Part shown: positions 1 through 64,000 of the stretch, piece by piece
Layout of the letters: each line of letters begins with the position of its first letter
How positions within the stretch are numbered: the first letter of the stretch is position 1
Assembly: GCF_025499465.1 (NCBI RefSeq)
Contig: NZ_JAIMCA010000007.1
Location: forward strand, 124,001 to 188,000
DNA length: 64,000 nucleotides
Direction of reading: 5' to 3'
DNA from: Allobosea sp. BH3
Lineage (GTDB): Bacteria; Pseudomonadota; Alphaproteobacteria; Rhizobiales; Beijerinckiaceae
The notes under the pieces: generated by a model
Seen by the model: the letters and a program-made list of their open reading frames with translations, nothing else
Database searches by the model: none
What the model was told of the DNA's origin: nothing
Translations under genes and position numbers: made by a program

Positions 1-289
1 GGAAGGTGACGTTCAGCGTCATGGTGCCGTCGGTCGTCGCCTGGCTGGACATGTAGAGCATGCCCTCGACGCCGTTGATCTGTTCCTCGATCGGGGTCGC
101 CACCGTCTCTGCGATGACGCGCGGGCTCGCGCCCGGATACTGCGCGCGCACGACGACGGTGGGCGGCACGACCTCGGGATATTCCGAGATCGGCAGCGCC
201 CGGATCGAGAGCAGGCCGGCGAGGAAGATCAGGACGGAGAGGACCGCCGCGAAGATCGGCCGGTCGATGAAGAATTTGGAGAGGTTCAT
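1..289 (-). CDS. RND efflux transporter inner-membrane permease, N-terminal fragment
   Basis: This is the first 96 codons of an AcrB/MexF-type (HAE1) proton-driven multidrug permease; the rest lies beyond the left edge. The start ATG is at 289. The N-terminus reads MNLSKFFIDRPIFAAVLSVL, followed by a first membrane helix and then ISEYPEVVPPTVVV and YPGASP, the classic opening of RND pumps (short basic start, FIDRPIFA, then the porter domain with P-E-V-x-P-P). It lies 80 bases downstream of the periplasmic adaptor gene on the same strand, so the two should form one operon and one tripartite pump. The family is clear; the substrate cannot be read from this fragment. Confidence 0.93.
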   Translation of the reverse strand, partial: MNLSKFFIDRPIFAAVLSVLIFLAGLLSIRALPISEYPEVVPPTVVVRAQYPGASPRVIAETVATPIEEQINGVEGMLYMSSQATTDGTMTLNVTF

Positions 290-369
290 GGGTTGCGCCC
301 CCTTTCGAGCGGCTTATCGGACGCGAACCGCGGGCCCGCTCTGCGGCGCCCGCGGCCGGTCGTGAACTG

Positions 370-1569
370 TCAGCGTTGTGCGAGTTCGGTCGCGGGCTTC
401 TTGAGTTCGCTCTTCTCGGCCATCGGCACGGGCTCGGCCGCGACGGTGGCGCCGGGGCGGATGCGTTGCAGGCCGTTGACGACGACGCGCTCGCCGGCCT
501 TCAGCCCGGCATTGACGACGCGTAGCCCATCATAGGCGGCGCCGAGCGAGACCTCGCGCCAGGCCGCCTTGCTGTCGTCGCCGACGACGAAGACGAACTT
601 CTTGCTCTGGTCGGTGCCGACGGCGCGTTCGTTGATGACGAGCCTGGGCTCGGCCTTCGCCTGGCCCAACCGGACGCGGACGAACTGGCCGGGCATCAGC
701 CTGCCGTCAGGATTATCGAGCAGGGCGCGGACGCGCACCGTGCCGCTCGCGCCGTCGATGCCGTTGTCGACGAAGTGCAGCCGGCCGCTGAAGCGCGCGG
801 CATCAGTGGTCGCGGTGGTCAGCTGGACCGGTATCTGCTCCAGCGCGCGCGACCCGACCGGCAGCGAGGCCAGCGCATCGAGCACGCTGCGCTCGTCGGC
901 ATTGAAGGCGGCATAGATCGGATCGACCGAGAGGAGTGTGGTCAGCACCTGCCCGCCGGCGGCGATCAGGTTGCCGGTGGTGATGTCGAGCCGGCCGATG
1001 CGGCCGCTGATCGGGGCGCGGATCTGGGTGTAGTCGAGGTTGAGCTGCGCCGTGCGGCGGGCGGCCTCGGCGGCGCGCTGATTGGCCTGCGCCTCGCGCA
1101 AGCCGTTGACGCGGGTGTCGAGATCGCGCTGCGAGAGGTTGCGGCTGGCGATGAGCTGCTGCCCACGCTCGTTCTCGCTTTCGGCAAGCGCGACGCGGGC
1201 CTTCGCAGCGAGCACCTGAGCCTCGACGCGCTCCAGCTCGGCAAGGTAGGGCGCCTGGTCGATGCTGACGAGCAGGTCGCCCTGCTTGACCAGATTGCCC
1301 TCGCGGAAATGGACGGCCTCGACCACGCCGGCCACGCGCGAGCGCAGCTCGACGCGCTCGATCGCCTCCAGACGGCCCGAGAATTCGGCCCAGGGCACGA
1401 TCTCGCGGGCCTCGACGGTGGCGACGGAGACGGGGATGGCGGGCGGGGCGGCGGGTGCCGTGTCACCCTGCGCCCGGCCCCCCGAAAGGGTGACGGCGGC
1501 GATGGCGGCAAGCGCGACGGAGGCAGTCAGGCCGGCCAGAAGGCCACGGCGGTTCGTTCCCTGAAACAT
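370..1569 (-). CDS. RND efflux periplasmic adaptor (membrane fusion protein)
   Basis: A 399-residue adaptor that would bridge the inner-membrane RND pump encoded just downstream to an outer-membrane channel. Residues 1-35 form a signal or anchor segment (N-R-R-G-L-L-A-G then a hydrophobic run). A lipoyl/barrel-sandwich half follows (SRVAGVVEAVHFREGNLVKQ, about 77-96), then an alpha-helical hairpin (about 105-165), the second lipoyl half (Y-T-Q-I-R-A-P-I-S-G-R-I-G), and a beta-barrel and membrane-proximal domain ending V-N-G-L-Q-R-I-R-P-G. Length and order match the MexE/AcrA family. No outer-membrane factor or regulator of the pump is visible on this side of the operon. Confidence 0.93.
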   Translation of the reverse strand: MFQGTNRRGLLAGLTASVALAAIAAVTLSGGRAQGDTAPAAPPAIPVSVATVEAREIVPWAEFSGRLEAIERVELRSRVAGVVEAVHFREGNLVKQGDLLVSIDQAPYLAELERVEAQVLAAKARVALAESENERGQQLIASRNLSQRDLDTRVNGLREAQANQRAAEAARRTAQLNLDYTQIRAPISGRIGRLDITTGNLIAAGGQVLTTLLSVDPIYAAFNADERSVLDALASLPVGSRALEQIPVQLTTATTDAARFSGRLHFVDNGIDGASGTVRVRALLDNPDGRLMPGQFVRVRLGQAKAEPRLVINERAVGTDQSKKFVFVVGDDSKAAWREVSLGAAYDGLRVVNAGLKAGERVVVNGLQRIRPGATVAAEPVPMAEKSELKKPATELAQR

Positions 1570-1629
1570 GGGTTTAGGTCCTTGCTTGAAATGGGTCGGA
1601 ATTCGGAAAGTAATGTCGCCCGAACGGCG

Positions 1630-2466
1630 CTAGGACGGTGCGGTCCGGGCGTAGAAATCTGCGATGGCGCCGCGCGCGCTACACAGGCAGGAACTCTCGC
1701 GCGGCGCTTCGGCATAAGCCTGCGGCCAATGCGTCGGAGCGTTCTCGACGATATGCTTCACCGCGACGCCGGCCTTTGTCAGCAGCATGGCGTATTGAGC
1801 GACCTCGTCCCGCATCGGGTCATCCTGCGCGCTGACCAGCAGGGCGGGCGGCAGGCCGGCCAGGCGGGCCGCGTTGAGCGGCGTGGCATAGGGATGGCCG
1901 GCTCGCTCGGGCTCGCCGAGATAATCCGCCCAGCCATCGGCCCATTGGCAGCCGACAGGTCCGGCATGGGCCGCGCGCAGCGAGGCGGTGCCGAGGCAGG
2001 AATCGAGCATGGGCGAAAGCAGGATCTGGCCGGCCAGCGCCGGGCCGCCGCGATCCCGCGCCATCATGGCGAGCGCCGCCGCGAGATTGCCGCCGGCCTC
2101 CTCGCCCGCGACGTAGAGCGGCGCCTTGCGGGTGGCCCAGCGCGCGCGCCCTCTGGCGACAGCGTCGAGCGCATCATAGATGCTGTCGAGCGCCTGCGGA
2201 AAGGGATGGGCCGGGGCGAGCGGATAGGAGAGCGAGAAGACGACTGCGCCTGAATCGGCCAGGACCGTGGCGACGGCTTCGCCCTCGGCCAGCGAGCCGC
2301 TGTTGAAGTGGCCGCCATGCAGATGCAGCACGAGGCCAGCCGCGTCCGGAACCTCTGCCGGCGCATAGAGCCGGCCGTCGAAGCGGCTGCCCTGCACCAG
2401 CAGACTCTCCTTCCGCCAGAAGACGGATGGGACGGTCTGAAATCTCTCGGTGGCGATGGAAGGCAT
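1630..2466 (-). CDS. alpha/beta hydrolase of the hormone-sensitive-lipase type, nucleophile serine replaced
   Basis: A 278-residue protein with the layout of HSL-family esterases: the oxyanion-hole motif HGG at 50-52 (LVLHLHGGHFNSG), a YPLAPAHPFP segment (81-90), an acid-bearing Q-D-D-P-M-R-D-E loop and a late N-A-P-T-H-W that could carry the histidine. The nucleophile elbow, normally G-D-S-A-G-G, reads G-E-E-A-G-G at 121-126, so position 123 is Glu and the catalytic serine is missing. The start ATG follows GGAGG at a good distance. It is divergent from a LysR regulator across a 120-base A+T-rich gap, so that regulator probably controls it. It may be a non-hydrolytic binding protein; the function is not known. 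Confidence 0.85.
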   Translation of the reverse strand: MPSIATERFQTVPSVFWRKESLLVQGSRFDGRLYAPAEVPDAAGLVLHLHGGHFNSGSLAEGEAVATVLADSGAVVFSLSYPLAPAHPFPQALDSIYDALDAVARGRARWATRKAPLYVAGEEAGGNLAAALAMMARDRGGPALAGQILLSPMLDSCLGTASLRAAHAGPVGCQWADGWADYLGEPERAGHPYATPLNAARLAGLPPALLVSAQDDPMRDEVAQYAMLLTKAGVAVKHIVENAPTHWPQAYAEAPRESSCLCSARGAIADFYARTAPS

Positions 2467-2497
2467 GCTCGCCTCCGCTGTTGCGTTGCAGCATGAG

Positions 2498-2512
2498 ATA
2501 ATTGCGAGTTAT
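2498..2512. promoter_or_regulatory. candidate LysR operator in the hydrolase/LysR divergent region
   Basis: ATAATTGCGAGTTAT is an imperfect dyad (ATAA-N7-TTAT) containing a T-N11-A core, the classic LysR-type binding pattern. It lies in the A+T-rich gap between two divergent genes, one of which encodes a LysR regulator. Assignment is by pattern and position only. Confidence 0.4.
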
Positions 2513-2586
2513 TCGGCAATAAATAGGCTGTTTGCTTATTCATTATTCCTGTATGGAAACAATCTCCATTTGAACGAGGCATTCCC

Positions 2587-3537
2587 ATGGATCAGCTGAC
2601 AGCGATGCGGGCCTTCGTGCGGGTCGTCGAGGCTGGCACCTTCACCCGCGCCGCCGACCTGCTCGAAATGCCCAAGCCGACGGTGACGAAGCTGATCCAG
2701 CAGCTCGAGACGCATCTGCGCGCGCGCCTGCTCAACCGCACGACGCGGCGTGTGACGGTGACCATGGACGGCGCCGCTTATTACGAGCGGGCGCTGCGCC
2801 TGCTCTCGGAACTGGACGAGCTCGACGCCTCGATGACGCTCGCACAGGCGCGGCCGAGTGGGCGGCTCAAGGTCGATTGCAGCTCGGCGCTGGCGACTTC
2901 GGTCATCATCCCGGCGCTGCACGAGTTCCATGCGCGCTATCCCGATATCCAGGTCGATCTGGGGCTCAGCGACCGCGCGGCCGACTTGCTCGCCGAGAAT
3001 CTCGACTGCGCCATCCGTGCCGGCGAGATCGTCGACCAAAGCCTGATCGCGCGGCGGGTCGGGGAGATGCAGCTGATCTCATGCGCGACGCCGGACTATC
3101 TCGCACGCGCCGGCACGCCGCGCCATCCACGCGAGCTGGAGGAGAGCCACCATATCGTCGCCTATCGGCCGGCACAGACCGGGCGCGTCATGCCCTTCTT
3201 CTACCAAAACCACAGCGAGGCGATTGAGGTCACCGGGCGCTACACCGTCTCGGTCAATGACGGCATGGGCTATCTGGCAGCGGCGCTGGCGGGGCTCGGC
3301 GTCGTGCAACTGCCGACCTTCATGGCGCGCGCGCCGATTGCGGAGGGGCGCCTGGTGCCGATCCTGCTGGACTGGTGCACGGGGCCGAAGCCGCTGCACA
3401 TCGTCTATCCGCCGAACCGGCATCTGAGCAACAAGGTCCGGGTCTTCGTCGATTGGCTGGCCGAGCTGTTCTCGCGCGACATGCTGGTGCTGCAGCCGGG
3501 CGAGAAGATGGCCTGCATGGTCGAGGCCGCGGCGTAG
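2587..3537 (+). CDS. LysR family transcriptional regulator
   Basis: A 316-residue LysR-type regulator. The N-terminal winged helix-turn-helix (about 1-60) starts MDQLTAMRAFVRVVEAGTFT and continues with A-A-D-L-L-E-M-P-K-P-T-V-T-K-L-I-Q-Q-L-E, typical of the CrgA/DmlR-like subgroup. A periplasmic-binding-like effector domain follows (about 90-295). It is transcribed away from the lipase-like gene, and a T-N11-A dyad lies between them, so it most likely regulates that gene and itself. The effector is unknown. Confidence 0.93.
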   Translation: MDQLTAMRAFVRVVEAGTFTRAADLLEMPKPTVTKLIQQLETHLRARLLNRTTRRVTVTMDGAAYYERALRLLSELDELDASMTLAQARPSGRLKVDCSSALATSVIIPALHEFHARYPDIQVDLGLSDRAADLLAENLDCAIRAGEIVDQSLIARRVGEMQLISCATPDYLARAGTPRHPRELEESHHIVAYRPAQTGRVMPFFYQNHSEAIEVTGRYTVSVNDGMGYLAAALAGLGVVQLPTFMARAPIAEGRLVPILLDWCTGPKPLHIVYPPNRHLSNKVRVFVDWLAELFSRDMLVLQPGEKMACMVEAAA

Positions 3538-3590
3538 CAGGCGTCAGGCTGTCATGCTCGGCCGCCCGGCAATGACGCTCTTCCCCGACG

Positions 3591-4751
3591 TCAGTCCTGC
3601 CCCGAGGCCGCCTTCAGCTTCGGCTCGCCCTCGTAGTCGGGCGCACGGGCCTCGATCGCCTGGCGGTTGCGCGACATGGCCTCGATGAGCTGGCGGTTGG
3701 AGTGCTCCAGCGTCCCGACATGGTCGATGTGGTGGCGCAGATCGTTGCGCAGCTGCTGGTTGACGCCGGTGAGGAAGTCGGACTTCGACTGCAGCGCCGA
3801 GATCTTGATGTCGAGGTCGTAGAGCTTCTTGTCGCGCTGGGCGACATCCTCGGTCAGCTTGCGCTCGCGTTCCGCGGCGGCGGTGGCCTGGGCCTCCAGC
3901 TCCTTGATCGTCTGCAGGGCGTGGACGATGCGCGCCTGGGCCGCGCTCGCGGCGTCGTTGGCGTCCTCGCGGTCGGCGACCATCTTCTCGGTCAGAGAGG
4001 AGAGGTCCCGCTGCAGGCGCTGGTTCTCGCCGTTCGAGGCGACGAGGTCCGATCGCAGGATCGCGACCTCACGCGAGAGGTTCTGCGTCGAGGCCGATTT
4101 CTCAAGCAGCTTCTGCTCGACGACCTGCCGCTCCTCGGTCAACCGCTGGATGCGCGAATCGGAGCCGGAGAGCTTCTGGAGAAGCCCGTTACACTCCCCC
4201 TGCAGCTTGCCGTACTCGGTTTCGAGCCCGGAAAGCTGATCCTGCGTCTTGTCGAGCGAGGCGCGGCTGCGGTGCAGCTCCTCCTCGTAGCGGATCGCCA
4301 GCGGACGATAATGCTCCAGCTCGATCCTGAGCCCTGAGATCTCGCGATCCTGCTGGTTGCGGATGCCGGAGAGTTCCTCGATCTGCGCCGCCTGGTCCTG
4401 CGCCATCTGGACGAATTTCGGCAGCACCTGCTGCATCGTCGCCGTGCGCGTCATCAGCAGGTCGAGCTGGACGGACCAGTTCGAGATCTTGGCGAATTCG
4501 GTCTGGAGCTCGTTGGACTGGTCGCTGATCGCGGTCATCAGCTGACCGATCTCATGCGAGCTGTTAGGCCGGGCATGGGTCGGCTGCGGCGCGACAGTAA
4601 TGAGCGGTGGTTCGCCGGGCTCGTTGGCAGCACGTTCGGGGGTGCGCGACATGGCTGGGTATTCCGGCGCGCGCGGCATGGACGGCTCCAGCCGCGCATG
4701 CTGCTCCTCGCCGCGTCCGCTCATCAGACGCTTCAGCCTGTCACCGATCAT
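3591..4751 (-). CDS. long coiled-coil protein of unknown function
   Basis: A 386-residue protein that is almost entirely coiled coil. A short basic start (MIGDRLKRLMSGRG) and a Pro-rich, probably disordered linker to about residue 62 precede a continuous heptad-rich rod (about 65-370) of Glu, Gln, Arg and Leu. A charged tail ends the protein. I see no signal peptide, membrane helix, ATPase motif or SMC hinge. The architecture (basic head, linker, long rod) resembles bacterial intermediate-filament-like proteins such as crescentin or FilP, but I see no direct sequence match. It stands alone between a LysR gene (convergent) and a molybdenum enzyme gene. Gene is well supported; function unknown. 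Confidence 0.85.
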   Translation of the reverse strand: MIGDRLKRLMSGRGEEQHARLEPSMPRAPEYPAMSRTPERAANEPGEPPLITVAPQPTHARPNSSHEIGQLMTAISDQSNELQTEFAKISNWSVQLDLLMTRTATMQQVLPKFVQMAQDQAAQIEELSGIRNQQDREISGLRIELEHYRPLAIRYEEELHRSRASLDKTQDQLSGLETEYGKLQGECNGLLQKLSGSDSRIQRLTEERQVVEQKLLEKSASTQNLSREVAILRSDLVASNGENQRLQRDLSSLTEKMVADREDANDAASAAQARIVHALQTIKELEAQATAAAERERKLTEDVAQRDKKLYDLDIKISALQSKSDFLTGVNQQLRNDLRHHIDHVGTLEHSNRQLIEAMSRNRQAIEARAPDYEGEPKLKAASGQD

Positions 4752-5003
4752 GACGCCACCCCACCCCTGTCCCCTCGACGCCGGGACACCGCCTTTGGCG
4801 TTTGGTCAGCAAAGGGCCCGGCGGGTCGCAACGCAATCCCGCCGGTGCCGATTCCGGTGAGTTGCAAACAACTTCTTAAGAGCTGTGTAGTTTGGGCCTC
4901 AGGTACCCCGATCGCCGGGCTCCCACCACGCGTCGGCCGACTGTTCCTGGGCGCCCTTTGCTGTGCCCGAGATGATGTGTGGGCTCAGGAAGCGGTCCGC
5001 CTA

Positions 5004-7325
5004 TCAGGCGTTTGATCCGGCCGCTTGAGCGTCCCGGATCGCGCGCCAGACCCGTTCCGGGGTCGCCGGCATGTCGATATGTGTGACGCCGAGCGGCCGG
5101 AGCGCGTCGAGGATCGCGTGGATCACGGTCTGCGGCGCGCCGATGCAGCCGGCCTGGCCCGCGCCCTTGACGCCGAGCGGATTGGCATTGGTCGGCAGCT
5201 CCACCATCGCGAGTTCGAAGCCGGGCAGGTCGGCCGCGCGTGGCATGGCGTAGTCCATGAAGGTCGCGCTCAGGAGCTGGCCGCTGTCGGGGTCGTAGCG
5301 GGCCTCCTCCATCAGCGCCTGGCCGATGCCCTGTGCCAGCCCGCCATGGACCTGGGATTCGGTCAGCAGAGGATTGATCAGCGTGCCGTAGTCGTCGACG
5401 GCGACATAGCGCAGCAGCGTCACGGCGCCGGTCTCGGGATCGACCTCGATCTCGGCTGTCTGAGCGCCGTTCGGGAAGGTGATGGGGGCGTCGCGATGGG
5501 CGCCATGGCTGGCGAGCGGCCGGCCGGTCGTCTCGGCGACATGGCGGGCGACCGTGGCGAGATCGACCTCGCCGGCGCCCGGCGCATGGAACCGCCCGGC
5601 CTCGAAGGTGACGGCCTCGGGCGCGGCCTGCAGCAATTGCGCGGCGGCGGGCTTTGCCGTTTCGATCAGCGCACGAGCCGCCAGAACCAGCGCGCCGCCG
5701 CCCATATGGAGCGAGCGGGCGCCGCCATGGCCGCCGCCGGTGGGGACGAGCGCGGTGTCGCCCTGGATCAAGCGGAAGCGCTCGACCGGCAGGCCGAGCT
5801 GGGCCGAGAGGAGCTGCGCGAAGCTCGTCTCATGGCCCTGGCCGTTCGACTGGGTGCCGACCGCCATGTCGACGCCGCCATCGGGGCGGAAGCTCAGCCA
5901 GGCGTCCTCGTTCGGCCCGCCGCGCGAGGTTTCCAGGAAGCAGCCGATGCCGAAGCCGCGCAGCTTGCCGCGGAGGCGGGATTCGGCGCGCCGGTGCCGG
6001 AAGCCGGCGCGGTCGGCGGCCTCGACGACGCGGTCGAGATTGCCGCTGAAGCTGCCGCAGTCGATGACGGCGCCGAACGGCTTCCGATAGGGGAATTTCC
6101 GGATGAAGTTGCGCTTGCGGAGCTTGGCGGAGTCGATGCTCAACTTCTGCGCCGCCTTTTCCACAAGCCGCTCGATCAGGTAGTTCGCCTCCGGCTTGCC
6201 GGCGCCGCGATAGGCGTCGATCGGCGCCGTGTTGGTGAAGGCGCAACGGACATCCATGGTCATGGCCGGGATGTCGTAGAGCCCGCCCATGGCGGGTGTC
6301 GGCGCGGTCGTGGCGCTGCCCGGACCGAGCGACGAGACATAGGCGCCGATATTGGCGATGGTCTCGACGGCGAGCGCCAGGAAGCGCCCCTTCTCGTCGA
6401 AGGCTAGCCGGCCCGTCGTCAGATTGTCGCGAGAATGGGCACCGCCGGTGAAATCCTCGATGCGGTCGGCCAGCCAGCGCACCGGCCGGCCAAGGCGCTC
6501 GGCTGCGACCAGCAACAGGGCATATTCGGGATAGGTGACGTTCTTCATGCCGAAGCCGCCGCCCACATCGGGGCAGGCGACGTCGATCCGCTCCGGCGCG
6601 ATGCCGAGAACCTCCGCAAGCTCGCGGCGGATGTCGTGGACGGAGGCGCCGCTGAGCGAGAGCCGGTAGCGCCCGCTCGCCGGATCAAAATGCCCCAGCG
6701 CGGCGCGCGGCTCCATGGCTGCGGCCACGATCCGGTTGTTGACGACCCGGCAGCTCACGACATGGGCCGCCTTTTCAAAGGCTGCCGATACCGCCGCCTC
6801 GTCGCCGAGGCGATAGCGCAGGGCGAGATTGCCGGGCGCTTCCGGCCAGATCTCGGGCGCGTCTGGTCCCACCGCGGCGGCGAGATCCGTGACGGCTGGC
6901 AGGATGTCGTAGTCGACTGCGATCAGCTCGCAGGCCTCGCGCGCGGCTTCGGCTGTCTCGGCCACGACGAAGGCGACGGGATCGCCGACATGCCGGGCAT
7001 GGCCCCGCGCTAGCGGCGGCCGCGGCGGCACGATCAGCGGCGGCTGGCCGACGATCTTCAGCGAGCAGGGCAGGGAGCCGAGGCCCTCGATCTCCGCTGC
7101 CGTATAGACCGCGCTGACTCCCGGCAGTTCGAGCGCGGCCTGTGCGTCGATGGATAGGATCGCGGCATGGGCATGGGGCGAGCGGAGCACCATCGCATGC
7201 AGGGCACCGCTGATCGCCTCGTCGTCCTGATAATGTCCCTTGCCGGTGAGGAAACGCTCGTCCTCGAAGCGGCGCAGTGAGCGCGGATCCGCTGGTGCCT
7301 GCCAGCCTGCGCCGGCCGTCGTCAT
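5004..7325 (-). CDS. xanthine dehydrogenase family molybdopterin-binding subunit (CoxL-like, form II)
   Basis: A 773-residue large subunit of a molybdenum hydroxylase. Seen: the N-terminal a/b hammerhead domain (RFLTGKGHYQDD, about 20-130), G-G-G-F-G-M-K near 260, A-Y-R-G-A-G-K-P-E near 370 (the form II loop, not the AYxCSFR of true CO dehydrogenase), G-Q-G-H near 490, and G-A-G-Q-A-G-C-I-G-A-P near 724. In the last motif the usual catalytic Glu (G-x-G-E-A-G) is Gln. The FAD (CoxM) and [2Fe-2S] (CoxS) partner genes are not adjacent, so it must borrow them or be an orphan. I prefer the ATG at 7325; a GTG 15 bases upstream is possible. The substrate is probably an aldehyde or N-heterocycle. Confidence 0.88.
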   Translation of the reverse strand: MTTAGAGWQAPADPRSLRRFEDERFLTGKGHYQDDEAISGALHAMVLRSPHAHAAILSIDAQAALELPGVSAVYTAAEIEGLGSLPCSLKIVGQPPLIVPPRPPLARGHARHVGDPVAFVVAETAEAAREACELIAVDYDILPAVTDLAAAVGPDAPEIWPEAPGNLALRYRLGDEAAVSAAFEKAAHVVSCRVVNNRIVAAAMEPRAALGHFDPASGRYRLSLSGASVHDIRRELAEVLGIAPERIDVACPDVGGGFGMKNVTYPEYALLLVAAERLGRPVRWLADRIEDFTGGAHSRDNLTTGRLAFDEKGRFLALAVETIANIGAYVSSLGPGSATTAPTPAMGGLYDIPAMTMDVRCAFTNTAPIDAYRGAGKPEANYLIERLVEKAAQKLSIDSAKLRKRNFIRKFPYRKPFGAVIDCGSFSGNLDRVVEAADRAGFRHRRAESRLRGKLRGFGIGCFLETSRGGPNEDAWLSFRPDGGVDMAVGTQSNGQGHETSFAQLLSAQLGLPVERFRLIQGDTALVPTGGGHGGARSLHMGGGALVLAARALIETAKPAAAQLLQAAPEAVTFEAGRFHAPGAGEVDLATVARHVAETTGRPLASHGAHRDAPITFPNGAQTAEIEVDPETGAVTLLRYVAVDDYGTLINPLLTESQVHGGLAQGIGQALMEEARYDPDSGQLLSATFMDYAMPRAADLPGFELAMVELPTNANPLGVKGAGQAGCIGAPQTVIHAILDALRPLGVTHIDMPATPERVWRAIRDAQAAGSNA

Positions 7326-7549
7326 GTCAAGCCGCTTCACGGAAGCCGGCCCGGAGCCGGCAGTCGGATCGCTATGCGCCGACGAAATTCAAGGGCAATG
7401 GTCGAGAGCACCGTGGAGCCGATCTTCGCGGGGAATGTCCGGCGGAGACTCCACCGTTTCGCCCCCCTTCGCAAGCGCAGCAAACGGATGGTGCTCGGGC
7501 GTCCGGCTCATGGAAGCGGATACGGGCTGCCCGCTGCAGGCAAAGCGCG

Positions 7550-9304
7550 TCAGGCGACGGCGTTCTGCGCATTCTCCCCGCTTTCGCTCATCTGCGCGGC
7601 GTGGAGCCTGCGATAGCGGCCTTCCTGGCGGGCCAGAAGCTGGGCGTGGCTACCCTGCTCGACGACCTTCCCGTTCTCGACGACGACGATCCGGTCCGCA
7701 TTGGCGATGGTCGCCAGCCGGTGGGCGATGACGAGCGTGGTCCGCCCCTGCGAGAGTTCCGTCAGCGATTGCTGGATCGCCTTCTCGGTCTCCGTGTCCA
7801 GCGCGGAGGTGGCCTCGTCAAGGATCAGGATCGGCGGGTTCTTCAGGAAGATGCGGGCGATGGCGAGCCGCTGCTTCTGGCCGCCGGAGAGCTTGACCCC
7901 GCGCTCGCCGATGACCGTATCGAGCCCTTCGGGCAGGGCCGCGATGACGCCGTCGAGCCGGGCGCGCTTGGCCGCCTCCCGGATCGCCTCGTCGGAGGCG
8001 TCGAGCCGGCCATAGGCGATGTTCTCGCGGATGGTGCCGGCGAACAGGAACACGTCCTGCTGCACGATGCCGATATTCGAGCGCAGCGACTTCAGCGTCA
8101 TGTCGCGGATGTCGATGCCGTCGATCAGGATCGCGCCGCCGGAGACCTCGTAGAAGCGCGGCAGCAGCGAGCACACGGTCGTCTTGCCGGCGCCGGAGGG
8201 GCCGACGAAGGCGATCGTCTCGCCGGCCGTGATGCCGAGATCGAGCCCGGCGACTACCGGCCGGTCCGGGCTGTAGCCGAAGCGCACGTCGCGATAGGCG
8301 ATGTCGCCCCTGAGCCGCGTCATCTCGGCGGCACCGGGCCGGTCGGCGATGTCGGGACGCGTCGCCAGGAAGGCGAGGTAGCGCTGGAAGCCGGCGATCC
8401 CCTTCGGATAGCTCTCGATGACGGCGTTGATCTTGTCGACCGGGCGGAAAAACACGCCCACCAGCAGCAGGAAGCCGACGAATCCGCCCGCTGAAAGCTC
8501 GCCGCGCACGACGAACCAGCCGCCCGCCAGCATCACGACGACCTGTACGAAGCGCATCGAGAGATAGGAGAGCGAGGTCGAGGCGGCCATCAGCTTGTAG
8601 GCGGCGAGCTTGGTGTCGCGGTAATTGCGGTTACTCTCGGCGAAGAGCCGGCGCTCATGGTCCTCGTTGGCGAAGGCCTGGACCACGCGGATGCCGCCGA
8701 CATTCTCCTCGATGCGGGCATTGAAATCGCCGACGCTGCGGTAGAGCGCGTGCCAGTTCGTGGTCATGCGGCTGCCGTAGCGGATGGTGACGAAGGCCGT
8801 GAGCGGTACGACGAGCGCGGTCACGACGGCGAGTTGAGGATGCACCCACAGCATCAGCGCGAAGGCGCCGATCAGGGTCATGATCGCGATGAACAGGTCC
8901 TCCGGGCCGTGATGGGCGACCTCTCCGATCTCCTCGAGGTCCTTGGTCAGCCTCGCGACGAGGTGGCCGGTCTTCTGGTTGTCGAAGAAGCCGAAGGAAA
9001 GCTTCTGCAGATGGTCGAAGGCCTTGGCGCGCATCTCGGTCTCGATGCCGATGCCGAGCATGTGCCCCCAATAGACGACGATCACCTGCAGCCCGGCGCT
9101 GAGCAGATAGGCGACGAGCAGGCCGGCTGCCGCCAGCGCGATCAGGCCGAGCTCCCCGGTCGGCAGGAGCCGGTCGATGAACAGCGTCACGGCGACAGGA
9201 AAGGCGAGCTCCAGCAGGCCGGCCGCGACCGCGCTGCAAAAGTCCAGCAAGAACAGGCCGCGATGCGGCCGGTAATAGGCGGCGAACCGCTTGATCAGGT
9301 CCAT
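7550..9304 (-). CDS. ABC exporter, fused permease-ATPase
   Basis: A 584-residue half-transporter of the MsbA/ABCB type. An N-terminal six-helix exporter domain (about 15-300) is followed by an ATPase domain with Walker A GPSGAGKTT (near 370), signature LSGGQ and Walker B ILILDEATSALD. It lies 20 bases downstream of the fhuC-like ATPase gene on the same strand and is probably co-transcribed with it. That links it to siderophore traffic, either exporting a siderophore or recycling it after iron release, but the sequence does not give the cargo. The ATG at 9304 follows GGAG; an in-frame TTG precedes it. Confidence 0.93.
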   Translation of the reverse strand: MDLIKRFAAYYRPHRGLFLLDFCSAVAAGLLELAFPVAVTLFIDRLLPTGELGLIALAAAGLLVAYLLSAGLQVIVVYWGHMLGIGIETEMRAKAFDHLQKLSFGFFDNQKTGHLVARLTKDLEEIGEVAHHGPEDLFIAIMTLIGAFALMLWVHPQLAVVTALVVPLTAFVTIRYGSRMTTNWHALYRSVGDFNARIEENVGGIRVVQAFANEDHERRLFAESNRNYRDTKLAAYKLMAASTSLSYLSMRFVQVVVMLAGGWFVVRGELSAGGFVGFLLLVGVFFRPVDKINAVIESYPKGIAGFQRYLAFLATRPDIADRPGAAEMTRLRGDIAYRDVRFGYSPDRPVVAGLDLGITAGETIAFVGPSGAGKTTVCSLLPRFYEVSGGAILIDGIDIRDMTLKSLRSNIGIVQQDVFLFAGTIRENIAYGRLDASDEAIREAAKRARLDGVIAALPEGLDTVIGERGVKLSGGQKQRLAIARIFLKNPPILILDEATSALDTETEKAIQQSLTELSQGRTTLVIAHRLATIANADRIVVVENGKVVEQGSHAQLLARQEGRYRRLHAAQMSESGENAQNAVA

Positions 9305-9327
9305 CAAGGTCTCCGCGGGATCGCGCT

Positions 9328-10191
9328 TCAGGCGGGAAGGGCGATCGGGCGCTGCGTCTGTGGATGCGCGAGGACGCTCATCTCGAGGCCGTAGATACGG
9401 GCAAGCTGCTGCGAGGTCATCACCTGATCCGGCGTTCCCCTGACGATCATCCTGCCCGAATGCAACGCGATGATCTCGTCGCAGAAGCGCGCGGCCATGT
9501 TGACGTCATGCAGCACGACGACGACGCCGAGCCCGCGTTCCGCCGAGAGCCGGTGCACCAGCGAGAGCACCTCGATCTGATGGGCTATGTCGAGGGCCGA
9601 GGTCGGCTCGTCGAGGAGCAGGCATTCGGCGTCCTGCGCGACCAGCATCGCGAGCCAGACGCGCTGGCGCTCGCCGCCGGAGAGGGTATCGACCAGCCGG
9701 TCGGCGAAGGGCTCGACATCGGTGAGCGCCATGGCTTCCGCGACCTTCTCGCGGTCCTTCGCCCCGAAGCGGCCCAGCGCGCCGTGCCAGGGATAGCGAC
9801 CGAGCGCGACCAGTTCCTTGACCAGCATGCCTGAGGAGGGCGGGGTCTGCTGCGGCAGATAGGCGACCTTGCGCGCGAAGGCGCGGCCGCTCCAGTCGTT
9901 CAGTGCCTTGCCCTCGAAGCGGATCGTGCCGCCCGAGGCGGGCTGCTGGCGGGCCATCAGCTTGAGCAGCGTCGACTTGCCGGAGCCATTATGGCCGATG
10001 AGACCGATCACGCGGCGTGCGGGCAGGGACAAGGAGAGGGGCGCGAGCAGATCGCGACCGGGCACGCTGAAGGAAGCGCCCTCCAGTTCGAAAAGATCGG
10101 CTTGGCCGGCCGCATCTGCCCGCGCCAGCGAAAGGGCTGGCGCCGCCAGCGGGCCATTTCCGGCCGGAAGTGCAGGGGCCGTGCTTTCCAT
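9328..10191 (-). CDS. fhuC: iron-siderophore ABC transporter ATP-binding protein (FhuC-like)
   Basis: A 287-residue ATPase of the FecCD-type uptake family. It has a roughly 30-residue N-terminal extension, Walker A GHNGSGKST, the FhuC/FepC-type segment KVAYLPQQTPPSSGMLVKEL and GRYPWHGALGRFG, signature LSGGERQRVWLAM, Walker B CLLLDEPTSALD and the H-loop VVVLHDVNMAARFCDE. It should energise the fused FhuB-like permease encoded 4.4 kb away on the other strand, since no other ATPase of this class is present. It shares a strand with the AraC regulator upstream and the exporter downstream. Confidence 0.92.
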   Translation of the reverse strand: MESTAPALPAGNGPLAAPALSLARADAAGQADLFELEGASFSVPGRDLLAPLSLSLPARRVIGLIGHNGSGKSTLLKLMARQQPASGGTIRFEGKALNDWSGRAFARKVAYLPQQTPPSSGMLVKELVALGRYPWHGALGRFGAKDREKVAEAMALTDVEPFADRLVDTLSGGERQRVWLAMLVAQDAECLLLDEPTSALDIAHQIEVLSLVHRLSAERGLGVVVVLHDVNMAARFCDEIIALHSGRMIVRGTPDQVMTSQQLARIYGLEMSVLAHPQTQRPIALPA

Positions 10192-10281
10192 GATGACTCG
10201 CCTTCGGGTCCGCTGAGCATCGTCAGCGTTTCTTCGACCTACACCGCAGGGACGAAGGGTGAAAGTGGGCGCGCGGCAGCT

Positions 10282-11169
10282 TCAGCCCACAAGCGCCGAG
10301 CCGCGCCGCCAGGCGGCAGGCGTCTCACCGACCATGCGCCGGAAGACCCGCGTGAAATGCGCCTGGTCGGAGAAGCCGGCCTCCGCCGCGATCTCGGTCA
10401 GCGGCCGGTCGCCCGCCGCGAGCAGGCGCTGGCCGCGTTCGATCCTGGCCTTGAGCTGCCATTGATGCGGCGGCAGGCCGGTCGAGGCCTTGAAGGCGTG
10501 GCTGAAATGGGACTGCGACATGCCGACGAGCTCGGCGAGGTTCTGCAGGCGGATCGTGCCGGCGGCGTGCTCGACGATATAGTCGGTCGCGGCCTTGATC
10601 TGAGCGCTGGACAGCGGCGTCCGGCGCCGGGGCGCGCTGCCGCGCACGCCGAAGAGGTCGATCAGCACCGCTAGCACCAGCCCGTCGCCATAGAGATCGT
10701 GCCGGGCATGAGGCTCGGCGCATTCGCCGGCGATCAGCCGGGCCAGTGTCTGGATGCGCTCGTTCGAGAACATGATGCGCGGCTGCATCAGCAACTCAGG
10801 AGACAAGGCCTCGCCGAGCCGCTCGCTCACCTCGGCCGCGTCGAAATGCAGGTCGAGATGGCGGATGCGCATGCGCTGCTGCGTGCGGCCCCAGACCGGC
10901 ACGCCCGCCGGCATGAAGCTGATCGAATGGACGCGGCCACGGCTGGAGATGCCGGGATCCGAAGGGTTCAACCGCGTCTCGAAATTGCCGCCGACCTTGT
11001 CGAGCACAACGAAGAGCCGCGGATGTTCTGAAACGTATTCGCCGCTCGCCCCGGCCTGGCATTCAGCCTGCCAGAGATCGGCGACGACGCCGTTCCAGAC
11101 CCGGTATTTGAGCGCGCCGATGACGCTGATGCCTTCGCGAACCGAACGCATGCGCGGCTGGAAACCCAT
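10282..11169 (-). CDS. AraC family regulator of the siderophore locus
   Basis: A regulator of about 295 residues with a C-terminal double helix-turn-helix AraC domain (RLQNLAELVGMSQSHFSHAF, then RPLTEIAAEAGFSDQAHFTR and FRRMVGETPAAWRR). The N-terminal part is a cupin-like effector domain. The frame stays open upstream to an ATG at 11265, but the ATG at 11169 follows GAAGAGG and starts at MGFQPRMRSV, so I take it as the start. It is divergent from the TonB receptor gene and upstream of fhuC, the usual place for a siderophore-responsive activator (compare PchR and AlcR). Confidence 0.9.
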   Translation of the reverse strand: MGFQPRMRSVREGISVIGALKYRVWNGVVADLWQAECQAGASGEYVSEHPRLFVVLDKVGGNFETRLNPSDPGISSRGRVHSISFMPAGVPVWGRTQQRMRIRHLDLHFDAAEVSERLGEALSPELLMQPRIMFSNERIQTLARLIAGECAEPHARHDLYGDGLVLAVLIDLFGVRGSAPRRRTPLSSAQIKAATDYIVEHAAGTIRLQNLAELVGMSQSHFSHAFKASTGLPPHQWQLKARIERGQRLLAAGDRPLTEIAAEAGFSDQAHFTRVFRRMVGETPAAWRRGSALVG

Positions 11170-11398
11170 CCTGACCTCTTCCGATGGCGGGGCGGTTGCG
11201 CCGCATTGCGTGACCGAAATGCAACGCGAAGGCAAGACTATAGCTGCGCGCCCAAGAACGTTCAATGCATGGCAGGAACGATCAATCCCAATTATCGCAA
11301 CGATGATACGGGATCGAACAAAGCGTTACTCGCATTTTGAATGATTCTAAATTTGAGTAATTCTGATCAAGGACGCAAGGCTGGGGATTGATCTGAGT

Positions 11399-13618
11399 AT
11401 GTGCTACGTTCGTAACATGAAGATGCAATTTATTCTTTGCTCCACTGCGTCTGCGGCCGCGCTTCTTTACGGTGCGGCGGCGTTTTCCCAGACTTCGCCT
11501 CAGCCGACGGTGCAGCTCGATACGATCACGGTCGAAGGCCAGGCCGAGACGGCGACCGGCCCGGTTAACGGCTATGTCGCCACGCGCTCGGCCACCGGCT
11601 CGAAGGACAACACGCCGATCATTGCGATTCCGCAGGCGGTTTCCGTCGTCGGGCGCGAGGAGATCGACGACCGCAAGGCGCTCAAGGTCGACGAGGCGCT
11701 GCGCTATACCGCCGGCGTGGCCGCCCAGACCTTCGGCCCCGATCCCGATACGGACTGGTTCTTCATCCGCGGCTTCCAGGCGACACAGACCGGCGTCTTC
11801 ATGGATGGGCTGCAGCTCTATTCCTACGGCTTCGGCGGCTTCCAGATCGATCCGTTCCTGCTGGAGCGCGTCGAGGTGCTGAAAGGTCCGGCCTCGGTGC
11901 TCTATGGCGGCGCCAATCCGGGCGGCATCATCAACCTCGTTAGCAAGCGCCCCAACGGCAAGAATTTCGGATTCGTCGAGGCCGGCATCAACAATTTCGG
12001 CAATGCCTATAGCGCCTTCGACATCGGCGTCAGCGACAAGGCGGGCGTCTGGAGCACGCGCCTGACCGGCAAGATCTCCGGCGGCGACCAGTACACCGAT
12101 TATTCCAAGGATTTCCGCGGCGTGATCATGCCGCAGATCACCTATCAGCCCACGGGCGCGACCCGCTTCACCGCCTACGGCATGTATGCGGCGCTCGACC
12201 AGGTCCACGTCGGCGGTGGCTTCCTGCCTTATGTCGGCACGGTGGTGAACGCGCCCTTCGGCAAGATCCCCCGCAAGGCCTTCTATGGCGAGCCGGCCAT
12301 CGACGATCAGGAGCGCACCCAGACGCTGCTCGGCTATGAGTTCCAGCACCAGTTGGCCAACAACTGGAACTTCACGCAGAACCTGCGCTACGGCGTGATG
12401 ACGGGCTCGCAGCTCGGGCCGTATGGCTATGGCTATTTCGGGCCGGATGCGCTCTTCGGCAATCGTTTCCAGCCGCTCGGCCCCGATTATCAGCTTTACC
12501 GTATCGGCTTCCAGGAGCGGACGCGGGTCCAGACCTTCACGGTCGACAATCGCGTCGACGGCAAGGTCGACACCGGGCCGCTGCAGCATTCGCTGCTGTT
12601 CGGCGTCGACTACAAGTACTTCAATATCGATCACACCCAGGCCTCGGGCGGCGCGACGCCGATCAGCGTCACCAACCCGGTCTATGGCGCGCCGCAGGGC
12701 CTGCCCGGGGTCTATCTCGACCAGGACCTCAAGCACCATCAGCTCGGCTTCTACGCGCAGGACCAGATCCGCTTCGGTGGCGGCTGGCTGCTGACGCTGA
12801 ACGGCCGCTACGACTATGTCGACAAGAAGTCGGTCAGCGCGCCGGGGCTGCTGTTCTCGCCGAGCTACGAGAAGAAGGAGGCCGCCTGGAGCGGGCGCGC
12901 CGGCCTCGGCTACGAGTTCGCCAGCGGGCTCACACCCTATGTCAGCGCGGCGACGTTCTTCAATCCTGTGTTCGATGCGAATCCGAACCTCACGGGCGGC
13001 GCGGCCCAGCCCTTCCGCCCGGAAGAGGGGCGGCAGTTCGAGGCGGGCGTGAAGTACAAACCAACCTTCATGGACGCGCTGTTCACGGCCTCGTTCTTCC
13101 ACCTGACCAAGCAGAACGTGCTGAACCCGGCGCCGACCGTGATCAACCCCTTCGCCCAGAACCAGCTCGGCGAAGTGACCTCGCGCGGCTTCGAGTTCGA
13201 GGCCAAGGCCAACATCACCAAGGATCTGAAGCTGCTCGCCTCCTTCACCGCCTTCGATCTGAAGACGACCAAGGACATGCGCCCGGCGCTGGTCGACAAG
13301 ACGCCCATCGTCGTTCCGGAGGTGATGGCTTCGGGCTGGCTCGACTACACCGTGCCGGACGGCTTCTTCAAAGGCGTCGGGCTCGGTGCGGGCGTCCGCT
13401 ATGTCGGCCGTTCCTTCGCCGATGCCGAGAACACGCTGAAGGTGCCGTCCGCGACGCTGGTCGATGCCGCGATCCGCTACCAGATCGGCAACTGGGGTAT
13501 GGCGGTGAACGTCACCAACCTGTTCGACAAGGCCTATGTGAAGAGCTGCAACGGCTATTCCGGCTGCGGCTACGGCGATGCCCGCACCGTCACCGTCTCG
13601 GCGAACTACCGCTGGTAG
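11399..13618 (+). CDS. TonB-dependent siderophore receptor (FhuA/FhuE-like)
   Basis: An outer-membrane receptor of 739 residues, or 733 if the second Met (ATG at 11417, before KMQFILC) is the start. A signal peptide ends near A-F-S-Q. The plug follows, with V-Q-L-D-T-I-T-V-E-G near a TonB box and the plug motif V-E-V-L-K-G-P-A-S-V-L-Y-G-G-A-N-P-G-G-I near 160-180 typical of ferric-siderophore receptors. The 22-strand barrel ends in the usual aromatic residue (V-S-A-N-Y-R-W). It should bind a ferric hydroxamate and pass it to the FhuD-like protein encoded next. The promoter must lie in the A+T-rich gap 11266-11398; I found no convincing Fur box there. Confidence 0.94.
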   Translation: MCYVRNMKMQFILCSTASAAALLYGAAAFSQTSPQPTVQLDTITVEGQAETATGPVNGYVATRSATGSKDNTPIIAIPQAVSVVGREEIDDRKALKVDEALRYTAGVAAQTFGPDPDTDWFFIRGFQATQTGVFMDGLQLYSYGFGGFQIDPFLLERVEVLKGPASVLYGGANPGGIINLVSKRPNGKNFGFVEAGINNFGNAYSAFDIGVSDKAGVWSTRLTGKISGGDQYTDYSKDFRGVIMPQITYQPTGATRFTAYGMYAALDQVHVGGGFLPYVGTVVNAPFGKIPRKAFYGEPAIDDQERTQTLLGYEFQHQLANNWNFTQNLRYGVMTGSQLGPYGYGYFGPDALFGNRFQPLGPDYQLYRIGFQERTRVQTFTVDNRVDGKVDTGPLQHSLLFGVDYKYFNIDHTQASGGATPISVTNPVYGAPQGLPGVYLDQDLKHHQLGFYAQDQIRFGGGWLLTLNGRYDYVDKKSVSAPGLLFSPSYEKKEAAWSGRAGLGYEFASGLTPYVSAATFFNPVFDANPNLTGGAAQPFRPEEGRQFEAGVKYKPTFMDALFTASFFHLTKQNVLNPAPTVINPFAQNQLGEVTSRGFEFEAKANITKDLKLLASFTAFDLKTTKDMRPALVDKTPIVVPEVMASGWLDYTVPDGFFKGVGLGAGVRYVGRSFADAENTLKVPSATLVDAAIRYQIGNWGMAVNVTNLFDKAYVKSCNGYSGCGYGDARTVTVSANYRW

Positions 13619-13638
13619 TCGGTGCAACCCGCCGCTAT

Positions 13639-13669
13639 CGAAGGCCGCGGCCCGGCGCTGCGGCCTTCG
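13639..13669 (+). repeat. 10-bp perfect stem-loop between receptor and fhuD-like genes
   Basis: CGAAGGCCGC (13639-13648) pairs exactly with GCGGCCTTCG (13660-13669) around an 11-base loop. No T-run follows, so it is unlikely to be a strong terminator. It sits in the 68-base gap between the TonB receptor and the next gene, where it could lower downstream expression or protect the receptor mRNA. Confidence 0.6.
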
Positions 13670-13686
13670 GCTATGCTAAAGTCAGC

Positions 13687-14577
13687 ATGATCCCTACCAA
13701 GCCATCTCCCACACGACGCAGCGCGCTGGCGCTCTTGGCCGCAGCCGGCCTGCCGCTGCCTGCGCAGGCCGCAGGTCTGCGTATCGCGACCGTCGACTGG
13801 TCGGTGCTGGAAACCCTGCTCGCCCTCGATGCCCCGCCCGTCGCGGCGCCGGAGCTGCTGCAGTTCCGCGAGGTCGCGGTCGAGCCGGCGGTGCCCGCGA
13901 GCGTCACCGATCTCGGCCTGCGCGGCACGATCAATTTCGAACTGCTGCTCTTGTCGCGACCGGAGTTGATCTTCTCGTCGAGCTTCTATGTCGGCTCCGA
14001 GCCGCGGCTGCGACGGATCGCGCCGGTCGAGAGCTTTTCCGTTTATGCCGCCGGACGGCCGCCCTATGAGCCCGCGCTCGCCATGACCCGCGGCATCGGC
14101 GCGCGGCTCGGCATCGCCGCGCGGGCCGAGCGCTACATCGCCGAGACCGAGGCCGAGCTTGCCAGCCTGCGCGAGAAGCTGAAGCCCTATGCCTCGCGCC
14201 CGGTGATCCCGATTAATCTTGGCGACGCGCGGCACATGCGGGTCTTCGGAGGCGATAGCCTGTTCGGCGAGGTGCTGAAGCGGCTCGGCCTCGCCAATGC
14301 CTGGGTGGACCAGACGAGCTATTCCGCAATGGCGCCGATCGGCCTGGAAGCGCTCGCGCGCGTGCCGGACGCCTTCATCGCGTTGATCCCGCCCGTGCCG
14401 CCGGGAGCGATGGAAACGCTTGCGCGCAGCGCCTTCTGGAATGCGCTGCCCAATTTGCGCGAAGGCCGGCTGCTCCCGCTCGCCTCGATCAATCCCTATG
14501 GCGGGTTGCCGGCTGCACGGCGCTTTGCGCGGCTGCTGACCGAGGCCTTGCTCAAGGCGGGGTCCGCGCATGGCTGA
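13687..14577 (+). CDS. fhuD: iron-siderophore ABC transporter substrate-binding protein (FhuD-like)
   Basis: A 296-residue periplasmic binding protein of the helical-backbone class that carries siderophores to FhuB. A Tat-like signal (P-T-R-R-S-A-L-A-L-L-A-A-A-G-L-P ... A-Q-A) precedes the mature part beginning GLRIATVDWSVLETL. The central ELLLLSRPELIFSS and the late S-I-N-P-Y-G-G-L-P-A-A-R-R-F match FhuD. Its end overlaps the start of the permease gene by 8 bases (ATGGCTGA), so the two are translationally coupled. Confidence 0.92.
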   Translation: MIPTKPSPTRRSALALLAAAGLPLPAQAAGLRIATVDWSVLETLLALDAPPVAAPELLQFREVAVEPAVPASVTDLGLRGTINFELLLLSRPELIFSSSFYVGSEPRLRRIAPVESFSVYAAGRPPYEPALAMTRGIGARLGIAARAERYIAETEAELASLREKLKPYASRPVIPINLGDARHMRVFGGDSLFGEVLKRLGLANAWVDQTSYSAMAPIGLEALARVPDAFIALIPPVPPGAMETLARSAFWNALPNLREGRLLPLASINPYGGLPAARRFARLLTEALLKAGSAHG

Positions 14578-16567
14578 CGCCGCCCGGCCCGCGCGCCTGC
14601 GCCCCGCCGGCCATCCCGGCGCCTGGCTGCTGGCTGCGCTGATGGCGGCCGTTCTCCTCGCCGTCGTCATAGCGACGCGTCCGCCGCTGCCGGCTTCGCC
14701 CGCGCTCGCCCGGACGCTCGAAAGCATCCTGCTCTGGCAGAGCCTGATTCCGCGCGCCGTCACGGCGCTGATCTGCGGCGCTTCGCTGGGGTTGGCCGGC
14801 ATGCTGCTGCAGCGCGTGCTGCGCAACCCGATCGCCGATGCCTCGACGCTCGGCATCGCCTCCGGGGCCCAGCTCGCGCTGACCGTCGCGACGGCCTATG
14901 CGCCCGCGCTGATGGTGCTTTCCAGCGAGGGCGTCGCGCTCGTCGGCGGTGTCGCCGCCGTCGCGCTCGTCCTTGGGCTGAGCTGGCGGCGCGGGCTCGA
15001 CCCGATGACGGTTGTTCTTTCAGGCATGGTCGTTTCGCTGGTCGCGGCCGCCGCGAGCGCCGCCGTCATCCTCGCCAAGGGCGAATATGTGCTCTCGCTG
15101 TTCATCTGGGGCGCCGGCTCGCTCAACCAGCAGAGTTGGGATGCGGTTCTGGCGCTCGGCCCGCGCCTCGTGCTCGGCCTCGCCGCCGCGGCGCTGCTGC
15201 TGCGGCCGCTCGCGCTGCTCGGGCTCGACGAGGATGTGGCGCGGGGCCTGGGCCTCGCTTTGCATGCGACACGTTTCGCCGTTCTCGGCATCGCCGTCTG
15301 GCTGGCGGCGAGCGTCACGGCCGAGGTTGGCGTTATCGGCTTCGTCGGCCTTGCCGCACCGGCGCTGGCGCGCGAGCTCGGCGCGCGCACGCCGCGGCAG
15401 ATGCTGCTGGCCGCGCCGACGCTCGGCGCGCTGCTGCTCTCGATCACCGACAGTGCCGTGCAACTGCTCGGCTCCGGCTTCAATGATTTCGCGCCGACCG
15501 GCGCCGCGACCGCCCTGTTCGGCGGCCCCTTGCTGCTCTGGCTGATGCGGCGCGTTCCACCGGCTCTGCCGCCGCAGGCGAGCGACCCGGCCTTGCGCTC
15601 CGGCCGGACGCTGCGCTCGCTCCGCGCTCTCGGTCCAATCGCCGTGCTCATCGCCGCGCTTGCCGCGCTCGGACTGCTGCTCGGACGAGGGCCGGGGGGG
15701 TGGGAGCTTGCAACCGGCTCGCTCTTTTCGGAGCTGCTGCCTTTTCGCGGGCCGCGCCTCGTCGCCGCAGGGGCGGCCGGTGCGCTGCTGGGAGCCGCTG
15801 GCTGCCTGATGCAGCGGCTCACGGCCAATCCGCTCGCGGGGCCCGAGGTGCTGGGTGTCAGCGCCGGCGGCGGTGTCGGGCTACTGCTCGCGCTGACGCT
15901 CCTGCCGGCGGGCCCCTTCGCGATGCTGGGAGGCATCGCGGTCGGCTCGCTTTCCGTGCTCCTCGTCATGCTGCTCTTCGCCGCTCGTCCGGGCATCGGG
16001 CCGCAGCGGCTGCTGCTGGCCGGCATCGCCATGGGCGCACTCTGCATGGCGCTGGTTTCGACGGCACTCGCGCAGGGCGATTTGCGCGCCTACATGCTGC
16101 TGGTCTGGCTATCGGGATCGACCAACCGGGCCGGCGAGATCGAAGCCTGGACCGGCCTGATCGCCTGTGTCGTGTTGATCGCGCCCGTGCTGCTCGCGGT
16201 GCGCTGGCTCGACATGCTGCCGCTCGGAGAGGCGACGAGCCGCAGCCTCGGTCTGCCAGTCCAAGGCAGCCGCATCGGCCTTGCTGGCCTGGCCGCGTTG
16301 ATGACGGCGGTTGCATCGCTGCTCGTCGGGCCGCTGAGCCTGATCGGGCTGATCGCCCCGCATATGGCGCGGCTCGCGGGCTTCGCGCGCAGCCGCGACC
16401 AGCTGATCGCTTCCGTGCTGATCGGCTGCGGGGTGATGATCCTGGCGGACTGGCTCGCGCGTCTGGTCGCGTTTCCCTATCAGATGCCGGTCGGGCTGTT
16501 CGCCGCTCTGATCGGCGGACCTTATCTGATCTGGCTGCTCAACCGCGGGGGAAGCCGGCAGGGCTGA
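14570..16567 (+). CDS. fhuB: fused iron-siderophore ABC permease (FhuB-like)
   Basis: A 665-residue integral membrane protein made of two tandem FecCD permease domains, the arrangement of FhuB. Half one (about 15-330) has LAGMLLQRVLRNPIADASTL and V-G-F-V-G-L-A-A-P-A-L-A-R; half two (about 350-660) has AAGCLMQRLTANPLAGPEVL and LSLIGLIAPHMARLAGF. The G-L-x-x-P-H/A-x-A-R loops contact the ATPase. With both halves in one chain it needs only the FhuC-like ATPase, encoded at 9328-10191 on the other strand. It is convergent with the hydrolase gene downstream. Confidence 0.95.
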   Translation: MADAARPARLRPAGHPGAWLLAALMAAVLLAVVIATRPPLPASPALARTLESILLWQSLIPRAVTALICGASLGLAGMLLQRVLRNPIADASTLGIASGAQLALTVATAYAPALMVLSSEGVALVGGVAAVALVLGLSWRRGLDPMTVVLSGMVVSLVAAAASAAVILAKGEYVLSLFIWGAGSLNQQSWDAVLALGPRLVLGLAAAALLLRPLALLGLDEDVARGLGLALHATRFAVLGIAVWLAASVTAEVGVIGFVGLAAPALARELGARTPRQMLLAAPTLGALLLSITDSAVQLLGSGFNDFAPTGAATALFGGPLLLWLMRRVPPALPPQASDPALRSGRTLRSLRALGPIAVLIAALAALGLLLGRGPGGWELATGSLFSELLPFRGPRLVAAGAAGALLGAAGCLMQRLTANPLAGPEVLGVSAGGGVGLLLALTLLPAGPFAMLGGIAVGSLSVLLVMLLFAARPGIGPQRLLLAGIAMGALCMALVSTALAQGDLRAYMLLVWLSGSTNRAGEIEAWTGLIACVVLIAPVLLAVRWLDMLPLGEATSRSLGLPVQGSRIGLAGLAALMTAVASLLVGPLSLIGLIAPHMARLAGFARSRDQLIASVLIGCGVMILADWLARLVAFPYQMPVGLFAALIGGPYLIWLLNRGGSRQG

Positions 16568-16643
16568 CGCCGCCGAGCTTCGCGGGCTGACGGTCGTCGG
16601 GCGAGGGCAGAGTTGGAGGCTGTGGGCTTCCGGCGAAGCGCAA

Positions 16644-16672
16644 CGTCATCCCAGGCTGGACCCGGGATGACG
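16644..16672. repeat. short intergenic hairpin between convergent genes
   Basis: CGTCATCCC (16644-16652) pairs with GGGATGACG (16664-16672). The loop contains GGCTGGACCC. The same GTCATCCC/GGGATGAC theme recurs near 23.2 kb, so this is one of a family of dispersed palindromic intergenic repeats. It may act as a two-way transcription barrier between fhuB and the hydrolase. Confidence 0.55.
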
Positions 16673-16700
16673 CGATGGTTGCTTGCAACGCCAGCGCGTG

Positions 16701-17543
16701 TCAGCCCTTCACGAAGGCGAGCAGGTCGGCGTTCAGCACGTCGGCGTGGGTCGTCAGCATGCCGTGCGGGAAGCCCGGATAGACCTTGAGCGTGCCGTTC
16801 TTCAGGTGCTTGATCGATTCGTGCGCAGAGGCGCCGATCGGCACGATCTGGTCGTCGTCGCCGTGGAGGACCAGCGTCGGCACGCTGATCGCCTTCAGAT
16901 CCCCGGTCTGGTCGGTCTCCGAGAAAGCCTTGATGCCGTCGTAATGGGCCTTGGCGCCGCCCATCATGCCCTGACGCCACCAGTTGCGGATCACGCCTTC
17001 GTCGACCTTCGCGCCCGGCCGGTTGTAGCCGTAGAACGGCCCGGTCGGGACATCGAGGAAGAACTGCGCACGGTTGTCCGCCAGCGCCTTGCGGAAGCCG
17101 TCGAAGACCTCGATCGGCAGGCCGCCGGGATTGCTCGCGGTCTTGACCATGAGCGGCGGCACGGCGCTGACCAGCACGGCCTTGGCGACGCGGCCCTGCG
17201 GCTCGCCGAACTTGGCGACATAGCGGGCAACCTGGCCGCCGCCGGTCGAGTGGCCGATATGGACGCTGTTCCTGAGGTCGAGATGCTCGAACACCGCCGA
17301 AGCATCGGCGGCGTAGTGATCCATGTCGTGGCCGTCCCAGACCTGCGTTGAGCGGCCATGACCGCGCCGGTCGGTGGCGACGACGCGATAGCCATGGCCG
17401 AGGAAGAACAGCATCTGCCCGTCCCAGTCATCGGAGGACAGCGGCCAGCCATGGTGGAACACGATCGGCTGGGCGTCCTTCGGCCCCCAATCCTTGTAGA
17501 AGATCTCGACGCCGTCCTTGGTCTTCACGAAACCGCTGGTCAT
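16701..17543 (-). CDS. alpha/beta hydrolase, non-heme chloroperoxidase-like
   Basis: A 280-residue hydrolase with the hallmarks of the cofactor-free haloperoxidase/esterase group: F-H-H-G-W-P-L-S near 29-36, the nucleophile elbow G-H-S-T-G-G with Ser99, H-G-D-D-D-Q-I-V-P carrying the catalytic Asp (229-231), and F-P-H-G-M with His260. All three catalytic residues are present. The start ATG has a strong AAGGAG site 8 bases upstream and overlaps the stop of a tiny Tat-signal ORF by four bases (ATGA). As encoded, the enzyme itself has no signal peptide and should be cytoplasmic. The natural substrate is unknown. Confidence 0.93.
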
Positions 17544-17719
17544 TTTGCTCTCTCCTTCAAAATTGGGTGACGGGTCGATCCGCTCTGCGCGAGCGCATCG
17601 GTTGACAGCAGGGCGACAGCGGCAAGTGCCGGCATCGCCGTGACGAGCTCGCGACGGGAGAAGCCGGAAGCCCCATCAGGGCCGCGCTCGCCGAACATGG
17701 ATGAACTGGCCATGCCCAT
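17540..17719 (-). CDS. small Tat-signal-like ORF upstream of the hydrolase
   Basis: A 59-residue reading frame that is nearly all signal peptide: a short polar start, then [18 protein letters not shown] and an A-Q cleavage-like end near residue 45, then only about 14 residues. GGAG precedes the ATG at 17719, and the stop overlaps the hydrolase start. Some relatives of this hydrolase carry a Tat signal at their own N-terminus (from memory), so this could be a signal that became separated by a frameshift, or a real coupled leader peptide. I am unsure that it makes a functional product. Confidence 0.5.
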
Positions 17720-17893
17720 GTTCGCTTCTCCAGGTCGGATACTGACGAAGGGAAGCTGGAGCGGGAAGGCCGACCAACGGGATTCTACGCTCGGTTGCAA
17801 GAACCATACGAAGCTGTGATCCGGGCGCTCAACGATGCAGTGCCTCCATCCGCCTGCAAGGGTGGCGGCGCCTGCCCATCATGAGTGCAGCGC

Positions 17894-18541
17894 CTAATCG
17901 TGGGGTGCGGCGATCACCACCAGCGCCTGCGCTTTCCGGCTGCCGATGCTGCGGACTTCGTGCTGGGAATCCGACGAGAAATAGAGGCAGTCGCCCTGGT
18001 TGAGCAGGATCTCCTCGCCGTTCATCCGGATGCCGATCTGGCCGCTGAGGACATAGAGCATCTCCTCGCCGGCATGGCTCGCCCGTGCCGCCGACTTGAA
18101 GGGCGGCTGCATGATGAAGGGCTCCATGATCTTGCCTGTCCGGCTAGCCGCGAGCGGCGAGAGCCAGAAGCCGCCATAGCCGGGCGAGGGCGGATCGTCC
18201 TGGTCATGGCGATAGAGCGAATATTGAGGCGCCGGGGCTGAATCGCGGTTGAAGAGCTGCGCGACGTTCAGCTCCAGCGCATCGGCAATGCGGACCAGCG
18301 CGGCGATGGAGGGAGTCTTCAAGCCGCGCTCGACGAGCGAAAGATAGCCGCGCGTCAATCCGCTGAGGGCAGCGAGTTTATCGAGCGTCAGCTCCCGGGC
18401 CTGGCGCGCCTCCTTGAGGTTCGCGCCGATCCGCTCGTCCTTGTAAACCGGCTTCACCGTCTGCCCCGTTTCTTGAGCCGCAATATATGCCTGCGCGCCC
18501 GGCTGCCCGCAACGGCGTCGATAGCGACTGTTGGTAAACAT
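17894..18541 (-). CDS. XRE-family regulator with C-terminal cupin sensor
   Basis: A regulator of up to 215 residues. A helix-turn-helix of the Cro/XRE type (about 38-92; LTLDKLAALSGLTRGYLSLV, then TPSIAALVRIADALEL) is joined to a cupin domain (about 130-205; H-A-G-E-E-M-L-Y-V-L-S-G then G-D-C-L-Y-F-S-S-D-S-Q-H). This layout belongs to the PuuR/SutR-like group of small-molecule repressors. The start is uncertain: the ATG at 18541 opens the frame, but a GTG at 18457 (VKPVYKDERIG) begins nearer the usual domain edge. It is divergent from the MFS gene, with a perfect operator-like palindrome between them. Confidence 0.88.
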   Translation of the reverse strand: MFTNSRYRRRCGQPGAQAYIAAQETGQTVKPVYKDERIGANLKEARQARELTLDKLAALSGLTRGYLSLVERGLKTPSIAALVRIADALELNVAQLFNRDSAPAPQYSLYRHDQDDPPSPGYGGFWLSPLAASRTGKIMEPFIMQPPFKSAARASHAGEEMLYVLSGQIGIRMNGEEILLNQGDCLYFSSDSQHEVRSIGSRKAQALVVIAAPHD

Positions 18542-18566
18542 TCGCTTCGTTGTATTCCTGCGGGAA

Positions 18567-18583
18567 TGACGAAAATTTCGTCA
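18567..18583. promoter_or_regulatory. perfect palindrome, candidate operator of the XRE-cupin regulator
   Basis: TGACGAAAATTTCGTCA is a perfect 8+1+8 dyad 26 bases upstream of the most upstream regulator start and about 190 bases upstream of the MFS start. A direct repeat GTAAACATT also occurs at 18534-18542 and 18679-18687. The dyad is the best operator candidate for autoregulation and for control of the divergent operon. Confidence 0.55.
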
Positions 18584-18771
18584 AAGAAACCTGGAGTTTG
18601 ATCTGAATCGCGCCGATGCGGCGTAGATGAGGCAGCAAGCGCTTGATTTTCGGGCGTGTCTGCGGTTGATTTCTGTCAGTAAACATTATCGCCTTGGAGC
18701 CTGTCTGCAGTGCCGAGGGAAGCCGTCACAGGGGAGACGGCACGGCCTGCGCAAGCCAGGTGGAGGTCGAG

Positions 18772-20088
18772 ATGAGCACAGCCGAAGGACTGTCGGTGCC
18801 CGGAGCCGTTTCCGAGCAGGCGAGGCAGATGCGGAAGATCGTGACGTCGAGCGTCGTGGGGACGGCGGTCGAATGGTACGACTTCCTGATTTACGGGACG
18901 GCGAGCGCGCTCGTCTTCAACAAGCTGTTTTTCCCGTCCGTCGATCCGGCGATCGGTACGATCGCGGCATTCGGCACCTATGCGATCGGCTTTCTGGCCC
19001 GGCCGCTGGGCGCGGCGATCTTCGGGCACTATGGCGACCGCCTCGGCCGCAAGGCGATGCTCTCGCTGACGATCATCATCATGGGTCTTGGCACCTTCCT
19101 CATCGGGTTGCTGCCGACCTATGAGCAGATCGGCGTCGCCGCGCCGATCCTGCTCGTCGCGTTGCGCTTTCTGCAGGGCATCGGGCTCGGCGGCGAATGG
19201 GGCGGGGCGGTGCTGATGGTGGTCGAGAACGCGCCGGCGAAAAAGCGCGGCCTGCTCGGCTCGATGGTGCAGATCGGCAATCCCATCGGCAACCTCGCGG
19301 CGATCGGCATGTTCGCGCTGCTGACCCAGCTGCCCGAGCCCGCCTTCCTGTCCTGGGGCTGGCGCATCCCGTTCCTGATCAGCATCCTCCTCGTCGCGGT
19401 CGGCCTGTTCATCCGCATGCAGCTGGACGAGACGCCGGCCTTCCGCCAGCTCGAGGCGCGCAAGGAGGTGGCGAAGCTGCCGCTGGTCGAGGTGCTGACG
19501 ACCTATCGCCGCCCATTCCTGACCGCGGTCGGCCTCAAGCTTTCCGAGATCGCCTATGCCAGCATCGGCGGCGTCTTCGTCATCGCTTACGTCACCGGTA
19601 CGCTCGGCCTGCCGCGCTCGCTGGTCCTGAACGCGATCTTCCTTTCGGCCGTGGTGGCGCTCGGGGCGATCCCGTTCTTCGGCTGGCTTTCCGACAAGGT
19701 CGGCCGCAAGCCGATGTTCTATGCGAGCTGCCTGTTCTCGATGGCCTTCGCCTATCCGATGTTCTGGCTGCTCGACACCAAGGACCCGACCATCATCACC
19801 TGGACGATCGTCGCGGCGATCACCTTCGGACAGATGGTCGGCTTCGGCATCGGCGCGCCCTGGTATTCGGAGCTGTTCTCGGCGCGGCTGCGCTACAGCG
19901 GTGCTTCGCTGGGCTTCCAGATCGGCGCGGCGCTGAGCGGCGGGCTCACGCCCTTCGCGGCGGCGAGTTTCATGGCCTGGTCGGGCGGCGCGACCTGGCC
20001 GATCTCGCTCTACCTGATCGCGCTCGCGCTGTTGACCTTCGTCGCCACGGTGCTGGCGCCAGAGACGGCCGGCAAGGAAATGAACTGA
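18772..20088 (+). CDS. MFS transporter, metabolite:H+ symporter family
   Basis: A 438-residue 12-helix permease of the MHS family (relatives carry shikimate, alpha-ketoglutarate, proline/betaine or citrate). Diagnostic segments: T-A-V-E-W-Y-D-F-L-I-Y-G near helix 1, G-H-Y-G-D-R-L-G-R-K-A between helices 2 and 3, L-Q-G-I-G-L-G-G-E-W-G-G-A in helix 4, and L-S-D-K-V-G-R-K-P in the second half. The start is the ATG at 18772, preceded by GGTGGAGG; an upstream in-frame start is less likely. It leads an operon with a MOSC protein and a ferredoxin reductase and is probably controlled by the divergent XRE-cupin protein. Confidence 0.92.
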   Translation: MSTAEGLSVPGAVSEQARQMRKIVTSSVVGTAVEWYDFLIYGTASALVFNKLFFPSVDPAIGTIAAFGTYAIGFLARPLGAAIFGHYGDRLGRKAMLSLTIIIMGLGTFLIGLLPTYEQIGVAAPILLVALRFLQGIGLGGEWGGAVLMVVENAPAKKRGLLGSMVQIGNPIGNLAAIGMFALLTQLPEPAFLSWGWRIPFLISILLVAVGLFIRMQLDETPAFRQLEARKEVAKLPLVEVLTTYRRPFLTAVGLKLSEIAYASIGGVFVIAYVTGTLGLPRSLVLNAIFLSAVVALGAIPFFGWLSDKVGRKPMFYASCLFSMAFAYPMFWLLDTKDPTIITWTIVAAITFGQMVGFGIGAPWYSELFSARLRYSGASLGFQIGAALSGGLTPFAAASFMAWSGGATWPISLYLIALALLTFVATVLAPETAGKEMN

Positions 20089-20105
20089 CGTAGGCTATCG
20101 AAAAT

Positions 20106-20135
20106 GCGATGGCCGGCATCGATGCCGGCCATCGC
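20106..20135. repeat. perfect 30-bp palindrome between MFS and MOSC genes
   Basis: GCGATGGCCGGCATC (20106-20120) is followed directly by its exact reverse complement (20121-20135), with no spacer. It fills most of the 64-base gap between two co-directional genes. In RNA it would fold to a long hairpin with no T-run after it, so a processing or partial-attenuation role is more likely than termination. Confidence 0.75.
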
Positions 20136-20152
20136 CTCGCGGAGAAAAAGAC

Positions 20153-20743
20153 ATGTCGACCCTCGACACGCAGACCCGGACGGCGGCTACGCCCGAACAT
20201 ATCGCGGCCTTCGACCATCCCGTAGGCAAGATCGCCCGCGAAACGCCCGGCGGTGCGCTCGGCTGGCGTGGGACGCTGCTGCACATCCACATCGCCCCGG
20301 CCGCCAGCTTCGAGATGGAGGAGCTCACCGAGGCGCAATGCGTCGCCGGGCGCGGCATCGTCGGAGACCGCTACTATGAAGGCACCGGCAGCTACTCGAA
20401 GCGCCCCGACGTGCGCGAGGTCACGCTGATCGAGCAGGAGGCGCTCGACGCGCTCGCCCGCAACGATCCGCCGCTGCAAGAGGGGCCGATCACGCTGCTG
20501 CCGGTCGACCATCGGCGCAACCTCACCGTGAAAGGCGTGCCGCTGAACCATCTCGTCGGCCGGCGCTTCCGGGTTGGGGAGGTCGTATTCCGGGGCGGGA
20601 GGCTGAACTTTCCCTGCAAGTATCTGGAGGAACTGCTCGGCCTGCCGGTCTTCCTGCCGCTCTACAACCGATCGGGCCTGAATGCCGGCATCGAGAGCGG
20701 CGGCGTGATCCGCCCGGGCGATACCATCGAGCTGCTGGACTGA
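20153..20743 (+). CDS. MOSC domain protein
   Basis: A 196-residue stand-alone MOSC-domain protein. The family (C-terminus of molybdenum cofactor sulfurase, YiiM, mARC) transfers sulfur or binds molybdenum cofactor. Seen: G-R-G-I-V-G-D-R-Y near 68, V-T-L-I-E-Q-E-A-L near 90, the family pattern R-R-N-L-T-V-K-G-V-x-L-N near 121, and the conserved Cys in F-P-C-K-Y (Cys155). GGAG precedes the ATG. It is followed six bases later by a flavin/[2Fe-2S] reductase; database proteins that fuse exactly these two modules suggest the pair forms one enzyme, perhaps a reductase of N-oxygenated compounds. Confidence 0.9.
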   Translation: MSTLDTQTRTAATPEHIAAFDHPVGKIARETPGGALGWRGTLLHIHIAPAASFEMEELTEAQCVAGRGIVGDRYYEGTGSYSKRPDVREVTLIEQEALDALARNDPPLQEGPITLLPVDHRRNLTVKGVPLNHLVGRRFRVGEVVFRGGRLNFPCKYLEELLGLPVFLPLYNRSGLNAGIESGGVIRPGDTIELLD

Positions 20744-20749
20744 CGGCGC

Positions 20750-21697
20750 ATGTCCGCGCGCCTCATCATGAAGCTGCGCGTCGCCGAGGCGCGTTTCATC
20801 ACCGACGACACACTGCTGCTGCGGCTCGTTCACCCGAGCCGGCCGCAACTGCCGGCCTGGACGGCCGGCGCCCATGTCGACCTGGTGCTGCCGGACGGCA
20901 AGGTCCGGCAATACTCGCTCTGCGGCGACCCTGCCGAGCGCGGCAGCTACACGATCGCGGTCAAGCGCGAGGAGGCGGGGCGCGGCGGGTCGGCCTGGAT
21001 TCAGGAGAGCCTTGTCGAAGGGGCGCTCGCGCATGTTTCGGCGCCCCGCAACAATTTCGCGCTCGCGGAGACAGCCTCGCACCACCTGCTCGTCGCAGGC
21101 GGGATCGGCGTGACCCCCATCCTCGCCATGGCGCGCTCGCTCGCGGCGGCGGGCGCCTCGTTCCGTGTCCACTACTGTGCCCGGAGTGCTCCAACCGCTC
21201 CGCTGCTTGAAGAACTGCGCGACATCTGCGGTGAGCGCCTGAGCTGCTGGTTCTCGGAGGATGGCCGGCGCTTCACGGCCGCTGCGATCGAGGCTCCGCG
21301 TGACGAGGAGCATCTCTATGCCTGCGGGCCGCTCGGCCTGATCGACGATCTCACGGCGCATGCGCTCAGCCTTGGCTGGTCGCCCGAGCAGATCCACGCC
21401 GAGAAGTTCCAGGCGCTGCGGGATGAGGATTTCATTCCCGAGGATTTCGAGGTCGAGCTGTCCTCGACCGGGCAGCGGCTGCATGTGCCGGCCTCGTCGA
21501 CGCTGCTTGCGGTGCTACAGGCCCATGGCGTGCCGATGCGGACCTCCTGCGAGACTGGCATCTGCGGTTCCTGCATCTGCGACTATTCGGCCGGCGACGT
21601 CATCCACCGCGATGCCGTGCTCCAGCTCGCGGAGCGTTCGCACCGGGTCGTGCCTTGCGTCTCGAGGGCGAGAGGGACGCTGACGCTCGCGCTCTGA
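20750..21697 (+). CDS. PDR/VanB-type ferredoxin oxidoreductase (FMN, NAD, plant-type [2Fe-2S])
   Basis: A 315-residue phthalate-dioxygenase-reductase-like protein. The flavin domain has R-Q-Y-S-L near 53, the NAD domain has G-G-I-G-V-T-P-I near 119, and the C-terminal plant-type ferredoxin has C-E-T-G-I-C-G-S-C with Cys267, 272 and 275 plus Cys303. It passes electrons from NAD(P)H to a partner enzyme. No Rieske oxygenase is nearby, so the likely acceptor is the MOSC protein encoded just upstream. Confidence 0.92.
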   Translation: MSARLIMKLRVAEARFITDDTLLLRLVHPSRPQLPAWTAGAHVDLVLPDGKVRQYSLCGDPAERGSYTIAVKREEAGRGGSAWIQESLVEGALAHVSAPRNNFALAETASHHLLVAGGIGVTPILAMARSLAAAGASFRVHYCARSAPTAPLLEELRDICGERLSCWFSEDGRRFTAAAIEAPRDEEHLYACGPLGLIDDLTAHALSLGWSPEQIHAEKFQALRDEDFIPEDFEVELSSTGQRLHVPASSTLLAVLQAHGVPMRTSCETGICGSCICDYSAGDVIHRDAVLQLAERSHRVVPCVSRARGTLTLAL

Positions 21698-22052
21698 CGA
21701 TCCCGCCGGAATGACGATGGCCTCGGTCGTCGGCGCGACATCGACACGCTACACAATGCGGGCGGTTGCGGACTGCTGGATTACGCGTTCGCTGCTCGGC
21801 GGGGCAGGGGCGTCGTCTTGACTTGCCATTCCAATAATGGAATTCCTATTCCAACAAGGTGGCTGAATAAAAAAAATATGCCACGGTTCAGGGGAGGTCG
21901 TCGCGCTGCCGGAAGCCGGTTCCTTAGCCAACGATTCGCAGCCGCGCCGGCCAGCACGATCCGTGCTATCCCGTAGCCAAGACGGAGCACCGCGTCAGCG
22001 GAAGCCCGCTTCGTGCCAGAACATAAAAAACGGAAATATCAGGGAGGTTCAG
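21698..22052 (+). promoter_or_regulatory. 355-base regulatory gap with three alternating ATTCCA half-sites
   Basis: No gene is visible here. The notable element is ATTCCA (21828-21833), a 4-base spacer, TGGAAT (21838-21843), another 4-base spacer, then ATTCCA again (21848-21853). A TTGACT hexamer at 21818-21823 lies just upstream, so a regulator bound here could cover a promoter. A+T-rich DNA follows, and a strong ribosome-binding site AGGGAGG at 22041-22047 serves the binding-protein gene. The regulator is not identifiable; an IclR-type protein is one possibility. Confidence 0.45.
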
Positions 22053-23090
22053 ATGCATTCGAAATCCTGGCTCCGGGCGGGGCTGTTTGCAGCGGTCGCT
22101 ACTGCTGCCTTTGCTGCCGCGCCGGCCCGCGCGCAGGGCTCGCTCGTGATGTATTGCGGCGTGCAGGAGGAATGGTGCCGCGCCATGTCGACGGCCTTCG
22201 AGAAGGAGACCGGGATCAAGGTCGCGATGACCCGCAAATCGGCGGGCGAGATCTATGCCCAGCTCAAGGCTGAATCCTCGAATCCGCGCGGTGACATCTG
22301 GTGGGGCGGCACCGGCGACCCTCATCTGCAGGCGGCGGAAGAAGGCCTGACGCAGGAATATGAATCGCCGAAGAATGCCGAGCTGCATCCCTGGGCACTG
22401 GACCAGTGGAAGGCGGCCAAGCAGCGCTCCATCGGCATCTATGCGGGCGCGCTGGGCTTCGGCTTCAACACCGAGCAGATCAAGGCGAAGGGCATCCCCG
22501 AGCCGAAATGCTGGGCGGACCTGCTGAATGCAAAGCTGAAGGACGACGTGCAGGTCGCCGATCCCAACTCGTCTGGCACCGCCTACAACCTGCTGGCCAC
22601 CGTCATCCAGCTGATGGGAGAGGAGAAGGGCTTCGACTATCTGAAGCAGCTCCACAAGAACGTCAGCCAGTATACGAAGTCGGGCGCCGCGCCAGCCAAG
22701 GCAGCGAGCCTCGGCGAGACCGCCGTCGGCATCGTCTTCATCCATGATGCGGTGGTGTTCGCCGTGCAGGGCGACCCGATCAAGCCGGTCGCGCCCTGCG
22801 AGGGCACGGGCTACGAGATCGGCTCGATGTCGATCGTCAAGGGCGCGCGCAATCTCGACAACGCGAAGAAGTTCTACGACTGGGCCCTGACCCCGGCCGC
22901 CCAGGCGCTCGCCGCGCCGGCCAAGTCCTATCAGGTTCCGTCGAACAAGGCCTCGCCGGTGCCGGCGCAGTCTCCGAAGATGGATCAGATGAAGCTGATC
23001 AACTACGACTTCGTGAAATACGGCTCCTCGGCCGAGCGTACCCGCCTGCTCGCCAAGTGGGACAAGGAGGTCAAGGCGCTGCCGAAGTAA
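22053..23090 (+). CDS. ABC transporter substrate-binding protein, ferric-iron/AfuA type
   Basis: A 345-residue periplasmic binding protein. A signal peptide (M-H-S-K-S-W-L-R-A-G-L-F ... A-R-A-Q) precedes a mature domain of the Fbp/AfuA class (VMYCGVQEEWCRAMS, D-I-W-W-G-G-T-G-D-P-H near 86, G-I-Y-A-G-A-L-G-F-G-F-N near 131). Two cysteines at the mature N-terminus are unusual. I do not see the clear Tyr-Tyr ligand pair of true FbpA ferric-iron proteins, so the ligand may be a phosphorylated or carboxylated metabolite, as shown for AfuA. It leads an operon with a two-domain permease and an ATPase. Confidence 0.9.
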   Translation: MHSKSWLRAGLFAAVATAAFAAAPARAQGSLVMYCGVQEEWCRAMSTAFEKETGIKVAMTRKSAGEIYAQLKAESSNPRGDIWWGGTGDPHLQAAEEGLTQEYESPKNAELHPWALDQWKAAKQRSIGIYAGALGFGFNTEQIKAKGIPEPKCWADLLNAKLKDDVQVADPNSSGTAYNLLATVIQLMGEEKGFDYLKQLHKNVSQYTKSGAAPAKAASLGETAVGIVFIHDAVVFAVQGDPIKPVAPCEGTGYEIGSMSIVKGARNLDNAKKFYDWALTPAAQALAAPAKSYQVPSNKASPVPAQSPKMDQMKLINYDFVKYGSSAERTRLLAKWDKEVKALPK

Positions 23091-23102
23091 GGCTGCGTCT
23101 TC

Positions 23103-23136
23103 CGGCGTGTTTCTGGACGATCTCGGAAACACGCCG
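23103..23136 (+). repeat. stem-loop after the binding-protein gene
   Basis: CGGCGTGTTTC (23103-23113) pairs perfectly with GAAACACGCCG (23126-23136), starting 13 bases after the stop codon. There is no T-run. In this position it would shield the binding-protein mRNA from 3' decay and lower expression of the permease downstream. Confidence 0.6.
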
Positions 23137-23231
23137 TCATTCCGGGCTTGACCCGGGAGCCATGCCTGAACTTCCGCCGGACACGTTCCGGCATGGATCC
23201 CGATCTCCGCTTCGGTGCGTCCGGGATGACG
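23135..23231. repeat. dispersed palindromic intergenic repeat
   Basis: A compound element bounded by CGTCATTCCGGG at the left and CCGGGATGACG at the right, with internal complementary pieces CCATGCC and GGCATGG. The GTCAT(T/C)CC...GGGATGAC ends match the hairpin at 16644-16672. It is non-coding and fills the gap between the binding protein and permease genes. Confidence 0.6.
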
Positions 23232-23312
23232 ACGGCGGGGCTGCAGGCGACATTCAAACGATAACAGTCGGCTCGAACCGGCGGCATAGATCAGGGTGAG
23301 GGCGGAACGAGG

Positions 23313-25529
23313 ATGGCACCGGCGACGAGGCTTGCGCTGCTGATCGGCTGGATCGGCTATGCGCTGATGCCGTGGTATCTCGTCGAGGGCATGAGCCTGA
23401 CGAGCCTGGGCTGGCTTGCCGAATATCCCTTCGGCAAGGCCGGCAGCGCGCTCGCGCTCGGCCTCTCGGGGCAGGCGCCCTGGCTGCTGCCGGTCGGTGC
23501 CGCGTTGGCCGCGGCGACGGCCGTGATAGGCAACCAAGATCGCCAGCGCGTCGCAGGCGTACTCGTCTGGGCCGGTTTACTCGGCATGGCGCTGTTCTTC
23601 GCGCAGGCCTTCGCCATCGTGCTCAAGGATCAGGGCATCGGCTGGCTCGCCGCCCTGCTCGGCGGGGCGGGCGCGGCGCAGCGCGGCATCGGCGGCGGCG
23701 CCTTCGTCACGCTGGTTTCGCTGCTGCTGCTGCTCTGCCATGGCCTCGCCTATCGCGGGGTCTGCCGGGGCGATCTCTTCACCACCTCAACGATCGGCGT
23801 CGTCATCCTGCTGATCGGCCTCTTCATCTTCTTCCCGGTCGCGATCATCCTGAAGAGCGCGCTCGTCGACCAGACCGGCGCGCTGGCACCCATGGCCTTC
23901 GTCGAGCGCTTCCTCGATTCCTCGATCTGGGGCTTGGGCTGCATCACCAGCGGCACCAATTGCGGCGTCGCCTGGAATACGCTGGTACTGGCTGTGCTCT
24001 GCGGCGTCATCACCACGCTGCTAGGCCTGGCCTGCGCGCTTTTGATCCTGCGCACCGGCATGCCCGGCAAGCGCGTCATGCGCGCGTTGACGGTGCTGCC
24101 GATCATCACGCCGCCCTTCGTCATCGGGCTGGCGCTGATCCTGCTCTTCGGCCGGGCGGGTGCCGTCTCGACGCTGCTCTACGAATGGTTCGGGGTCCCG
24201 CGCTCGCGCTGGCTCTACGGATTGCCGGGCGTGCTGCTGGCGCAGGTGCTGGCCTTCGCACCGATCGCCTTCCTCGTGTTGATCGGCGTGGTGCAGGGCA
24301 TCTCGCCCAGCCTCGAAGAGGCGTCGCAGACGCTCGGCGCCAAGCGCTGGCAGACCTTCCGCACCGTGACCTGGCCGCTGCTCAAGCCCGGCATCGCCAA
24401 CGCCTTCCTGCTCGGCTTCGTCGAGAGCATGGCCGATTTCGGCAATCCGCTGGTGCTGGGCGGCAATTTCGAAGTGCTCTCCACCAAGATCTTCTTCGCG
24501 GTCGTCGGCGCCTCCTACAATCAGGGGCAGGCGGCGGTGCTCGCCATCATCCTGCTCGCCTTCACGCTGGGGGCGTTCTGGGTGCAGCAGCGCTGGCTCG
24601 GCGACAAATCCTACACGACCGTCACCGGCAAGGGCGACGCCGGCCTGCCGACGCCGCTGCCGAGGCGCATCACCTGGCTCTCGGCGGCCGTGATCGTGCC
24701 CTGGGTGGCGCTGACCGTCGTCATCTACATCGTCATCATCGTCGGCGGCTTCGTCCGCAACATGGGCCGCGATTACCGGCCGACGCTGGAGCATTACCGC
24801 ACCGGCTTCGCCGTCGACTTCAGCAACGGCATCTATTTCGAGGGCTCGGCCTGGCCGTCCTTCTTCACCACGGTGAAGGTGGCTGCGATCTCGGCGCCGC
24901 TGACGGCGCTGATCGGCCTGCTGACCGCCTATCTGCTGACCCGCCAGCGCTTCCGCGGCCGCGGCATGCTGGAATTCGCGACGATGCTCTCCTTCGCGAT
25001 TCCGGGCACGGTGCTGGGCGTCGCCTATATCCTCGCCTTCAACGTGCCGCCGATCGAGATCACCGGGACGGGGCTGATCCTCGTCATCGCCTTCGTGTTC
25101 CGCAACATGCCGGTCGGCGTGCGCTCCGGCATCGCCGGGCTGTCGCAGATCGACCGGAGCCTGGACGAGGCCTCGACGACGCTACGTGCCCGCAGCTTCA
25201 CCACGCTCCGGCGGGTGGTGCTGCCGCTGCTGAAGCCCGCGCTGGTTTCGGCGCTGGTCTATTCCTTCGTGCGCTCGATGACGGCGGTCAGCGCCGTGAT
25301 CTTCCTGGTTTCGGCCGAATACAACCTCTCCACCGCCTATATCGTCGGACGCGTGGAGGCGGGCGAGTTCGGCCTCGCCATCGCCTATTCCTCGGTGCTG
25401 ATCGTGTTCATGACGCTCGGCATCGCGCTCATCCAGTTCACTGTCGGTGAGCGCAAGCTCGGCAGGCGCAAGGTCGTGGCGCTCTCCAGTTCCGTTTCCG
25501 ACCCCATCACCCAAGGAGCAGCGAGTTGA
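23313..25529 (+). CDS. ABC transporter permease, fused two-domain, ferric-iron (FbpB) type with N-terminal membrane extension
   Basis: A 738-residue membrane protein. After about 160 residues with three or four extra helices come two binding-protein-dependent permease domains. Each has the EAA loop: S-L-E-E-A-S-Q-T-L-G-A near 335 and S-L-D-E-A-S-T-T-L-R-A near 620. Classical FbpB proteins are about 500-560 residues, so the N-terminal block is additional. The last bases (TTGA) overlap a TTG start of the ATPase gene, so the two are coupled. Confidence 0.92.
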   Translation: MAPATRLALLIGWIGYALMPWYLVEGMSLTSLGWLAEYPFGKAGSALALGLSGQAPWLLPVGAALAAATAVIGNQDRQRVAGVLVWAGLLGMALFFAQAFAIVLKDQGIGWLAALLGGAGAAQRGIGGGAFVTLVSLLLLLCHGLAYRGVCRGDLFTTSTIGVVILLIGLFIFFPVAIILKSALVDQTGALAPMAFVERFLDSSIWGLGCITSGTNCGVAWNTLVLAVLCGVITTLLGLACALLILRTGMPGKRVMRALTVLPIITPPFVIGLALILLFGRAGAVSTLLYEWFGVPRSRWLYGLPGVLLAQVLAFAPIAFLVLIGVVQGISPSLEEASQTLGAKRWQTFRTVTWPLLKPGIANAFLLGFVESMADFGNPLVLGGNFEVLSTKIFFAVVGASYNQGQAAVLAIILLAFTLGAFWVQQRWLGDKSYTTVTGKGDAGLPTPLPRRITWLSAAVIVPWVALTVVIYIVIIVGGFVRNMGRDYRPTLEHYRTGFAVDFSNGIYFEGSAWPSFFTTVKVAAISAPLTALIGLLTAYLLTRQRFRGRGMLEFATMLSFAIPGTVLGVAYILAFNVPPIEITGTGLILVIAFVFRNMPVGVRSGIAGLSQIDRSLDEASTTLRARSFTTLRRVVLPLLKPALVSALVYSFVRSMTAVSAVIFLVSAEYNLSTAYIVGRVEAGEFGLAIAYSSVLIVFMTLGIALIQFTVGERKLGRRKVVALSSSVSDPITQGAAS

Positions 25530-26593
25530 CGAAGGTCGGGCCCGCATCCGTCGAATTCCGCAACGTCTCGATGCGCTACGGTGCGGTCACGGCGGTCGAC
25601 AATGTCAGCTTCACCATCGAGGCGGGAAAGCTCGTCACGCTGCTCGGCCCCTCCGGCTGCGGCAAGACTACGACGCTGCGCATGATCGCAGGGCTCGAGA
25701 TCGCCAGCGAGGGCCAGATCCTGATCGGTGGCAAGGACGTGACGAAGCTCTCCGCCGCCGACCGCGACGTCTCCATGGTCTTCCAGTCCTATGCGCTCTT
25801 CCCGCACATGAGCGTGCTGGAGAACGCGGCCTATGGCCCGACCGTCAAGGGGCTCGGCAAGGAGGAGGCGGCGCGGATGGCTTTGGACAAGCTCGCGCTC
25901 GTGGGCCTCAAGGGCTTCGAGAAGCGCTATCCTTCCGAGCTTTCCGGCGGCCAGCAGCAGCGCGTCGCGGTGGCGCGCGCGCTGGTGCTTGAACCGCAGG
26001 TGCTGCTGTTCGACGAGCCGCTCTCCAATCTCGACGCCAAACTGCGCCGGCGCGTGCGCGAGGAGATCCGCGAGCTGCAGCAGGAGCTCAACCTGACCGT
26101 GGCCTATGTCACCCACGATCAGGAGGAGGCCCTGGCCGTCTCCGACCGCATCATCGTGATGTCCAATGCGCGGATTGCTCAGGAGGGCGCGCCGCGGGAC
26201 CTCTACGAACAGCCCGCCAATGCCTTCGTGGCGGACTTCATCGGCGATGCCAACCTGGTCGATGTCACGGTGCGGAAGGTCACCGAAGGCCAGGCCGATG
26301 TCGGCATCGGCTCGGCGACCATCTCGCTGCCGGCGCGCGGGCTGCAGCCGGGCGCTGCCCGCGTCGCGATCCGGCCGGAAGCGCTGCTGCTCGGCGCGGC
26401 GGGGCAGGGCGGATCGCTCCCGGGCACGATCCGCAAATGCGCCTATCTCGGCAATCACCTCGACATCATGGTCGAGACGGAGGTGGGCGAGCTTTTCGTC
26501 GTGCAATATGGCGCGCGCGATATGCTGGAAGCGGGCCTGCCCGTGGCTGTGTCCTTCGCAGGCTCGGGCGTGACGCTCATTCCGCCGGCGTGA
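25526..26593 (+). CDS. ABC transporter ATP-binding protein (FbpC/PotA type)
   Basis: A 355-residue ATPase with Walker A GPSGCGKTT, Q-loop V-F-Q-S-Y-A-L-F-P-H, signature L-S-G-G-Q-Q-Q-R, Walker B VLLFDEPLSNLDAKLRR and a C-terminal TOBE region (about 280-350). The start is TTG at 25526: it overlaps the permease stop as TTGA, has AAGGAG at the right distance, and gives MTKVGPASVEFRNVS. It powers the preceding importer. Confidence 0.94.
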   Translation: MTKVGPASVEFRNVSMRYGAVTAVDNVSFTIEAGKLVTLLGPSGCGKTTTLRMIAGLEIASEGQILIGGKDVTKLSAADRDVSMVFQSYALFPHMSVLENAAYGPTVKGLGKEEAARMALDKLALVGLKGFEKRYPSELSGGQQQRVAVARALVLEPQVLLFDEPLSNLDAKLRRRVREEIRELQQELNLTVAYVTHDQEEALAVSDRIIVMSNARIAQEGAPRDLYEQPANAFVADFIGDANLVDVTVRKVTEGQADVGIGSATISLPARGLQPGAARVAIRPEALLLGAAGQGGSLPGTIRKCAYLGNHLDIMVETEVGELFVVQYGARDMLEAGLPVAVSFAGSGVTLIPPA

Positions 26594-26611
26594 CCGGCGC
26601 GAACAGGCCGG

Positions 26612-27844
26612 TCACTGCTTTGGCGCAAGGCTTCCCGGGGCGAATGCGCCTCCGAAAGGCGAGGGGTTCGCGCTGGCGGGCGGTGGGGCGGCCGGGGCGG
26701 GTATCGTCGACGCCGGAGGCGCCAGAGTATTCGGATTGAAGGCGCCGCCGAAGGGCGAGGGGTTGTTGCCCGGGGCCTGCGGCGCCGCCGCAGCCGGCGC
26801 CTGTTGCTGGAGCCGGTGCATGCGCTCCTGCTGTTCGCGCAGGAGGCGCTCCTGCATCTCCTGCTTCTCGCGCAGGATGTTCGCCCGGCAGACCGAGGCA
26901 TCGTGGCGGCTGCCCTGCCAGGCGAGGAAGGCCGCGAAGCCGGCGAGCGCGACGAAGATCGTCGCCGGATGGACCAGCGTCCGCGTGAGCGGGCTGGCGT
27001 AGAGGCCGGACGGGCCGGAACGGCGCAGGCGCTCGCCGCGGCGGGCATGCGCTTCCCTGACCATGGCGCCGATCAGGGTCAGCGCGATGATGATGACCGC
27101 CAGTGCCGAAAGAGAGGGGTCGGTGCCGAGCCGGACCTTTGAGGCCAGCGCGGTGGTGAAGGTGTTGCCGGAGAGAATGGTGAAGACGGTGGTGTTGTAA
27201 TTCTCGAAGGAGGCGAGGAAGGCGATGAAAGCGGCCGAGCCGATGGCCGGCTTCATGAAGGGCAGCAGGATCCTGCGAAAGGCCTGTCCTGGCGTCGCGC
27301 CGAGGTCGAGCGCCGCCTCCGTCAGCAGAGGGTCGAAGCGCTGCAGCCGGGAAATGAAGATCAGCATCGTGTAGGAGGCGATGAAGCTGACCTGCCCGAG
27401 CAGGGTCAGAAAGATGCCGTTGAAGAAGGGCGAGTCATAGCCGGCGCCGACGCCGCGGGCGACCGCGCCCCAGAAGACGATGGTCGAGATGCCGATGACG
27501 ACGCCAGGAATGAGGATCGGCGTGATCAGCGTGCCGTAGAGCGCTGCGCGCGCCTTCGGCCCGAGGTCGGACAGCGCGAGCGCCCCGGCCAGCCCCAGCG
27601 GCACCGAGAGGGCTACGACCGCGAAACCGATCCAGAGGCTGGCCCAGAGCCCCGTCATCAGCCGCTGATTGGCGAAGAGCACGCCGAACCAGTCGGTGGT
27701 GAAGCATTCCCATGGCACGATGCGGGGGAAGGCCGAGGAGTTGAAGGCCGTGATCACCATGATGATCAGTGGGCCGAACAGGAACAGGAAGAAGAGCAGG
27801 GCATAGCCGAGCGAGAACAGGCCGCCGCCGATCGCCCGGTTCAT
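26612..27844 (-). CDS. ABC transporter permease (PotI-like) with unusual C-terminal tail
   Basis: A 410-residue protein. Residues 1-275 are a normal six-helix permease of the spermidine/putrescine class, with the EAA loop L-T-E-A-A-L-D-L-G-A near 170. Such proteins usually stop at about 265-285 residues. This one continues with a seventh hydrophobic helix (about 294-311), a Gln/Glu/Arg-rich coiled coil (about 322-347), and a Pro/Ala-rich tail holding two copies of N-P-S-P-F-G-G-A-F (361-369 and 393-401). An odd number of extra helices would put the tail in the periplasm if the usual topology holds. Its start ATG overlaps the upstream permease stop (ATGA). Confidence 0.92.
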   Translation of the reverse strand: MNRAIGGGLFSLGYALLFFLFLFGPLIIMVITAFNSSAFPRIVPWECFTTDWFGVLFANQRLMTGLWASLWIGFAVVALSVPLGLAGALALSDLGPKARAALYGTLITPILIPGVVIGISTIVFWGAVARGVGAGYDSPFFNGIFLTLLGQVSFIASYTMLIFISRLQRFDPLLTEAALDLGATPGQAFRRILLPFMKPAIGSAAFIAFLASFENYNTTVFTILSGNTFTTALASKVRLGTDPSLSALAVIIIALTLIGAMVREAHARRGERLRRSGPSGLYASPLTRTLVHPATIFVALAGFAAFLAWQGSRHDASVCRANILREKQEMQERLLREQQERMHRLQQQAPAAAAPQAPGNNPSPFGGAFNPNTLAPPASTIPAPAAPPPASANPSPFGGAFAPGSLAPKQ

Positions 27845-28764
27845 TTGCCGATCGCCCCGATCGAGACGCGGAAGACCCGCATCGTCAGGAAGACGAAGAT
27901 CAGGCAGGCGATGAGCAGGATGGTCGAATAGGCCGCGCCGCGCTGCCAGTCGCCAGCGTCGTTGAACCACTGGTAGATCAGCTGGGTGAACCAGAGATTG
28001 GACGGGCCGCCGAGGATCTGCGGGGCGGCGAGCGCACCCGCCGTCAGCATGAAGACCATGGTGGCGCCCGAGGCGATGCCGGGCTTGGCGACGGGAAGGA
28101 CCACTCGCCAGTGCACCCGCCACCAGCTCGCGCCCATGTCGCGGGCGGCCTCGATCTGGTTACGATCGAGCGTCTCGACCGCGCCGTAGATCGAGAACAC
28201 CATCATCAGCACATAGGTGTAGGCGAGGGCCGAATAGAGCGCGACATCGGCGCGGATGAAGTCGACCGGCGTATCCCAGAGGCCGAGCGCCTGGCCGATG
28301 CCGTTGACGACGCCGGTGGCGCCGAACAGCACCCGGAAGGCGAAGGCCCGCAGGATGTCGTTGATCCAGAAGGGCACGATCAGCCCCACGATCATCAAGC
28401 GCGCGCCGACGCCGGTCGCCGAATGGGCGAGGATGAAGGCGATCGGATAGCAGATCACGATGTCGATCAGCGTGACGAACGCCGCCGCGGCGAAGGTCTT
28501 CACCAGCACGCCCATGTCCAGCGTGTTGAGGCCGCTGCCGCTGCCGAACAGGAAATAGCGGTAGTTGTCGAGCGTGTAGACGTCGCGCGGGCCGCCGATC
28601 TCGGAGCGTGGCAGATTGTGCCTGAGCGAGAAATCCAGCATCGCGACCTGCGGCAGCACGATCAGGACGAAGATCCAGACCAGAACGGCGCCGGCGACGA
28701 AGAATGCGACGCCGAGGCCGTGGCGGCTCGCCATGCCGGCGAAGATGCGGCGCAGCGCGCTCAT
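27841..28764 (-). CDS. ABC transporter permease (PotH-like)
   Basis: A 307-residue permease. A first helix (V-A-F-F-V-A-G-A-V-L-V-W-I-F-V-L) precedes a long periplasmic loop with the polyamine-type segment LDNYRYFLFGSG, then the six-helix core with the EAA-like loop I-E-A-A-R-D-M-G-A-S near 225. The start ATG at 28764 overlaps the ATPase stop (ATGA) and gives MSALRRIFAG. It pairs with the downstream PotI-like permease in one transporter. Confidence 0.93.
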   Translation of the reverse strand: MSALRRIFAGMASRHGLGVAFFVAGAVLVWIFVLIVLPQVAMLDFSLRHNLPRSEIGGPRDVYTLDNYRYFLFGSGSGLNTLDMGVLVKTFAAAAFVTLIDIVICYPIAFILAHSATGVGARLMIVGLIVPFWINDILRAFAFRVLFGATGVVNGIGQALGLWDTPVDFIRADVALYSALAYTYVLMMVFSIYGAVETLDRNQIEAARDMGASWWRVHWRVVLPVAKPGIASGATMVFMLTAGALAAPQILGGPSNLWFTQLIYQWFNDAGDWQRGAAYSTILLIACLIFVFLTMRVFRVSIGAIGK

Positions 28765-29861
28765 GCGGCGGCGTCCGCGTCGGCGCCTTGCGGGAGGACG
28801 ATCGCGGCCTGCGGATCGTAGCCGATCGTCAGCGCGCCCGGACCCGGCGCAGCCGCAGTCAGGCCTCCGGCATTCATGCGGCAGAGCCTGAGCGGGAGGC
28901 CGGCCGCCTTGAGATGCAGGGTCTGGACGCTGCCCTCGAACTCCTCGGCCTCGCAATCTGCCAGGAAGCTGTTGGCGCCGGGGGCTGAACCGGAGGTGAA
29001 GAGCTGTTCGGGACGGATGAAGAGCAGGCAGGCGGCGCCCGGACGATGGTCGCGCCCACCGCCGGACTGGCCGGAGAGGGTGCCGAGCGGGGTCTGGAGC
29101 GTCACCGTCGTGCCGAACTGGGCGACGACCTGGCCCGGAATGCTGTTGGTCTCGCCGACGAAGGAGGCGACGAAGGGGGTGCGCGGCCGGTTGTAGATCG
29201 TCTTCGGATCGCCGACCTGCTCGATCACGCCGGCATTCATCACCGCCACGCGGTCCGACATCGTCAGCGCCTCGCCCTGGTCGTGGGTGATGTAGATGAA
29301 GGTCAACCCGACACGCTGCTGGATGGCGCGCAGCTCGGTGCGCATATGCTGGCGCAGCTTGAGGTCCAGCGCCGAGAGTGGCTCGTCGAGCAGCAGGATG
29401 TCGGGATCGGCGGCGAGCGCGCGCGCGATCGCGACCCGCTGGCGCTGGCCGCCGGACAGCTCGTGCACCTTCTTGTCGCCGGTGCCGGGCAGCGCGATCA
29501 TCTCAAGCAGCTCGTCGGCGCGCTTGCGCCTGTCCTTGCGGCCGACACCGCGGACCTCGAGCGGGAAGGCGATGTTCTCCGCCACCGAGAGCAGCGGGAA
29601 CAAGGCGAGGTTCTGGAAGATCAGCGCGGTCGGCCGCTTGTTCGGGCCGACATTTTTCATGTCCTGCCCGCCGATCAGCACTCGCCCTTCCGTCGGCTGG
29701 ACGAAGCCGGAGATGCAGCGCAGCAGCGTGGTCTTGCCGCAGCCGGAGGGGCCGAGGAAGGAGAAGAACTCGCCGCCCTGGATCGAGAGATGGGCGTTGT
29801 CGACGGCGGTGTAGCTGCCGAAACGGATCGAGACGTGATCGAGAACGACGTCCTTCGTCAT
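28761..29861 (-). CDS. ABC transporter ATP-binding protein (PotA/PotG-like)
   Basis: A 366-residue ATPase with Walker A GPSGCGKTT, signature LSGGQRQR, Walker B ILLLDEPLSALDLKLRQ and the H-loop Y-I-T-H-D-Q-G-E-A; a TOBE domain fills about 280-355. The start ATG at 29861 gives MTKDVVLDHVSIRFGSY; the frame continues upstream through the palindromic repeat but that part is not coding-like. It follows the binding protein gene after a 208-base gap that holds a large palindrome. Confidence 0.94.
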   Translation of the reverse strand: MTKDVVLDHVSIRFGSYTAVDNAHLSIQGGEFFSFLGPSGCGKTTLLRCISGFVQPTEGRVLIGGQDMKNVGPNKRPTALIFQNLALFPLLSVAENIAFPLEVRGVGRKDRRKRADELLEMIALPGTGDKKVHELSGGQRQRVAIARALAADPDILLLDEPLSALDLKLRQHMRTELRAIQQRVGLTFIYITHDQGEALTMSDRVAVMNAGVIEQVGDPKTIYNRPRTPFVASFVGETNSIPGQVVAQFGTTVTLQTPLGTLSGQSGGGRDHRPGAACLLFIRPEQLFTSGSAPGANSFLADCEAEEFEGSVQTLHLKAAGLPLRLCRMNAGGLTAAAPGPGALTIGYDPQAAIVLPQGADADAAA

Positions 29862-29910
29862 GCGGGTCCTGGTCGGCAGGGAGCGGGGAAAACGTGCTTG
29901 CCTTCCGCAG

Positions 29911-30024
29911 CCCTCATCCTGAGGAACGCCGAAGGCGCGTCTCGAAGGATGCTCCAGATGATTCCGGAGTCTCCTGGAGCATCCTTCGAGACGCATTCCT
30001 GCGGAGCGCTCCTCAGGATGAGGG
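29911..30024. repeat. compound palindromic repeat inside the PotFGHI-like operon
   Basis: The outer arms CCCTCATCCTGAGGA (29911-29925) and TCCTCAGGATGAGGG (30010-30024) are exact inverse complements, and so are the inner arms CTCGAAGGATGCTCCAG (29941-29957) and CTGGAGCATCCTTCGAG (29974-29990). There is no T-run. It lies between the binding-protein gene and the ATPase gene. A partial copy of the outer arm recurs at 37026. Confidence 0.8.
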
Positions 30025-30069
30025 CTTCGGATGATGCCGGGCCCCAAGGAGCCCGGCATCGGATCCCGT

Positions 30070-31197
30070 TCAGGCGCTGAGGAACTTGTTGGTGAATTCG
30101 GAGCGCGCCTTGGCATACCAGGGGGCTTCGGCCGGCCAGGCGTTGAGCTTGGCGAGCGAGTCCCCCGGATAGGCGTCGGCGAAGTTCTTGGCGTAGGTCT
30201 CGCCGCCGAACTTGTCGGCGCCGACCACCGGCGAGTTGTAGCCGTGGGTCTTGATCGCCTCGCCGGCGAGCTGCGCGTCGTAGCAGGCCGCGATGAAGGC
30301 ATAGACCTGGTCGATGTTCTTCACGCCGATCGGCAAAGCGAGGCCGTCGACCCAGGCCATCGCACCTTCGACGGGCGCGCGGTACATCACCGGCTCGCCC
30401 GCGGTCTTGAGCGCGATCGGCGGGCCGTCCCAGGTCTGGCCGACGATGACGCCCTCGTTGAGCAGGCCGTTCTTCTGCGCGTCGGCATCGTTCCAGACGA
30501 GCTTGATGTTCTTCTTCTTCTTGATCGCGACATCGGTGAGCTTGGCCCAGACCTCCTTCATCTTGTCTTCGCTCTTGTAGGCCGCCCAGATCGAACCGGG
30601 AGCCATTTCGCCGCGCCGCTCCAGGCCGAGGCCGAGGCCAAGCAGCATGGAGTGTCCGCGGCCCATGGTCTTGCCGGCGTTGGCGTCGTCCCAGACGTCA
30701 TAATAGGAGGGGGCGGTGCCGGCGGGTGTGAACTTGTCGGTGCGCCAGGCCACGCCTTCCGTGCCCCAGATATGCGGTAGCCAGTGCACGCCCTTGCCGC
30801 CGAAGTTCCAGTGCGCCTCGCCCAGCGCCATCGACGGGTTCACCTTGGCGATGTCGACCTTCTTCATGTCGAAGGGCTGGAGCAGGCCGAGCTCAGCCCA
30901 GAGCGGGCTGCGGTTCACGGTCGGGGTGACGATGTCGAAGCCCTGGCCATTGGTGGCCTTCATCTTGTTGAGGATGTCGTCGTTCGAGCCGATGCCGGTG
31001 AAGTTCACCTTGATGCCGGTCTTGGCGGTGAACGCCTTGACGAAGCTCTCCGGCAGATAGTCCGACCACATCATGATGTTGATCTCGCCGGAGGAGGCGA
31101 GTGCTGCCCGGCTGATCAGCGCCGGCGCGGCGATGCCGGCGGCAGCAAGCTTGATAACGTCACGGCGGAGCATCCCGCCTGCCTTCATCGTCGACAT
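30070..31197 (-). CDS. extracellular solute-binding protein, PotD/PotF type
   Basis: A 375-residue periplasmic binding protein. The Tat-like signal M-L-R-R-D-V-I-K-L-A-A-A-G-I-A-A-P ends near S-R-A-A-L-A. The mature part starts GEINIMMWSDYLPESFVKAF, the standard opening of polyamine-type binding proteins, and contains N-F-G-G-K-G-V-H-W-L-P and W-D-D-A-N-A-G-K-T. It is the first gene of the transporter block and follows the phosphonate-hydrolase-like gene on the same strand after 150 bases. The ligand could be a polyamine, an opine or another amine. Confidence 0.92.
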   Translation of the reverse strand: MSTMKAGGMLRRDVIKLAAAGIAAPALISRAALASSGEINIMMWSDYLPESFVKAFTAKTGIKVNFTGIGSNDDILNKMKATNGQGFDIVTPTVNRSPLWAELGLLQPFDMKKVDIAKVNPSMALGEAHWNFGGKGVHWLPHIWGTEGVAWRTDKFTPAGTAPSYYDVWDDANAGKTMGRGHSMLLGLGLGLERRGEMAPGSIWAAYKSEDKMKEVWAKLTDVAIKKKKNIKLVWNDADAQKNGLLNEGVIVGQTWDGPPIALKTAGEPVMYRAPVEGAMAWVDGLALPIGVKNIDQVYAFIAACYDAQLAGEAIKTHGYNSPVVGADKFGGETYAKNFADAYPGDSLAKLNAWPAEAPWYAKARSEFTNKFLSA

Positions 31198-31347
31198 GAC
31201 CGATCCCCTCTTTTCCACCTGCTTCGTGCAGGAGCTTTGCCGGGCACACGCAAGAAGCGGGCCGCAATGCCTGGAGGTTGATCCGCCGCGCCGCAGGGCA
31301 GGTAGAGCCAGAGGCACAATTCGATGGAGCCACCGCTGCGGCAGCCG

Positions 31348-32862
31348 TCACCAGCCTCCGCGCCGCGTCACCGGGCCCGCTGCGGTGAGCACTGTGTCGG
31401 CAAGAGTCTGGTCGAGATGGGCGGCCCGCAGAGTGGCCAACGCTTCGGCATGATGCAGCCTGACCGAGGTATAGGCGGGGTTTTCAGCCCGGTTCTCGCG
31501 CTCCTGCGGATCGCGGGAGAGATCGAACAGCAGCGGCGGCAGCCCGGCGAAGTGCACGTATTTGAATGCGTCGCTGCGCAGCACCGCCAGATTGCAGCGA
31601 TGGGAGGGCAGGCCGAAATGCGCCTCTGCCGCACCGTGCTCGATGTCGCGGAAGTCGAACTCCCAGAAAGCCGCCTCTCGCCAGCTGGCCGGCGTCTGGC
31701 CACTGAGAAAGGGCGCGAGCGAGCGCCCATCCTGATGGCCGGGCGCCGGCTCCCCGAGCCGTTGCGCCAAGGTCGGCATGATGTCGGCCGCGCTGGTGAA
31801 ATGCCGGACGACGTGCCCGCCCGGCTCGGCCGGATCGCGGATCAGCAGGGGGATGTGGTAGCTCGCCTCGTAGAAGCCGCCCTTGCCGAAGAGCCAGTGG
31901 TCGCCGGCCATCTCGCCATGGTCCGAGCAGAAGACGATCAGCGTCTTGTCCCAGTCGCCGGATGCCTTCAGCGCCGCGACGATGCGCCCGATCTGGGCGT
32001 CCACCTCGGCGATCATGCCGTAATAGGTCGCCCGCAGCGTCGCGATCTCCTCCTCGCTCCAGTCGCGCACCAGTCCCTCAGCGCCATGGACGAAGCCGGA
32101 TTGCCGGTTCTGGGCGATCTGCCAGGCGACGAAAGGATGGATGCCTGCTTCCGCGGCGGAGCTCGCGGCCCGCGCGAAGGGTGGACCGTCGCTGACGTCG
32201 AACATGGTGTTGTAGGGCGCCGGCACGACGAAGGGCGGGTGCGGGCGCAGGAAGGAGAGATGCGCGAACCAGGGAGAATCCTGCTCCGAGCGCCAGCGCA
32301 GGAAGGCGCCCGTCAGATAGGCGGTCTGCGTTTCCTCGGCGCGGTAGAGCGGCGCGTTGCTGGTGACGCGGCCCCTGGTTCCCGGCGGCGCGTGGATGTC
32401 CCGGCTCGTCGCCTCGGCATGGCCGCGCGAGCGCAGCCAGGAGAGCCAGGGCCGTTCATGCTCCGGCAGCAATTCGCGTACGCTGAAGCCGGGCAGGACC
32501 TGCTCATAGGTCCGCAGATGCGGATCGCCCGGCGCCAGCCGGCGCGGGTCGAGCGAGACGTCGGTATAGCCGAACAATGTGGGGTCGTAGCCCGCGCGGC
32601 GCGCCAGCCGTGCGAGGTTGTCGAAGCGATCATCCAGCGGCGAGCCGTTGCGGCAGACCCGGTGGTTCATCTGGTAGAGGCCGGTATAGAGCGATGCCCG
32701 GGCCGGCGAGCAGGGCGCGGCTCCGGCGTAGTGCCGCGCGAAGAGCGTGCCCTGTGCCGCCAGCGCGTCGATGTTGGGCGTGCGCACGCAAGGATGGCCG
32801 AGCGCCGAGAGGCAGTCCCCGCGCCACTGGTCGGCGGTGATGAGCAGGATGTTGGGTCGCAA
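31348..32862 (-). CDS. sulfatase / phosphonate monoester hydrolase family enzyme
   Basis: A formylglycine-dependent hydrolase of about 504 residues. It begins R-P-N-I-L-L-I-T-A-D-Q-W-R-G-D with metal ligand Asp11. The nucleophile motif C-S-P-A-R-A-S-L-Y-T-G has Cys51, to be converted to formylglycine, and is followed by L-Y-Q-M-N-H-R-V. A second metal site is C-S-D-H-G-E-M-A-G-D-H near 310. The NHR and G-Y-T-x-x-x-x-D-P-R segments resemble phosphonate monoester hydrolases of Rhizobium and Burkholderia more than plain arylsulfatases. I take a TTG start at 32862 behind GAGGCGG; an ATG at 32967 would add 35 non-family residues. It sits directly upstream of an ABC importer on the same strand. Confidence 0.88.
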   Translation of the reverse strand: MRPNILLITADQWRGDCLSALGHPCVRTPNIDALAAQGTLFARHYAGAAPCSPARASLYTGLYQMNHRVCRNGSPLDDRFDNLARLARRAGYDPTLFGYTDVSLDPRRLAPGDPHLRTYEQVLPGFSVRELLPEHERPWLSWLRSRGHAEATSRDIHAPPGTRGRVTSNAPLYRAEETQTAYLTGAFLRWRSEQDSPWFAHLSFLRPHPPFVVPAPYNTMFDVSDGPPFARAASSAAEAGIHPFVAWQIAQNRQSGFVHGAEGLVRDWSEEEIATLRATYYGMIAEVDAQIGRIVAALKASGDWDKTLIVFCSDHGEMAGDHWLFGKGGFYEASYHIPLLIRDPAEPGGHVVRHFTSAADIMPTLAQRLGEPAPGHQDGRSLAPFLSGQTPASWREAAFWEFDFRDIEHGAAEAHFGLPSHRCNLAVLRSDAFKYVHFAGLPPLLFDLSRDPQERENRAENPAYTSVRLHHAEALATLRAAHLDQTLADTVLTAAGPVTRRGGW

Positions 32863-33049
32863 GGCCGCCTCGCAAATCCGGCCGCAGGATGCGGCTCGCG
32901 GTGAGCTTTGCAGAATGACCGGCCTCGATGACAAGCAGGTGCACTGGCGCCGCCCCGCTGGACCCACCGAATGTCATGGCTGGCTCTAAGCCGCGCATGG
33001 ACGCGGCGCGTAGAGCTTGCACAGCGCGGATCGGCTCGAGGAGGTCGCG

Positions 33050-34387
33050 ATGGACCAGCAAGCCTTCACCATGGATCACCACTGGCTGCCCTTCACCAAC
33101 AACAGGCTCTTCCATGCCGAGCCGCAGATCTTCGCGAAGGCGCAGGGCGTGCGCTACTGGACGCCGGAGGGCCGCGAGATCCTCGACGGCGCGTCCGGGC
33201 TGTTTTGCTGCGCCGCCGGCCATGGCCGGCCGGAGATAGCCGAGGCCGTGCACAAGCAGCTGCTCGAACTGGATTACACTCCGCATTTCCAGCGCGCCGC
33301 GCCGATCTCCTTCGTGCTGGCCGAGAAGCTCGCCGGCATCCTGCCCAAGGGGCTCGACCGGGTGTTCTTCGCCTCCTCGGGCTCCGAGGCGGTCGACAGC
33401 GCCATGAAGATCTGCCTCGCCTATCACCGGGCGAAGGGGCAGCCGCAGCGGACTCGCTTCGTCTCGCGGGCCTGGGGCTATCATGGCGTCAATCTCGGCG
33501 GCACCGCGCTCGCCGGCATGGTCGGCAACCGGCGCGAATACGGCGCCGTGACCTGTGACGTCGTCCATATGCGCCACACCTGGGCCGATGAGCGGCGCTT
33601 CACCCGTGGCCAGGCGGAGGAGGGCGCCGATCTCGCCGACGATCTGGAGGCGCTGTGCCAGACCTATGGGCCGGAGACGATCGCGGCCGTTTTCGTCGAG
33701 CCGATCGCGGGCTCGGTCGGCACCGTCGTGCCGCCGAAGGGCTATCTCCAGCGCCTGCGCCAGATCGCCGACAAGCACGGCATCCTGCTGGTCTTCGACG
33801 AGGTGATCACCGGCTTCGGCCGCACGGGCGAAGCCTTTGCCGCGCAGGAATTCGGCGTGACGCCGGACGTGATGACGATGGCGAAGGCGCTGACCAACGG
33901 CGCCATCCCGATGAGTGCCGTCGCGGTGAAGACCGAGATCCAGAAGGCGGTGATCGACTCGATCAAGGCCGACCGGCCAGAGCTGATGCACGGCTATACC
34001 TATTCCGCGCATCCGGTCGCCTGCGCGGCGGCTCTGGCGGCGCTGGAGATCTATCGCAGCGAGGGGTTGTTCGCTCGCGGCAAGGCGCTGTCGCAGCCTT
34101 TCCTCGACGCCGTCTTCGGCCTGCGCAACCTGTCGCAGGTCTATGATCTGCGCGGGTACGGCATGCTCGCCGGCATCCAGCTGACCCCCGGCAAGGCGCC
34201 GGGCGAGAAGGGTTCGCTGATCCAGCGCCTGCTCTTTAACGAAGGGCTGCATGTCAAGGCGACGGGCGATGCGCTGCTCTTCGCGCCGGCGCTGGTGGCA
34301 AGCGAGGAGGAGATCGGCCGGATGACCGAGATCCTGCGCAAGGTGCTCGGCAGGGCCGATCTCGACGCCCTGCCGGCCGCGGCCTGA
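33050..34387 (+). CDS. class III PLP-dependent aminotransferase (omega-amino acid:pyruvate type)
   Basis: A 445-residue aminotransferase. D-G-A-S-G-L-F-C-C-A-A-G-H and H-F-Q-R-A-A-P fit the beta-alanine/taurine:pyruvate group. The PLP region reads VFDEVITGFGRTGEAFAAQE, then the Lys-bearing M-T-M-A-K-A-L-T-N-G. The start ATG follows GAGGAGG. It is divergent from the phosphonate-hydrolase gene and convergent with a MocR regulator, and probably deaminates an amine taken up by the neighbouring transporter. Confidence 0.93.
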   Translation: MDQQAFTMDHHWLPFTNNRLFHAEPQIFAKAQGVRYWTPEGREILDGASGLFCCAAGHGRPEIAEAVHKQLLELDYTPHFQRAAPISFVLAEKLAGILPKGLDRVFFASSGSEAVDSAMKICLAYHRAKGQPQRTRFVSRAWGYHGVNLGGTALAGMVGNRREYGAVTCDVVHMRHTWADERRFTRGQAEEGADLADDLEALCQTYGPETIAAVFVEPIAGSVGTVVPPKGYLQRLRQIADKHGILLVFDEVITGFGRTGEAFAAQEFGVTPDVMTMAKALTNGAIPMSAVAVKTEIQKAVIDSIKADRPELMHGYTYSAHPVACAAALAALEIYRSEGLFARGKALSQPFLDAVFGLRNLSQVYDLRGYGMLAGIQLTPGKAPGEKGSLIQRLLFNEGLHVKATGDALLFAPALVASEEEIGRMTEILRKVLGRADLDALPAAA

Positions 34388-34389
34388 GG

Positions 34390-35874
34390 TCAGCACCCCG
34401 CCAGGGCTTCGGCCAGTTCCGTGAGGCCCGGCGCGATCCGCTCCAGCGCGATCGCGCCGAAGCCGAGCCTGATGCGGTTGCGCGGCGGCTCGCCGCCCCA
34501 GTAATGGACGTCGCCGGGCTCGATCAGCACGCCGCGGGCAGCCGCGCGGTCCTGCAACTCGCGCGCGGCGATGCCGTCCGGCAGGGTCAGCCAGAGGCCG
34601 GAACCGCCCGTCGTCATGGTGACGGCGCAGCCGGGCAGCAGCCGCTCGATGCCGCTCAGCATCGCCGTCCATTTCGCCGTCAACTCCTTGCGCTGGCGGC
34701 GGATATGCGCGTCGTAATGCCCCTCGGCGAGGTAGAGCGCCATGGCGCGCTGGTCGAGCGCGGAGGGGTGGCGGTACATCAGCCGCCGCAGCGCCCTCAG
34801 TTCCCGCACCAGCGGCTCGGCAGCGGCGATGAAGCCGAGCCTCAGGCCCGGAAAGAGCGGCTTCGACAGGCTGCCGACATGCAGCACGCGGCCCGAGACG
34901 TCGAAGCTCTTCAGGGATGGCCGAGGCGGGCCGACGAAGTTGAGCTCGTGCTCGTAATCGTCCTCGATGACGAGCAGGTCATGCGTCTCGGCCGCCGACA
35001 TCAGCGAGAGGCGCCGCTCCGTGCTCATCGTGACGTTGGTGGGCGACTGGTGGCCGGGCGTGACATAGACAAGCTGCGCCTCGGCCAGCGCCGGGGCGAC
35101 GCGCATGCCATTGGCGTCGATGGCTTGCGGCAGCAGCGTCGCGCCCATGGCCAGAAACATGTTGCGGGCATCGACATAGCCCGGGTTCTCGATGGCGATG
35201 CGGGTTCCGGCTCGTGCGAGCAGGGTAGCGATCAGGTAGAGCGCATTCTGGGCGCCGACCGTGACGAGGAGCGTGTCCGGCTCGGCATCGAAGCCGCGCT
35301 GCGGCAGCAGCCGGCGCCTGATCTGCTCCAGCAGCAACTGGTCGTCGCCGTCGATGCGGTCCCCCATCCATTCATGGCTGTGGCGGGCCGTGCCGGCGAG
35401 GCGCACGCAGTCCCGCCAGCGGGCGAGCGAGGTCTTGTCCGGCGAGATCTGGCCGTACACGAAGGGAAAGGGGTAGTCGCGCCAGTTCGCCGGCTTGACG
35501 ATGTTGTCCTGCTCGGACGGGCGGCTTGCCAGCCATTTGTCGAAGGAGAGGCCAGCCTGCGGGAAGAGACGCCGCTCCCCGCCTCCGACGGCAACGTTGA
35601 GGCGCTCCCGCAGTTGCGCCTCGTCGATGAAGAAGCCTCGCCGCCCGACCGGCTTGAGGTAATGGTCGGCCGCCAGCCGCTCATAGACGAGGCTGACGGT
35701 ATTGCGCGAGACGCTGAGCGCGCGCGCCAGCACCCGCGTCGCGGGCAGGGGCGTCTGCGCCGAGAGCCGCCCCGAGAGGATGCCCTCGACGATGCGCTCC
35801 TGGAGCTGCTCCTGGAGACCGCGCCCCGGCAGGAGCGGGGCGGAGAGGATCGCTGGGGGGACGGGATCGCGCAT
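34390..35874 (-). CDS. MocR-type regulator (GntR HTH fused to aminotransferase fold)
   Basis: A 494-residue chimera. An N-terminal GntR winged helix (about 15-85; L-P-A-T-R-V-L-A-R-A-L-S-V-S-R-N-T-V) is joined to a class I aminotransferase-like domain (about 120-490). The latter has D-D-Y-E-H-E-L and the PLP Lys in G-S-L-S-K-P-L-F-P-G-L-R. MocR proteins (GabR, PdxR, TauR) sense PLP or PLP-amine adducts and usually control aminotransferase genes. Its closest target is the aminotransferase whose 3' end abuts it, two bases away. Confidence 0.94.
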   Translation of the reverse strand: MRDPVPPAILSAPLLPGRGLQEQLQERIVEGILSGRLSAQTPLPATRVLARALSVSRNTVSLVYERLAADHYLKPVGRRGFFIDEAQLRERLNVAVGGGERRLFPQAGLSFDKWLASRPSEQDNIVKPANWRDYPFPFVYGQISPDKTSLARWRDCVRLAGTARHSHEWMGDRIDGDDQLLLEQIRRRLLPQRGFDAEPDTLLVTVGAQNALYLIATLLARAGTRIAIENPGYVDARNMFLAMGATLLPQAIDANGMRVAPALAEAQLVYVTPGHQSPTNVTMSTERRLSLMSAAETHDLLVIEDDYEHELNFVGPPRPSLKSFDVSGRVLHVGSLSKPLFPGLRLGFIAAAEPLVRELRALRRLMYRHPSALDQRAMALYLAEGHYDAHIRRQRKELTAKWTAMLSGIERLLPGCAVTMTTGGSGLWLTLPDGIAARELQDRAAARGVLIEPGDVHYWGGEPPRNRIRLGFGAIALERIAPGLTELAEALAGC

Positions 35875-35951
35875 GACAGTGCGGCCGGTAAAGCACGGCC
35901 CGTGCCACGCGCCCTCCGACGCACCCCAATCGAAGCCTCGCAGGCCTTCGC

Positions 35952-36902
35952 TCAGGCGGCGGCAAGCTCACGCTTGGCAAAGTCGCCCTTGTCGAGCTTG
36001 GCGACGAGAGCGGCGAGCTCGGCCACCTCCGCTTCGCTCAAATCCGTCAGCGGCGCACGCACCGGCCCGGAATCGCGGCCGATCACCTTCATGCCCGCCT
36101 TGATGATCGAGACCGCATAGCCGCGCTTGCGGTTGCGGATGGCGATCAGCGGCAGGATGAAGTCGCGCAGGCCGGCCTGAACCGTGGCGCGGTCGCGCCG
36201 GCGCACGGCTGCGTAAAACTTCGTCGAGAAATGCGGAACGAAGTTGAACACGGCCGAGGAATAGGTCGTCACGCCCATCTCGAGATAGGGCAGGGCGAAG
36301 GTCTCGGCCGTCGGCAGGCCGCCCACATAGGTCAGCCGGTCGCCCATCCTGAGATGGATGCGCGTCATCAGTTCGATGTCGCCGACACCGTCCTTGAAGC
36401 CGACGAGGTTGGGGTTACGCTCGCAGAGCTTGGCCAGCGTGTCTTCGTTGATGATGGCGTTGTCGCGGTTGTAGACGATGACGCCGAGCTTGGTCGCCTT
36501 GCAGACGGCCTCAATATGGGCAGCAAGGCCGTCCTGTTCCGAGAAGACCAGATAGGGTGGCAGCAGCAGGATGCCGTCGGCACCCGCCTTTTCGACATCT
36601 GCCGCGAGCTGCGTCGCGATCTGCGTGCCATGGCCGACGCCGGCCAGCACGGGCACGCGGCCCCGCGTCTCGCTGACGGCGGTACCGACCACCTTCACGA
36701 CCTCTTCGGGAGAGAGCGAGAAGAACTCGCCCGTGCCGCCGGCGGCGAAGAGACCCGCGACCTCGTATCCGCAGAGCCAGTCGAGATTGGAGCGATAACG
36801 CGTCTCGTCGAAGACGTTGCCGGCCGTGAAGGGCGTGACGGGGAAGGACAGGAGCCCATCGCCAATCGTGCGTGCCATCTCCTGCGGGGTCATCTTGCTC
36901 AT
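35952..36902 (-). CDS. kdgD: 5-dehydro-4-deoxyglucarate dehydratase
   Basis: A 316-residue member of the dihydrodipicolinate synthase/aldolase class I family. Evidence for the glucarate-pathway subgroup: [17 protein letters not shown] at the start, [18 protein letters not shown], the Schiff-base Lys in [16 protein letters not shown], and [11 protein letters not shown] near 230. It converts 5-dehydro-4-deoxy-D-glucarate to 2-oxoglutarate semialdehyde with loss of CO2 and water. The ATG at 36902 starts MSKMTPQEM. Nearby LysR and TctABC genes suggest an aldaric-acid use pathway, but glucarate dehydratase is not in the window. Confidence 0.9.
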
Positions 36903-36961
36903 GGTCTCGTCCTTCGCTGGGTGATGGCGAAGAAGTAGACCAGGATCGATGCCGATGGAGA

Positions 36962-36993
36962 CCAATCACTGTATCGAATGATGCGTTGATTGG
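36962..36993. promoter_or_regulatory. inverted repeat upstream of the dehydratase gene
   Basis: CCAATCA (36962-36968) and TGATTGG (36987-36993) are exact inverse complements separated by 18 bases, about 60 bases upstream of the kdgD start. Position fits an operator or activator site; the binding protein is unknown, though the LysR gene upstream is one candidate. Confidence 0.4.
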
Positions 36994-37025
36994 ATGAGTG
37001 AGTTGCCGTTGGCCCGTTCCCTCTG

Positions 37026-37053
37026 CCCTCATCCTGAGGAAGCCCGAAGGGCT
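37026..37053. repeat. partial copy of the CCCTCATCCTGAGGA repeat
   Basis: CCCTCATCCTGAGGAA matches the outer arm of the palindrome at 29911, and a small hairpin AGCCC-GAA-GGGCT follows (37041-37053). It is intergenic, between a LysR gene and kdgD. Confidence 0.6.
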
Positions 37054-37093
37054 GAGGAGAACGCCCCGTCAGGCGCTCTCGCGGCGCTGTGCC

Positions 37094-37987
37094 TCACACC
37101 GCCGTCGCCAGCTCCCGGGCCAGAGTCGCGATCGTCGGCAGCAGTGGATTGTCGTTGTCCTCGCGGCTGACGAAATAGAGTTCCGCCCTGCGCTGCTGCG
37201 GCAGGGCGAGCGGCCGCAGGACGACGCCGCTGAAATGCAGGCTCACGGCGGCCTCCGGCACCATCGCGACGCCGACGCCGGAATGCACCATGGCGAGGAT
37301 CGAATGGATCTGCGCGAGGTGCTGCACATAGTCGGGCACCAGCCCGGCCCGCGTGAAGAGTTCCACGACAAGATCGTGGAAATAGCGTGCCTCATAGGGG
37401 GCGTAGGTGATGAAGGGCTCGGCCGCCAGCTCTTCGAGCGAGAGCGCCTCGGCCCGGGCGAGAGGATGGCCGGTTGGCACGGCGGCGATCATCGCCTCGG
37501 CGCAGACGCGGAAGGCGCGCAATCCCGTGCGCGGCACCGGCGGGCGCAGGAGCCCGACATCGATCTCGCCGGAATCAAGCCGCTTGAGCTGGTCGCCGCT
37601 GACCATCTCCTTCAGCGCGATCTCGACTTCCGGCAGCTCGCGCCGGCAGGCGGCGACGAGCTGCGGCACGTAGGAATAGGCCGAGGCGGCCGTGAAGCCG
37701 ATATTGATCGAGCCTGCCTTGCCCTTGGCGACGCGCTTGGCGAGCAGCGCGGCGCTCTCCGCCAGCTTGAGCAGGCGGCGCGCCTCGGCGAGGAAGCTGT
37801 GGCCGGCCGGCGTCAGCCGCACCGTGCGGTTGCTCCGTTCCAGAAGCGCTACGTCGAGGATGCGCTCGAGGATCTGGATCTGCCGGCTGAGCGGCGGCTG
37901 CGTCATGTTAAGACGCGCCGCCGCCCGCCCGAAATGGAGCTCCTCCGCCACGGCGACGAAGCAGCGAAGCTGGCTCAGTTCGAACAT
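37094..37987 (-). CDS. LysR family transcriptional regulator
   Basis: A 297-residue LysR regulator. The helix-turn-helix (F-E-L-S-Q-L-R-C-F-V-A-V-A-E-E-L-H-F-G-R-A-A-A-R-L-N, then T-Q-P-P-L-S-R-Q-I-Q-I-L-E) is of the BenM/CatM/CbbR-like group that starts with MxLxQLR. The effector domain fills about 90-295. It lies between a TctC-type binding protein gene and kdgD, all on the minus strand, so it likely controls aldarate or similar carboxylate use. Confidence 0.93.
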   Translation of the reverse strand: MFELSQLRCFVAVAEELHFGRAAARLNMTQPPLSRQIQILERILDVALLERSNRTVRLTPAGHSFLAEARRLLKLAESAALLAKRVAKGKAGSINIGFTAASAYSYVPQLVAACRRELPEVEIALKEMVSGDQLKRLDSGEIDVGLLRPPVPRTGLRAFRVCAEAMIAAVPTGHPLARAEALSLEELAAEPFITYAPYEARYFHDLVVELFTRAGLVPDYVQHLAQIHSILAMVHSGVGVAMVPEAAVSLHFSGVVLRPLALPQQRRAELYFVSREDNDNPLLPTIATLARELATAV

Positions 37988-38035
37988 CGGGATGCCCTCG
38001 CGCGGTCGCGTTCCGGTCCGCGCATCTGGCGCCGT

Positions 38036-39028
38036 TCAGTTCTGGATGCTGATGCCGGCCTTGTCGATGATGCCCTTGAATTTGGCCATCTCGGAAATGG
38101 CCTTCGCCCGCGCCTCGTCTCCGCCGGAAGGTGTTGCGGCGGCGCCCAGCTCCTCGAAGCGGCTGACGACCGTCGGATCCTGCAGCACCGCCCGCATCTC
38201 GACGATCAGCCGGTCGCAGATCTCCTTCGGCGTGCCTTTCGGCGCCAGGAACCCGTTCCAGGAGGCGATGTCGAAGCCGGGCAGCGTTTCGGCAAGTGCG
38301 GGGATCTCGGGCGCGATCTTGGCGCGTTGCGTCGTGGTCACCGCGAGCCCGCGGATCGTTCCGGCCTTGTAGTGAGGATAGGGCGAGGTGAAGTTGTCGA
38401 AGGTGATCTTCACGTTCCCGGAGACGACGTCCTGGATCAGCGCGCCGGATGACCGATAGGTGACGTGCTGCATCTTCACCCCCGCCAGCTGCTGGAAGAG
38501 CTCGCCGCTGAGATGGATCGAGGTGCCGATGCCCGACGAGGCGAAGGCTTCCTTGTTCGGGTTGGCCTTCAGATAGGCGATCATCTCCGCGACGTTCTGC
38601 GCCGGCAGAGACGGGTGGCAGCACATGAAGTTCGGCTGGGACGAGGCCAGAGAGAGGAACTCGAAATCCTCGAGCGGCCGGAACGGCAGCCTTTCCTTGT
38701 AGAGGTTCGGGTTGATGCCGTGCGTCGACGGCGTCGTCATGCCGATCGTGTAGCCGTCCGGCGCGGAATGGGCGAGGCCCGCGACGCCGGTATTGCCGCC
38801 GGCGCCGGCCCGGTTCTCGATGACGAAGCTCTTGCCCATCCGCTGCGACAGCTTCTCGCAGACGATGCGGCCGATCAGGTCGGTGGTGCCGCCGGCGCCG
38901 AACGGAATGATGACGGTGACGGGCTTGGCGGGATAGCTCTGGCCGAAGCCCGAGCGCGCCGTGAACGGCATGGCGAGTGCGCCGCCGGCAAGTCCGAGTG
39001 CGGCGCGGCGGGTGATCTTGTTCTTCAT
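38036..39028 (-). CDS. tripartite tricarboxylate transporter substrate-binding protein (Bug/TctC)
   Basis: A 330-residue periplasmic binding protein of the Bug family. The signal is Tat-like (K-I-T-R-R-A-A-L-G-L-A-G-G-A-L-A). The mature part starts YPAKPVTVIIPFGAGGTTDL, with E-N-R-A-G-A-G-G-N-T-G near 65 and G-Y-T-I-G-M-T-T. It is divergent from the complete TctC-TctB-TctA set, so it is an extra binding protein, perhaps an alternative ligand feeder for the same permease or a sensor. It precedes a LysR gene on its own strand by 48 bases. Confidence 0.92.
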   Translation of the reverse strand: MKNKITRRAALGLAGGALAMPFTARSGFGQSYPAKPVTVIIPFGAGGTTDLIGRIVCEKLSQRMGKSFVIENRAGAGGNTGVAGLAHSAPDGYTIGMTTPSTHGINPNLYKERLPFRPLEDFEFLSLASSQPNFMCCHPSLPAQNVAEMIAYLKANPNKEAFASSGIGTSIHLSGELFQQLAGVKMQHVTYRSSGALIQDVVSGNVKITFDNFTSPYPHYKAGTIRGLAVTTTQRAKIAPEIPALAETLPGFDIASWNGFLAPKGTPKEICDRLIVEMRAVLQDPTVVSRFEELGAAATPSGGDEARAKAISEMAKFKGIIDKAGISIQN

Positions 39029-39120
39029 CGATAGTCCTCCCCAGGAGATGACGCGGCATTCTTGCCGTCTACATCCCAGAGTAGGTCCGGTGCCGCTCCC
39101 CGCAACATCGTTCGCGCTAT

Positions 39121-39179
39121 GGCACGATCCAAAAAAGGTATCTTTCCATTGCCAAACTAACTCACCACGGCATCGTGCC
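39121..39179. promoter_or_regulatory. spaced inverted repeat between the two divergent TctC genes
   Basis: GGCACGAT (39121-39128) and ATCGTGCC (39172-39179) are exact inverse complements 43 bases apart in the 250-base divergent region. The distance is about four helical turns centre to centre plus one, compatible with a dimer-of-dimers or looping regulator. Assignment is by pattern only. Confidence 0.35.
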
Positions 39180-39278
39180 TGACCTATCCTCGTTCTCAAG
39201 CGGCCAGAAGACCGCATGCGTTCCGTGCGCCCCGGTTCGGGCGATGCGCGCGGCCAACCAACGGAGGAAATCACTGCT

Positions 39279-40274
39279 ATGACCAAGGCCACATTCCGCC
39301 TGGATTCGTTCTCCCGCCGCCGCGCGCTCTCGCTCGGCTTGCTCGCGCTGGCAGGCTTCGCAGCCCAGCCGGCCGCGGCGCAGAATTTCGAGCGCCCCGT
39401 GCGCATCGTCGTGCCCTTCGCGCCGGGCGGCACCTCGGACATTCTTGCGCGCCTGATCGGCCCGAAGCTCTCGGCTGCCATCGGCCAGCCCGTCGTCGTC
39501 GAGAACAAGCCCGGCGCGGCCGGTAATCTCGGCGCGGATGCCGTCGCCAAGGCGCCGGCCGATGGCCACACGCTGCTGCTGATGGATGTCGGCTCGCTCG
39601 CCACCGCTCCGAGCCTGTTCTCGGACCTGACCTATGACCCGGTGAAGGATCTCGCGCCGGTCAGCATGGTGATGTTCGGCCCTTATGTCCTGGCTGTTCA
39701 TGAATCCGTGCCGGTCAAGACGCCGCAGGAGCTCGTCGCCTATGCCAAGGCCAATCCCGGCAAGCTGGCCGTGGCCAATGCCGGCGTCGGTGCGGCCAAC
39801 CACATCACGGCTGTCTCCATCGCCAAGGAACTGGGCATCCAGTGGAAGAATGTGCCCTATCGCGGGGGAGCGGCCGCGTCGCGTGCCGTCGTCTCGGGCG
39901 AGAGCAACGTCATCATCAACGGATCGACCGCGACGCTGCCCTTCGTCTCCAACAAGCAGCTCGTCGGGCTGGCGGTCACGGGCGAGGAGCGCATTGCCGG
40001 CATGCCGACCTTCAAGGAAGCCGGCCTTCCGGGCAATGACGCCGGCACCTGGCAAGGGCTGCTGACCACGGCCAACACGCCGCCTGCGGTCGTCGCGCGC
40101 CTCAACACCGAGATCGGTAAGATCCTGCAGGATCCCGAGATCAAGGCCAAGATCGCCGAGCAGGGCGGCGTGGTAAAGCCCGGCTCCCCGGCCGAGTTCT
40201 CGGCCTGGCTCAAGAGCGCGACGGATCGCTGGGGCGGCATCATCAAGGAAGCCGGCATCAAGGGCGCGAACTGA
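39279..40274 (+). CDS. tripartite tricarboxylate transporter substrate-binding protein (Bug/TctC)
   Basis: A 331-residue Bug-family protein. A Tat-like signal (F-S-R-R-R-A-L-S-L-G-L-L ... A-A-A-Q) precedes FERPVRIVVPFAPGGTSDIL, E-N-K-P-G-A-A-G-N-L-G-A and a C-terminal domain with L-N-T-E-I-G-K-I-L-Q-D-P-E. GGAGGAA lies 9 bases before the ATG. It is followed at once by TctB- and TctA-type genes and is the dedicated binding protein of this secondary carboxylate importer. Confidence 0.93.
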   Translation: MTKATFRLDSFSRRRALSLGLLALAGFAAQPAAAQNFERPVRIVVPFAPGGTSDILARLIGPKLSAAIGQPVVVENKPGAAGNLGADAVAKAPADGHTLLLMDVGSLATAPSLFSDLTYDPVKDLAPVSMVMFGPYVLAVHESVPVKTPQELVAYAKANPGKLAVANAGVGAANHITAVSIAKELGIQWKNVPYRGGAAASRAVVSGESNVIINGSTATLPFVSNKQLVGLAVTGEERIAGMPTFKEAGLPGNDAGTWQGLLTTANTPPAVVARLNTEIGKILQDPEIKAKIAEQGGVVKPGSPAEFSAWLKSATDRWGGIIKEAGIKGAN

Positions 40275-40289
40275 CCGGTGCCGGGGCCG

Positions 40290-40739
40290 ATGACGCGCCG
40301 CGCGCTCGACTGGCGGGATTTGATCCTCGGGCTGTTCCTCGTCGCAGTGGCGGCGGGGGCGCTCTGGATGACCCGCACGCTGTCCATCGGCAGCGCTGCC
40401 GATATGGGGCCGGGCTACATGCCCCGCGTCGTTTCGCTGGCGCTGCTGGGCTTCGGGCTGTTCTTCCTTGTGCGCGGGGCGCGGCATGCAGGGGAGGCCA
40501 TCCAGCCTGTCCATCTGCGCCCGGTTTTGGCAGTCCTGCTTGCGGTCGGCGTCTTCGCGCTGACAGCCGAGCGCCTAGGCCTCGCCATCTCGTCGGTTCT
40601 GACCGTGCTGCTGGCGGGCTTCGCCACCCGCGAAACACGTCCCATCGAGAGCGTCCTCTTCGCGATCGTGCTCTCGGGCCTCGCGGCTCTGCTCTTCATC
40701 AAGGTTCTGGCGCTGCCGGTTCCGCTCTGGCCGCGCTGA
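40290..40739 (+). CDS. tripartite tricarboxylate transporter small membrane subunit (TctB)
   Basis: A 149-residue protein with four predicted helices. R-D-L-I-L-G-L-F-L-V-A-V-A near the start and S-A-A-D-M-G-P-G-Y-M-P-R-V near 35 are typical of TctB. A GTG start at 40278 adding four residues is possible. It lies between the TctC and TctA genes and forms the permease with TctA. Confidence 0.88.
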   Translation: MTRRALDWRDLILGLFLVAVAAGALWMTRTLSIGSAADMGPGYMPRVVSLALLGFGLFFLVRGARHAGEAIQPVHLRPVLAVLLAVGVFALTAERLGLAISSVLTVLLAGFATRETRPIESVLFAIVLSGLAALLFIKVLALPVPLWPR

Positions 40740-40749
40740 AGGCAGACAC

Positions 40750-42249
40750 ATGGAACTCTTCGACAATCTGCTGATGGGCCTGTCCACGGCCATGCAGCTC
40801 AACAATCTCGGCTTCTGCCTGATCGGCGTGCTGATCGGCACGGCCATCGGCGTGCTGCCGGGCATCGGCCCGATCCCGACCATCGCGCTGCTCTTGCCCT
40901 TCACCTTCGGCATGGAGCCGGCCGGCGCCATGATCATGCTCGCCGGCATCTTCTACGGCGCGCAGTACGGCGGCTCGACCACCGCAATCCTGGTCAATGT
41001 GCCGGGCGAGACCTCGTCCGTCGTCACCTGCCTCGACGGCCACCAGATGGCGCGGCAGGGCAGGGCCGGCACGGCGCTCGCCATCGCCGCCATCTCCTCC
41101 TTCTTCGCCGGCACGGTCGCGACCGTCGTCATCGCACTGCTCAGCGTGCCGCTGGCGGCGCTGGCGCTGAAATTCACGGCGGTCGAGTATTTCAGCCTGC
41201 TGGTGCTGGGCCTGATCGCCGCCGTCGTGCTCGCCCATGGCTCGGTCGCGCGCTCGCTCTCCATGGTCTTCCTGGGCCTGCTGCTCGGGCTGATCGGTAT
41301 CGACGTCAGCTCGGGCGCGGCGCGCATGACCTTTGGCGTCCCGGAGCTCTCTGACGGCATCGATTTCGTGCCGGTGGCGATGGGCATGTTCGGCCTCGCC
41401 GAGATCATCGCCAATCTGGAGCGTCCCAGCGAGCGGCGGGTGGTGAGCCAGAAGGTCCGCGATCTCATTCCCAGCCGCGCCGATCTGCGCGCGGCCTTCC
41501 CCGCCATGGTCCGCGGCACGCTGCTGGGCTCGGCGCTCGGCGTGCTGCCCGGCGGCGGCGCTGCGCTGCCGCCCTTCTCCTCCTATGCGTTGGAGAAGAA
41601 GCTCGCGAAGGACCCGTCCCGCTTCGGCCATGGCGCGATCGAGGGCGTCGCTGGCCCCGAGGCCGCCAACAATGCCGGCGCCCAAACCAGCTTCATCCCG
41701 TTGCTGACGCTCGGCATCCCGGCCAATGCCCTGATGGCGCTGATGATCGGCGCGCTGATGATGCAGGGTATCCAGCCCGGCCCGCAGATCATGCGCGAGC
41801 AGCCGCAGCTGGTCTGGGGTGTCATCGCCTCGATGTGGGTCGGCAACCTGATGCTGCTGGTGATCAACCTGCCGCTGATCGGGCTCTGGGTCTCGATGCT
41901 CAAGATCCCCTATCGCCTGCTCTTCCCGGCGATCGTGCTGTTCTGCTGCATCGGCACCTATGGCATCGCCAACAGCCTGTTCAATGTCTGGCTGATGCTG
42001 GGTTGCGCGGCGGTTGGTTATCTCTTCATCAAGGTCGGCGTCGAGCCCGCGCCGCTGCTGCTCGGGCTGGTGCTCGGGCCGCAGCTCGAGGAGAATTTCC
42101 GCCGCGCCATGCTGCTCTCTGAAGGCGATTTCTCGATCTTCCTGAGCCGGCCGATCAGCGCGGTTCTGCTCGCGGTCGTGGCGGCGGTGCTATTGGCGAT
42201 GCTGTCACCGGCGATCGTGCGGCGGAGGCGCGAGGCGCTCACCGAATGA
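40750..42249 (+). CDS. tripartite tricarboxylate transporter large permease (TctA)
   Basis: A 499-residue, about 12-helix permease. The TctA motif G-x-L-P-G-I-G-P near 34-41 and its second-half mirror G-V-L-P-G-G-G-A near 263-270 are present, with Y-G-G-S-T-T-A-I-L-V-N-V-P-G-E between and G-P-E-A-A-N-N-A near 300. It imports a carboxylate with Na+ or H+. The C-terminus is convergent with a LysR gene nine bases away. Confidence 0.94.
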   Translation: MELFDNLLMGLSTAMQLNNLGFCLIGVLIGTAIGVLPGIGPIPTIALLLPFTFGMEPAGAMIMLAGIFYGAQYGGSTTAILVNVPGETSSVVTCLDGHQMARQGRAGTALAIAAISSFFAGTVATVVIALLSVPLAALALKFTAVEYFSLLVLGLIAAVVLAHGSVARSLSMVFLGLLLGLIGIDVSSGAARMTFGVPELSDGIDFVPVAMGMFGLAEIIANLERPSERRVVSQKVRDLIPSRADLRAAFPAMVRGTLLGSALGVLPGGGAALPPFSSYALEKKLAKDPSRFGHGAIEGVAGPEAANNAGAQTSFIPLLTLGIPANALMALMIGALMMQGIQPGPQIMREQPQLVWGVIASMWVGNLMLLVINLPLIGLWVSMLKIPYRLLFPAIVLFCCIGTYGIANSLFNVWLMLGCAAVGYLFIKVGVEPAPLLLGLVLGPQLEENFRRAMLLSEGDFSIFLSRPISAVLLAVVAAVLLAMLSPAIVRRRREALTE

Positions 42250-42258
42250 GGCTGGGCC

Positions 42259-43176
42259 CTAGTCTGTCATGCCACGCCGATAAAGGTCGCCGCGCGTTTC
42301 AAGCTCTGCCCGTACCGTCGCTGCGAAATCCAGCGCGAGAGCAGACCGGAACCGACCTGCCGCCCAGATCACGGCGACCTCAGAGGGGATGGTCGGCCGG
42401 AACGGCTTCACGACGATGCCGCGCCCGCTGTACTCAGCGGCGGTGAAGGGGTCGACGATACTCAGACCCGCGCCGGCCGAGACCAGCGAGCAGGCGATCA
42501 TCGACAGTGGCGTCTCGATCCGCACGTCGCGCGTGATGCGCTCGGCAGAGAAGATCGCGTCGATCCGGTAGCGAAGCAGCGTCGATTGTTCCAGGGAGAT
42601 AAAGGGCTCGCCGGCGAAGTCCGCCGGCCCGAGAACGTCTCTGGCCGTGAGAGGGTGACTTTCCGGCAGCACCGCAACCTGGGCCGCCAGTGGCAGCAAC
42701 TCGATGTCGAGCGTCGGGTATTCGAGCGGAAGCTGCGCGAAGCCGACCTCGCAGAAACCCGAGGTGACCCAGTCCGCCACCTGCGAGGAGATACTGCCGT
42801 AGATGGAGACGTCGAGGCCCGGACGTTCGCGGATGAAGCCGCCCATCAGCCTGGGCAGGAAGCCGACATTGAACGCCGGCAGCGCCGCGACGCGCAGCGT
42901 GCCGGCGCGACCTTCCCGCAGGTTCTGCGCCGCCGCCTGGATGCGCTCCAGCCCGACGAACTGCCGCTCGACCTCGCGATAAAGCGACATGGCCTCGTTG
43001 GTCGGCACCAGCCGCGCGCCGCGTCTGGCGAAAAGCTGCAGCCCCAGAGCGTATTGCAGATCGTGGATCAGCCGGGTCACCGCCGGCTGGGTGATGTTCA
43101 TCGCACGGGCTGCAGCTGTGACGCCGCCGGTGACGATGACAGTGCGGAACGCTTCGACCTGGCGCGGATTTAGCAT
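42259..43176 (-). CDS. LysR family regulator, divergent from the opine/amino-acid operon
   Basis: A 305-residue LysR regulator. The N-terminus L-N-P-R-Q-V-E-A-F-R-T-V-I-V-T-G-G-V-T-A-A-A-R-A-M-N-I-T-Q-P-A-V is close to the OccR/NocR subgroup, which responds to octopine or nopaline and controls opine operons. It is divergent from a ten-gene transport and oxidation operon, with dyads in the 121-base gap, so it is almost surely its regulator. Confidence 0.92.
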   Translation of the reverse strand: MLNPRQVEAFRTVIVTGGVTAAARAMNITQPAVTRLIHDLQYALGLQLFARRGARLVPTNEAMSLYREVERQFVGLERIQAAAQNLREGRAGTLRVAALPAFNVGFLPRLMGGFIRERPGLDVSIYGSISSQVADWVTSGFCEVGFAQLPLEYPTLDIELLPLAAQVAVLPESHPLTARDVLGPADFAGEPFISLEQSTLLRYRIDAIFSAERITRDVRIETPLSMIACSLVSAGAGLSIVDPFTAAEYSGRGIVVKPFRPTIPSEVAVIWAAGRFRSALALDFAATVRAELETRGDLYRRGMTD

Positions 43177-43195
43177 GCGGTCGGCTCCCCTCGTT

Positions 43196-43238
43196 CAAAT
43201 CATAACATTTGGACATGGGTTGCACGAATCATTCGATT
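43196..43238. promoter_or_regulatory. candidate LysR operators of the oxidative operon
   Basis: Two dyads lie in the divergent gap: CAAAT-N6-ATTTG (43196-43211) and AATC-N4-GATT (43227-43238). Their centres are about 29 bases apart, near three helical turns, the usual spacing of LysR recognition and activation sites. Confidence 0.45.
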
Positions 43239-43297
43239 TGACCAACTCCAGACTGTCGATGACCTTCGCCCATCACTCGAAAAGAGGAGGGGATACG

Positions 43298-44335
43298 ATG
43301 AAGTCCGTATGGTTCGGTTTGCTTATGGGCACGACGGCGCTGGCCGGCGCCGGCTCGGCCAATGCCCAGCAGAAGACGATGTTCGTCGCCGGTTATGGCG
43401 GCTCCTATGAGCAGACCATGCGCAAGGAGGTCATCCCGGTCTTCGAGAAGCAGGCGAACGTCAAGATCGAATACGTTGCCGGCAACTCGACCGACACCCT
43501 CGCCAAGCTGCAGGCGCAGAAGGGCAACCAGCAGATCGACGTCGCCATCGTCGATGACGGCCCGGCCTATCAGGCGGTCGCGCTCGGCTTCTGCGGCACG
43601 CTGACCGACGGCGCCGTCTACAAGGACGTGGCGCCGGTGATGAAGTTCAAGTCGAACAAGGGCGTCGGCCTCGGCCTCGTCGGCACCGGCCTGTTCTACA
43701 ACAAGAAGGTCTTCGACGAGAACAAGTGGCCGGCCCCGACCTCGTGGAACGATCTGAAGTCCAAGACCTATGGCAAGAAGATCGTCACGCCGCCGATCAA
43801 CAACACCTATGGCCTGCATGCGCTGATCGCCTTCGCCCAGATGGGCGGCGGCGGCGAGAGCAATATCGAGCCGGGCTTCGAAGCCTTCAAGAAGGACATC
43901 AACCCGAACATCGTCGCCTACGAGCCCTCGCCGGCGAAGATGACGGAACTCTTCCAGAACGGCCAGGCGGTGCTTGGCGTCTGGGGCTCGGGTCGCGTCA
44001 AGGCCTTTGCCGACACCGGCTTCCCGGTCGAGTTCGTCTATCCGAAGGAAGGCGGCTATGCGCTCGGCGTCGCGGCCTGCCCGATCGAGGGCTCCAAGAA
44101 TGCGGCCGAGGCCAATGCCTTCATCCAGTTCATGCTCTCGCCCGCGATCCAGAAGGTGATGGCGACCGGCGCCGGCTTCGGCCCCGCCAACGTGACCGTC
44201 ACACTGACGCCCGATGAGCAGAAGGGCCTGCCCTATGGCGAGGACGTGAAGAAGCTCAAGGCGGTCGACTGGGACATCGCCAACGCCAAGCGCGAGGAGT
44301 GGACCCGCCGCTGGAACCGCGAGGTCGAGCGGTAA
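43298..44335 (+). CDS. ABC transporter substrate-binding protein (polyamine/opine type)
   Basis: A 345-residue periplasmic binding protein. A Sec signal (M-K-S-V-W-F-G-L-L-M-G-T-T-A-L ... A-N-A-Q) precedes KTMFVAGYGGSYEQTMRKEV, the opening of the PotD-like subgroup. V-D-D-G-P-A-Y-Q-A and T-P-P-I-N-N-T-Y-G near 165 probably line the pocket. GAGGAGG precedes the ATG. It is the first gene of an operon that also encodes the ATPase, two permeases and an amine dehydrogenase complex. Confidence 0.93.
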   Translation: MKSVWFGLLMGTTALAGAGSANAQQKTMFVAGYGGSYEQTMRKEVIPVFEKQANVKIEYVAGNSTDTLAKLQAQKGNQQIDVAIVDDGPAYQAVALGFCGTLTDGAVYKDVAPVMKFKSNKGVGLGLVGTGLFYNKKVFDENKWPAPTSWNDLKSKTYGKKIVTPPINNTYGLHALIAFAQMGGGGESNIEPGFEAFKKDINPNIVAYEPSPAKMTELFQNGQAVLGVWGSGRVKAFADTGFPVEFVYPKEGGYALGVAACPIEGSKNAAEANAFIQFMLSPAIQKVMATGAGFGPANVTVTLTPDEQKGLPYGEDVKKLKAVDWDIANAKREEWTRRWNREVER

Positions 44336-44353
44336 GTCCCAGCCGTAGCCGTC

Positions 44354-44445
44354 ATTCTCGGGCGTTGCTTTGCGACGACCCGAGAATCTCGTGATGTGGG
44401 TGTTCGCCCGAATTTTCACGAGATGGTCGGGTCAAGCCCGACCAT
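44354..44445 (+). repeat. three-stem palindromic array after the binding-protein gene
   Basis: Three pairs of perfect arms follow one another: ATTCTCGGG (44354-44362) with CCCGAGAAT (44379-44387), ATCTCGTGA (44386-44394) with TCACGAGAT (44416-44424), and ATGGTCGGG (44423-44431) with CCCGACCAT (44437-44445). Neighbouring stems share two bases. It fills the gap before the ATPase gene and lacks a T-run, so mRNA stabilisation or attenuation is likely. Confidence 0.8.
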
Positions 44446-44481
44446 GACGCCCGCGCTCAAGCAGAAGACATTCAGGAATCC

Positions 44482-45516
44482 ATGTCGCATCTCGTCCTCG
44501 AAGGGCTCTGCAAGTCCTATGGCGCGGCCGTCGCCGTCGAAGCGCTCGACCTGAAGGTGGAGCGCGGCGAGTTCGTCTCGCTGCTCGGGCCTTCCGGCTG
44601 CGGCAAGACCACCACGCTGCAGATGATCGCCGGTTTCGTCGGCGTCGATCGCGGCCGCATCCTGCTGGATGGCGGCGATCTCGCCTCGGTACCGCCTGCC
44701 AAACGCGGCCTCGGCATCGTCTTCCAGAGTTATGCGCTCTTTCCGCACATGACCGTCGCCGAGAACATCGCCTTCGGGCTCGAGATGCGCGGCATCGGCA
44801 AGGCGGAGCGCGAGCAGCGCACGCTCGACGCCATGGCGCTGGTCGGGCTCAAGGGCTTTGCAGAGCGTTATCCGCGGCGCATGTCCGGCGGCCAGCAGCA
44901 GCGCGTGGCGCTGGCCCGCGCGCTCGTCATCAAGCCGGCCCTGCTCCTGCTCGACGAGCCGCTCTCCAATCTCGACGCCAAGCTGCGCGAGGAGATGCAG
45001 GGGGAGCTGCGCCAGATCCAGCGCTCGGTCGGCACCACCACCATCCTCGTCACCCACGACCAGCACGAGGCGATGGCGCTCTCCGACCGGATCGTGGTGA
45101 TGAACCATGGTCGCGTCGAGCAGATCGGCGCGCCCGACACCGTCTATGGCCAACCTGCCACCGCCTTCGTCGCGAACTTCCTCGGTAAGACCAATACGCT
45201 CGCGGCGATGGGCGACGGCGCCGGCCAGGTCGACGTACTGGGCTTCCGCGTGCCGCTCGCCGGCGCGCCGGCCGGCCCGGTCTCCATCGCGGTCCGCCCC
45301 GAGCGGCTGACTCTCGCCGAGGGCGGCTTCCCGGCACGCATCAAGAGCCGCGTCTTCCAGGGCTCGCACTGGCTGCTCGGAGCGGAGAGCGAGGCCGGAA
45401 CGCTGCTGCTGATGCGTCCGAATGACGGCATGCCGGTTCCTGCCGAGGGCGAAGCGGTGAAGATCGCCTTCGCGCCGGCCGATGCCGCGTTGCTGACCGA
45501 GGGCAAGGCGCCATGA
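44482..45516 (+). CDS. ABC transporter ATP-binding protein (PotA-like)
   Basis: A 344-residue ATPase with Walker A GPSGCGKTT, Q-loop V-F-Q-S-Y-A-L-F-P-H, signature M-S-G-G-Q-Q-Q-R, Walker B L-L-L-L-D-E-P-L-S-N-L-D-A-K-L and a TOBE domain (about 260-340). The stop overlaps the next start as ATGA. It energises the importer of this operon. Confidence 0.95.
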   Translation: MSHLVLEGLCKSYGAAVAVEALDLKVERGEFVSLLGPSGCGKTTTLQMIAGFVGVDRGRILLDGGDLASVPPAKRGLGIVFQSYALFPHMTVAENIAFGLEMRGIGKAEREQRTLDAMALVGLKGFAERYPRRMSGGQQQRVALARALVIKPALLLLDEPLSNLDAKLREEMQGELRQIQRSVGTTTILVTHDQHEAMALSDRIVVMNHGRVEQIGAPDTVYGQPATAFVANFLGKTNTLAAMGDGAGQVDVLGFRVPLAGAPAGPVSIAVRPERLTLAEGGFPARIKSRVFQGSHWLLGAESEAGTLLLMRPNDGMPVPAEGEAVKIAFAPADAALLTEGKAP

Positions 45517-46379
45517 GTTTCGCCGCCAGCGAGCGCAGCGCGCCTTACTGGCTGGCCGGGCCGGCGCTGCTCGTCTTCCTCGGCCTCGTCATCATCCCGT
45601 TGGGAATGACGGTCCTGCTCTCGTTCTACGACTGGGGCCAGTACAAGGGCATCGTTCCCGAGTTCACCCTGAAGAACTGGATCGAGATCGCAACCGATTC
45701 CTATTTCTTCGAGGTCTTCCTGCGCACGTTCCGGATCTCGATCCTGGTGACGCTGGCCTGCGTGCTGATCGGCGTGCCTGAAGCCTATATCCTGAACCGG
45801 ATGTCGCCGGGCTGGCGCAGCGTCTGCCTGCTCGTCGTCATCGGCCCGCTTCTGGTCTCGGTCGTGGCGCGCACGCTCGGCTGGGCGCTGCTGCTCGGCT
45901 CCAATGGCTTGGTCAACCAGGGCCTGATGGCACTGGGTCTCATCACGACGCCACTTGAGTTCATGTTCACCGAGACCGGCGTCGTCATCGCGCTGACCCA
46001 TGTGCTGATCCCGTTCATGATCCTCTCGGTCTGGGCCTCGCTGCAGCGGCTCGATCCCCAGGTCGAGAATGCGGCGGCCTCGCTCGGGGCGGGCTTCTTC
46101 ACGATCTGGCGGCGGGTGATCCTGCCGCAGGTCGTGCCCGGCATTCTCTCGGGCGCGATCATCGTCTTCGCGCTGGCGGCCAGTGCCTTCGCCTCGCCGG
46201 CGATCATCGGCGGGAGGCGGCTCAAGGTCGCGGCGACGCTCGCCTATGACGAGTTCCTGAACACGCTGAACTGGCCGCTGGGTGCTGCCGTCGCCGTGCT
46301 CCTGTTGGTCGCGCTGGTGCTGATCATCGTCGGCTCCAACCGGCTGGTCGAGCGCCGCTATGCTCAGGTCTTCGAGTGA
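45513..46379 (+). CDS. ABC transporter permease (PotB-like)
   Basis: A 288-residue six-helix permease. The first helix (L-L-V-F-L-G-L-V-I-I-P-L-G-M-T-V-L-L-S-F-Y) and the EAA-type loop V-E-N-A-A-S-L-G-A-G near 187 are clear. Coupled to the ATPase gene by a four-base overlap and followed 13 bases later by the second permease. Confidence 0.94.
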   Translation: MSFAASERSAPYWLAGPALLVFLGLVIIPLGMTVLLSFYDWGQYKGIVPEFTLKNWIEIATDSYFFEVFLRTFRISILVTLACVLIGVPEAYILNRMSPGWRSVCLLVVIGPLLVSVVARTLGWALLLGSNGLVNQGLMALGLITTPLEFMFTETGVVIALTHVLIPFMILSVWASLQRLDPQVENAAASLGAGFFTIWRRVILPQVVPGILSGAIIVFALAASAFASPAIIGGRRLKVAATLAYDEFLNTLNWPLGAAVAVLLLVALVLIIVGSNRLVERRYAQVFE

Positions 46380-46392
46380 GGAGGGCGGTTCG

Positions 46393-47193
46393 ATGAAACG
46401 CAACGGCGCTCTCGCCCTCGTCTTCCACCTGGCCTTCGTGGTGTTCATGCTGGCGCCGCTCGCCATCGTCTGCATCGTGGCCTTCACGCCGGAAGGCTAT
46501 CTCTCCCTGCCGACGCGCGGCCCGAGCCTGCGCTGGTTCAAGGCGATCTTCGGCTATCCGGAGTTCCTGCGCGCCTTCTACGACTCGCTCTGGCTCGCGG
46601 CGCTCTCCTCCACCATCGCGATTGGGCTGGCCGTGCCGGCCGCGCTCGCCATCGCGCGCTACCGCTTCCCGGGACGCGAGGCGATGACGGCGCTGTTCAT
46701 GTCGCCGCTGATGGTGCCTCATGTCGTGCTCGGCATCGCCTTCCTGCGCTTCTTTACGCAGATCGGCCTGTCCGGGACCTTCACCGGCCTCGTGCTGAGC
46801 CATGTCATCGTGATCCTGCCCTTCGCGCTCCGGCTCGTGCTCGCCGCCTCCTACGGCATCGACCGGCGCATCGAGCATGCCGCGATCTCGCTTGGAGCCG
46901 ACACCATGACGGCCTTCCGCCGGGTGACGCTGCCGCTGATCCTGCCGGGCGTCGTTTCCGGCTGGCTGCTGGCGGCGATCAACTCCTTCGACGAGGTCAC
47001 GATGACGGTGTTCATCGCCTCGCCGGCCACCGTGACGCTACCCGTCCGGATGTTCCTCTACATCCAGGACAATATCGATCCGCTGATCGCGGCGGTCTCG
47101 GCCTGTCTCATCGCTCTGACCGCGGGGCTGCTGCTGGCCCTCGACAGGCTCTATGGGCTCGACCGCCTCTTCGTCGGATCCGGAAAGGGCTGA
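46393..47193 (+). CDS. ABC transporter permease (PotC-like)
   Basis: A 266-residue six-helix permease with the EAA-type loop I-E-H-A-A-I-S-L-G-A-D-T near 158. I take the ATG at 46393 (MKRNGALALVFHL) behind GAGGGCGG; an earlier in-frame start lies inside the preceding gene. It completes the importer. Confidence 0.94.
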   Translation: MKRNGALALVFHLAFVVFMLAPLAIVCIVAFTPEGYLSLPTRGPSLRWFKAIFGYPEFLRAFYDSLWLAALSSTIAIGLAVPAALAIARYRFPGREAMTALFMSPLMVPHVVLGIAFLRFFTQIGLSGTFTGLVLSHVIVILPFALRLVLAASYGIDRRIEHAAISLGADTMTAFRRVTLPLILPGVVSGWLLAAINSFDEVTMTVFIASPATVTLPVRMFLYIQDNIDPLIAAVSACLIALTAGLLLALDRLYGLDRLFVGSGKG

Positions 47194-47195
47194 CC

Positions 47196-48329
47196 ATGAA
47201 CCCAAGCGGCAACCGGAACGAGGGCGACGTCGTCGTCATCGGCGGCGGAGTGGTCGGCGGCGCGATCGCGCTCGGTCTCGCCCGCTCGGGCGCGCGCGTC
47301 ACCGTGCTGGACGAGGGCGACACCGCCTTTCGCGCTTCGCGCGGCAATTTCGCGCTGGTCTGGGTGCAGTCGAAGGGCTTCGGCATGCCGGAATACGCCC
47401 TTTGGTCGCGCCGCTCGGCCGATGACTGGCACGGGCTTGCCGCGATCCTGCGGGACGAGGCCGGCCTCGATGTCGCGCACAGCCAGCCGGGCGGCTTCAT
47501 GCTCTGCCTTTCCGAGGAGGAGCTGGACAAGCGTGTCGAGATGATGCGTCGGCTGCACAACAGCCAGCCGCTCACCGATTTTCCCTATGAGGTGCTCGAT
47601 CACGCCGAGACGAAGCGGCGTCTGCCGGCCATCGGCAAGGATGTCGTCGGCTCGCTCTACTCGCCGCTCGACGGCCATGTGAACTCGCTCAAGCTGTTCC
47701 GCGCGCTGCGGGAGGCTTGCGTTCGGCGGGGCGTCGATTATCGGCCCGAGCACCCGGTCGAGAGCATTGTCCCGCGCGAGGGCGGTTTCGCCGTCTCCGG
47801 GCCATGGGGTGAGGTGCGCGCCGGCCGTGTCGTGCTCTGCGCCGGCCTCGGCAATGCCCGGCTCGCGCCGATGGTGGGGCTCGATGCGCCGGTGAAGCCG
47901 AGCAAGGGCCAGATCATCGTCACCGAGAAGACCGAGCCCTTCCTGCACAACCCGATGGTCACGGTCCGCCAGACGGATGAGGGCGGCGTGATGATCGGCG
48001 ACAGCCAGGAGGATCGCGGCTTCGACACCGTCGTCGGCCAGCCGATCCTCTCGACCATGGCCGAGCGTGCGGTGAAGATGTTCCCGCGCCTTGCCGGACT
48101 CAACGTGGTGCGGACTTGGTCCGCGCTGCGCGTGATGAGCCCCGACGGCTTCCCGATCTACGACCAGTCCGAGACCCATCCCGGCGCCTTCGTCGTCACC
48201 TGCCATTCCGGCGTGACGCTCGCCGCCAACCACGCCCTGACGCTTGCCCCCGCGATCCTTGCCGGCGAACTGCCGGAAGCGGTCGCGACCTTCACCGCAC
48301 GGAGGTTCCATGTTCCGGCCCATGCGTGA
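47196..48329 (+). CDS. FAD-dependent oxidoreductase, DadA-like (opine/D-amino acid dehydrogenase beta-type subunit)
   Basis: A 377-residue flavoprotein of the DAO/glycine-oxidase fold. The FAD-binding motif is V-V-V-I-G-G-G-V-V-G-G-A near 12, followed by A-S-R-G-N-F-A. The C-terminus has the second FAD contact V-T-C-H-S-G-V-T-L-A. It resembles the catalytic beta subunits of octopine/nopaline oxidase and of D-hydroxyproline dehydrogenase. It is followed by the small [2Fe-2S] and the large FAD/[2Fe-2S] subunit genes, as in those complexes. It starts two bases after the permease stop, so uptake and oxidation are co-expressed. Confidence 0.88.
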   Translation: MNPSGNRNEGDVVVIGGGVVGGAIALGLARSGARVTVLDEGDTAFRASRGNFALVWVQSKGFGMPEYALWSRRSADDWHGLAAILRDEAGLDVAHSQPGGFMLCLSEEELDKRVEMMRRLHNSQPLTDFPYEVLDHAETKRRLPAIGKDVVGSLYSPLDGHVNSLKLFRALREACVRRGVDYRPEHPVESIVPREGGFAVSGPWGEVRAGRVVLCAGLGNARLAPMVGLDAPVKPSKGQIIVTEKTEPFLHNPMVTVRQTDEGGVMIGDSQEDRGFDTVVGQPILSTMAERAVKMFPRLAGLNVVRTWSALRVMSPDGFPIYDQSETHPGAFVVTCHSGVTLAANHALTLAPAILAGELPEAVATFTARRFHVPAHA

Positions 48330-48618
48330 CGTGGCTTCTGCCGCCGCGCTGAATTTCACCTTCGACGGCAGGGCGCTGCAAGGACGCGTCGGCGATACGG
48401 TCGCCGCGGCGCTGCTCGCCAACGGCATTACCACTTGTCGTGAGACGCCGGTCTCGGGTGCGCCGCGCGCACCCTATTGCCTGATGGGCATCTGCTTCGA
48501 CTGCCTCGTCGTCATCGACGGCGTCGGCAACCGGCAGGGCTGCCTCGTGCCGCTGACTGACGGCATGGCGATCGAAACCCAGCATGGCCGCCGCCATGTC
48601 GAGGAGGTTGAGGCGTGA
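48310..48618 (+). CDS. small (2Fe-2S)-binding subunit of the dehydrogenase complex
   Basis: A 102-residue ferredoxin-like protein. The pattern F-D-G-R-A-L-Q-G-R-V-G-D-T-V-A-A-A-L-L-A, then P-Y-C-L-M-G-I-C-F-D-C near 55-65 and a later G-C-L-V-P, matches the small gamma subunits of opine oxidase and D-hydroxyproline dehydrogenase. The ATG at 48310, four bases after GGAGG, makes it overlap the preceding gene by 20 bases; ATG at 48322 is an alternative. It overlaps the next gene by four (GTGA). Confidence 0.87.
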   Translation: MFRPMRDVASAAALNFTFDGRALQGRVGDTVAAALLANGITTCRETPVSGAPRAPYCLMGICFDCLVVIDGVGNRQGCLVPLTDGMAIETQHGRRHVEEVEA

Positions 48619-50066
48619 CCCCGCTCACCGATATCGGCCTGTTGGCCGAACGCTATGATCTCGTCGTGGTGGGCGCCGGCCCGGCCGGCCTTTCCGCCGC
48701 TGCCCGCGCCGCCGAGCTCGGCCTGTCGGTTCTGCTTGTCGACGAGAACCCGGCGCCCGGCGGCCAGATCTATCGCGCCATCACCACGACCCCGGTGAAG
48801 GACCGTGCCATCCTCGGCGAGGATTACTGGCGCGGTGCCGACATCGTCGGCCGCTTCGAACGCGCGAAGGCTTCCTATGCGGCAGGCTGTACGGTCTGGG
48901 CGCTCGGCTCCGACGAGGCGCAGCCCGAGCTTTTCGAGCTCGGCCTGTCTCTCGGCGGCAAGGCGCGCATGATCGCAGCCTCGCAGGTCATCCTCGCCAC
49001 CGGCGCGCAGGAGCGTCCCTTCCCGATTCCAGGCTGGACGCTGCCCGGCGTGATGACGGCCGGCGCCGCGCAGATCGCGCTGAAGGGTTCCGGCATCGTC
49101 CCGGCCGGCCGGACCGTCATCGCCGGCTGCGGACCGCTGCTCTATCTGCTGGCGAGCCAGCTCGCGGCGGCCGGCGCGGAGATCGTCGCTGTGCTCGACA
49201 CCACGCCGAAGCGCAACTGGAGCAAGGCGCTCGCCGCCTTCCCGGAGTTCCTGCGCTCCCCCTATCTCGCCAAGGGCTTGAAGCTGATGGCTCAGACGCG
49301 GCGCAAGCTGCGCTTCGTTTCCGGCGTCACCGGGCTCGCCGCCAAGGGCGAGGGCGCGCTCGCCTCCGCCACGGTGGAGCGCGGCGGCGCTTCCGAGACA
49401 ATCGCCTGCGACACGCTGCTGCTGCATCAGGGCGTGATCCCCGGCATCAACCTCTCCAGTGCAGCCGGCTGCGAACACCTCTTCGACAGCGAGCAGCATT
49501 GCTGGGTTCCCCGGCTCGACAGCTGGTTTGCGTCTTCCGTGCCGGGCATCGCCATCGCGGGTGACGGCGCCGGCATCGGCGGAGCCGAGAGCGCGGCCTT
49601 GCGCGGCGAGGTCGCGGCCTTCGATGCCGCCCGCCGACTCGGGCGCCTGACGCGAGACGAGCGCGACCGGCAGGCCGCTCCGATCCGGGCCGGTCTGGAA
49701 CGCACCTTGCGCGGCCGCCGCTTCCTCGATCTGCTCTACAAGCCCGCCCTGCAGTTCCTGGCGCCGAAGGACGAGACCATCGTCTGCCGCTGCGAGGAAG
49801 TCACCGCCGGGCAGATCCGCGATACGGCACGGCGCCTCGGCGTCACCGGCCCGAACCAGATGAAGGCCTTCCTGCGCTGCGGCATGGGCCCCTGCCAGGG
49901 CCGGCTTTGCGGGCCGACCGTGGTCGAGCTGATCTCCGAGGTGCGCGGCACCAGCCCGGCCGAAACCGGCTATTATCGCCTGCGCCCGCCGGTAAAGCCT
50001 GTGACCCTCGCAGAGCTCGCGGCGCTGCCGCAGACGGACGGGTCCGTGAAGGCGGTCGTGCGGTGA
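48615..50066 (+). CDS. NAD(P)/FAD-dependent oxidoreductase with BFD-type [2Fe-2S] domain (alpha subunit)
   Basis: A 483-residue large subunit. FAD motif V-V-V-G-A-G-P-A-G-L-S near 18, P-G-G-Q-I-Y-R near 48, a second Rossmann motif T-V-I-A-G-C-G-P-L near 165, and a C-terminal bacterioferritin-associated-ferredoxin-like cluster site: C-R-C-E-E-V near 393 and C-G-M-G-P-C-Q-G-R-L-C-G near 421. The layout is that of OoxA/HcnB-type subunits. The GTG start at 48615 sits behind GAGGAGG and overlaps the previous stop as GTGA. Confidence 0.92.
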   Translation: MTPLTDIGLLAERYDLVVVGAGPAGLSAAARAAELGLSVLLVDENPAPGGQIYRAITTTPVKDRAILGEDYWRGADIVGRFERAKASYAAGCTVWALGSDEAQPELFELGLSLGGKARMIAASQVILATGAQERPFPIPGWTLPGVMTAGAAQIALKGSGIVPAGRTVIAGCGPLLYLLASQLAAAGAEIVAVLDTTPKRNWSKALAAFPEFLRSPYLAKGLKLMAQTRRKLRFVSGVTGLAAKGEGALASATVERGGASETIACDTLLLHQGVIPGINLSSAAGCEHLFDSEQHCWVPRLDSWFASSVPGIAIAGDGAGIGGAESAALRGEVAAFDAARRLGRLTRDERDRQAAPIRAGLERTLRGRRFLDLLYKPALQFLAPKDETIVCRCEEVTAGQIRDTARRLGVTGPNQMKAFLRCGMGPCQGRLCGPTVVELISEVRGTSPAETGYYRLRPPVKPVTLAELAALPQTDGSVKAVVR

Positions 50067-51190
50067 GCATCGGGCGGGCCAGCGCCGACGTCATCGTCAT
50101 CGGCGGCGGCATCCATGGCTGCTCGACGGCGCTGCACTGCGCGCTGCGCGGGCTCTCGGTCATCCTGATCGAGAAGGACCATGCCGGCCGCCACGCCTCC
50201 GGCGTCAATGCCGGCGGCGTGCGCCAGCTCGCCCGCCACGTCGCCGAGATCCCGCTCTCCAACGCCTCGATGGCGATCTGGCACCATATCGAAGAGCTGG
50301 TCGACGACGATTGCGGCTTCACCAGCGACGGGCAGGTGATGGTTGCCGAGAACGAGGCCGACCTCGCGAATTGCCGCGCCCGCGTGGACGACCTCAACCT
50401 GCGCGGCTTTCACCATGAGGAGCTGATCGACGCGAAGGAATTGCGCGAGATCGTCCCGGCCGTCTCGGATGACTGCCCCGGCGGCGTGATTTCGCGCGGC
50501 GACGGCGCGGCCATTCCCTTGCGCGCCACCCAGGCCTTCAAGCTCAAGGCGCAGAGCGTCGGTGTCGACGTCCGCGAGGGCGTGCGCGTCACCAGGGTGG
50601 AGCGTGATGGGACCAATTGGCGCGTCGTCACCGATGCGGGTGATTTCCTCTCGCCGCGCATCGTCAACGCCGCCGGTGCCTGGGGGGATCGCATCGCCGC
50701 CGATCTCGACGAGCCGGTCCCGCTCGAGGCCGTCGCGCCGATGCTGTCCATCACGGCGCCGTTGCCGGCCTTCATCAAGCCTGTGGTGATCCTGCGGGGC
50801 CGCAAGCTCTCCTTCAAGCAGTTTGGCAACGGCACAGTGCTGATCGGTGGAGGCTATCTCGGCCGCGCAATCCGGGACGAGAACCGCACGATCCTCGACT
50901 GGGCGAAGCTCGGCTCCAACATGAAGACTGTGTGGGACCTGTTCCCGATCATGCGCGGGGCCTCCATCGTCCGCTCCTGGGCCGGGATCGAAGGCAAGAC
51001 CGCCGACGATCTGCCGGTCTTCGGCCGGAGCGCGAAGCATGAGGGCGTCTATTACCAGTTCGGCTTTTCGCTGCACGGCTTCCAACTCGGCCCCGGCGCC
51101 GGCGCCGTGATGGCGGAGATCATCGCTACCGGCCGCAGCAACGTGCCCATCGACGGGCTCGGCATCGAGCGTTTTGCACCGGCGCATTGA
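50063..51190 (+). CDS. second FAD-dependent amino-acid oxidase-like protein
   Basis: A 375-residue DAO-family flavoprotein: V-I-V-I-G-G-G-I-H-G-C-S near 11, G-R-H-A-S-G-V-N-A-G-G-V-R near 42, and G-F-S-L-H-G-F-Q-L-G-P-G near the end. It is clearly different from the DadA-like gene at 47196, so the operon has two distinct flavoprotein oxidases. The GTG start at 50063 overlaps the preceding stop (GTGA). It could be an alternative catalytic subunit or act on a second metabolite, such as a product of the first reaction. Confidence 0.9.
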   Translation: MSIGRASADVIVIGGGIHGCSTALHCALRGLSVILIEKDHAGRHASGVNAGGVRQLARHVAEIPLSNASMAIWHHIEELVDDDCGFTSDGQVMVAENEADLANCRARVDDLNLRGFHHEELIDAKELREIVPAVSDDCPGGVISRGDGAAIPLRATQAFKLKAQSVGVDVREGVRVTRVERDGTNWRVVTDAGDFLSPRIVNAAGAWGDRIAADLDEPVPLEAVAPMLSITAPLPAFIKPVVILRGRKLSFKQFGNGTVLIGGGYLGRAIRDENRTILDWAKLGSNMKTVWDLFPIMRGASIVRSWAGIEGKTADDLPVFGRSAKHEGVYYQFGFSLHGFQLGPGAGAVMAEIIATGRSNVPIDGLGIERFAPAH

Positions 51191-51214
51191 ATTCAATCCC
51201 AAAGGAGAACGACC

Positions 51215-51559
51215 ATGACCATCAAGCGCAGCATCAAGACGCCGATCCAGAACCGCATCGTCGAAACCGGCAACCTCGTCTTCGTCGGCGGCTGCATCGC
51301 GGACGACACCAGCAAGACCATGGGCCCGCAGACCGAGAACATCCTCGGCAAGATCGAGGGCTATCTCCGCGAGGTCGGGCTCGACCGCAAGGCGATCGTC
51401 GCCGCGCAGATCTTCGTGACCGACCTGTCGCAGAAGAAGGAGATGGACGCCGCCTGGACCGGCTTCTTCGGCGATGAATTGCCGACGCGCGCCACGGTCG
51501 GCGTCGCCGATCTCGGCGGCGGCGCGATGATCGAGGTGGTCGTCACCGCCGCGAGGTAG
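51215..51559 (+). CDS. RidA family enamine/imine deaminase
   Basis: A 114-residue RidA (YjgF/UK114) protein. The sequence holds T-G-N-L-V-F-V-G-G-C-I-A-D near 19, E-N-I-L-G-K-I-E-G-Y-L-R-E-V-G near 43, and P-T-R-A-T-V-G-V-A-D-L near 92, where Arg is the conserved substrate-binding residue. RidA hydrolyses the reactive 2-aminoacrylate-type or cyclic imines produced by amine oxidases, so it fits as the last gene of this oxidative operon. AAGGAG precedes the ATG. Confidence 0.92.
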   Translation: MTIKRSIKTPIQNRIVETGNLVFVGGCIADDTSKTMGPQTENILGKIEGYLREVGLDRKAIVAAQIFVTDLSQKKEMDAAWTGFFGDELPTRATVGVADLGGGAMIEVVVTAAR

Positions 51560-51594
51560 TAGCTGTTATGGCTCGCTCCCCAGGAGGCTGAGCC

Positions 51595-51987
51595 ATGATG
51601 CGCCGATTGCTCCTGCTGTTCCTGCTCGCGATGGCGTCTCCGGCTGCCGCGCAGATCGGCACGCCAAGCACCGGGCCGCTCGTTCCGGGCGGCCCCCGGC
51701 AGGGGCTCGGCCCGCCCTCGCTCAGCGACAGCGTGCCGGATATCCGCTTGCACGCGCCGGGCGGCGGCATTCCGGGCGCCGGACCGCCGATCGATGGCGG
51801 TGTCCGATCCTGGCAGCCGTCTCCGCGAGTCGGGCCCCAGACGGTTGAAGGATACAGGACGCGCGCGGAAGGTCGTCATTGCCGGACGCCGCAGCGTGTC
51901 TGCTATCTCGCGGCACCGGCGCGGCTCGGCAACAATTGCTCCTGCCGAACCGCAAATGGAAGGGTGCGCGGCCGCGTCTCTTCCTAG
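51595..51987 (+). CDS. small secreted Gly/Pro-rich protein
   Basis: A 130-residue protein of unknown function. A clear signal peptide (M-M-R-R-L-L-L-L-F-L-L-A-M-A-S-P-A-A-A-Q) precedes a low-complexity Gly/Pro-rich segment (about 22-80) and a C-terminal Cys cluster (H-C-R-T-P-Q-R-V-C near 100, N-C-S-C-R near 114). AGGAGG lies seven bases before the ATG. It may be exported and disulphide-bonded. It begins 35 bases after ridA but has no evident link to it. Confidence 0.7.
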   Translation: MMRRLLLLFLLAMASPAAAQIGTPSTGPLVPGGPRQGLGPPSLSDSVPDIRLHAPGGGIPGAGPPIDGGVRSWQPSPRVGPQTVEGYRTRAEGRHCRTPQRVCYLAAPARLGNNCSCRTANGRVRGRVSS

Positions 51988-52033
51988 GGCATGCCCGTTT
52001 TGCTCCGGAACGATGCCCTCGGTCGGGGGGCTC

Positions 52034-53455
52034 TCACACCACCTCGAACCACGCCCACACCCCCAGATCGAACCGCTCGAGCACCGTCGATGAGACCAGC
52101 CAGCGCCCAGGGTTGTCGGCGATGAAGGCGATGTGCAGCTTTTTCCGCTCGGGAATCTGCACGGTGTCGAGGAAATAGGGCTCCCAGCCGTCATCGAGTG
52201 GGTGCAGCAGCCGAAAGGCGTGGCCATGCACATGCATCGGCTGGATGAAGGCGGTGCGGTTGTCGATCGCCAGCACGATCGGCGTGCCGCGCTTGACGCT
52301 GAACAGCGGCTTTCCCTGGAGGCTGCCGGTGCCGCCATTCACCTGCCAGGGGCGGGCGAGGTCGAGGCCGGTGAAGTCGAGCTTGTCCTCCGCCAGCTTC
52401 GCGCCGCCCTCGATGACGATCTCGGCGCGGGTCGCATCCTGCATCCTGACCGCGGCGGGCAGGGCCGGATTGGGCCTCAGCGTTGGCGGGGCAGCGGGAC
52501 GGGCCTGCTTCTGGCCCTCGGTGACGATCCTGACCAGCGGCAGGCCGCCTCCGATCAGGGCCGTGACGCTGGCCGAGGCGCCGGCTTCCTCCGGCAGGTC
52601 GAGGATCACGTCGTAGCGCGTGCCCGGCGCGAAGGGCAGCTGTGCCCGCACCGGCTCGAAGGTTTCGGTCGGCTGGCTGTCGACGGCGATCACGACCGCT
52701 TTCCCGCCGTCGAAGCGCAGCCGCATGATCCGGGCGTTGCAGGCATTGGCCAGGCGCAGGCGGATGCGTGCGCCGGGCCTGGCCGTGACGGGTTGGGGCG
52801 GCGAGCGGCCGTTCACCGTGAGCCAGCTGCCCAGCCGCCCGGCCGAGGCCGCGGCATTGCCCTGCAGCGCGAAGGGCTGGATCGCCTGATCGTCGCCGAT
52901 CAGCCAGTCGGTCACGAGCACGGGCAGGTCGAGATCGACGAGCGGCGGTTCCTTCTCCTCGACGATGACGAGGCCGGCGAGGCCCCGTCCCGAAGGCTCG
53001 GACGAGCCGCCGAGGACGAGCGCGCGGTAGAGCAGGGTGCCGCTGTCAGGCGGCGTCAGCCGGCATTCGGCGCTCTCGCCCGGCGCGATGGGGGGCTGGC
53101 TGAAGCCGCCGACCCCGTCGCGCGCCGCTTCGCCGCGCAGGCCGTAAGCGTGCAGCCCGAGCGGGGCTGTCGTCGTGTTCTCCAGCGTGAAGCCCAGCGT
53201 CTCGCCGTGTTTGACGCGCAGCACCGGGCCGGGCGTCGCGCCGTCGAAGGCCCAGATATCGGTCTCCGCGGCGGGGGCAGGGCGCAGTCGGACCTTGGCC
53301 GGACCCGCGACAATGGTCCGCTGCTGAAGCGCGGCTGCGGGCGCCGGCTGCTGCGTGAGACCGGGCAGCGGGGCGAGCAGGGTCGTGCCGCTGATTCCTG
53401 CGAGAAAATGGCGGCGAGTGGTGAGCGCTGCGCGGGCGGACGGCGGTTTCCTCAT
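52034..53455 (-). CDS. multicopper-oxidase-fold protein lacking most copper ligands
   Basis: A 473-residue three-cupredoxin protein with a Tat signal (T-T-R-R-H-F-L-A-G-I-S-G). It resembles CueO/SufI in layout. The third motif H-V-H-G-H is kept (408-412). The other copper motifs are altered: HWHG is L-H-A-Y-G, the WYHSH position reads L-L-Y-R-A-L, and the final HCHxxxH...M stretch is G-R-W-L-V-S-S-T-V-L-E-R-F-D-L-G-V at 450-466. It probably cannot hold a type 1 or a full trinuclear centre and may be structural, as FtsP/SufI is. It is convergent with the small secreted protein gene. Confidence 0.88.
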   Translation of the reverse strand: MRKPPSARAALTTRRHFLAGISGTTLLAPLPGLTQQPAPAAALQQRTIVAGPAKVRLRPAPAAETDIWAFDGATPGPVLRVKHGETLGFTLENTTTAPLGLHAYGLRGEAARDGVGGFSQPPIAPGESAECRLTPPDSGTLLYRALVLGGSSEPSGRGLAGLVIVEEKEPPLVDLDLPVLVTDWLIGDDQAIQPFALQGNAAASAGRLGSWLTVNGRSPPQPVTARPGARIRLRLANACNARIMRLRFDGGKAVVIAVDSQPTETFEPVRAQLPFAPGTRYDVILDLPEEAGASASVTALIGGGLPLVRIVTEGQKQARPAAPPTLRPNPALPAAVRMQDATRAEIVIEGGAKLAEDKLDFTGLDLARPWQVNGGTGSLQGKPLFSVKRGTPIVLAIDNRTAFIQPMHVHGHAFRLLHPLDDGWEPYFLDTVQIPERKKLHIAFIADNPGRWLVSSTVLERFDLGVWAWFEVV

Positions 53456-53653
53456 TCCTTATCGCATAATGCGCACGAGGCGCTCTGGCGAGAGGGCTCC
53501 GAAAACGGCCTCGTGCCGGGCCCGGAGGGGGCTGCTCCGGCTTCTTTGCAGAACCGTCATTTTTTTGCTGCATGGCGCGGCCGAAATGCGTATAGCCCTG
53601 CGGCTTGACGATGGCCGCGCTGCGTTTGCTCGCGCGCAGCGCTATCGGGGCCG

Positions 53654-53738
53654 GCGGGCGTGGCGGAATTGGTAGACGCACTGGTTTTAGGTACCAGCGG
53701 CGAAAGTCGTGGGGGTTCGAGTCCCTCCGCCCGCACCA
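53654..53738 (+). tRNA. tRNA-Leu (UAG)
   Basis: An 85-base tRNA with encoded CCA. The acceptor GCGGGCG pairs with CGCCCGC; the anticodon stem-loop CTGGT-TTTAGGT-ACCAG gives anticodon TAG; the variable arm is long, as in class II tRNAs; GGTTCGAGTCC forms the T-arm. A weak TTGACG at 53605-53610 could be part of its promoter. It lies upstream of the trigger factor gene. Confidence 0.96.
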
Positions 53739-53933
53739 CCGGTCAAGATCATCGCGTGCCCTTGCGGGCGCGGAAAACGGTGATCGATGCGTTTGTTGGC
53801 GCATCGGATTTCTCCGAAAGGTGGTTCCCACTTTTCGGGCCGATGCGAGGGATTTTCGCGAGCGCGGCGGCGGTCGAAACCGGCGCCGCGCTTTGGACAT
53901 TGAGACTTAAGAGAGCTGTTGGCGGATCATAAA

Positions 53934-55364
53934 ATGAACGTGACCGAAACCCTGTCCCAGGGCCTCAAGCGCGAATTCCAGGTGGTGCTGAACGCCGCCG
54001 ATCTGAAGACCAGGCTCGATGACAGCCTCCAGGACCTCCAGGGCAAGGCCAAGATCAACGGCTTCCGTCCGGGCAAGGTGCCGGTCGCGCATCTGCGCCG
54101 CCTCTATGGCCGCTCGGTCATGTCCGACGTGCTGCAGAATGCCGTCAACGAGGCGAACCAGAAGATCGTCGCCGACAACAACCTGAAGCTCGCCTTCGAG
54201 CCGCAGATCCGCTTCCCCGAGAACAAGGAAGAGATCGAGGCCGCGATGGAGGCCAAGGGCGATCTCGCCTTCACCGTCGCGCTCGAGGTTCTGCCGAAGA
54301 TCGAGCTTGCCGACCTGTCGGACGTCTCGCTGCTCAAGCCCGTCGCCGAGGTTCCGGAGACAGAAGTCGACGCCGCTCTGGAGCGCATGGCCGCCGGCAA
54401 CCGCACCTTTGCGGCGAAGGGCGCCAAGGCCAAGGCCGAGAAGGGCGACCGCCTGATCATCTCGTTCGTCGGCACGCTCGACGGCGAGAAGTTCGATGGC
54501 GGCACGGGCGAGGCCATTCCGCTCGATCTCGGCGCCGGCCAGTTCATCCCCGGCTTCGAGGAGCAGCTCGAGGGCGTCAAGACGGGTGATACCCGCACCG
54601 TCAAGGTGACCTTCCCCGAGAACTATGGCGCGGCCCAGCTTGCCGGCAAGCCGGCCGAGTTCGAGGTCACGGTCACCGAGGTGCAGGGCCCCGAGGCCGT
54701 CAAGATCGACGACGAGCTCGCCAAGGCCTTCGGCATGGAGTCGCTCGAGGCGCTGAAGACCGCCGTGCGCGAGCAGCTCGGCCGCGACTTCCAGGCCCAG
54801 TCCCGCCGCAAGCTCAAGAAGGGCCTGCTCGACGCGCTCGACGGCAAGTATGGCTTCGAGCTGCCGCCGACGCTGGTCGAGCAGGAGTTCTCCTCGGTCT
54901 GGAGCCAGGTCGAGGCCGATATGAAGCAGGCCAACAAGACCTTCGCCGACGAGGACACCACCGAGGACGCCGCCCGCGCCGACTATCGCAAGATCGCCGA
55001 GCGCCGCGTGCGCCTGGGCCTTGTGCTGGCGGAGATCGGCGAGCAGGCCAAGGTCCAGATCTCGGATGACGAGGTCACTCAGGCCCTGATCGAGCGCGCC
55101 CGCCAGTTCCCGGGCCAGGAGAAGCAGGTCTGGGAGTTCTACCAGAAGAACCCGCAGGCTCTCGCCGAGATCCGCGCCCCGATCTTCGAGGAGAAGGTCG
55201 TCGACCATCTGCTCGGCCAGGTGAAGGTCGAGGACCAGACCGTCTCCCGCGAGGCGCTCTACGCCGACGACGACGCGGAGGAGGCCGCCGAGGCCAAGCC
55301 GAAGAAGGCTGCCGCAAAGAAGAGCAAGAAGGCTGAAGAGAAGGCTGACGAAGCCTCAGCCTGA
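53934..55364 (+). CDS. tig: trigger factor
   Basis: A 476-residue ribosome-associated chaperone and prolyl isomerase. The ribosome-binding signature G-F-R-P-G-K-V-P lies at 43-50. The FKBP-like PPIase domain (about 155-245) has [11 protein letters not shown] and [14 protein letters not shown]. The C-terminal chaperone arms extend to about 440, and a Lys/Ala/Glu-rich tail follows. The ATG at 53934 opens the family sequence [10 protein letters not shown]. It heads the protein quality-control block tig-clpP-clpX-lon. Confidence 0.97.
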
Positions 55365-55396
55365 GCGCCTCGGAAACCTTAATCCGAAACAATCGC

Positions 55397-55431
55397 GCCG
55401 CCGGCCCTGCGACCGGCGGCGTTTCCCTTTT
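55397..55431 (+). terminator. rho-independent terminator after tig
   Basis: GCCGCCGG (55397-55404) pairs with CCGGCGGC (55413-55420) around an 8-base loop, followed by GTTTCCCTTTT. It starts 33 bases after the tig stop codon. Confidence 0.8.
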
Positions 55432-55525
55432 CAGGCGCGATTCCCGTGCTTATGTGGGTGTCTTCCAGGACACCGCCGATTCGACAAACAGCCGCTCAAC
55501 GGCGCTCTCACCCGAGGACTGATCC

Positions 55526-56149
55526 ATGCTTCGCGATCCGATCGAGACCTACAACAATCTCGTGCCGATGGTGGTCGAGCAGTCGAGCCGCGGCGAGCGC
55601 GCCTTCGACATCTACTCGCGCCTGCTGCGCGAGCGCATCATCTTCCTGACCGGTCCGGTCGAGGATTATTCCGCGTCGCTGATCGTGGCGCAGCTGCTGT
55701 TCCTCGAGGCGGAAAACCCGAAGAAGGAAATCTCCTTCTACATCAACTCGCCGGGCGGCGTGGTGACGTCGGGCCTGTCGATCTACGACACGATGCAGTT
55801 CATCCGCTGCCCGGTCACGACATTGTGCGTCGGCCAGGCCGCCTCGATGGGCTCGCTGCTGCTGACCGCCGGAGCCAAGGACATGCGCTTCGCCCTGCCG
55901 AACGCCCGCATCATGGTTCACCAGCCGTCGGGCGGCTATCAGGGCCAGGTCACCGACATCCTGATCCACGCCAAGGAAGTCGAAAGCCTCAAGAAGCGGC
56001 TCAACGAAATCTACGTGAGGCACACCGGCCGTCCCTATGAGGATATCCACAACGCTCTCGAGCGCGACAACTTCATGACCGCCGAGCAGGCTCGCGACTT
56101 CGGCCTGATCGACAAGGTCATCGATAAGCGCCCTGAGGACGCTGCCTGA
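55526..56149 (+). CDS. clpP: ATP-dependent Clp protease proteolytic subunit
   Basis: A 207-residue serine protease subunit that forms the ClpP double ring. The catalytic triad is visible: Ser107 in G-Q-A-A-S-M-G-S, His132 in M-V-H-Q-P-S-G-G and Asp181 in E-R-D-N-F-M. The oxyanion motif I-N-S-P-G-G is near 73-78. Length and sequence are standard. It is followed 294 bases later by clpX. Confidence 0.98.
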
Positions 56150-56443
56150 TCAGGAATTCCGGGTGCCGTTTCGCTGCGGCCGATCGTCCCGATGCTGTGA
56201 GTTGGCTTGGACGCACCGCACACCCATATTGAATCGAAACCGGCCCCGTGTTTGCATGGAGTCGGGGGTAAGCGGACCTGGCGCTCCGCTTTGATCCGGT
56301 TTGAAACGGCCCTGCCTGCCTTGCGTACCGGAACGGGTCGTTAACCAGATCATCGTGATCTGAGTGCTTATTTATGACGGAGAGACGACGCCACATGCGC
56401 CTCGGTGGATGTGGCCTCAGGGCTCCGGAACTGGAGATGGACA

Positions 56444-57709
56444 ATGGCTAACAAGCCCAGCGGCGACTCCAAGAGCACGCTGTACTGCTCTTTCTGCGGG
56501 AAGAGCCAACACGAGGTCCGGAAGCTGATTGCCGGCCCGACGGTGTTCATCTGCGATGAATGCGTCGAGCTCTGCATGGACATCATCCGCGAGGAATCGA
56601 AATCCGCGCTGGTGAAGTCGAAGGACGGTGTGCCGACCCCGAAGGAAATCCGCAAGGTTCTGGACGACTACGTCATCGGCCAGGAGCACGCCAAGAAGGT
56701 GCTCTCGGTCGCGGTCCACAACCACTACAAGCGTCTTTCGCACGCGACGAAGCACAACGACGTCGAGCTCGCGAAGTCGAACATCCTGCTGATCGGGCCG
56801 ACCGGCTCGGGCAAGACGCTGCTCGCGCAGACGCTCGCCCGCATCCTCGACGTGCCCTTCACCATGGCCGACGCCACGACGCTGACCGAGGCCGGCTATG
56901 TCGGTGAGGATGTCGAGAACATCATCCTCAAGCTGCTCCAGGCGTCCGACTACAATGTCGAGCGGGCGCAGCGCGGCATCGTCTACATCGACGAGATCGA
57001 CAAGATCAGCCGCAAGTCGGACAACCCGTCGATCACCCGCGATGTCTCGGGCGAGGGCGTCCAGCAGGCGCTGTTGAAGATCATGGAGGGCACGGTCGCT
57101 TCGGTTCCGCCGCAGGGCGGGCGCAAGCATCCGCAGCAGGAGTTCCTGCAGGTCGACACGACCAACATCCTCTTCATCTGCGGCGGCGCCTTCGCCGGCC
57201 TCGACAAGATCATCGCGGGCCGCGGCAAGGGCACCTCGATCGGCTTCGGCGCGACCGTGCAGGCTCCGGACGAGCGCCGGACCGGTGCGATCTTCCGCGA
57301 GGTCGAGCCTGAGGACCTCCTCAAGTTCGGCCTGATCCCGGAGTTCGTCGGCCGCCTGCCGGTGCTGGCGACGCTGGAGGATCTCGACGAGCCGGCGCTG
57401 AAGACCATCCTGACCGAGCCGAAGAACGCGCTGGTCAAGCAGTACCAGCGCCTCTTCGAGATGGAGGACACCCAGCTGACCTTCACGGACGAGGCCGTCA
57501 GCCTGATCGCCCGCAAGGCGATCGAGCGGAAGACCGGCGCGCGCGGCCTGCGCTCGATCATGGAGGGCATCCTGCTCGAGACCATGTACGAGCTGCCGGG
57601 GCTGGAAGGCGTCGAGCAGGTGGTCATCGGCCCCGAGGCGGTGGAGAACAAGGCTCGTCCGCTCTTCATCTATGCGGAGCGTGAGGACGAGAAGTCGGCC
57701 TCGGCTTGA
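56444..57709 (+). CDS. clpX: ATP-dependent Clp protease ATP-binding subunit ClpX
   Basis: A 421-residue AAA+ unfoldase. An N-terminal C4 zinc finger (C-S-F-C near 15, C-D-E-C near 36) recruits adaptors. Walker A is G-P-T-G-S-G-K-T (near 120), Walker B is V-Y-I-D-E-I-D-K-I (near 180). The I-G-F region near 265 is the loop that docks on ClpP. The ATG at 56444 begins the family sequence [10 protein letters not shown]. The 294-base gap from clpP suggests its own promoter. Confidence 0.98.
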
Positions 57710-57738
57710 GCCGCCTTCCACAGCTTTGTAACAACAGG

Positions 57739-57763
57739 ACGCGCGCCTTTGGCGCGCGTTTTG
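57739..57763 (+). terminator. rho-independent terminator after clpX
   Basis: ACGCGCGCC (57739-57747), loop TTT, GGCGCGCGT (57751-57759), then TTTTG. It lies 30 bases after the clpX stop and separates clpX from lon. Confidence 0.8.
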
Positions 57764-57890
57764 CGTTCGGCCTTCACAGGCCTTCTTTCGGCATTTCGCC
57801 GCGCGAGGGCCATTCGGGATGGAATTGCCGGGAGCCGTCCGTCCGCTCTGCCTCCGTTGCAGGGCAGTGGTGCATGACGCGGAAGGCTCG

Positions 57891-57920
57891 CTTGAAAGCC
57901 GGCGAGGAAGTCTCCACTTT
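57891..57920 (+). promoter_or_regulatory. candidate heat-shock (sigma-32) promoter of lon
   Basis: CTTGAAA at 57891-57897 and CTCCACTTT starting at 57912 are 14 bases apart. The pattern agrees with the heat-shock consensus CTTGAAA-N11-15-CCCCATnT except at two of the -10 bases. It would give a leader of roughly 130 bases before the lon ATG. The 349-base gap 57710-58058 otherwise holds only the clpX terminator and no gene. Confidence 0.5.
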
Positions 57921-58058
57921 AGGTGCACTTGCGAGAGTCGCATGCCTGTCGAGGGTGCGGTGCGCAAGGGCGGAGAAGCGATGGTCGCTTCGGCCGCACA
58001 CGCCTGATCGCTCCGCCCATCTTGGGGGTCCGCCGGGCGCAACTGCAAAGGAACTGCC

Positions 58059-60485
<2,427 letters not shown>

Positions 60486-60512
60486 GGCCAGCAAGGTCTG
60501 AATCGAAAACGG

Positions 60513-60549
60513 AAACCGCCGGCGCCTGCGCCGGCGGTTTTCTTTTTTA
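60513..60549 (+). terminator. strong rho-independent terminator after lon
   Basis: AAACCGCCGGCGC (60513-60525) pairs with GCGCCGGCGGTTT (60528-60540), followed by TTCTTTTTT. It starts about 28 bases after the lon stop. Confidence 0.88.
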
Positions 60550-60618
60550 TGGGCTTCACAAGGCAGGGCGGCCCGAAGCCGCCTCGGCTACGGCGGAGTT
60601 GGCCGGCTAGGAGGCCGT

Positions 60619-61452
60619 TCAATCCAGGACAAGAGCTTTTCCGCGGGCGCTGTTGGATGGGATGCCCGCGGATGCATCTGCCGACGGGCTGAGTCCCGAA
60701 GGCTGGCTGTCGCCGGCCTCGACCGGCACCGTGCCCACGAAAATGCGATCGAGGCCCTGGAGCGCGAGACCGTGTTTCTCGGTCAGGCGATGGCGCTCTC
60801 CCTCCTCCTGCGTAAAGGTGATTTCCGATATGGAGAACCCTGCCTTGGAGAGCTTGTCCGGGAAGTCACGGCCGTACAGCCTGACATGGTCCCAGCCACA
60901 GATGCGCTCGACCTCGGCCGCAGGCATATCCGGCGGCGGCTCCCAGGTCTCTGCGCGCTCCTGATCGAGCGGGACCGAGAAGAGAGCCGAGCCTCCTGGC
61001 TTCAGCACACGGAGACACTCGTCGATGCCCTTAGCGTCCTCGGCAACATGTTCGAGGATGTGGTGGCAGATCAGATAGTCGAAATGCCCGTCGTCGAACT
61101 GGATGTCGGTGATGTCGACCACTGCATTGGCGACCTTGCTGATCTTGACGTCTCCCGCGACATAGCGCGGGTTGCGCCGCCATAGCCGGAAGAATGGCCG
61201 CTCCGGCGAAAAATGCAGGACGGCCTTGTCGCTCAGATCGAGGCCGTTCCGGCGCAGATAAAGCCCCATGATTCGGTCGCGCTCCTTGGAGGAGCAGTTG
61301 GGGCAGCGCGCCTCCGGACGTGGGCCGACGTCGAGGAAGCGCCCTTCGTAACCGCAGATCGTGCACAGGCGCGAAGGGTATTTCTTGAGAAACTGACTCG
61401 GTCTGCGAATAGCCGAGCGCAGATATTCTTGAAAGAAAACAATGATATTCAT
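60619..61452 (-). CDS. zinc-ribbon class I SAM-dependent methyltransferase
   Basis: A 277-residue protein. A treble-clef or ribbon motif (C-T-I-C near 30, C-P-N-C near 50) precedes a methyltransferase fold: H-F-S-P-E-R-P-F-F near 83, D-I-T-D-I-Q-F-D-D-G-H-F-D near 115, C-H-H-I-L-E-H-V near 130 and L-R-V-L-K-P-G-G near 147. The C-terminal 40 residues are Ser/Pro/Gly-rich. Methyltransferases of this shape are often linked to surface polysaccharide or lipid modification, but the target is unknown. It is divergent from a LuxR-type gene. Confidence 0.87.
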   Translation of the reverse strand: MNIIVFFQEYLRSAIRRPSQFLKKYPSRLCTICGYEGRFLDVGPRPEARCPNCSSKERDRIMGLYLRRNGLDLSDKAVLHFSPERPFFRLWRRNPRYVAGDVKISKVANAVVDITDIQFDDGHFDYLICHHILEHVAEDAKGIDECLRVLKPGGSALFSVPLDQERAETWEPPPDMPAAEVERICGWDHVRLYGRDFPDKLSKAGFSISEITFTQEEGERHRLTEKHGLALQGLDRIFVGTVPVEAGDSQPSGLSPSADASAGIPSNSARGKALVLD

Positions 61453-61457
61453 GCGTT

Positions 61458-61526
61458 ATTCCCAGCCGTTCAGCCCGATTGACCCAATGGAGTTGGTCGA
61501 GAACTGTTCGGCCGAGTTCTGGGAAT
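61458..61526. promoter_or_regulatory. spaced inverted repeat in the methyltransferase/LuxR divergent region
   Basis: ATTCCCAG (61458-61465) and CTGGGAAT (61519-61526) are exact inverse complements 53 bases apart. They flank most of the 164-base gap, so a regulator could act on both genes. Confidence 0.35.
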
Positions 61527-61542
61527 GTTGCGTCAGGCTGCA

Positions 61543-61558
61543 TCACCCCGTTGGGTGA
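61543..61558. promoter_or_regulatory. compact dyad upstream of the LuxR-type gene
   Basis: TCACCC-CGTT-GGGTGA is a perfect 6+4+6 dyad about 58 bases upstream of the ATG, a common place for an autoregulatory LuxR-type site. It is a candidate only. Confidence 0.4.
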
Positions 61559-61616
61559 CGATTGACGAATTGGCGGCAGTGTCGCATCCGCGCAGGGCGG
61601 CTTGGGGCGATTACGA

Positions 61617-62705
61617 ATGCTGGATGCGGAAGAGTTCGGTGACGCGGTTGCGATGCTCTACGAGGCCGCCGCGGTGCCAGAGATGTGGCCTGCCGCAATC
61701 GAGCGAATGTCCCGGATCGGCGGCTGCACCGGAGGGCTGTTGTTCGCTCATTCCGAGCTCGGCACCAATTGGATCACCAGCAAGGAGTTCGAGCCGGCCT
61801 TCGCGCGCTTCATGGAGCAGGGCTGGATGAACCGGAATTCCCGCATGGCTGGGTTGCTGGCCCATGGCGGAACCGGCTTCGTCACGGACCATGACCTCTT
61901 CACCGACGAGGAGATGGACAAGGACGAGATGTACACGGATTTCCTGCGGCCCGAAGGCTATGGCTGGGGCACCGCTACGCATATTCGTGCATCGTCCGGA
62001 GACAACATCGTCTTCACCCTGGAGCGGAGGTTCGAGCTCGGCCCGGTTCCCCGCCATGCGGTCGAGGTTCTCGACGGCATTCGGCCGCATCTGGCCCGGG
62101 CGGCGGTGCTCGCCTCCAAGCTTCAGATGCAGCGGGCACAAGCCAGTCTGGATTCCTTCGAGCGGGCAGGGGCGCGGGCCGCGTTGATCGGCTCGAGAGG
62201 CGGTGTCACGGCGATGAATGCCGGCTTCGAGGCTCTTCTGGGGCAGATCATCATCCGCGCCCGGGATAAGATCACGCTCGATGACGATCGCGCCAACGCG
62301 CTTCTGCAGAACGCCCTGAAGGACCTCGCTCGAGACCGCCTTGGTGACACCCGCTCGATCGCGGTCCCTCGCAAGGATGATCTCCCGGCGTTCATTATTC
62401 ATGTGCTGCCGATCCGGCGGCAGGCGCTCGACATCTTTGCGCGTGCACAGGCAATGTTGGTGGTCACAACCACAGGTCGAAGCCTGAGCATCGAAGGTTC
62501 GCTGCTTTGCGAGCTCTATGATCTGACGCGCGCCGAGGCGGCCGTGGCCAACCGCATCCTTGAAGGCCTCACGGTCAATGAGATCGCGGTCGAGCACGGC
62601 GTTTCTCGGGAGACCGTCCGCTCTCAGGTCAAGAAGGTCCTCGCCAAGACCGGTTGCCAGTCTCAGGCCGACTTCATCCGCAGATTGGCGCCATTGACCG
62701 TTTGA
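61617..62705 (+). CDS. LuxR-type helix-turn-helix regulator
   Basis: A 362-residue regulator. The C-terminal DNA-binding domain (about 300-360) reads L-T-R-A-E-A-A-V-A-N-R-I-L-E-G-L-T-V-N-E-I-A, then H-G-V-S-R-E-T-V-R-S-Q-V-K-K-V-L-A-K-T-G, a typical GerE/LuxR helix-turn-helix. The N-terminal 250 residues look like a PAS/GAF-type sensor without a recognisable autoinducer or receiver domain. ATG at 61617 begins MLDAEEFGDAV; a TTG 15 bases upstream is possible. Effector and targets are unknown. Confidence 0.9.
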   Translation: MLDAEEFGDAVAMLYEAAAVPEMWPAAIERMSRIGGCTGGLLFAHSELGTNWITSKEFEPAFARFMEQGWMNRNSRMAGLLAHGGTGFVTDHDLFTDEEMDKDEMYTDFLRPEGYGWGTATHIRASSGDNIVFTLERRFELGPVPRHAVEVLDGIRPHLARAAVLASKLQMQRAQASLDSFERAGARAALIGSRGGVTAMNAGFEALLGQIIIRARDKITLDDDRANALLQNALKDLARDRLGDTRSIAVPRKDDLPAFIIHVLPIRRQALDIFARAQAMLVVTTTGRSLSIEGSLLCELYDLTRAEAAVANRILEGLTVNEIAVEHGVSRETVRSQVKKVLAKTGCQSQADFIRRLAPLTV

Positions 62706-62844
62706 TCGAGTGGAGATGCCTCGTGGAGGGGAGCGCGAAATTCAGTACGTCGCCCTTCGCAGCCATGGGTATTTCGCTGCCTATCGGTGCCGCACGCTCG
62801 TGCGCGCATTCACGGCTCCGGAAGGCCGTCACGGAATGGAGGAG

Positions 62845-62920
62845 TGGTGGGCAGTGACGGGCTCGAACCGCCGACATCCTCGGTGTAAACGAGGCGCTCT
62901 ACCAACTGAGCTAACCGCCC
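62845..62920 (-). tRNA. tRNA-Val (UAC)
   Basis: A 76-base tRNA on the minus strand with encoded CCA. The acceptor GGGCGGT pairs with ACTGCCC (one G-T wobble). The anticodon stem-loop CCTCG-TTTACAC-CGAGG gives anticodon TAC. The D-loop AGCTCAGTTGGTAGAGC and T-arm GGTTCGAGCCC are standard. Confidence 0.96.
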
Positions 62921-62930
62921 TTGGCGGTCG

Positions 62931-62959
62931 CGTTTAAGGCCTAGAGGGCCGTATCGCAA
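62931..62959 (-). promoter_or_regulatory. candidate promoter of tRNA-Val
   Basis: Read on the minus strand, TTGCGA (62959-62954) and TAAACG (62936-62931) are separated by 17 bases, with the tRNA starting 11 bases further on. Spacing is ideal for the housekeeping sigma factor; the -10 is only a fair match. Confidence 0.45.
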
Positions 62960-63036
62960 GGTCTCTCGGGCCAGTGGTCGTGGGATGCGGGCTTGGGAGC
63001 GGAATTCCGCCATCTTCATGGCCATCTTGCCCAGCC

Positions 63037-63501
63037 ATGAAGTCGCTCTCCTTCCTTCATTCCGGCGCCGGGCGTCCTGCGCTCGTCTGCGTCGGTCTCT
63101 GCGTCGCGGCCGGGGCAGGGGGCGCGCTGGCGCAGTCGATCATGACCGATGCCTTCTTCGTCGGCCGTCCCGCTTTCTCGCGCCCCGAGCAGCCGGGCAA
63201 GCCGGCGAGCTGCGAGGACATCGCTGCGCAGCTACCCGATTCGGTTCCGCGCGATACTCGTGTCGACATGGCAATCGCCGGACCGGTCAGTCTCATCCAG
63301 ACGGACGGGGCGCTCTGGTATGTCGCTGTCTGCGCCGAGCCAGGCGTGCGCGTGCTCTGCGTGACCTATGGTGCCGGTGATCTGAAGCTCGGCGACAGAG
63401 CCGTTCTGCGCGGCGGCTACAATCGGCAAGGGCCGCGCCACATCATGCTCGACCCCTGTCTGGCGTCGCCGGAGAAGGCCGGCGAGCCGGAGGAACCGTG
63501 A
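63037..63501 (+). CDS. hypothetical secreted protein
   Basis: A 154-residue protein of unknown function. A signal peptide (G-R-P-A-L-V-C-V-G-L-C-V-A-A-G-A-G-G-A-L-A-Q) is followed by a mature part of about 120 residues with four or five Cys (S-C-E-D-I, V-A-V-C-A-E, V-L-C-V-T, D-P-C-L), suggesting disulphides in the periplasm. I read the start as the ATG at 63037; earlier in-frame starts would spoil the signal peptide. It lies between tRNA-Val and tRNA-Asp with no obvious partner. Confidence 0.75.
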   Translation: MKSLSFLHSGAGRPALVCVGLCVAAGAGGALAQSIMTDAFFVGRPAFSRPEQPGKPASCEDIAAQLPDSVPRDTRVDMAIAGPVSLIQTDGALWYVAVCAEPGVRVLCVTYGAGDLKLGDRAVLRGGYNRQGPRHIMLDPCLASPEKAGEPEEP

Positions 63502-63552
63502 CGCTCTCCCCGGATATTTTTCCACGGATGTGAATTTGCCGGCATCACGTGC

Positions 63553-63579
63553 TTGACACTTTCGGCCGGGGGTCATACT
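63553..63579 (+). promoter_or_regulatory. candidate promoter of tRNA-Asp
   Basis: TTGACA at 63553-63558 is a perfect -35 box and CATACT at 63574-63579 a fair -10 box, 15 bases apart (TACTCC at 17-base spacing is the alternative). The tRNA starts 40 bases downstream. Confidence 0.6.
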
Positions 63580-63619
63580 CCACACCCCGCTGACGGCCAC
63601 CGCGTCGCAGCCGCCCTGC

Positions 63620-63696
63620 GCGGGCGTAGCTCAGTTGGTTAGAGTGCCGGCCTGTCACGCCGGAGGTCGCGGGTTCGAGCCCCGTCGCCCGCGCCA
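63620..63696 (+). tRNA. tRNA-Asp (GUC)
   Basis: A 77-base tRNA with encoded CCA. The acceptor GCGGGCG pairs with CGCCCGC. The anticodon stem-loop CCGGC-CTGTCAC-GCCGG gives anticodon GTC. T-arm GGGTTCGAGCCCC. Confidence 0.97.
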
Positions 63697-63720
63697 TATT
63701 TTCCCAGTATTTGCAAAGTG

Positions 63721-63990
63721 TTACGAGTTGCTCCCCTTCGGGGGATTGCGCCCGTTTGGGGCCTCCGCAGGAAACTCGGAACCGTGACCGGCTGGTCCGT
63801 CGGCGGCCTGGGACAAGCCGTTTGGTATCGGCAGATGGCGCCCCATCGGACTGTGAGCGAGCGGTTCGCCCAGCATTGCGTCGCAGCGATGATCCTCCTG
63901 GTTCACGAAGTCAGCATCGGCCTTCGCTGCGGCCGGATGCCTCGGCTGGTACCGAGCGTCCGTCGTCATCGCCGGGCGTCGACGAGACAC
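63721..63990 (-). CDS. possible small ORF downstream of tRNA-Asp
   Basis: An 89-codon frame on the minus strand, or 82 from the internal Met (MTTDARYQPRHP). It is His/Pro/Ala-rich, with no signal peptide, helix or motif I recognise, and its third-position G+C looks lower than that of the sure genes. The frame is open but the coding evidence is weak. The 304 bases from the tRNA end to the right edge hold nothing else that I can identify. Confidence 0.25.
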   Translation of the reverse strand: MSRRRPAMTTDARYQPRHPAAAKADADFVNQEDHRCDAMLGEPLAHSPMGRHLPIPNGLSQAADGPAGHGSEFPAEAPNGRNPPKGSNS

Positions 63991-64000
63991 CGGAACCTCG

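Follow-up and report, generated by a model that had tools for sequence, protein, structure and literature searches.

The window analyzed here is a stretch of 64,000 nucleotides from Allobosea sp. BH3, whose genome measures 5.25 Mb. It contains, on the forward (+) strand, an open reading frame for a 196 aa MOSC-domain protein (PF03473; 20153-20743) and, six bases downstream, one for a 315 aa predicted reductase of the PDR/VanB type (20750-21697). A permease gene of the MHS family of MFS transporters precedes them on the same strand (18772-20088); its product scored 416.1 bits with TIGR00883, just below the cut-off of 443, and 391.8 bits with a shikimate-transporter model, also under that model's cut-off. 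The permease is of the metabolite:H+ symporter kind and is predicted to carry out proton-coupled uptake of a carboxylate or zwitterion. Divergent from the transporter gene, on the reverse (-) strand, lies a gene for an XRE-type regulator (17894-18541; start codon uncertain) with HTH_3 (43.0 bits) and Cupin_2 (48.9 bits) domains. The preliminary description of this DNA had placed the MOSC and reductase genes side by side, six bases apart, in the company of an MFS permease and a cupin regulator; the reading frames, the Pfam domains and the TIGR00883 match agree with it on both points. Further downstream, a solute-binding protein gene (21963-23090), closest to the 2-aminoethylphosphonate binding proteins (TIGR03261, 220 bits; cut-off 393), and the permease-like reading frame that follows it look like a separate ABC-transporter unit. 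Rfam matches over threshold in the window were three tRNAs.

The divergent intergenic region carries an inverted repeat of 8+1+8 bases (18567-18583), a weak candidate for an operator. The repeat is absent from the corresponding region of the sister locus L105 and of seven other loci, and a conserved operator at 18567 was rejected on these eight comparisons. Between the transporter and MOSC genes lies a 30-base perfect palindrome (20106-20135) that could form an RNA hairpin: the fold of 20080-20155 has a z of -4.35, and 0 of 200 shuffles were as stable. Searched with up to 3 mismatches allowed, the genome contains a single copy of the palindrome's 26-base core. A general conserved hairpin 3' of the transporter was also rejected, with 20 of 56 intercistronic gaps reaching z <= -2 (gaps of 25-260 nt only, 60 shuffles each).

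The MOSC domain (31.5 bits; cut-off 22.7) is the sole Pfam match of the 196 aa protein at E<=0.001, and it ends at residue 193. At the same threshold the protein matched neither the 3-alpha domain of the YiiM subfamily (PF03475) nor the MOSC_N domain of the YcbX/mARC type, nor any NCBIfam model. Sequence searches of the PDB with the single protein or a profile reached no MOSC chain (three chance-level profile matches were returned), and MOSC structures were reached by fold search only. An AlphaFold2 model built from 37 sequences (pLDDT 80.6, pTM 0.76) matched YuaD (Z 15.7, rmsd 2.9, 155 aligned), human mARC1 (Z 15.3, rmsd 2.8, 146 aligned) and YiiM (Z 14.8, rmsd 2.3, 134 aligned), with pyruvate kinases far lower at a Z of about 8. 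All 13 Foldseek matches at E<=0.001 came from YuaD, 1o65/1o67, YiiM and mARC1 entries; 1o65 and 1o67 are titled hypothetical protein in the PDB. As modeled, the window protein has the MOSC-family fold.

In an alignment of the window protein with 38 relatives (50-82% identity), C155 (codon 20615-20617) is invariant in 39 of 39 sequences, as is an HRRN motif. C155 shares its column with the cysteine of two YiiM-type fused proteins, described below, while the host genome's other MOSC protein, which carries MOSC_N (34.9 bits; cut-off 25), did not align at this position. PMC5818509 describes the MOSC cysteine as absolutely conserved across the family, and the model in that paper places it near molybdenum. 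The host genome also contains moaA. Together, the domain, the invariant cysteine, the fold and moaA make it likely that the window protein is a Moco enzyme. MOSC proteins studied in vitro so far have N-reductive activity, according to PMC10637980.

The reductase contains Fer2 (39.0 bits), FAD_binding_6 (24.3 bits) and NAD_binding_1 (23.4 bits) domains, all above cut-off. In the PDB it matches phthalate dioxygenase reductase (2pia, E 1.7e-54), and P450 entries with such a reductase part match it at E 9e-62 and 6e-57. Across 91 paired reductases with >270 aligned residues, the RxYS motif and the plant-type ferredoxin cysteines CxxxxCxxC...C are present in all 91, GGIG[VI]TP (GGVG allowed) in 90 and Y/V-x-CGP in 85. 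By sequence, the protein is thus of the PDR/VanB type, with flavin, NAD(P)H and C-terminal plant-type [2Fe-2S] domains, and it is the predicted electron donor of the MOSC protein. It resembles phthalate dioxygenase reductase and VanB in domain order and motifs but differs from them in its partner, which for the window type is a MOSC protein; no gene for a Rieske oxygenase turned up close to the pair. Four proteins encoded on three plasmids served to build a Rieske profile, which matched 0 of 105 sources near the pair and 3 of 3 control loci, and the idea that the reductase serves a nearby Rieske oxygenase was dropped. A loose Rieske regular expression matched seven reading frames in the loci, none of which the profile supported.

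To place the reductase among its homologs, a tree of 100 rows was computed with IQ-TREE (midpoint-rooted, long branches flagged). Among 103 aligned rows, L019, L051, L137 and L113 had been dropped as short and L110 and L114 replaced, and the three fused reductases entered as domain cuts. Paired reductases of the window type and of a second, gamma-lyase type of locus form one clade of 87 rows with 98/98 support. Six further PDR-type reductases were sampled (L115, L141-L145), and every one falls outside this clade, three of them being encoded beside Rieske-type dioxygenase genes and one being a P450 fusion; four divergent MOSC partners (L109, L133-L135) are outside as well.

The stability of the pairing was then assessed across related loci. 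A first scan kept the best 80 of 93 relatives, and plasmid and genome loci raised the set to 105, including the window. A same-strand reductase gene lies directly 3' of the MOSC gene in 81 of the 89 loci with enough flank and in 94 of the 105 loci of the enlarged set with the window included; many of the counted loci are close relatives, mostly related alphaproteobacteria, and the counts are not independent. The gap in these 94 pairs ranges from -4 to 37 nt with a median of 3, compared with 6 in the window. In the other 11 of 105 loci the MOSC gene has no directly adjacent downstream PDR-type gene: L054, L056, L057, L061, L063, L064, L070 and L078 are Acetobacteraceae/Rhodospirillales MAGs, and the remaining exceptions are L131, L132 and L136. 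The MOSC-PDR pair is a conserved unit of two genes whose association is not due to chance, and it recurs in many bacteria from soil and plants.

The wider cassette is conserved too. Of the 79 PDR-bearing loci with enough flank, the window among them, 69 encode an MHS/MFS or TRAP transporter at a distance of no more than 6 kb, some of the TRAP matches being only about 30% alike, and 71 encode an XRE regulator in the same range. The sister locus L105 has the same gene order as the window, with identities of 87% for the MHS permease, 83% for the XRE-cupin protein, 78% for MOSC and 63% for the reductase, and the transporters of cassettes L130 and L133-L135 are 71-76% identical to that of the window. 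Occurrence of the subfamily is sporadic: a search of 61 relatives found it in 5, the 37 genomes of the genus contain it in 4 cases and a sample of 398 Pseudomonadota genomes in 11, each count including the window's own genome.

The preliminary description had also interpreted the two genes as split halves of a known fusion. One-chain MOSC/FAD-oxidoreductase proteins do exist (L110, L113 and L114), but they belong to other MOSC subfamilies than the window protein and to another reductase lineage. L110, from the same order, and L114, from a Neorhizobium plasmid, combine MOSC with YiiM_3-alpha, FAD_binding_6, NAD_binding_1 and Fer2. L113 combines MOSC with the latter three and, with MOSC_N at 23.5 bits (cut-off 25), is by sequence of a YcbX-like MOSC type. 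For the reductase half of the three fusions, NCBIfam gives flavohaemoprotein as the best model, with 224, 251 and 104 bits against a cut-off of 432; the 6-hydroxyaminopurine reductase model (cut-off 294) scored 104 and 117 bits with the two fusions of YiiM type. In the midpoint-rooted tree, with its long branches, the reductases of the three fusions are separated from the 97 PDR-type rows with 100/98 support; that of L114 is 27.9% identical to the window reductase. No fusion was found within the window's own subfamily, as in 0 of 94 MOSC/PDR pairs does a MOSC frame run into the reductase, and none of the 11 matches in the 398 Pseudomonadota genomes has an open frame >323 aa. Given the different MOSC types and reductase clade of the fused proteins and the 0 of 94 fused pairs, the split-halves idea is unsupported, and a fusion ancestry of the window pair was rejected on the three fused proteins examined. 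Such proteins (e.g., L114, or Q89NR8, named in PMC10637980) are still useful as an analogy: they likewise join MOSC with flavin, NAD and [2Fe-2S] domains, but in one chain, with a MOSC part of the YiiM type with 3-alpha (two) or YcbX-like (one) and a reductase half that resembles flavohaemoprotein and does not belong to the window reductase's clade.

Many sister cassettes contain RidA-type genes, akin to the RidA (YjgF) imine deaminases, whereas the window's own cassette has no Rid gene. With the window left out of the count, 65 of 93 PDR-bearing loci have a Rid-family reading frame no more than 6 kb away; in 53 of those 65 its centre is 300-700 nt from that of the MOSC gene, and it is often located directly 5' of MOSC. 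All 65 are among the 84 PDR-bearing loci of non-gamma-lyase type, compared with 0 of 9 of the gamma-lyase type. As the 5.25 Mb host genome has 11 Rid-family genes, proximity by chance would be expected in a few per cent of loci. Three cassette Rids scanned passed the RidA cut-off (TIGR00004, 161, 144 and 137 bits; cut-off 106). One cassette Rid aligns with 1qu9 (YjgF) through PARS...EIEAIA, with one three-residue gap before EIEAIA, and its PARS stretch presumably carries the arginine of imine deaminases. The GPY motif is missing from the Rid in 7 of 12 TRAP-trio cassettes and in L008, L009 and L011; the Rid rows of L024, L032 and L036 also lack it, but these sequences end early.

Within 10001-32000 of the window, no Rid gene accompanies the pair. 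The nearest one (51215-51559) is 30 kb away and, by best match, shares about 30% identity or less with cassette Rids; it was rejected as the Rid of this cassette on both grounds. At best, the 11 Rid proteins of the host reach about 41% identity to cassette-type Rids and 50% to the divergent Rid of L011, and no orthologue of the cassette RidA is among them. The six cassettes with the transporter most like that of the window are divided in this respect: a Rid lies within 6 kb in L105, L133 and L081 and in none of L130, L134 and L135, and the Rid of L105 is divergent, about 4.3 kb off and under the RidA cut-off at 59.5 bits. The near relatives L006, L007 and L013 are also without Rid.

On two Rhizobium plasmids, the genes for an amino-acid ABC transporter, MOSC and PDR are followed by that of an OCD-family protein. 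The best model for this protein is pyrroline-2-carboxylate reductase, an imine reductase; lower matches run from ornithine cyclodeaminase-family, alanine dehydrogenase and other models down to iminosuccinate reductase, all of these, including the best, being under cut-off. The association comes from two similar plasmids. Because two unrelated imine-handling families adjoin the same reductase pair, an imine is suggested as the product of MOSC-PDR. Pyruvic oxime, for its part, features in work on heterotrophic nitrification (PMC5216522, PMC11160463). The oxime/imine reading rests on the relatives and not on the window's own cassette.

The gamma-lyase type comprises nine loci (L086, L087, L106-L108 and L137-L140) from rhizobia and three members of the same genus, in which MOSC-PDR stands with a Cys/Met-metabolism PLP enzyme (two were scanned by domain search). 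NCBIfam was run on one of these enzymes, and its closest model was methionine gamma-lyase (470 bits; cut-off 666). In L139, the locus of Mesorhizobium AR10 from an Astragalus nodule, genes for a further lyase of this kind and for a B3_4 protein border the cluster; the B3_4 protein was found in no other searched locus, and a tenth similar cluster (L150) shows none. In Mesorhizobium huakuii, homoserine dehydrogenase and aspartate ammonia-lyase are encoded nearby. According to PMC10018355, the B3/4 protein CtdA edits canavanyl-tRNA and its gene lies next to the canavanine degradation genes of R. leguminosarum. Cleavage of canavanine there yields homoserine and hydroxyguanidine, the latter being an N-hydroxy compound. 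By analogy with this lyase and B3_4 context, the pair in gamma-lyase-type loci may reduce hydroxyguanidine. What these loci share with rhizobial canavanine degradation loci (canavanine-gamma-lyase, CtdA) is a gene of the PLP gamma-lyase family next to MOSC-PDR, joined in L139 by B3_4. The likeness of the lyases is one of family, and it applies to relatives from rhizobia and to some from the same genus (MOSC identity 58-68%) but does not extend to the window. No guanidine riboswitch was found near L086, L087, L106-L108 and L139, tRNA being the only Rfam match over threshold there. Both types occur together in a single genome of the genus (L105 and L106), and the two therefore likely differ in function.

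Considering these results, we propose, with a probability of roughly 0.65, that the window encodes a small inducible import-and-reduce cassette. The preliminary description had pointed to a small inducible molybdenum-linked reductase system with its own transporter; of this, context and homology support a MOSC enzyme served by a dedicated NADH-type reductase, transporter and regulator, and plausibly acting as an N-O reductase. We infer the cofactors, the electron flow and the role of each part in the host as follows. The MHS permease would bring in a small molecule that resembles a carboxylate or zwitterion and contains an N-O bond, and the XRE-cupin protein would control expression of the cassette. 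Electrons would pass from NADH through the flavin and [2Fe-2S] center of the PDR/VanB reductase to the molybdenum of the MOSC protein, a small separate polypeptide that would strip the oxygen by two-electron N-O reduction; that MOSC-PDR catalyzes an N-O reaction is probable. In PDR-bearing relatives the product would usually be an imine or enamine, since a Rid imine deaminase gene is mostly close. For example, an oximino acid would give an imino acid, which RidA would hydrolyze to a keto acid and ammonia. We regard this imine/oxime step as possible but rather uncertain for the family, and more doubtful again for the window's own copy, where one of the 11 genomic Rid proteins or spontaneous hydrolysis might serve, or the substrate might need neither.

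The closest parallels differ from this arrangement in part. To our knowledge, neither E. coli YcbX nor YiiM sits in such a cassette. YcbX (with CysJ) and YiiM share the MOSC fold and cysteine, and their activity known from the literature is N-hydroxylamine reduction; according to PMC5818509 and PMC10637980, YcbX differs in having MOSC_N and a fused ferredoxin domain, and YiiM in having the 3-alpha domain and no identified donor. The mammalian mARC/cytochrome b5/b5 reductase system likewise has a separate molybdenum protein with the MOSC fold (Z 15.3) and an NADH-fed donor chain, but its donor consists of cytochrome b5 and b5 reductase as opposed to one flavin-[2Fe-2S] protein in the window.

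A serious competitor, if not the favored account, keeps the same N-O pair but makes the product an amine, amidine or guanidine (from an N-hydroxyguanidine, hydroxamate, N-oxide or amidoxime), with the Rid of relatives serving another step such as the clean-up of damage products. The absence of a Rid gene from the window cassette fits this account, as do the rhizobial and same-genus MOSC-PDR pairs standing with a Cys/Met PLP enzyme, and the Mesorhizobium AR10 cluster adjoining a member of the family of the canavanyl-tRNA editor CtdA (PMC10018355). Yet that B3_4 protein is present in one searched locus only, Rid often directly precedes MOSC, and its distribution, 0 of 9 gamma-lyase-type loci against 65 of 84 others, suggests that the two types have different substrates. 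The preliminary description leaned instead towards a general detoxification of N-hydroxylated bases or amidoximes in the manner of E. coli YiiM and YcbX, which we consider unlikely. MOSC proteins do reduce N-oxygenated compounds in vitro (PMC10637980), but the nearby transporter (69/79) and regulator (71/79) and the sporadic occurrence (11/398 and 4/37 genomes) fit an acquired catabolic trait better than housekeeping, and the genome's other MOSC protein, with MOSC_N, could do that job.

The N-O bond might also lie in a ring, such as an isoxazolone, whose reductive opening would give an aminoacrylate for hydrolysis by RidA. This chemistry, which we put forward by inference, would likewise yield an enamine for RidA and suit a carboxylate importer, but we know of no MOSC protein that opens such a ring, and we hold it to be very unlikely. 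The most improbable of these alternatives is that the PDR serves an oxygenase encoded elsewhere, the MOSC protein being a Moco carrier or an unrelated neighbor. Rieske oxygenases are the classical partners of PDR/VanB reductases, and in 11 of 105 loci MOSC occurs without PDR; against this stand the 94 of 105 loci in which the two genes are immediate neighbors in varied surroundings, the 0 of 105 sources with a Rieske gene nearby, and the single clade of 87 rows (98/98) shared by window-type and gamma-lyase-type reductases.

Returning to the import-and-reduce cassette, a broader and distinctly tentative generalization would make MOSC-PDR a portable two-protein molybdenum reductase placed in varied catabolic cassettes. 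In the commonest of these, imported oximes (or other N-O compounds) would be reduced to imines and passed to a dedicated RidA to give keto acid and ammonia; other plug-ins might be OCD imine reduction, hydroxyguanidine from canavanine and a CoA-transferase route. Among the open-licence papers listed in literature searches, none dealt with the cassette by title or opening of the abstract, and none joined a MOSC domain with RidA or with ornithine cyclodeaminase; the Rid/imine link and the portable-module view of MOSC-PDR are put forward here. If true, they would mean that oximes can be assimilated in this way and that MOSC enzymes have a class of physiological substrates. A cassette with a candidate donor, an importer, a regulator and, in relatives, an imine partner would offer a direct handle on the purpose of the enzyme, and the Rid link suggests a reason for Rid genes moving together with some redox enzymes.

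The gene content around the MOSC gene, which encodes a predicted Moco-binding N-O reductase, varied among the compared loci. A DJ-1/PfpI-family gene was a frequent additional member of the MOSC cassettes, being detected in 34 of the 101 loci searched (e.g., L031:4596-5258 and 33 others). CoA-transferase genes adjoin MOSC in three loci: two from Acetobacteraceae (L056 and L061), where PDR, the PDR/VanB-type reductase gene, is absent, and one on a Bradyrhizobium plasmid (L148), where MOSC and PDR are accompanied by CoA-transferase, TPP enzyme and tricarboxylate transporter genes.

MOSC homologues were also found on other plasmids. The Ruegeria pomeroyi DSS-3 megaplasmid carries a MOSC–PDR pair (L146:7001-8413) adjoining a heme protein gene and a redoxin gene. 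A relative with 46% identity is encoded on a haloarchaeal plasmid (L147:5989-6480), with no annotated reductase within 6 kb in an incomplete annotation, and several further haloarchaeal plasmids gave matches. An E. coli plasmid record contains a 46% identical homologue, annotated as a hypothetical protein (CP099135.1, 59220-59696).

The Mesorhizobium AR10 cluster (L139:5298-17357) comprises MOSC, PDR, a MocR-type regulator, transketolase, a B3_4 protein, FMN-binding regulators and two enzymes of the PLP gamma-lyase family. A similar cluster of Mesorhizobium amorphae from a Robinia nodule has two further genes ~5-9 kb from the MOSC–PDR pair (L150:1279-4631): one encodes an N-hydroxylating monooxygenase of the SidA/IucD/PvdA family, the other is class I tRNA ligase-like.

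Within the window, a FhuB-type ferric hydroxamate permease is encoded at 14570-16567 (NF007866, 689 bits, above the cut-off), which does not imply a link with N-O chemistry. At 30 kb from the cassette, a FAD-dependent oxidoreductase-like ORF is followed by a Rid-family gene (51215-51559) that belongs to another type.

Between the transporter and MOSC genes of the window lies a perfect 30-base palindrome (20106-20135), whose 26-base core occurs once genome-wide at up to three mismatches. Folding of transporter-to-next-gene gaps against 60 shuffles each gave z ≤ −2 for 20 of the 44 MFS-type gaps and for none of the 12 TRAP-type gaps. The palindrome is possibly an mRNA segmentation hairpin.
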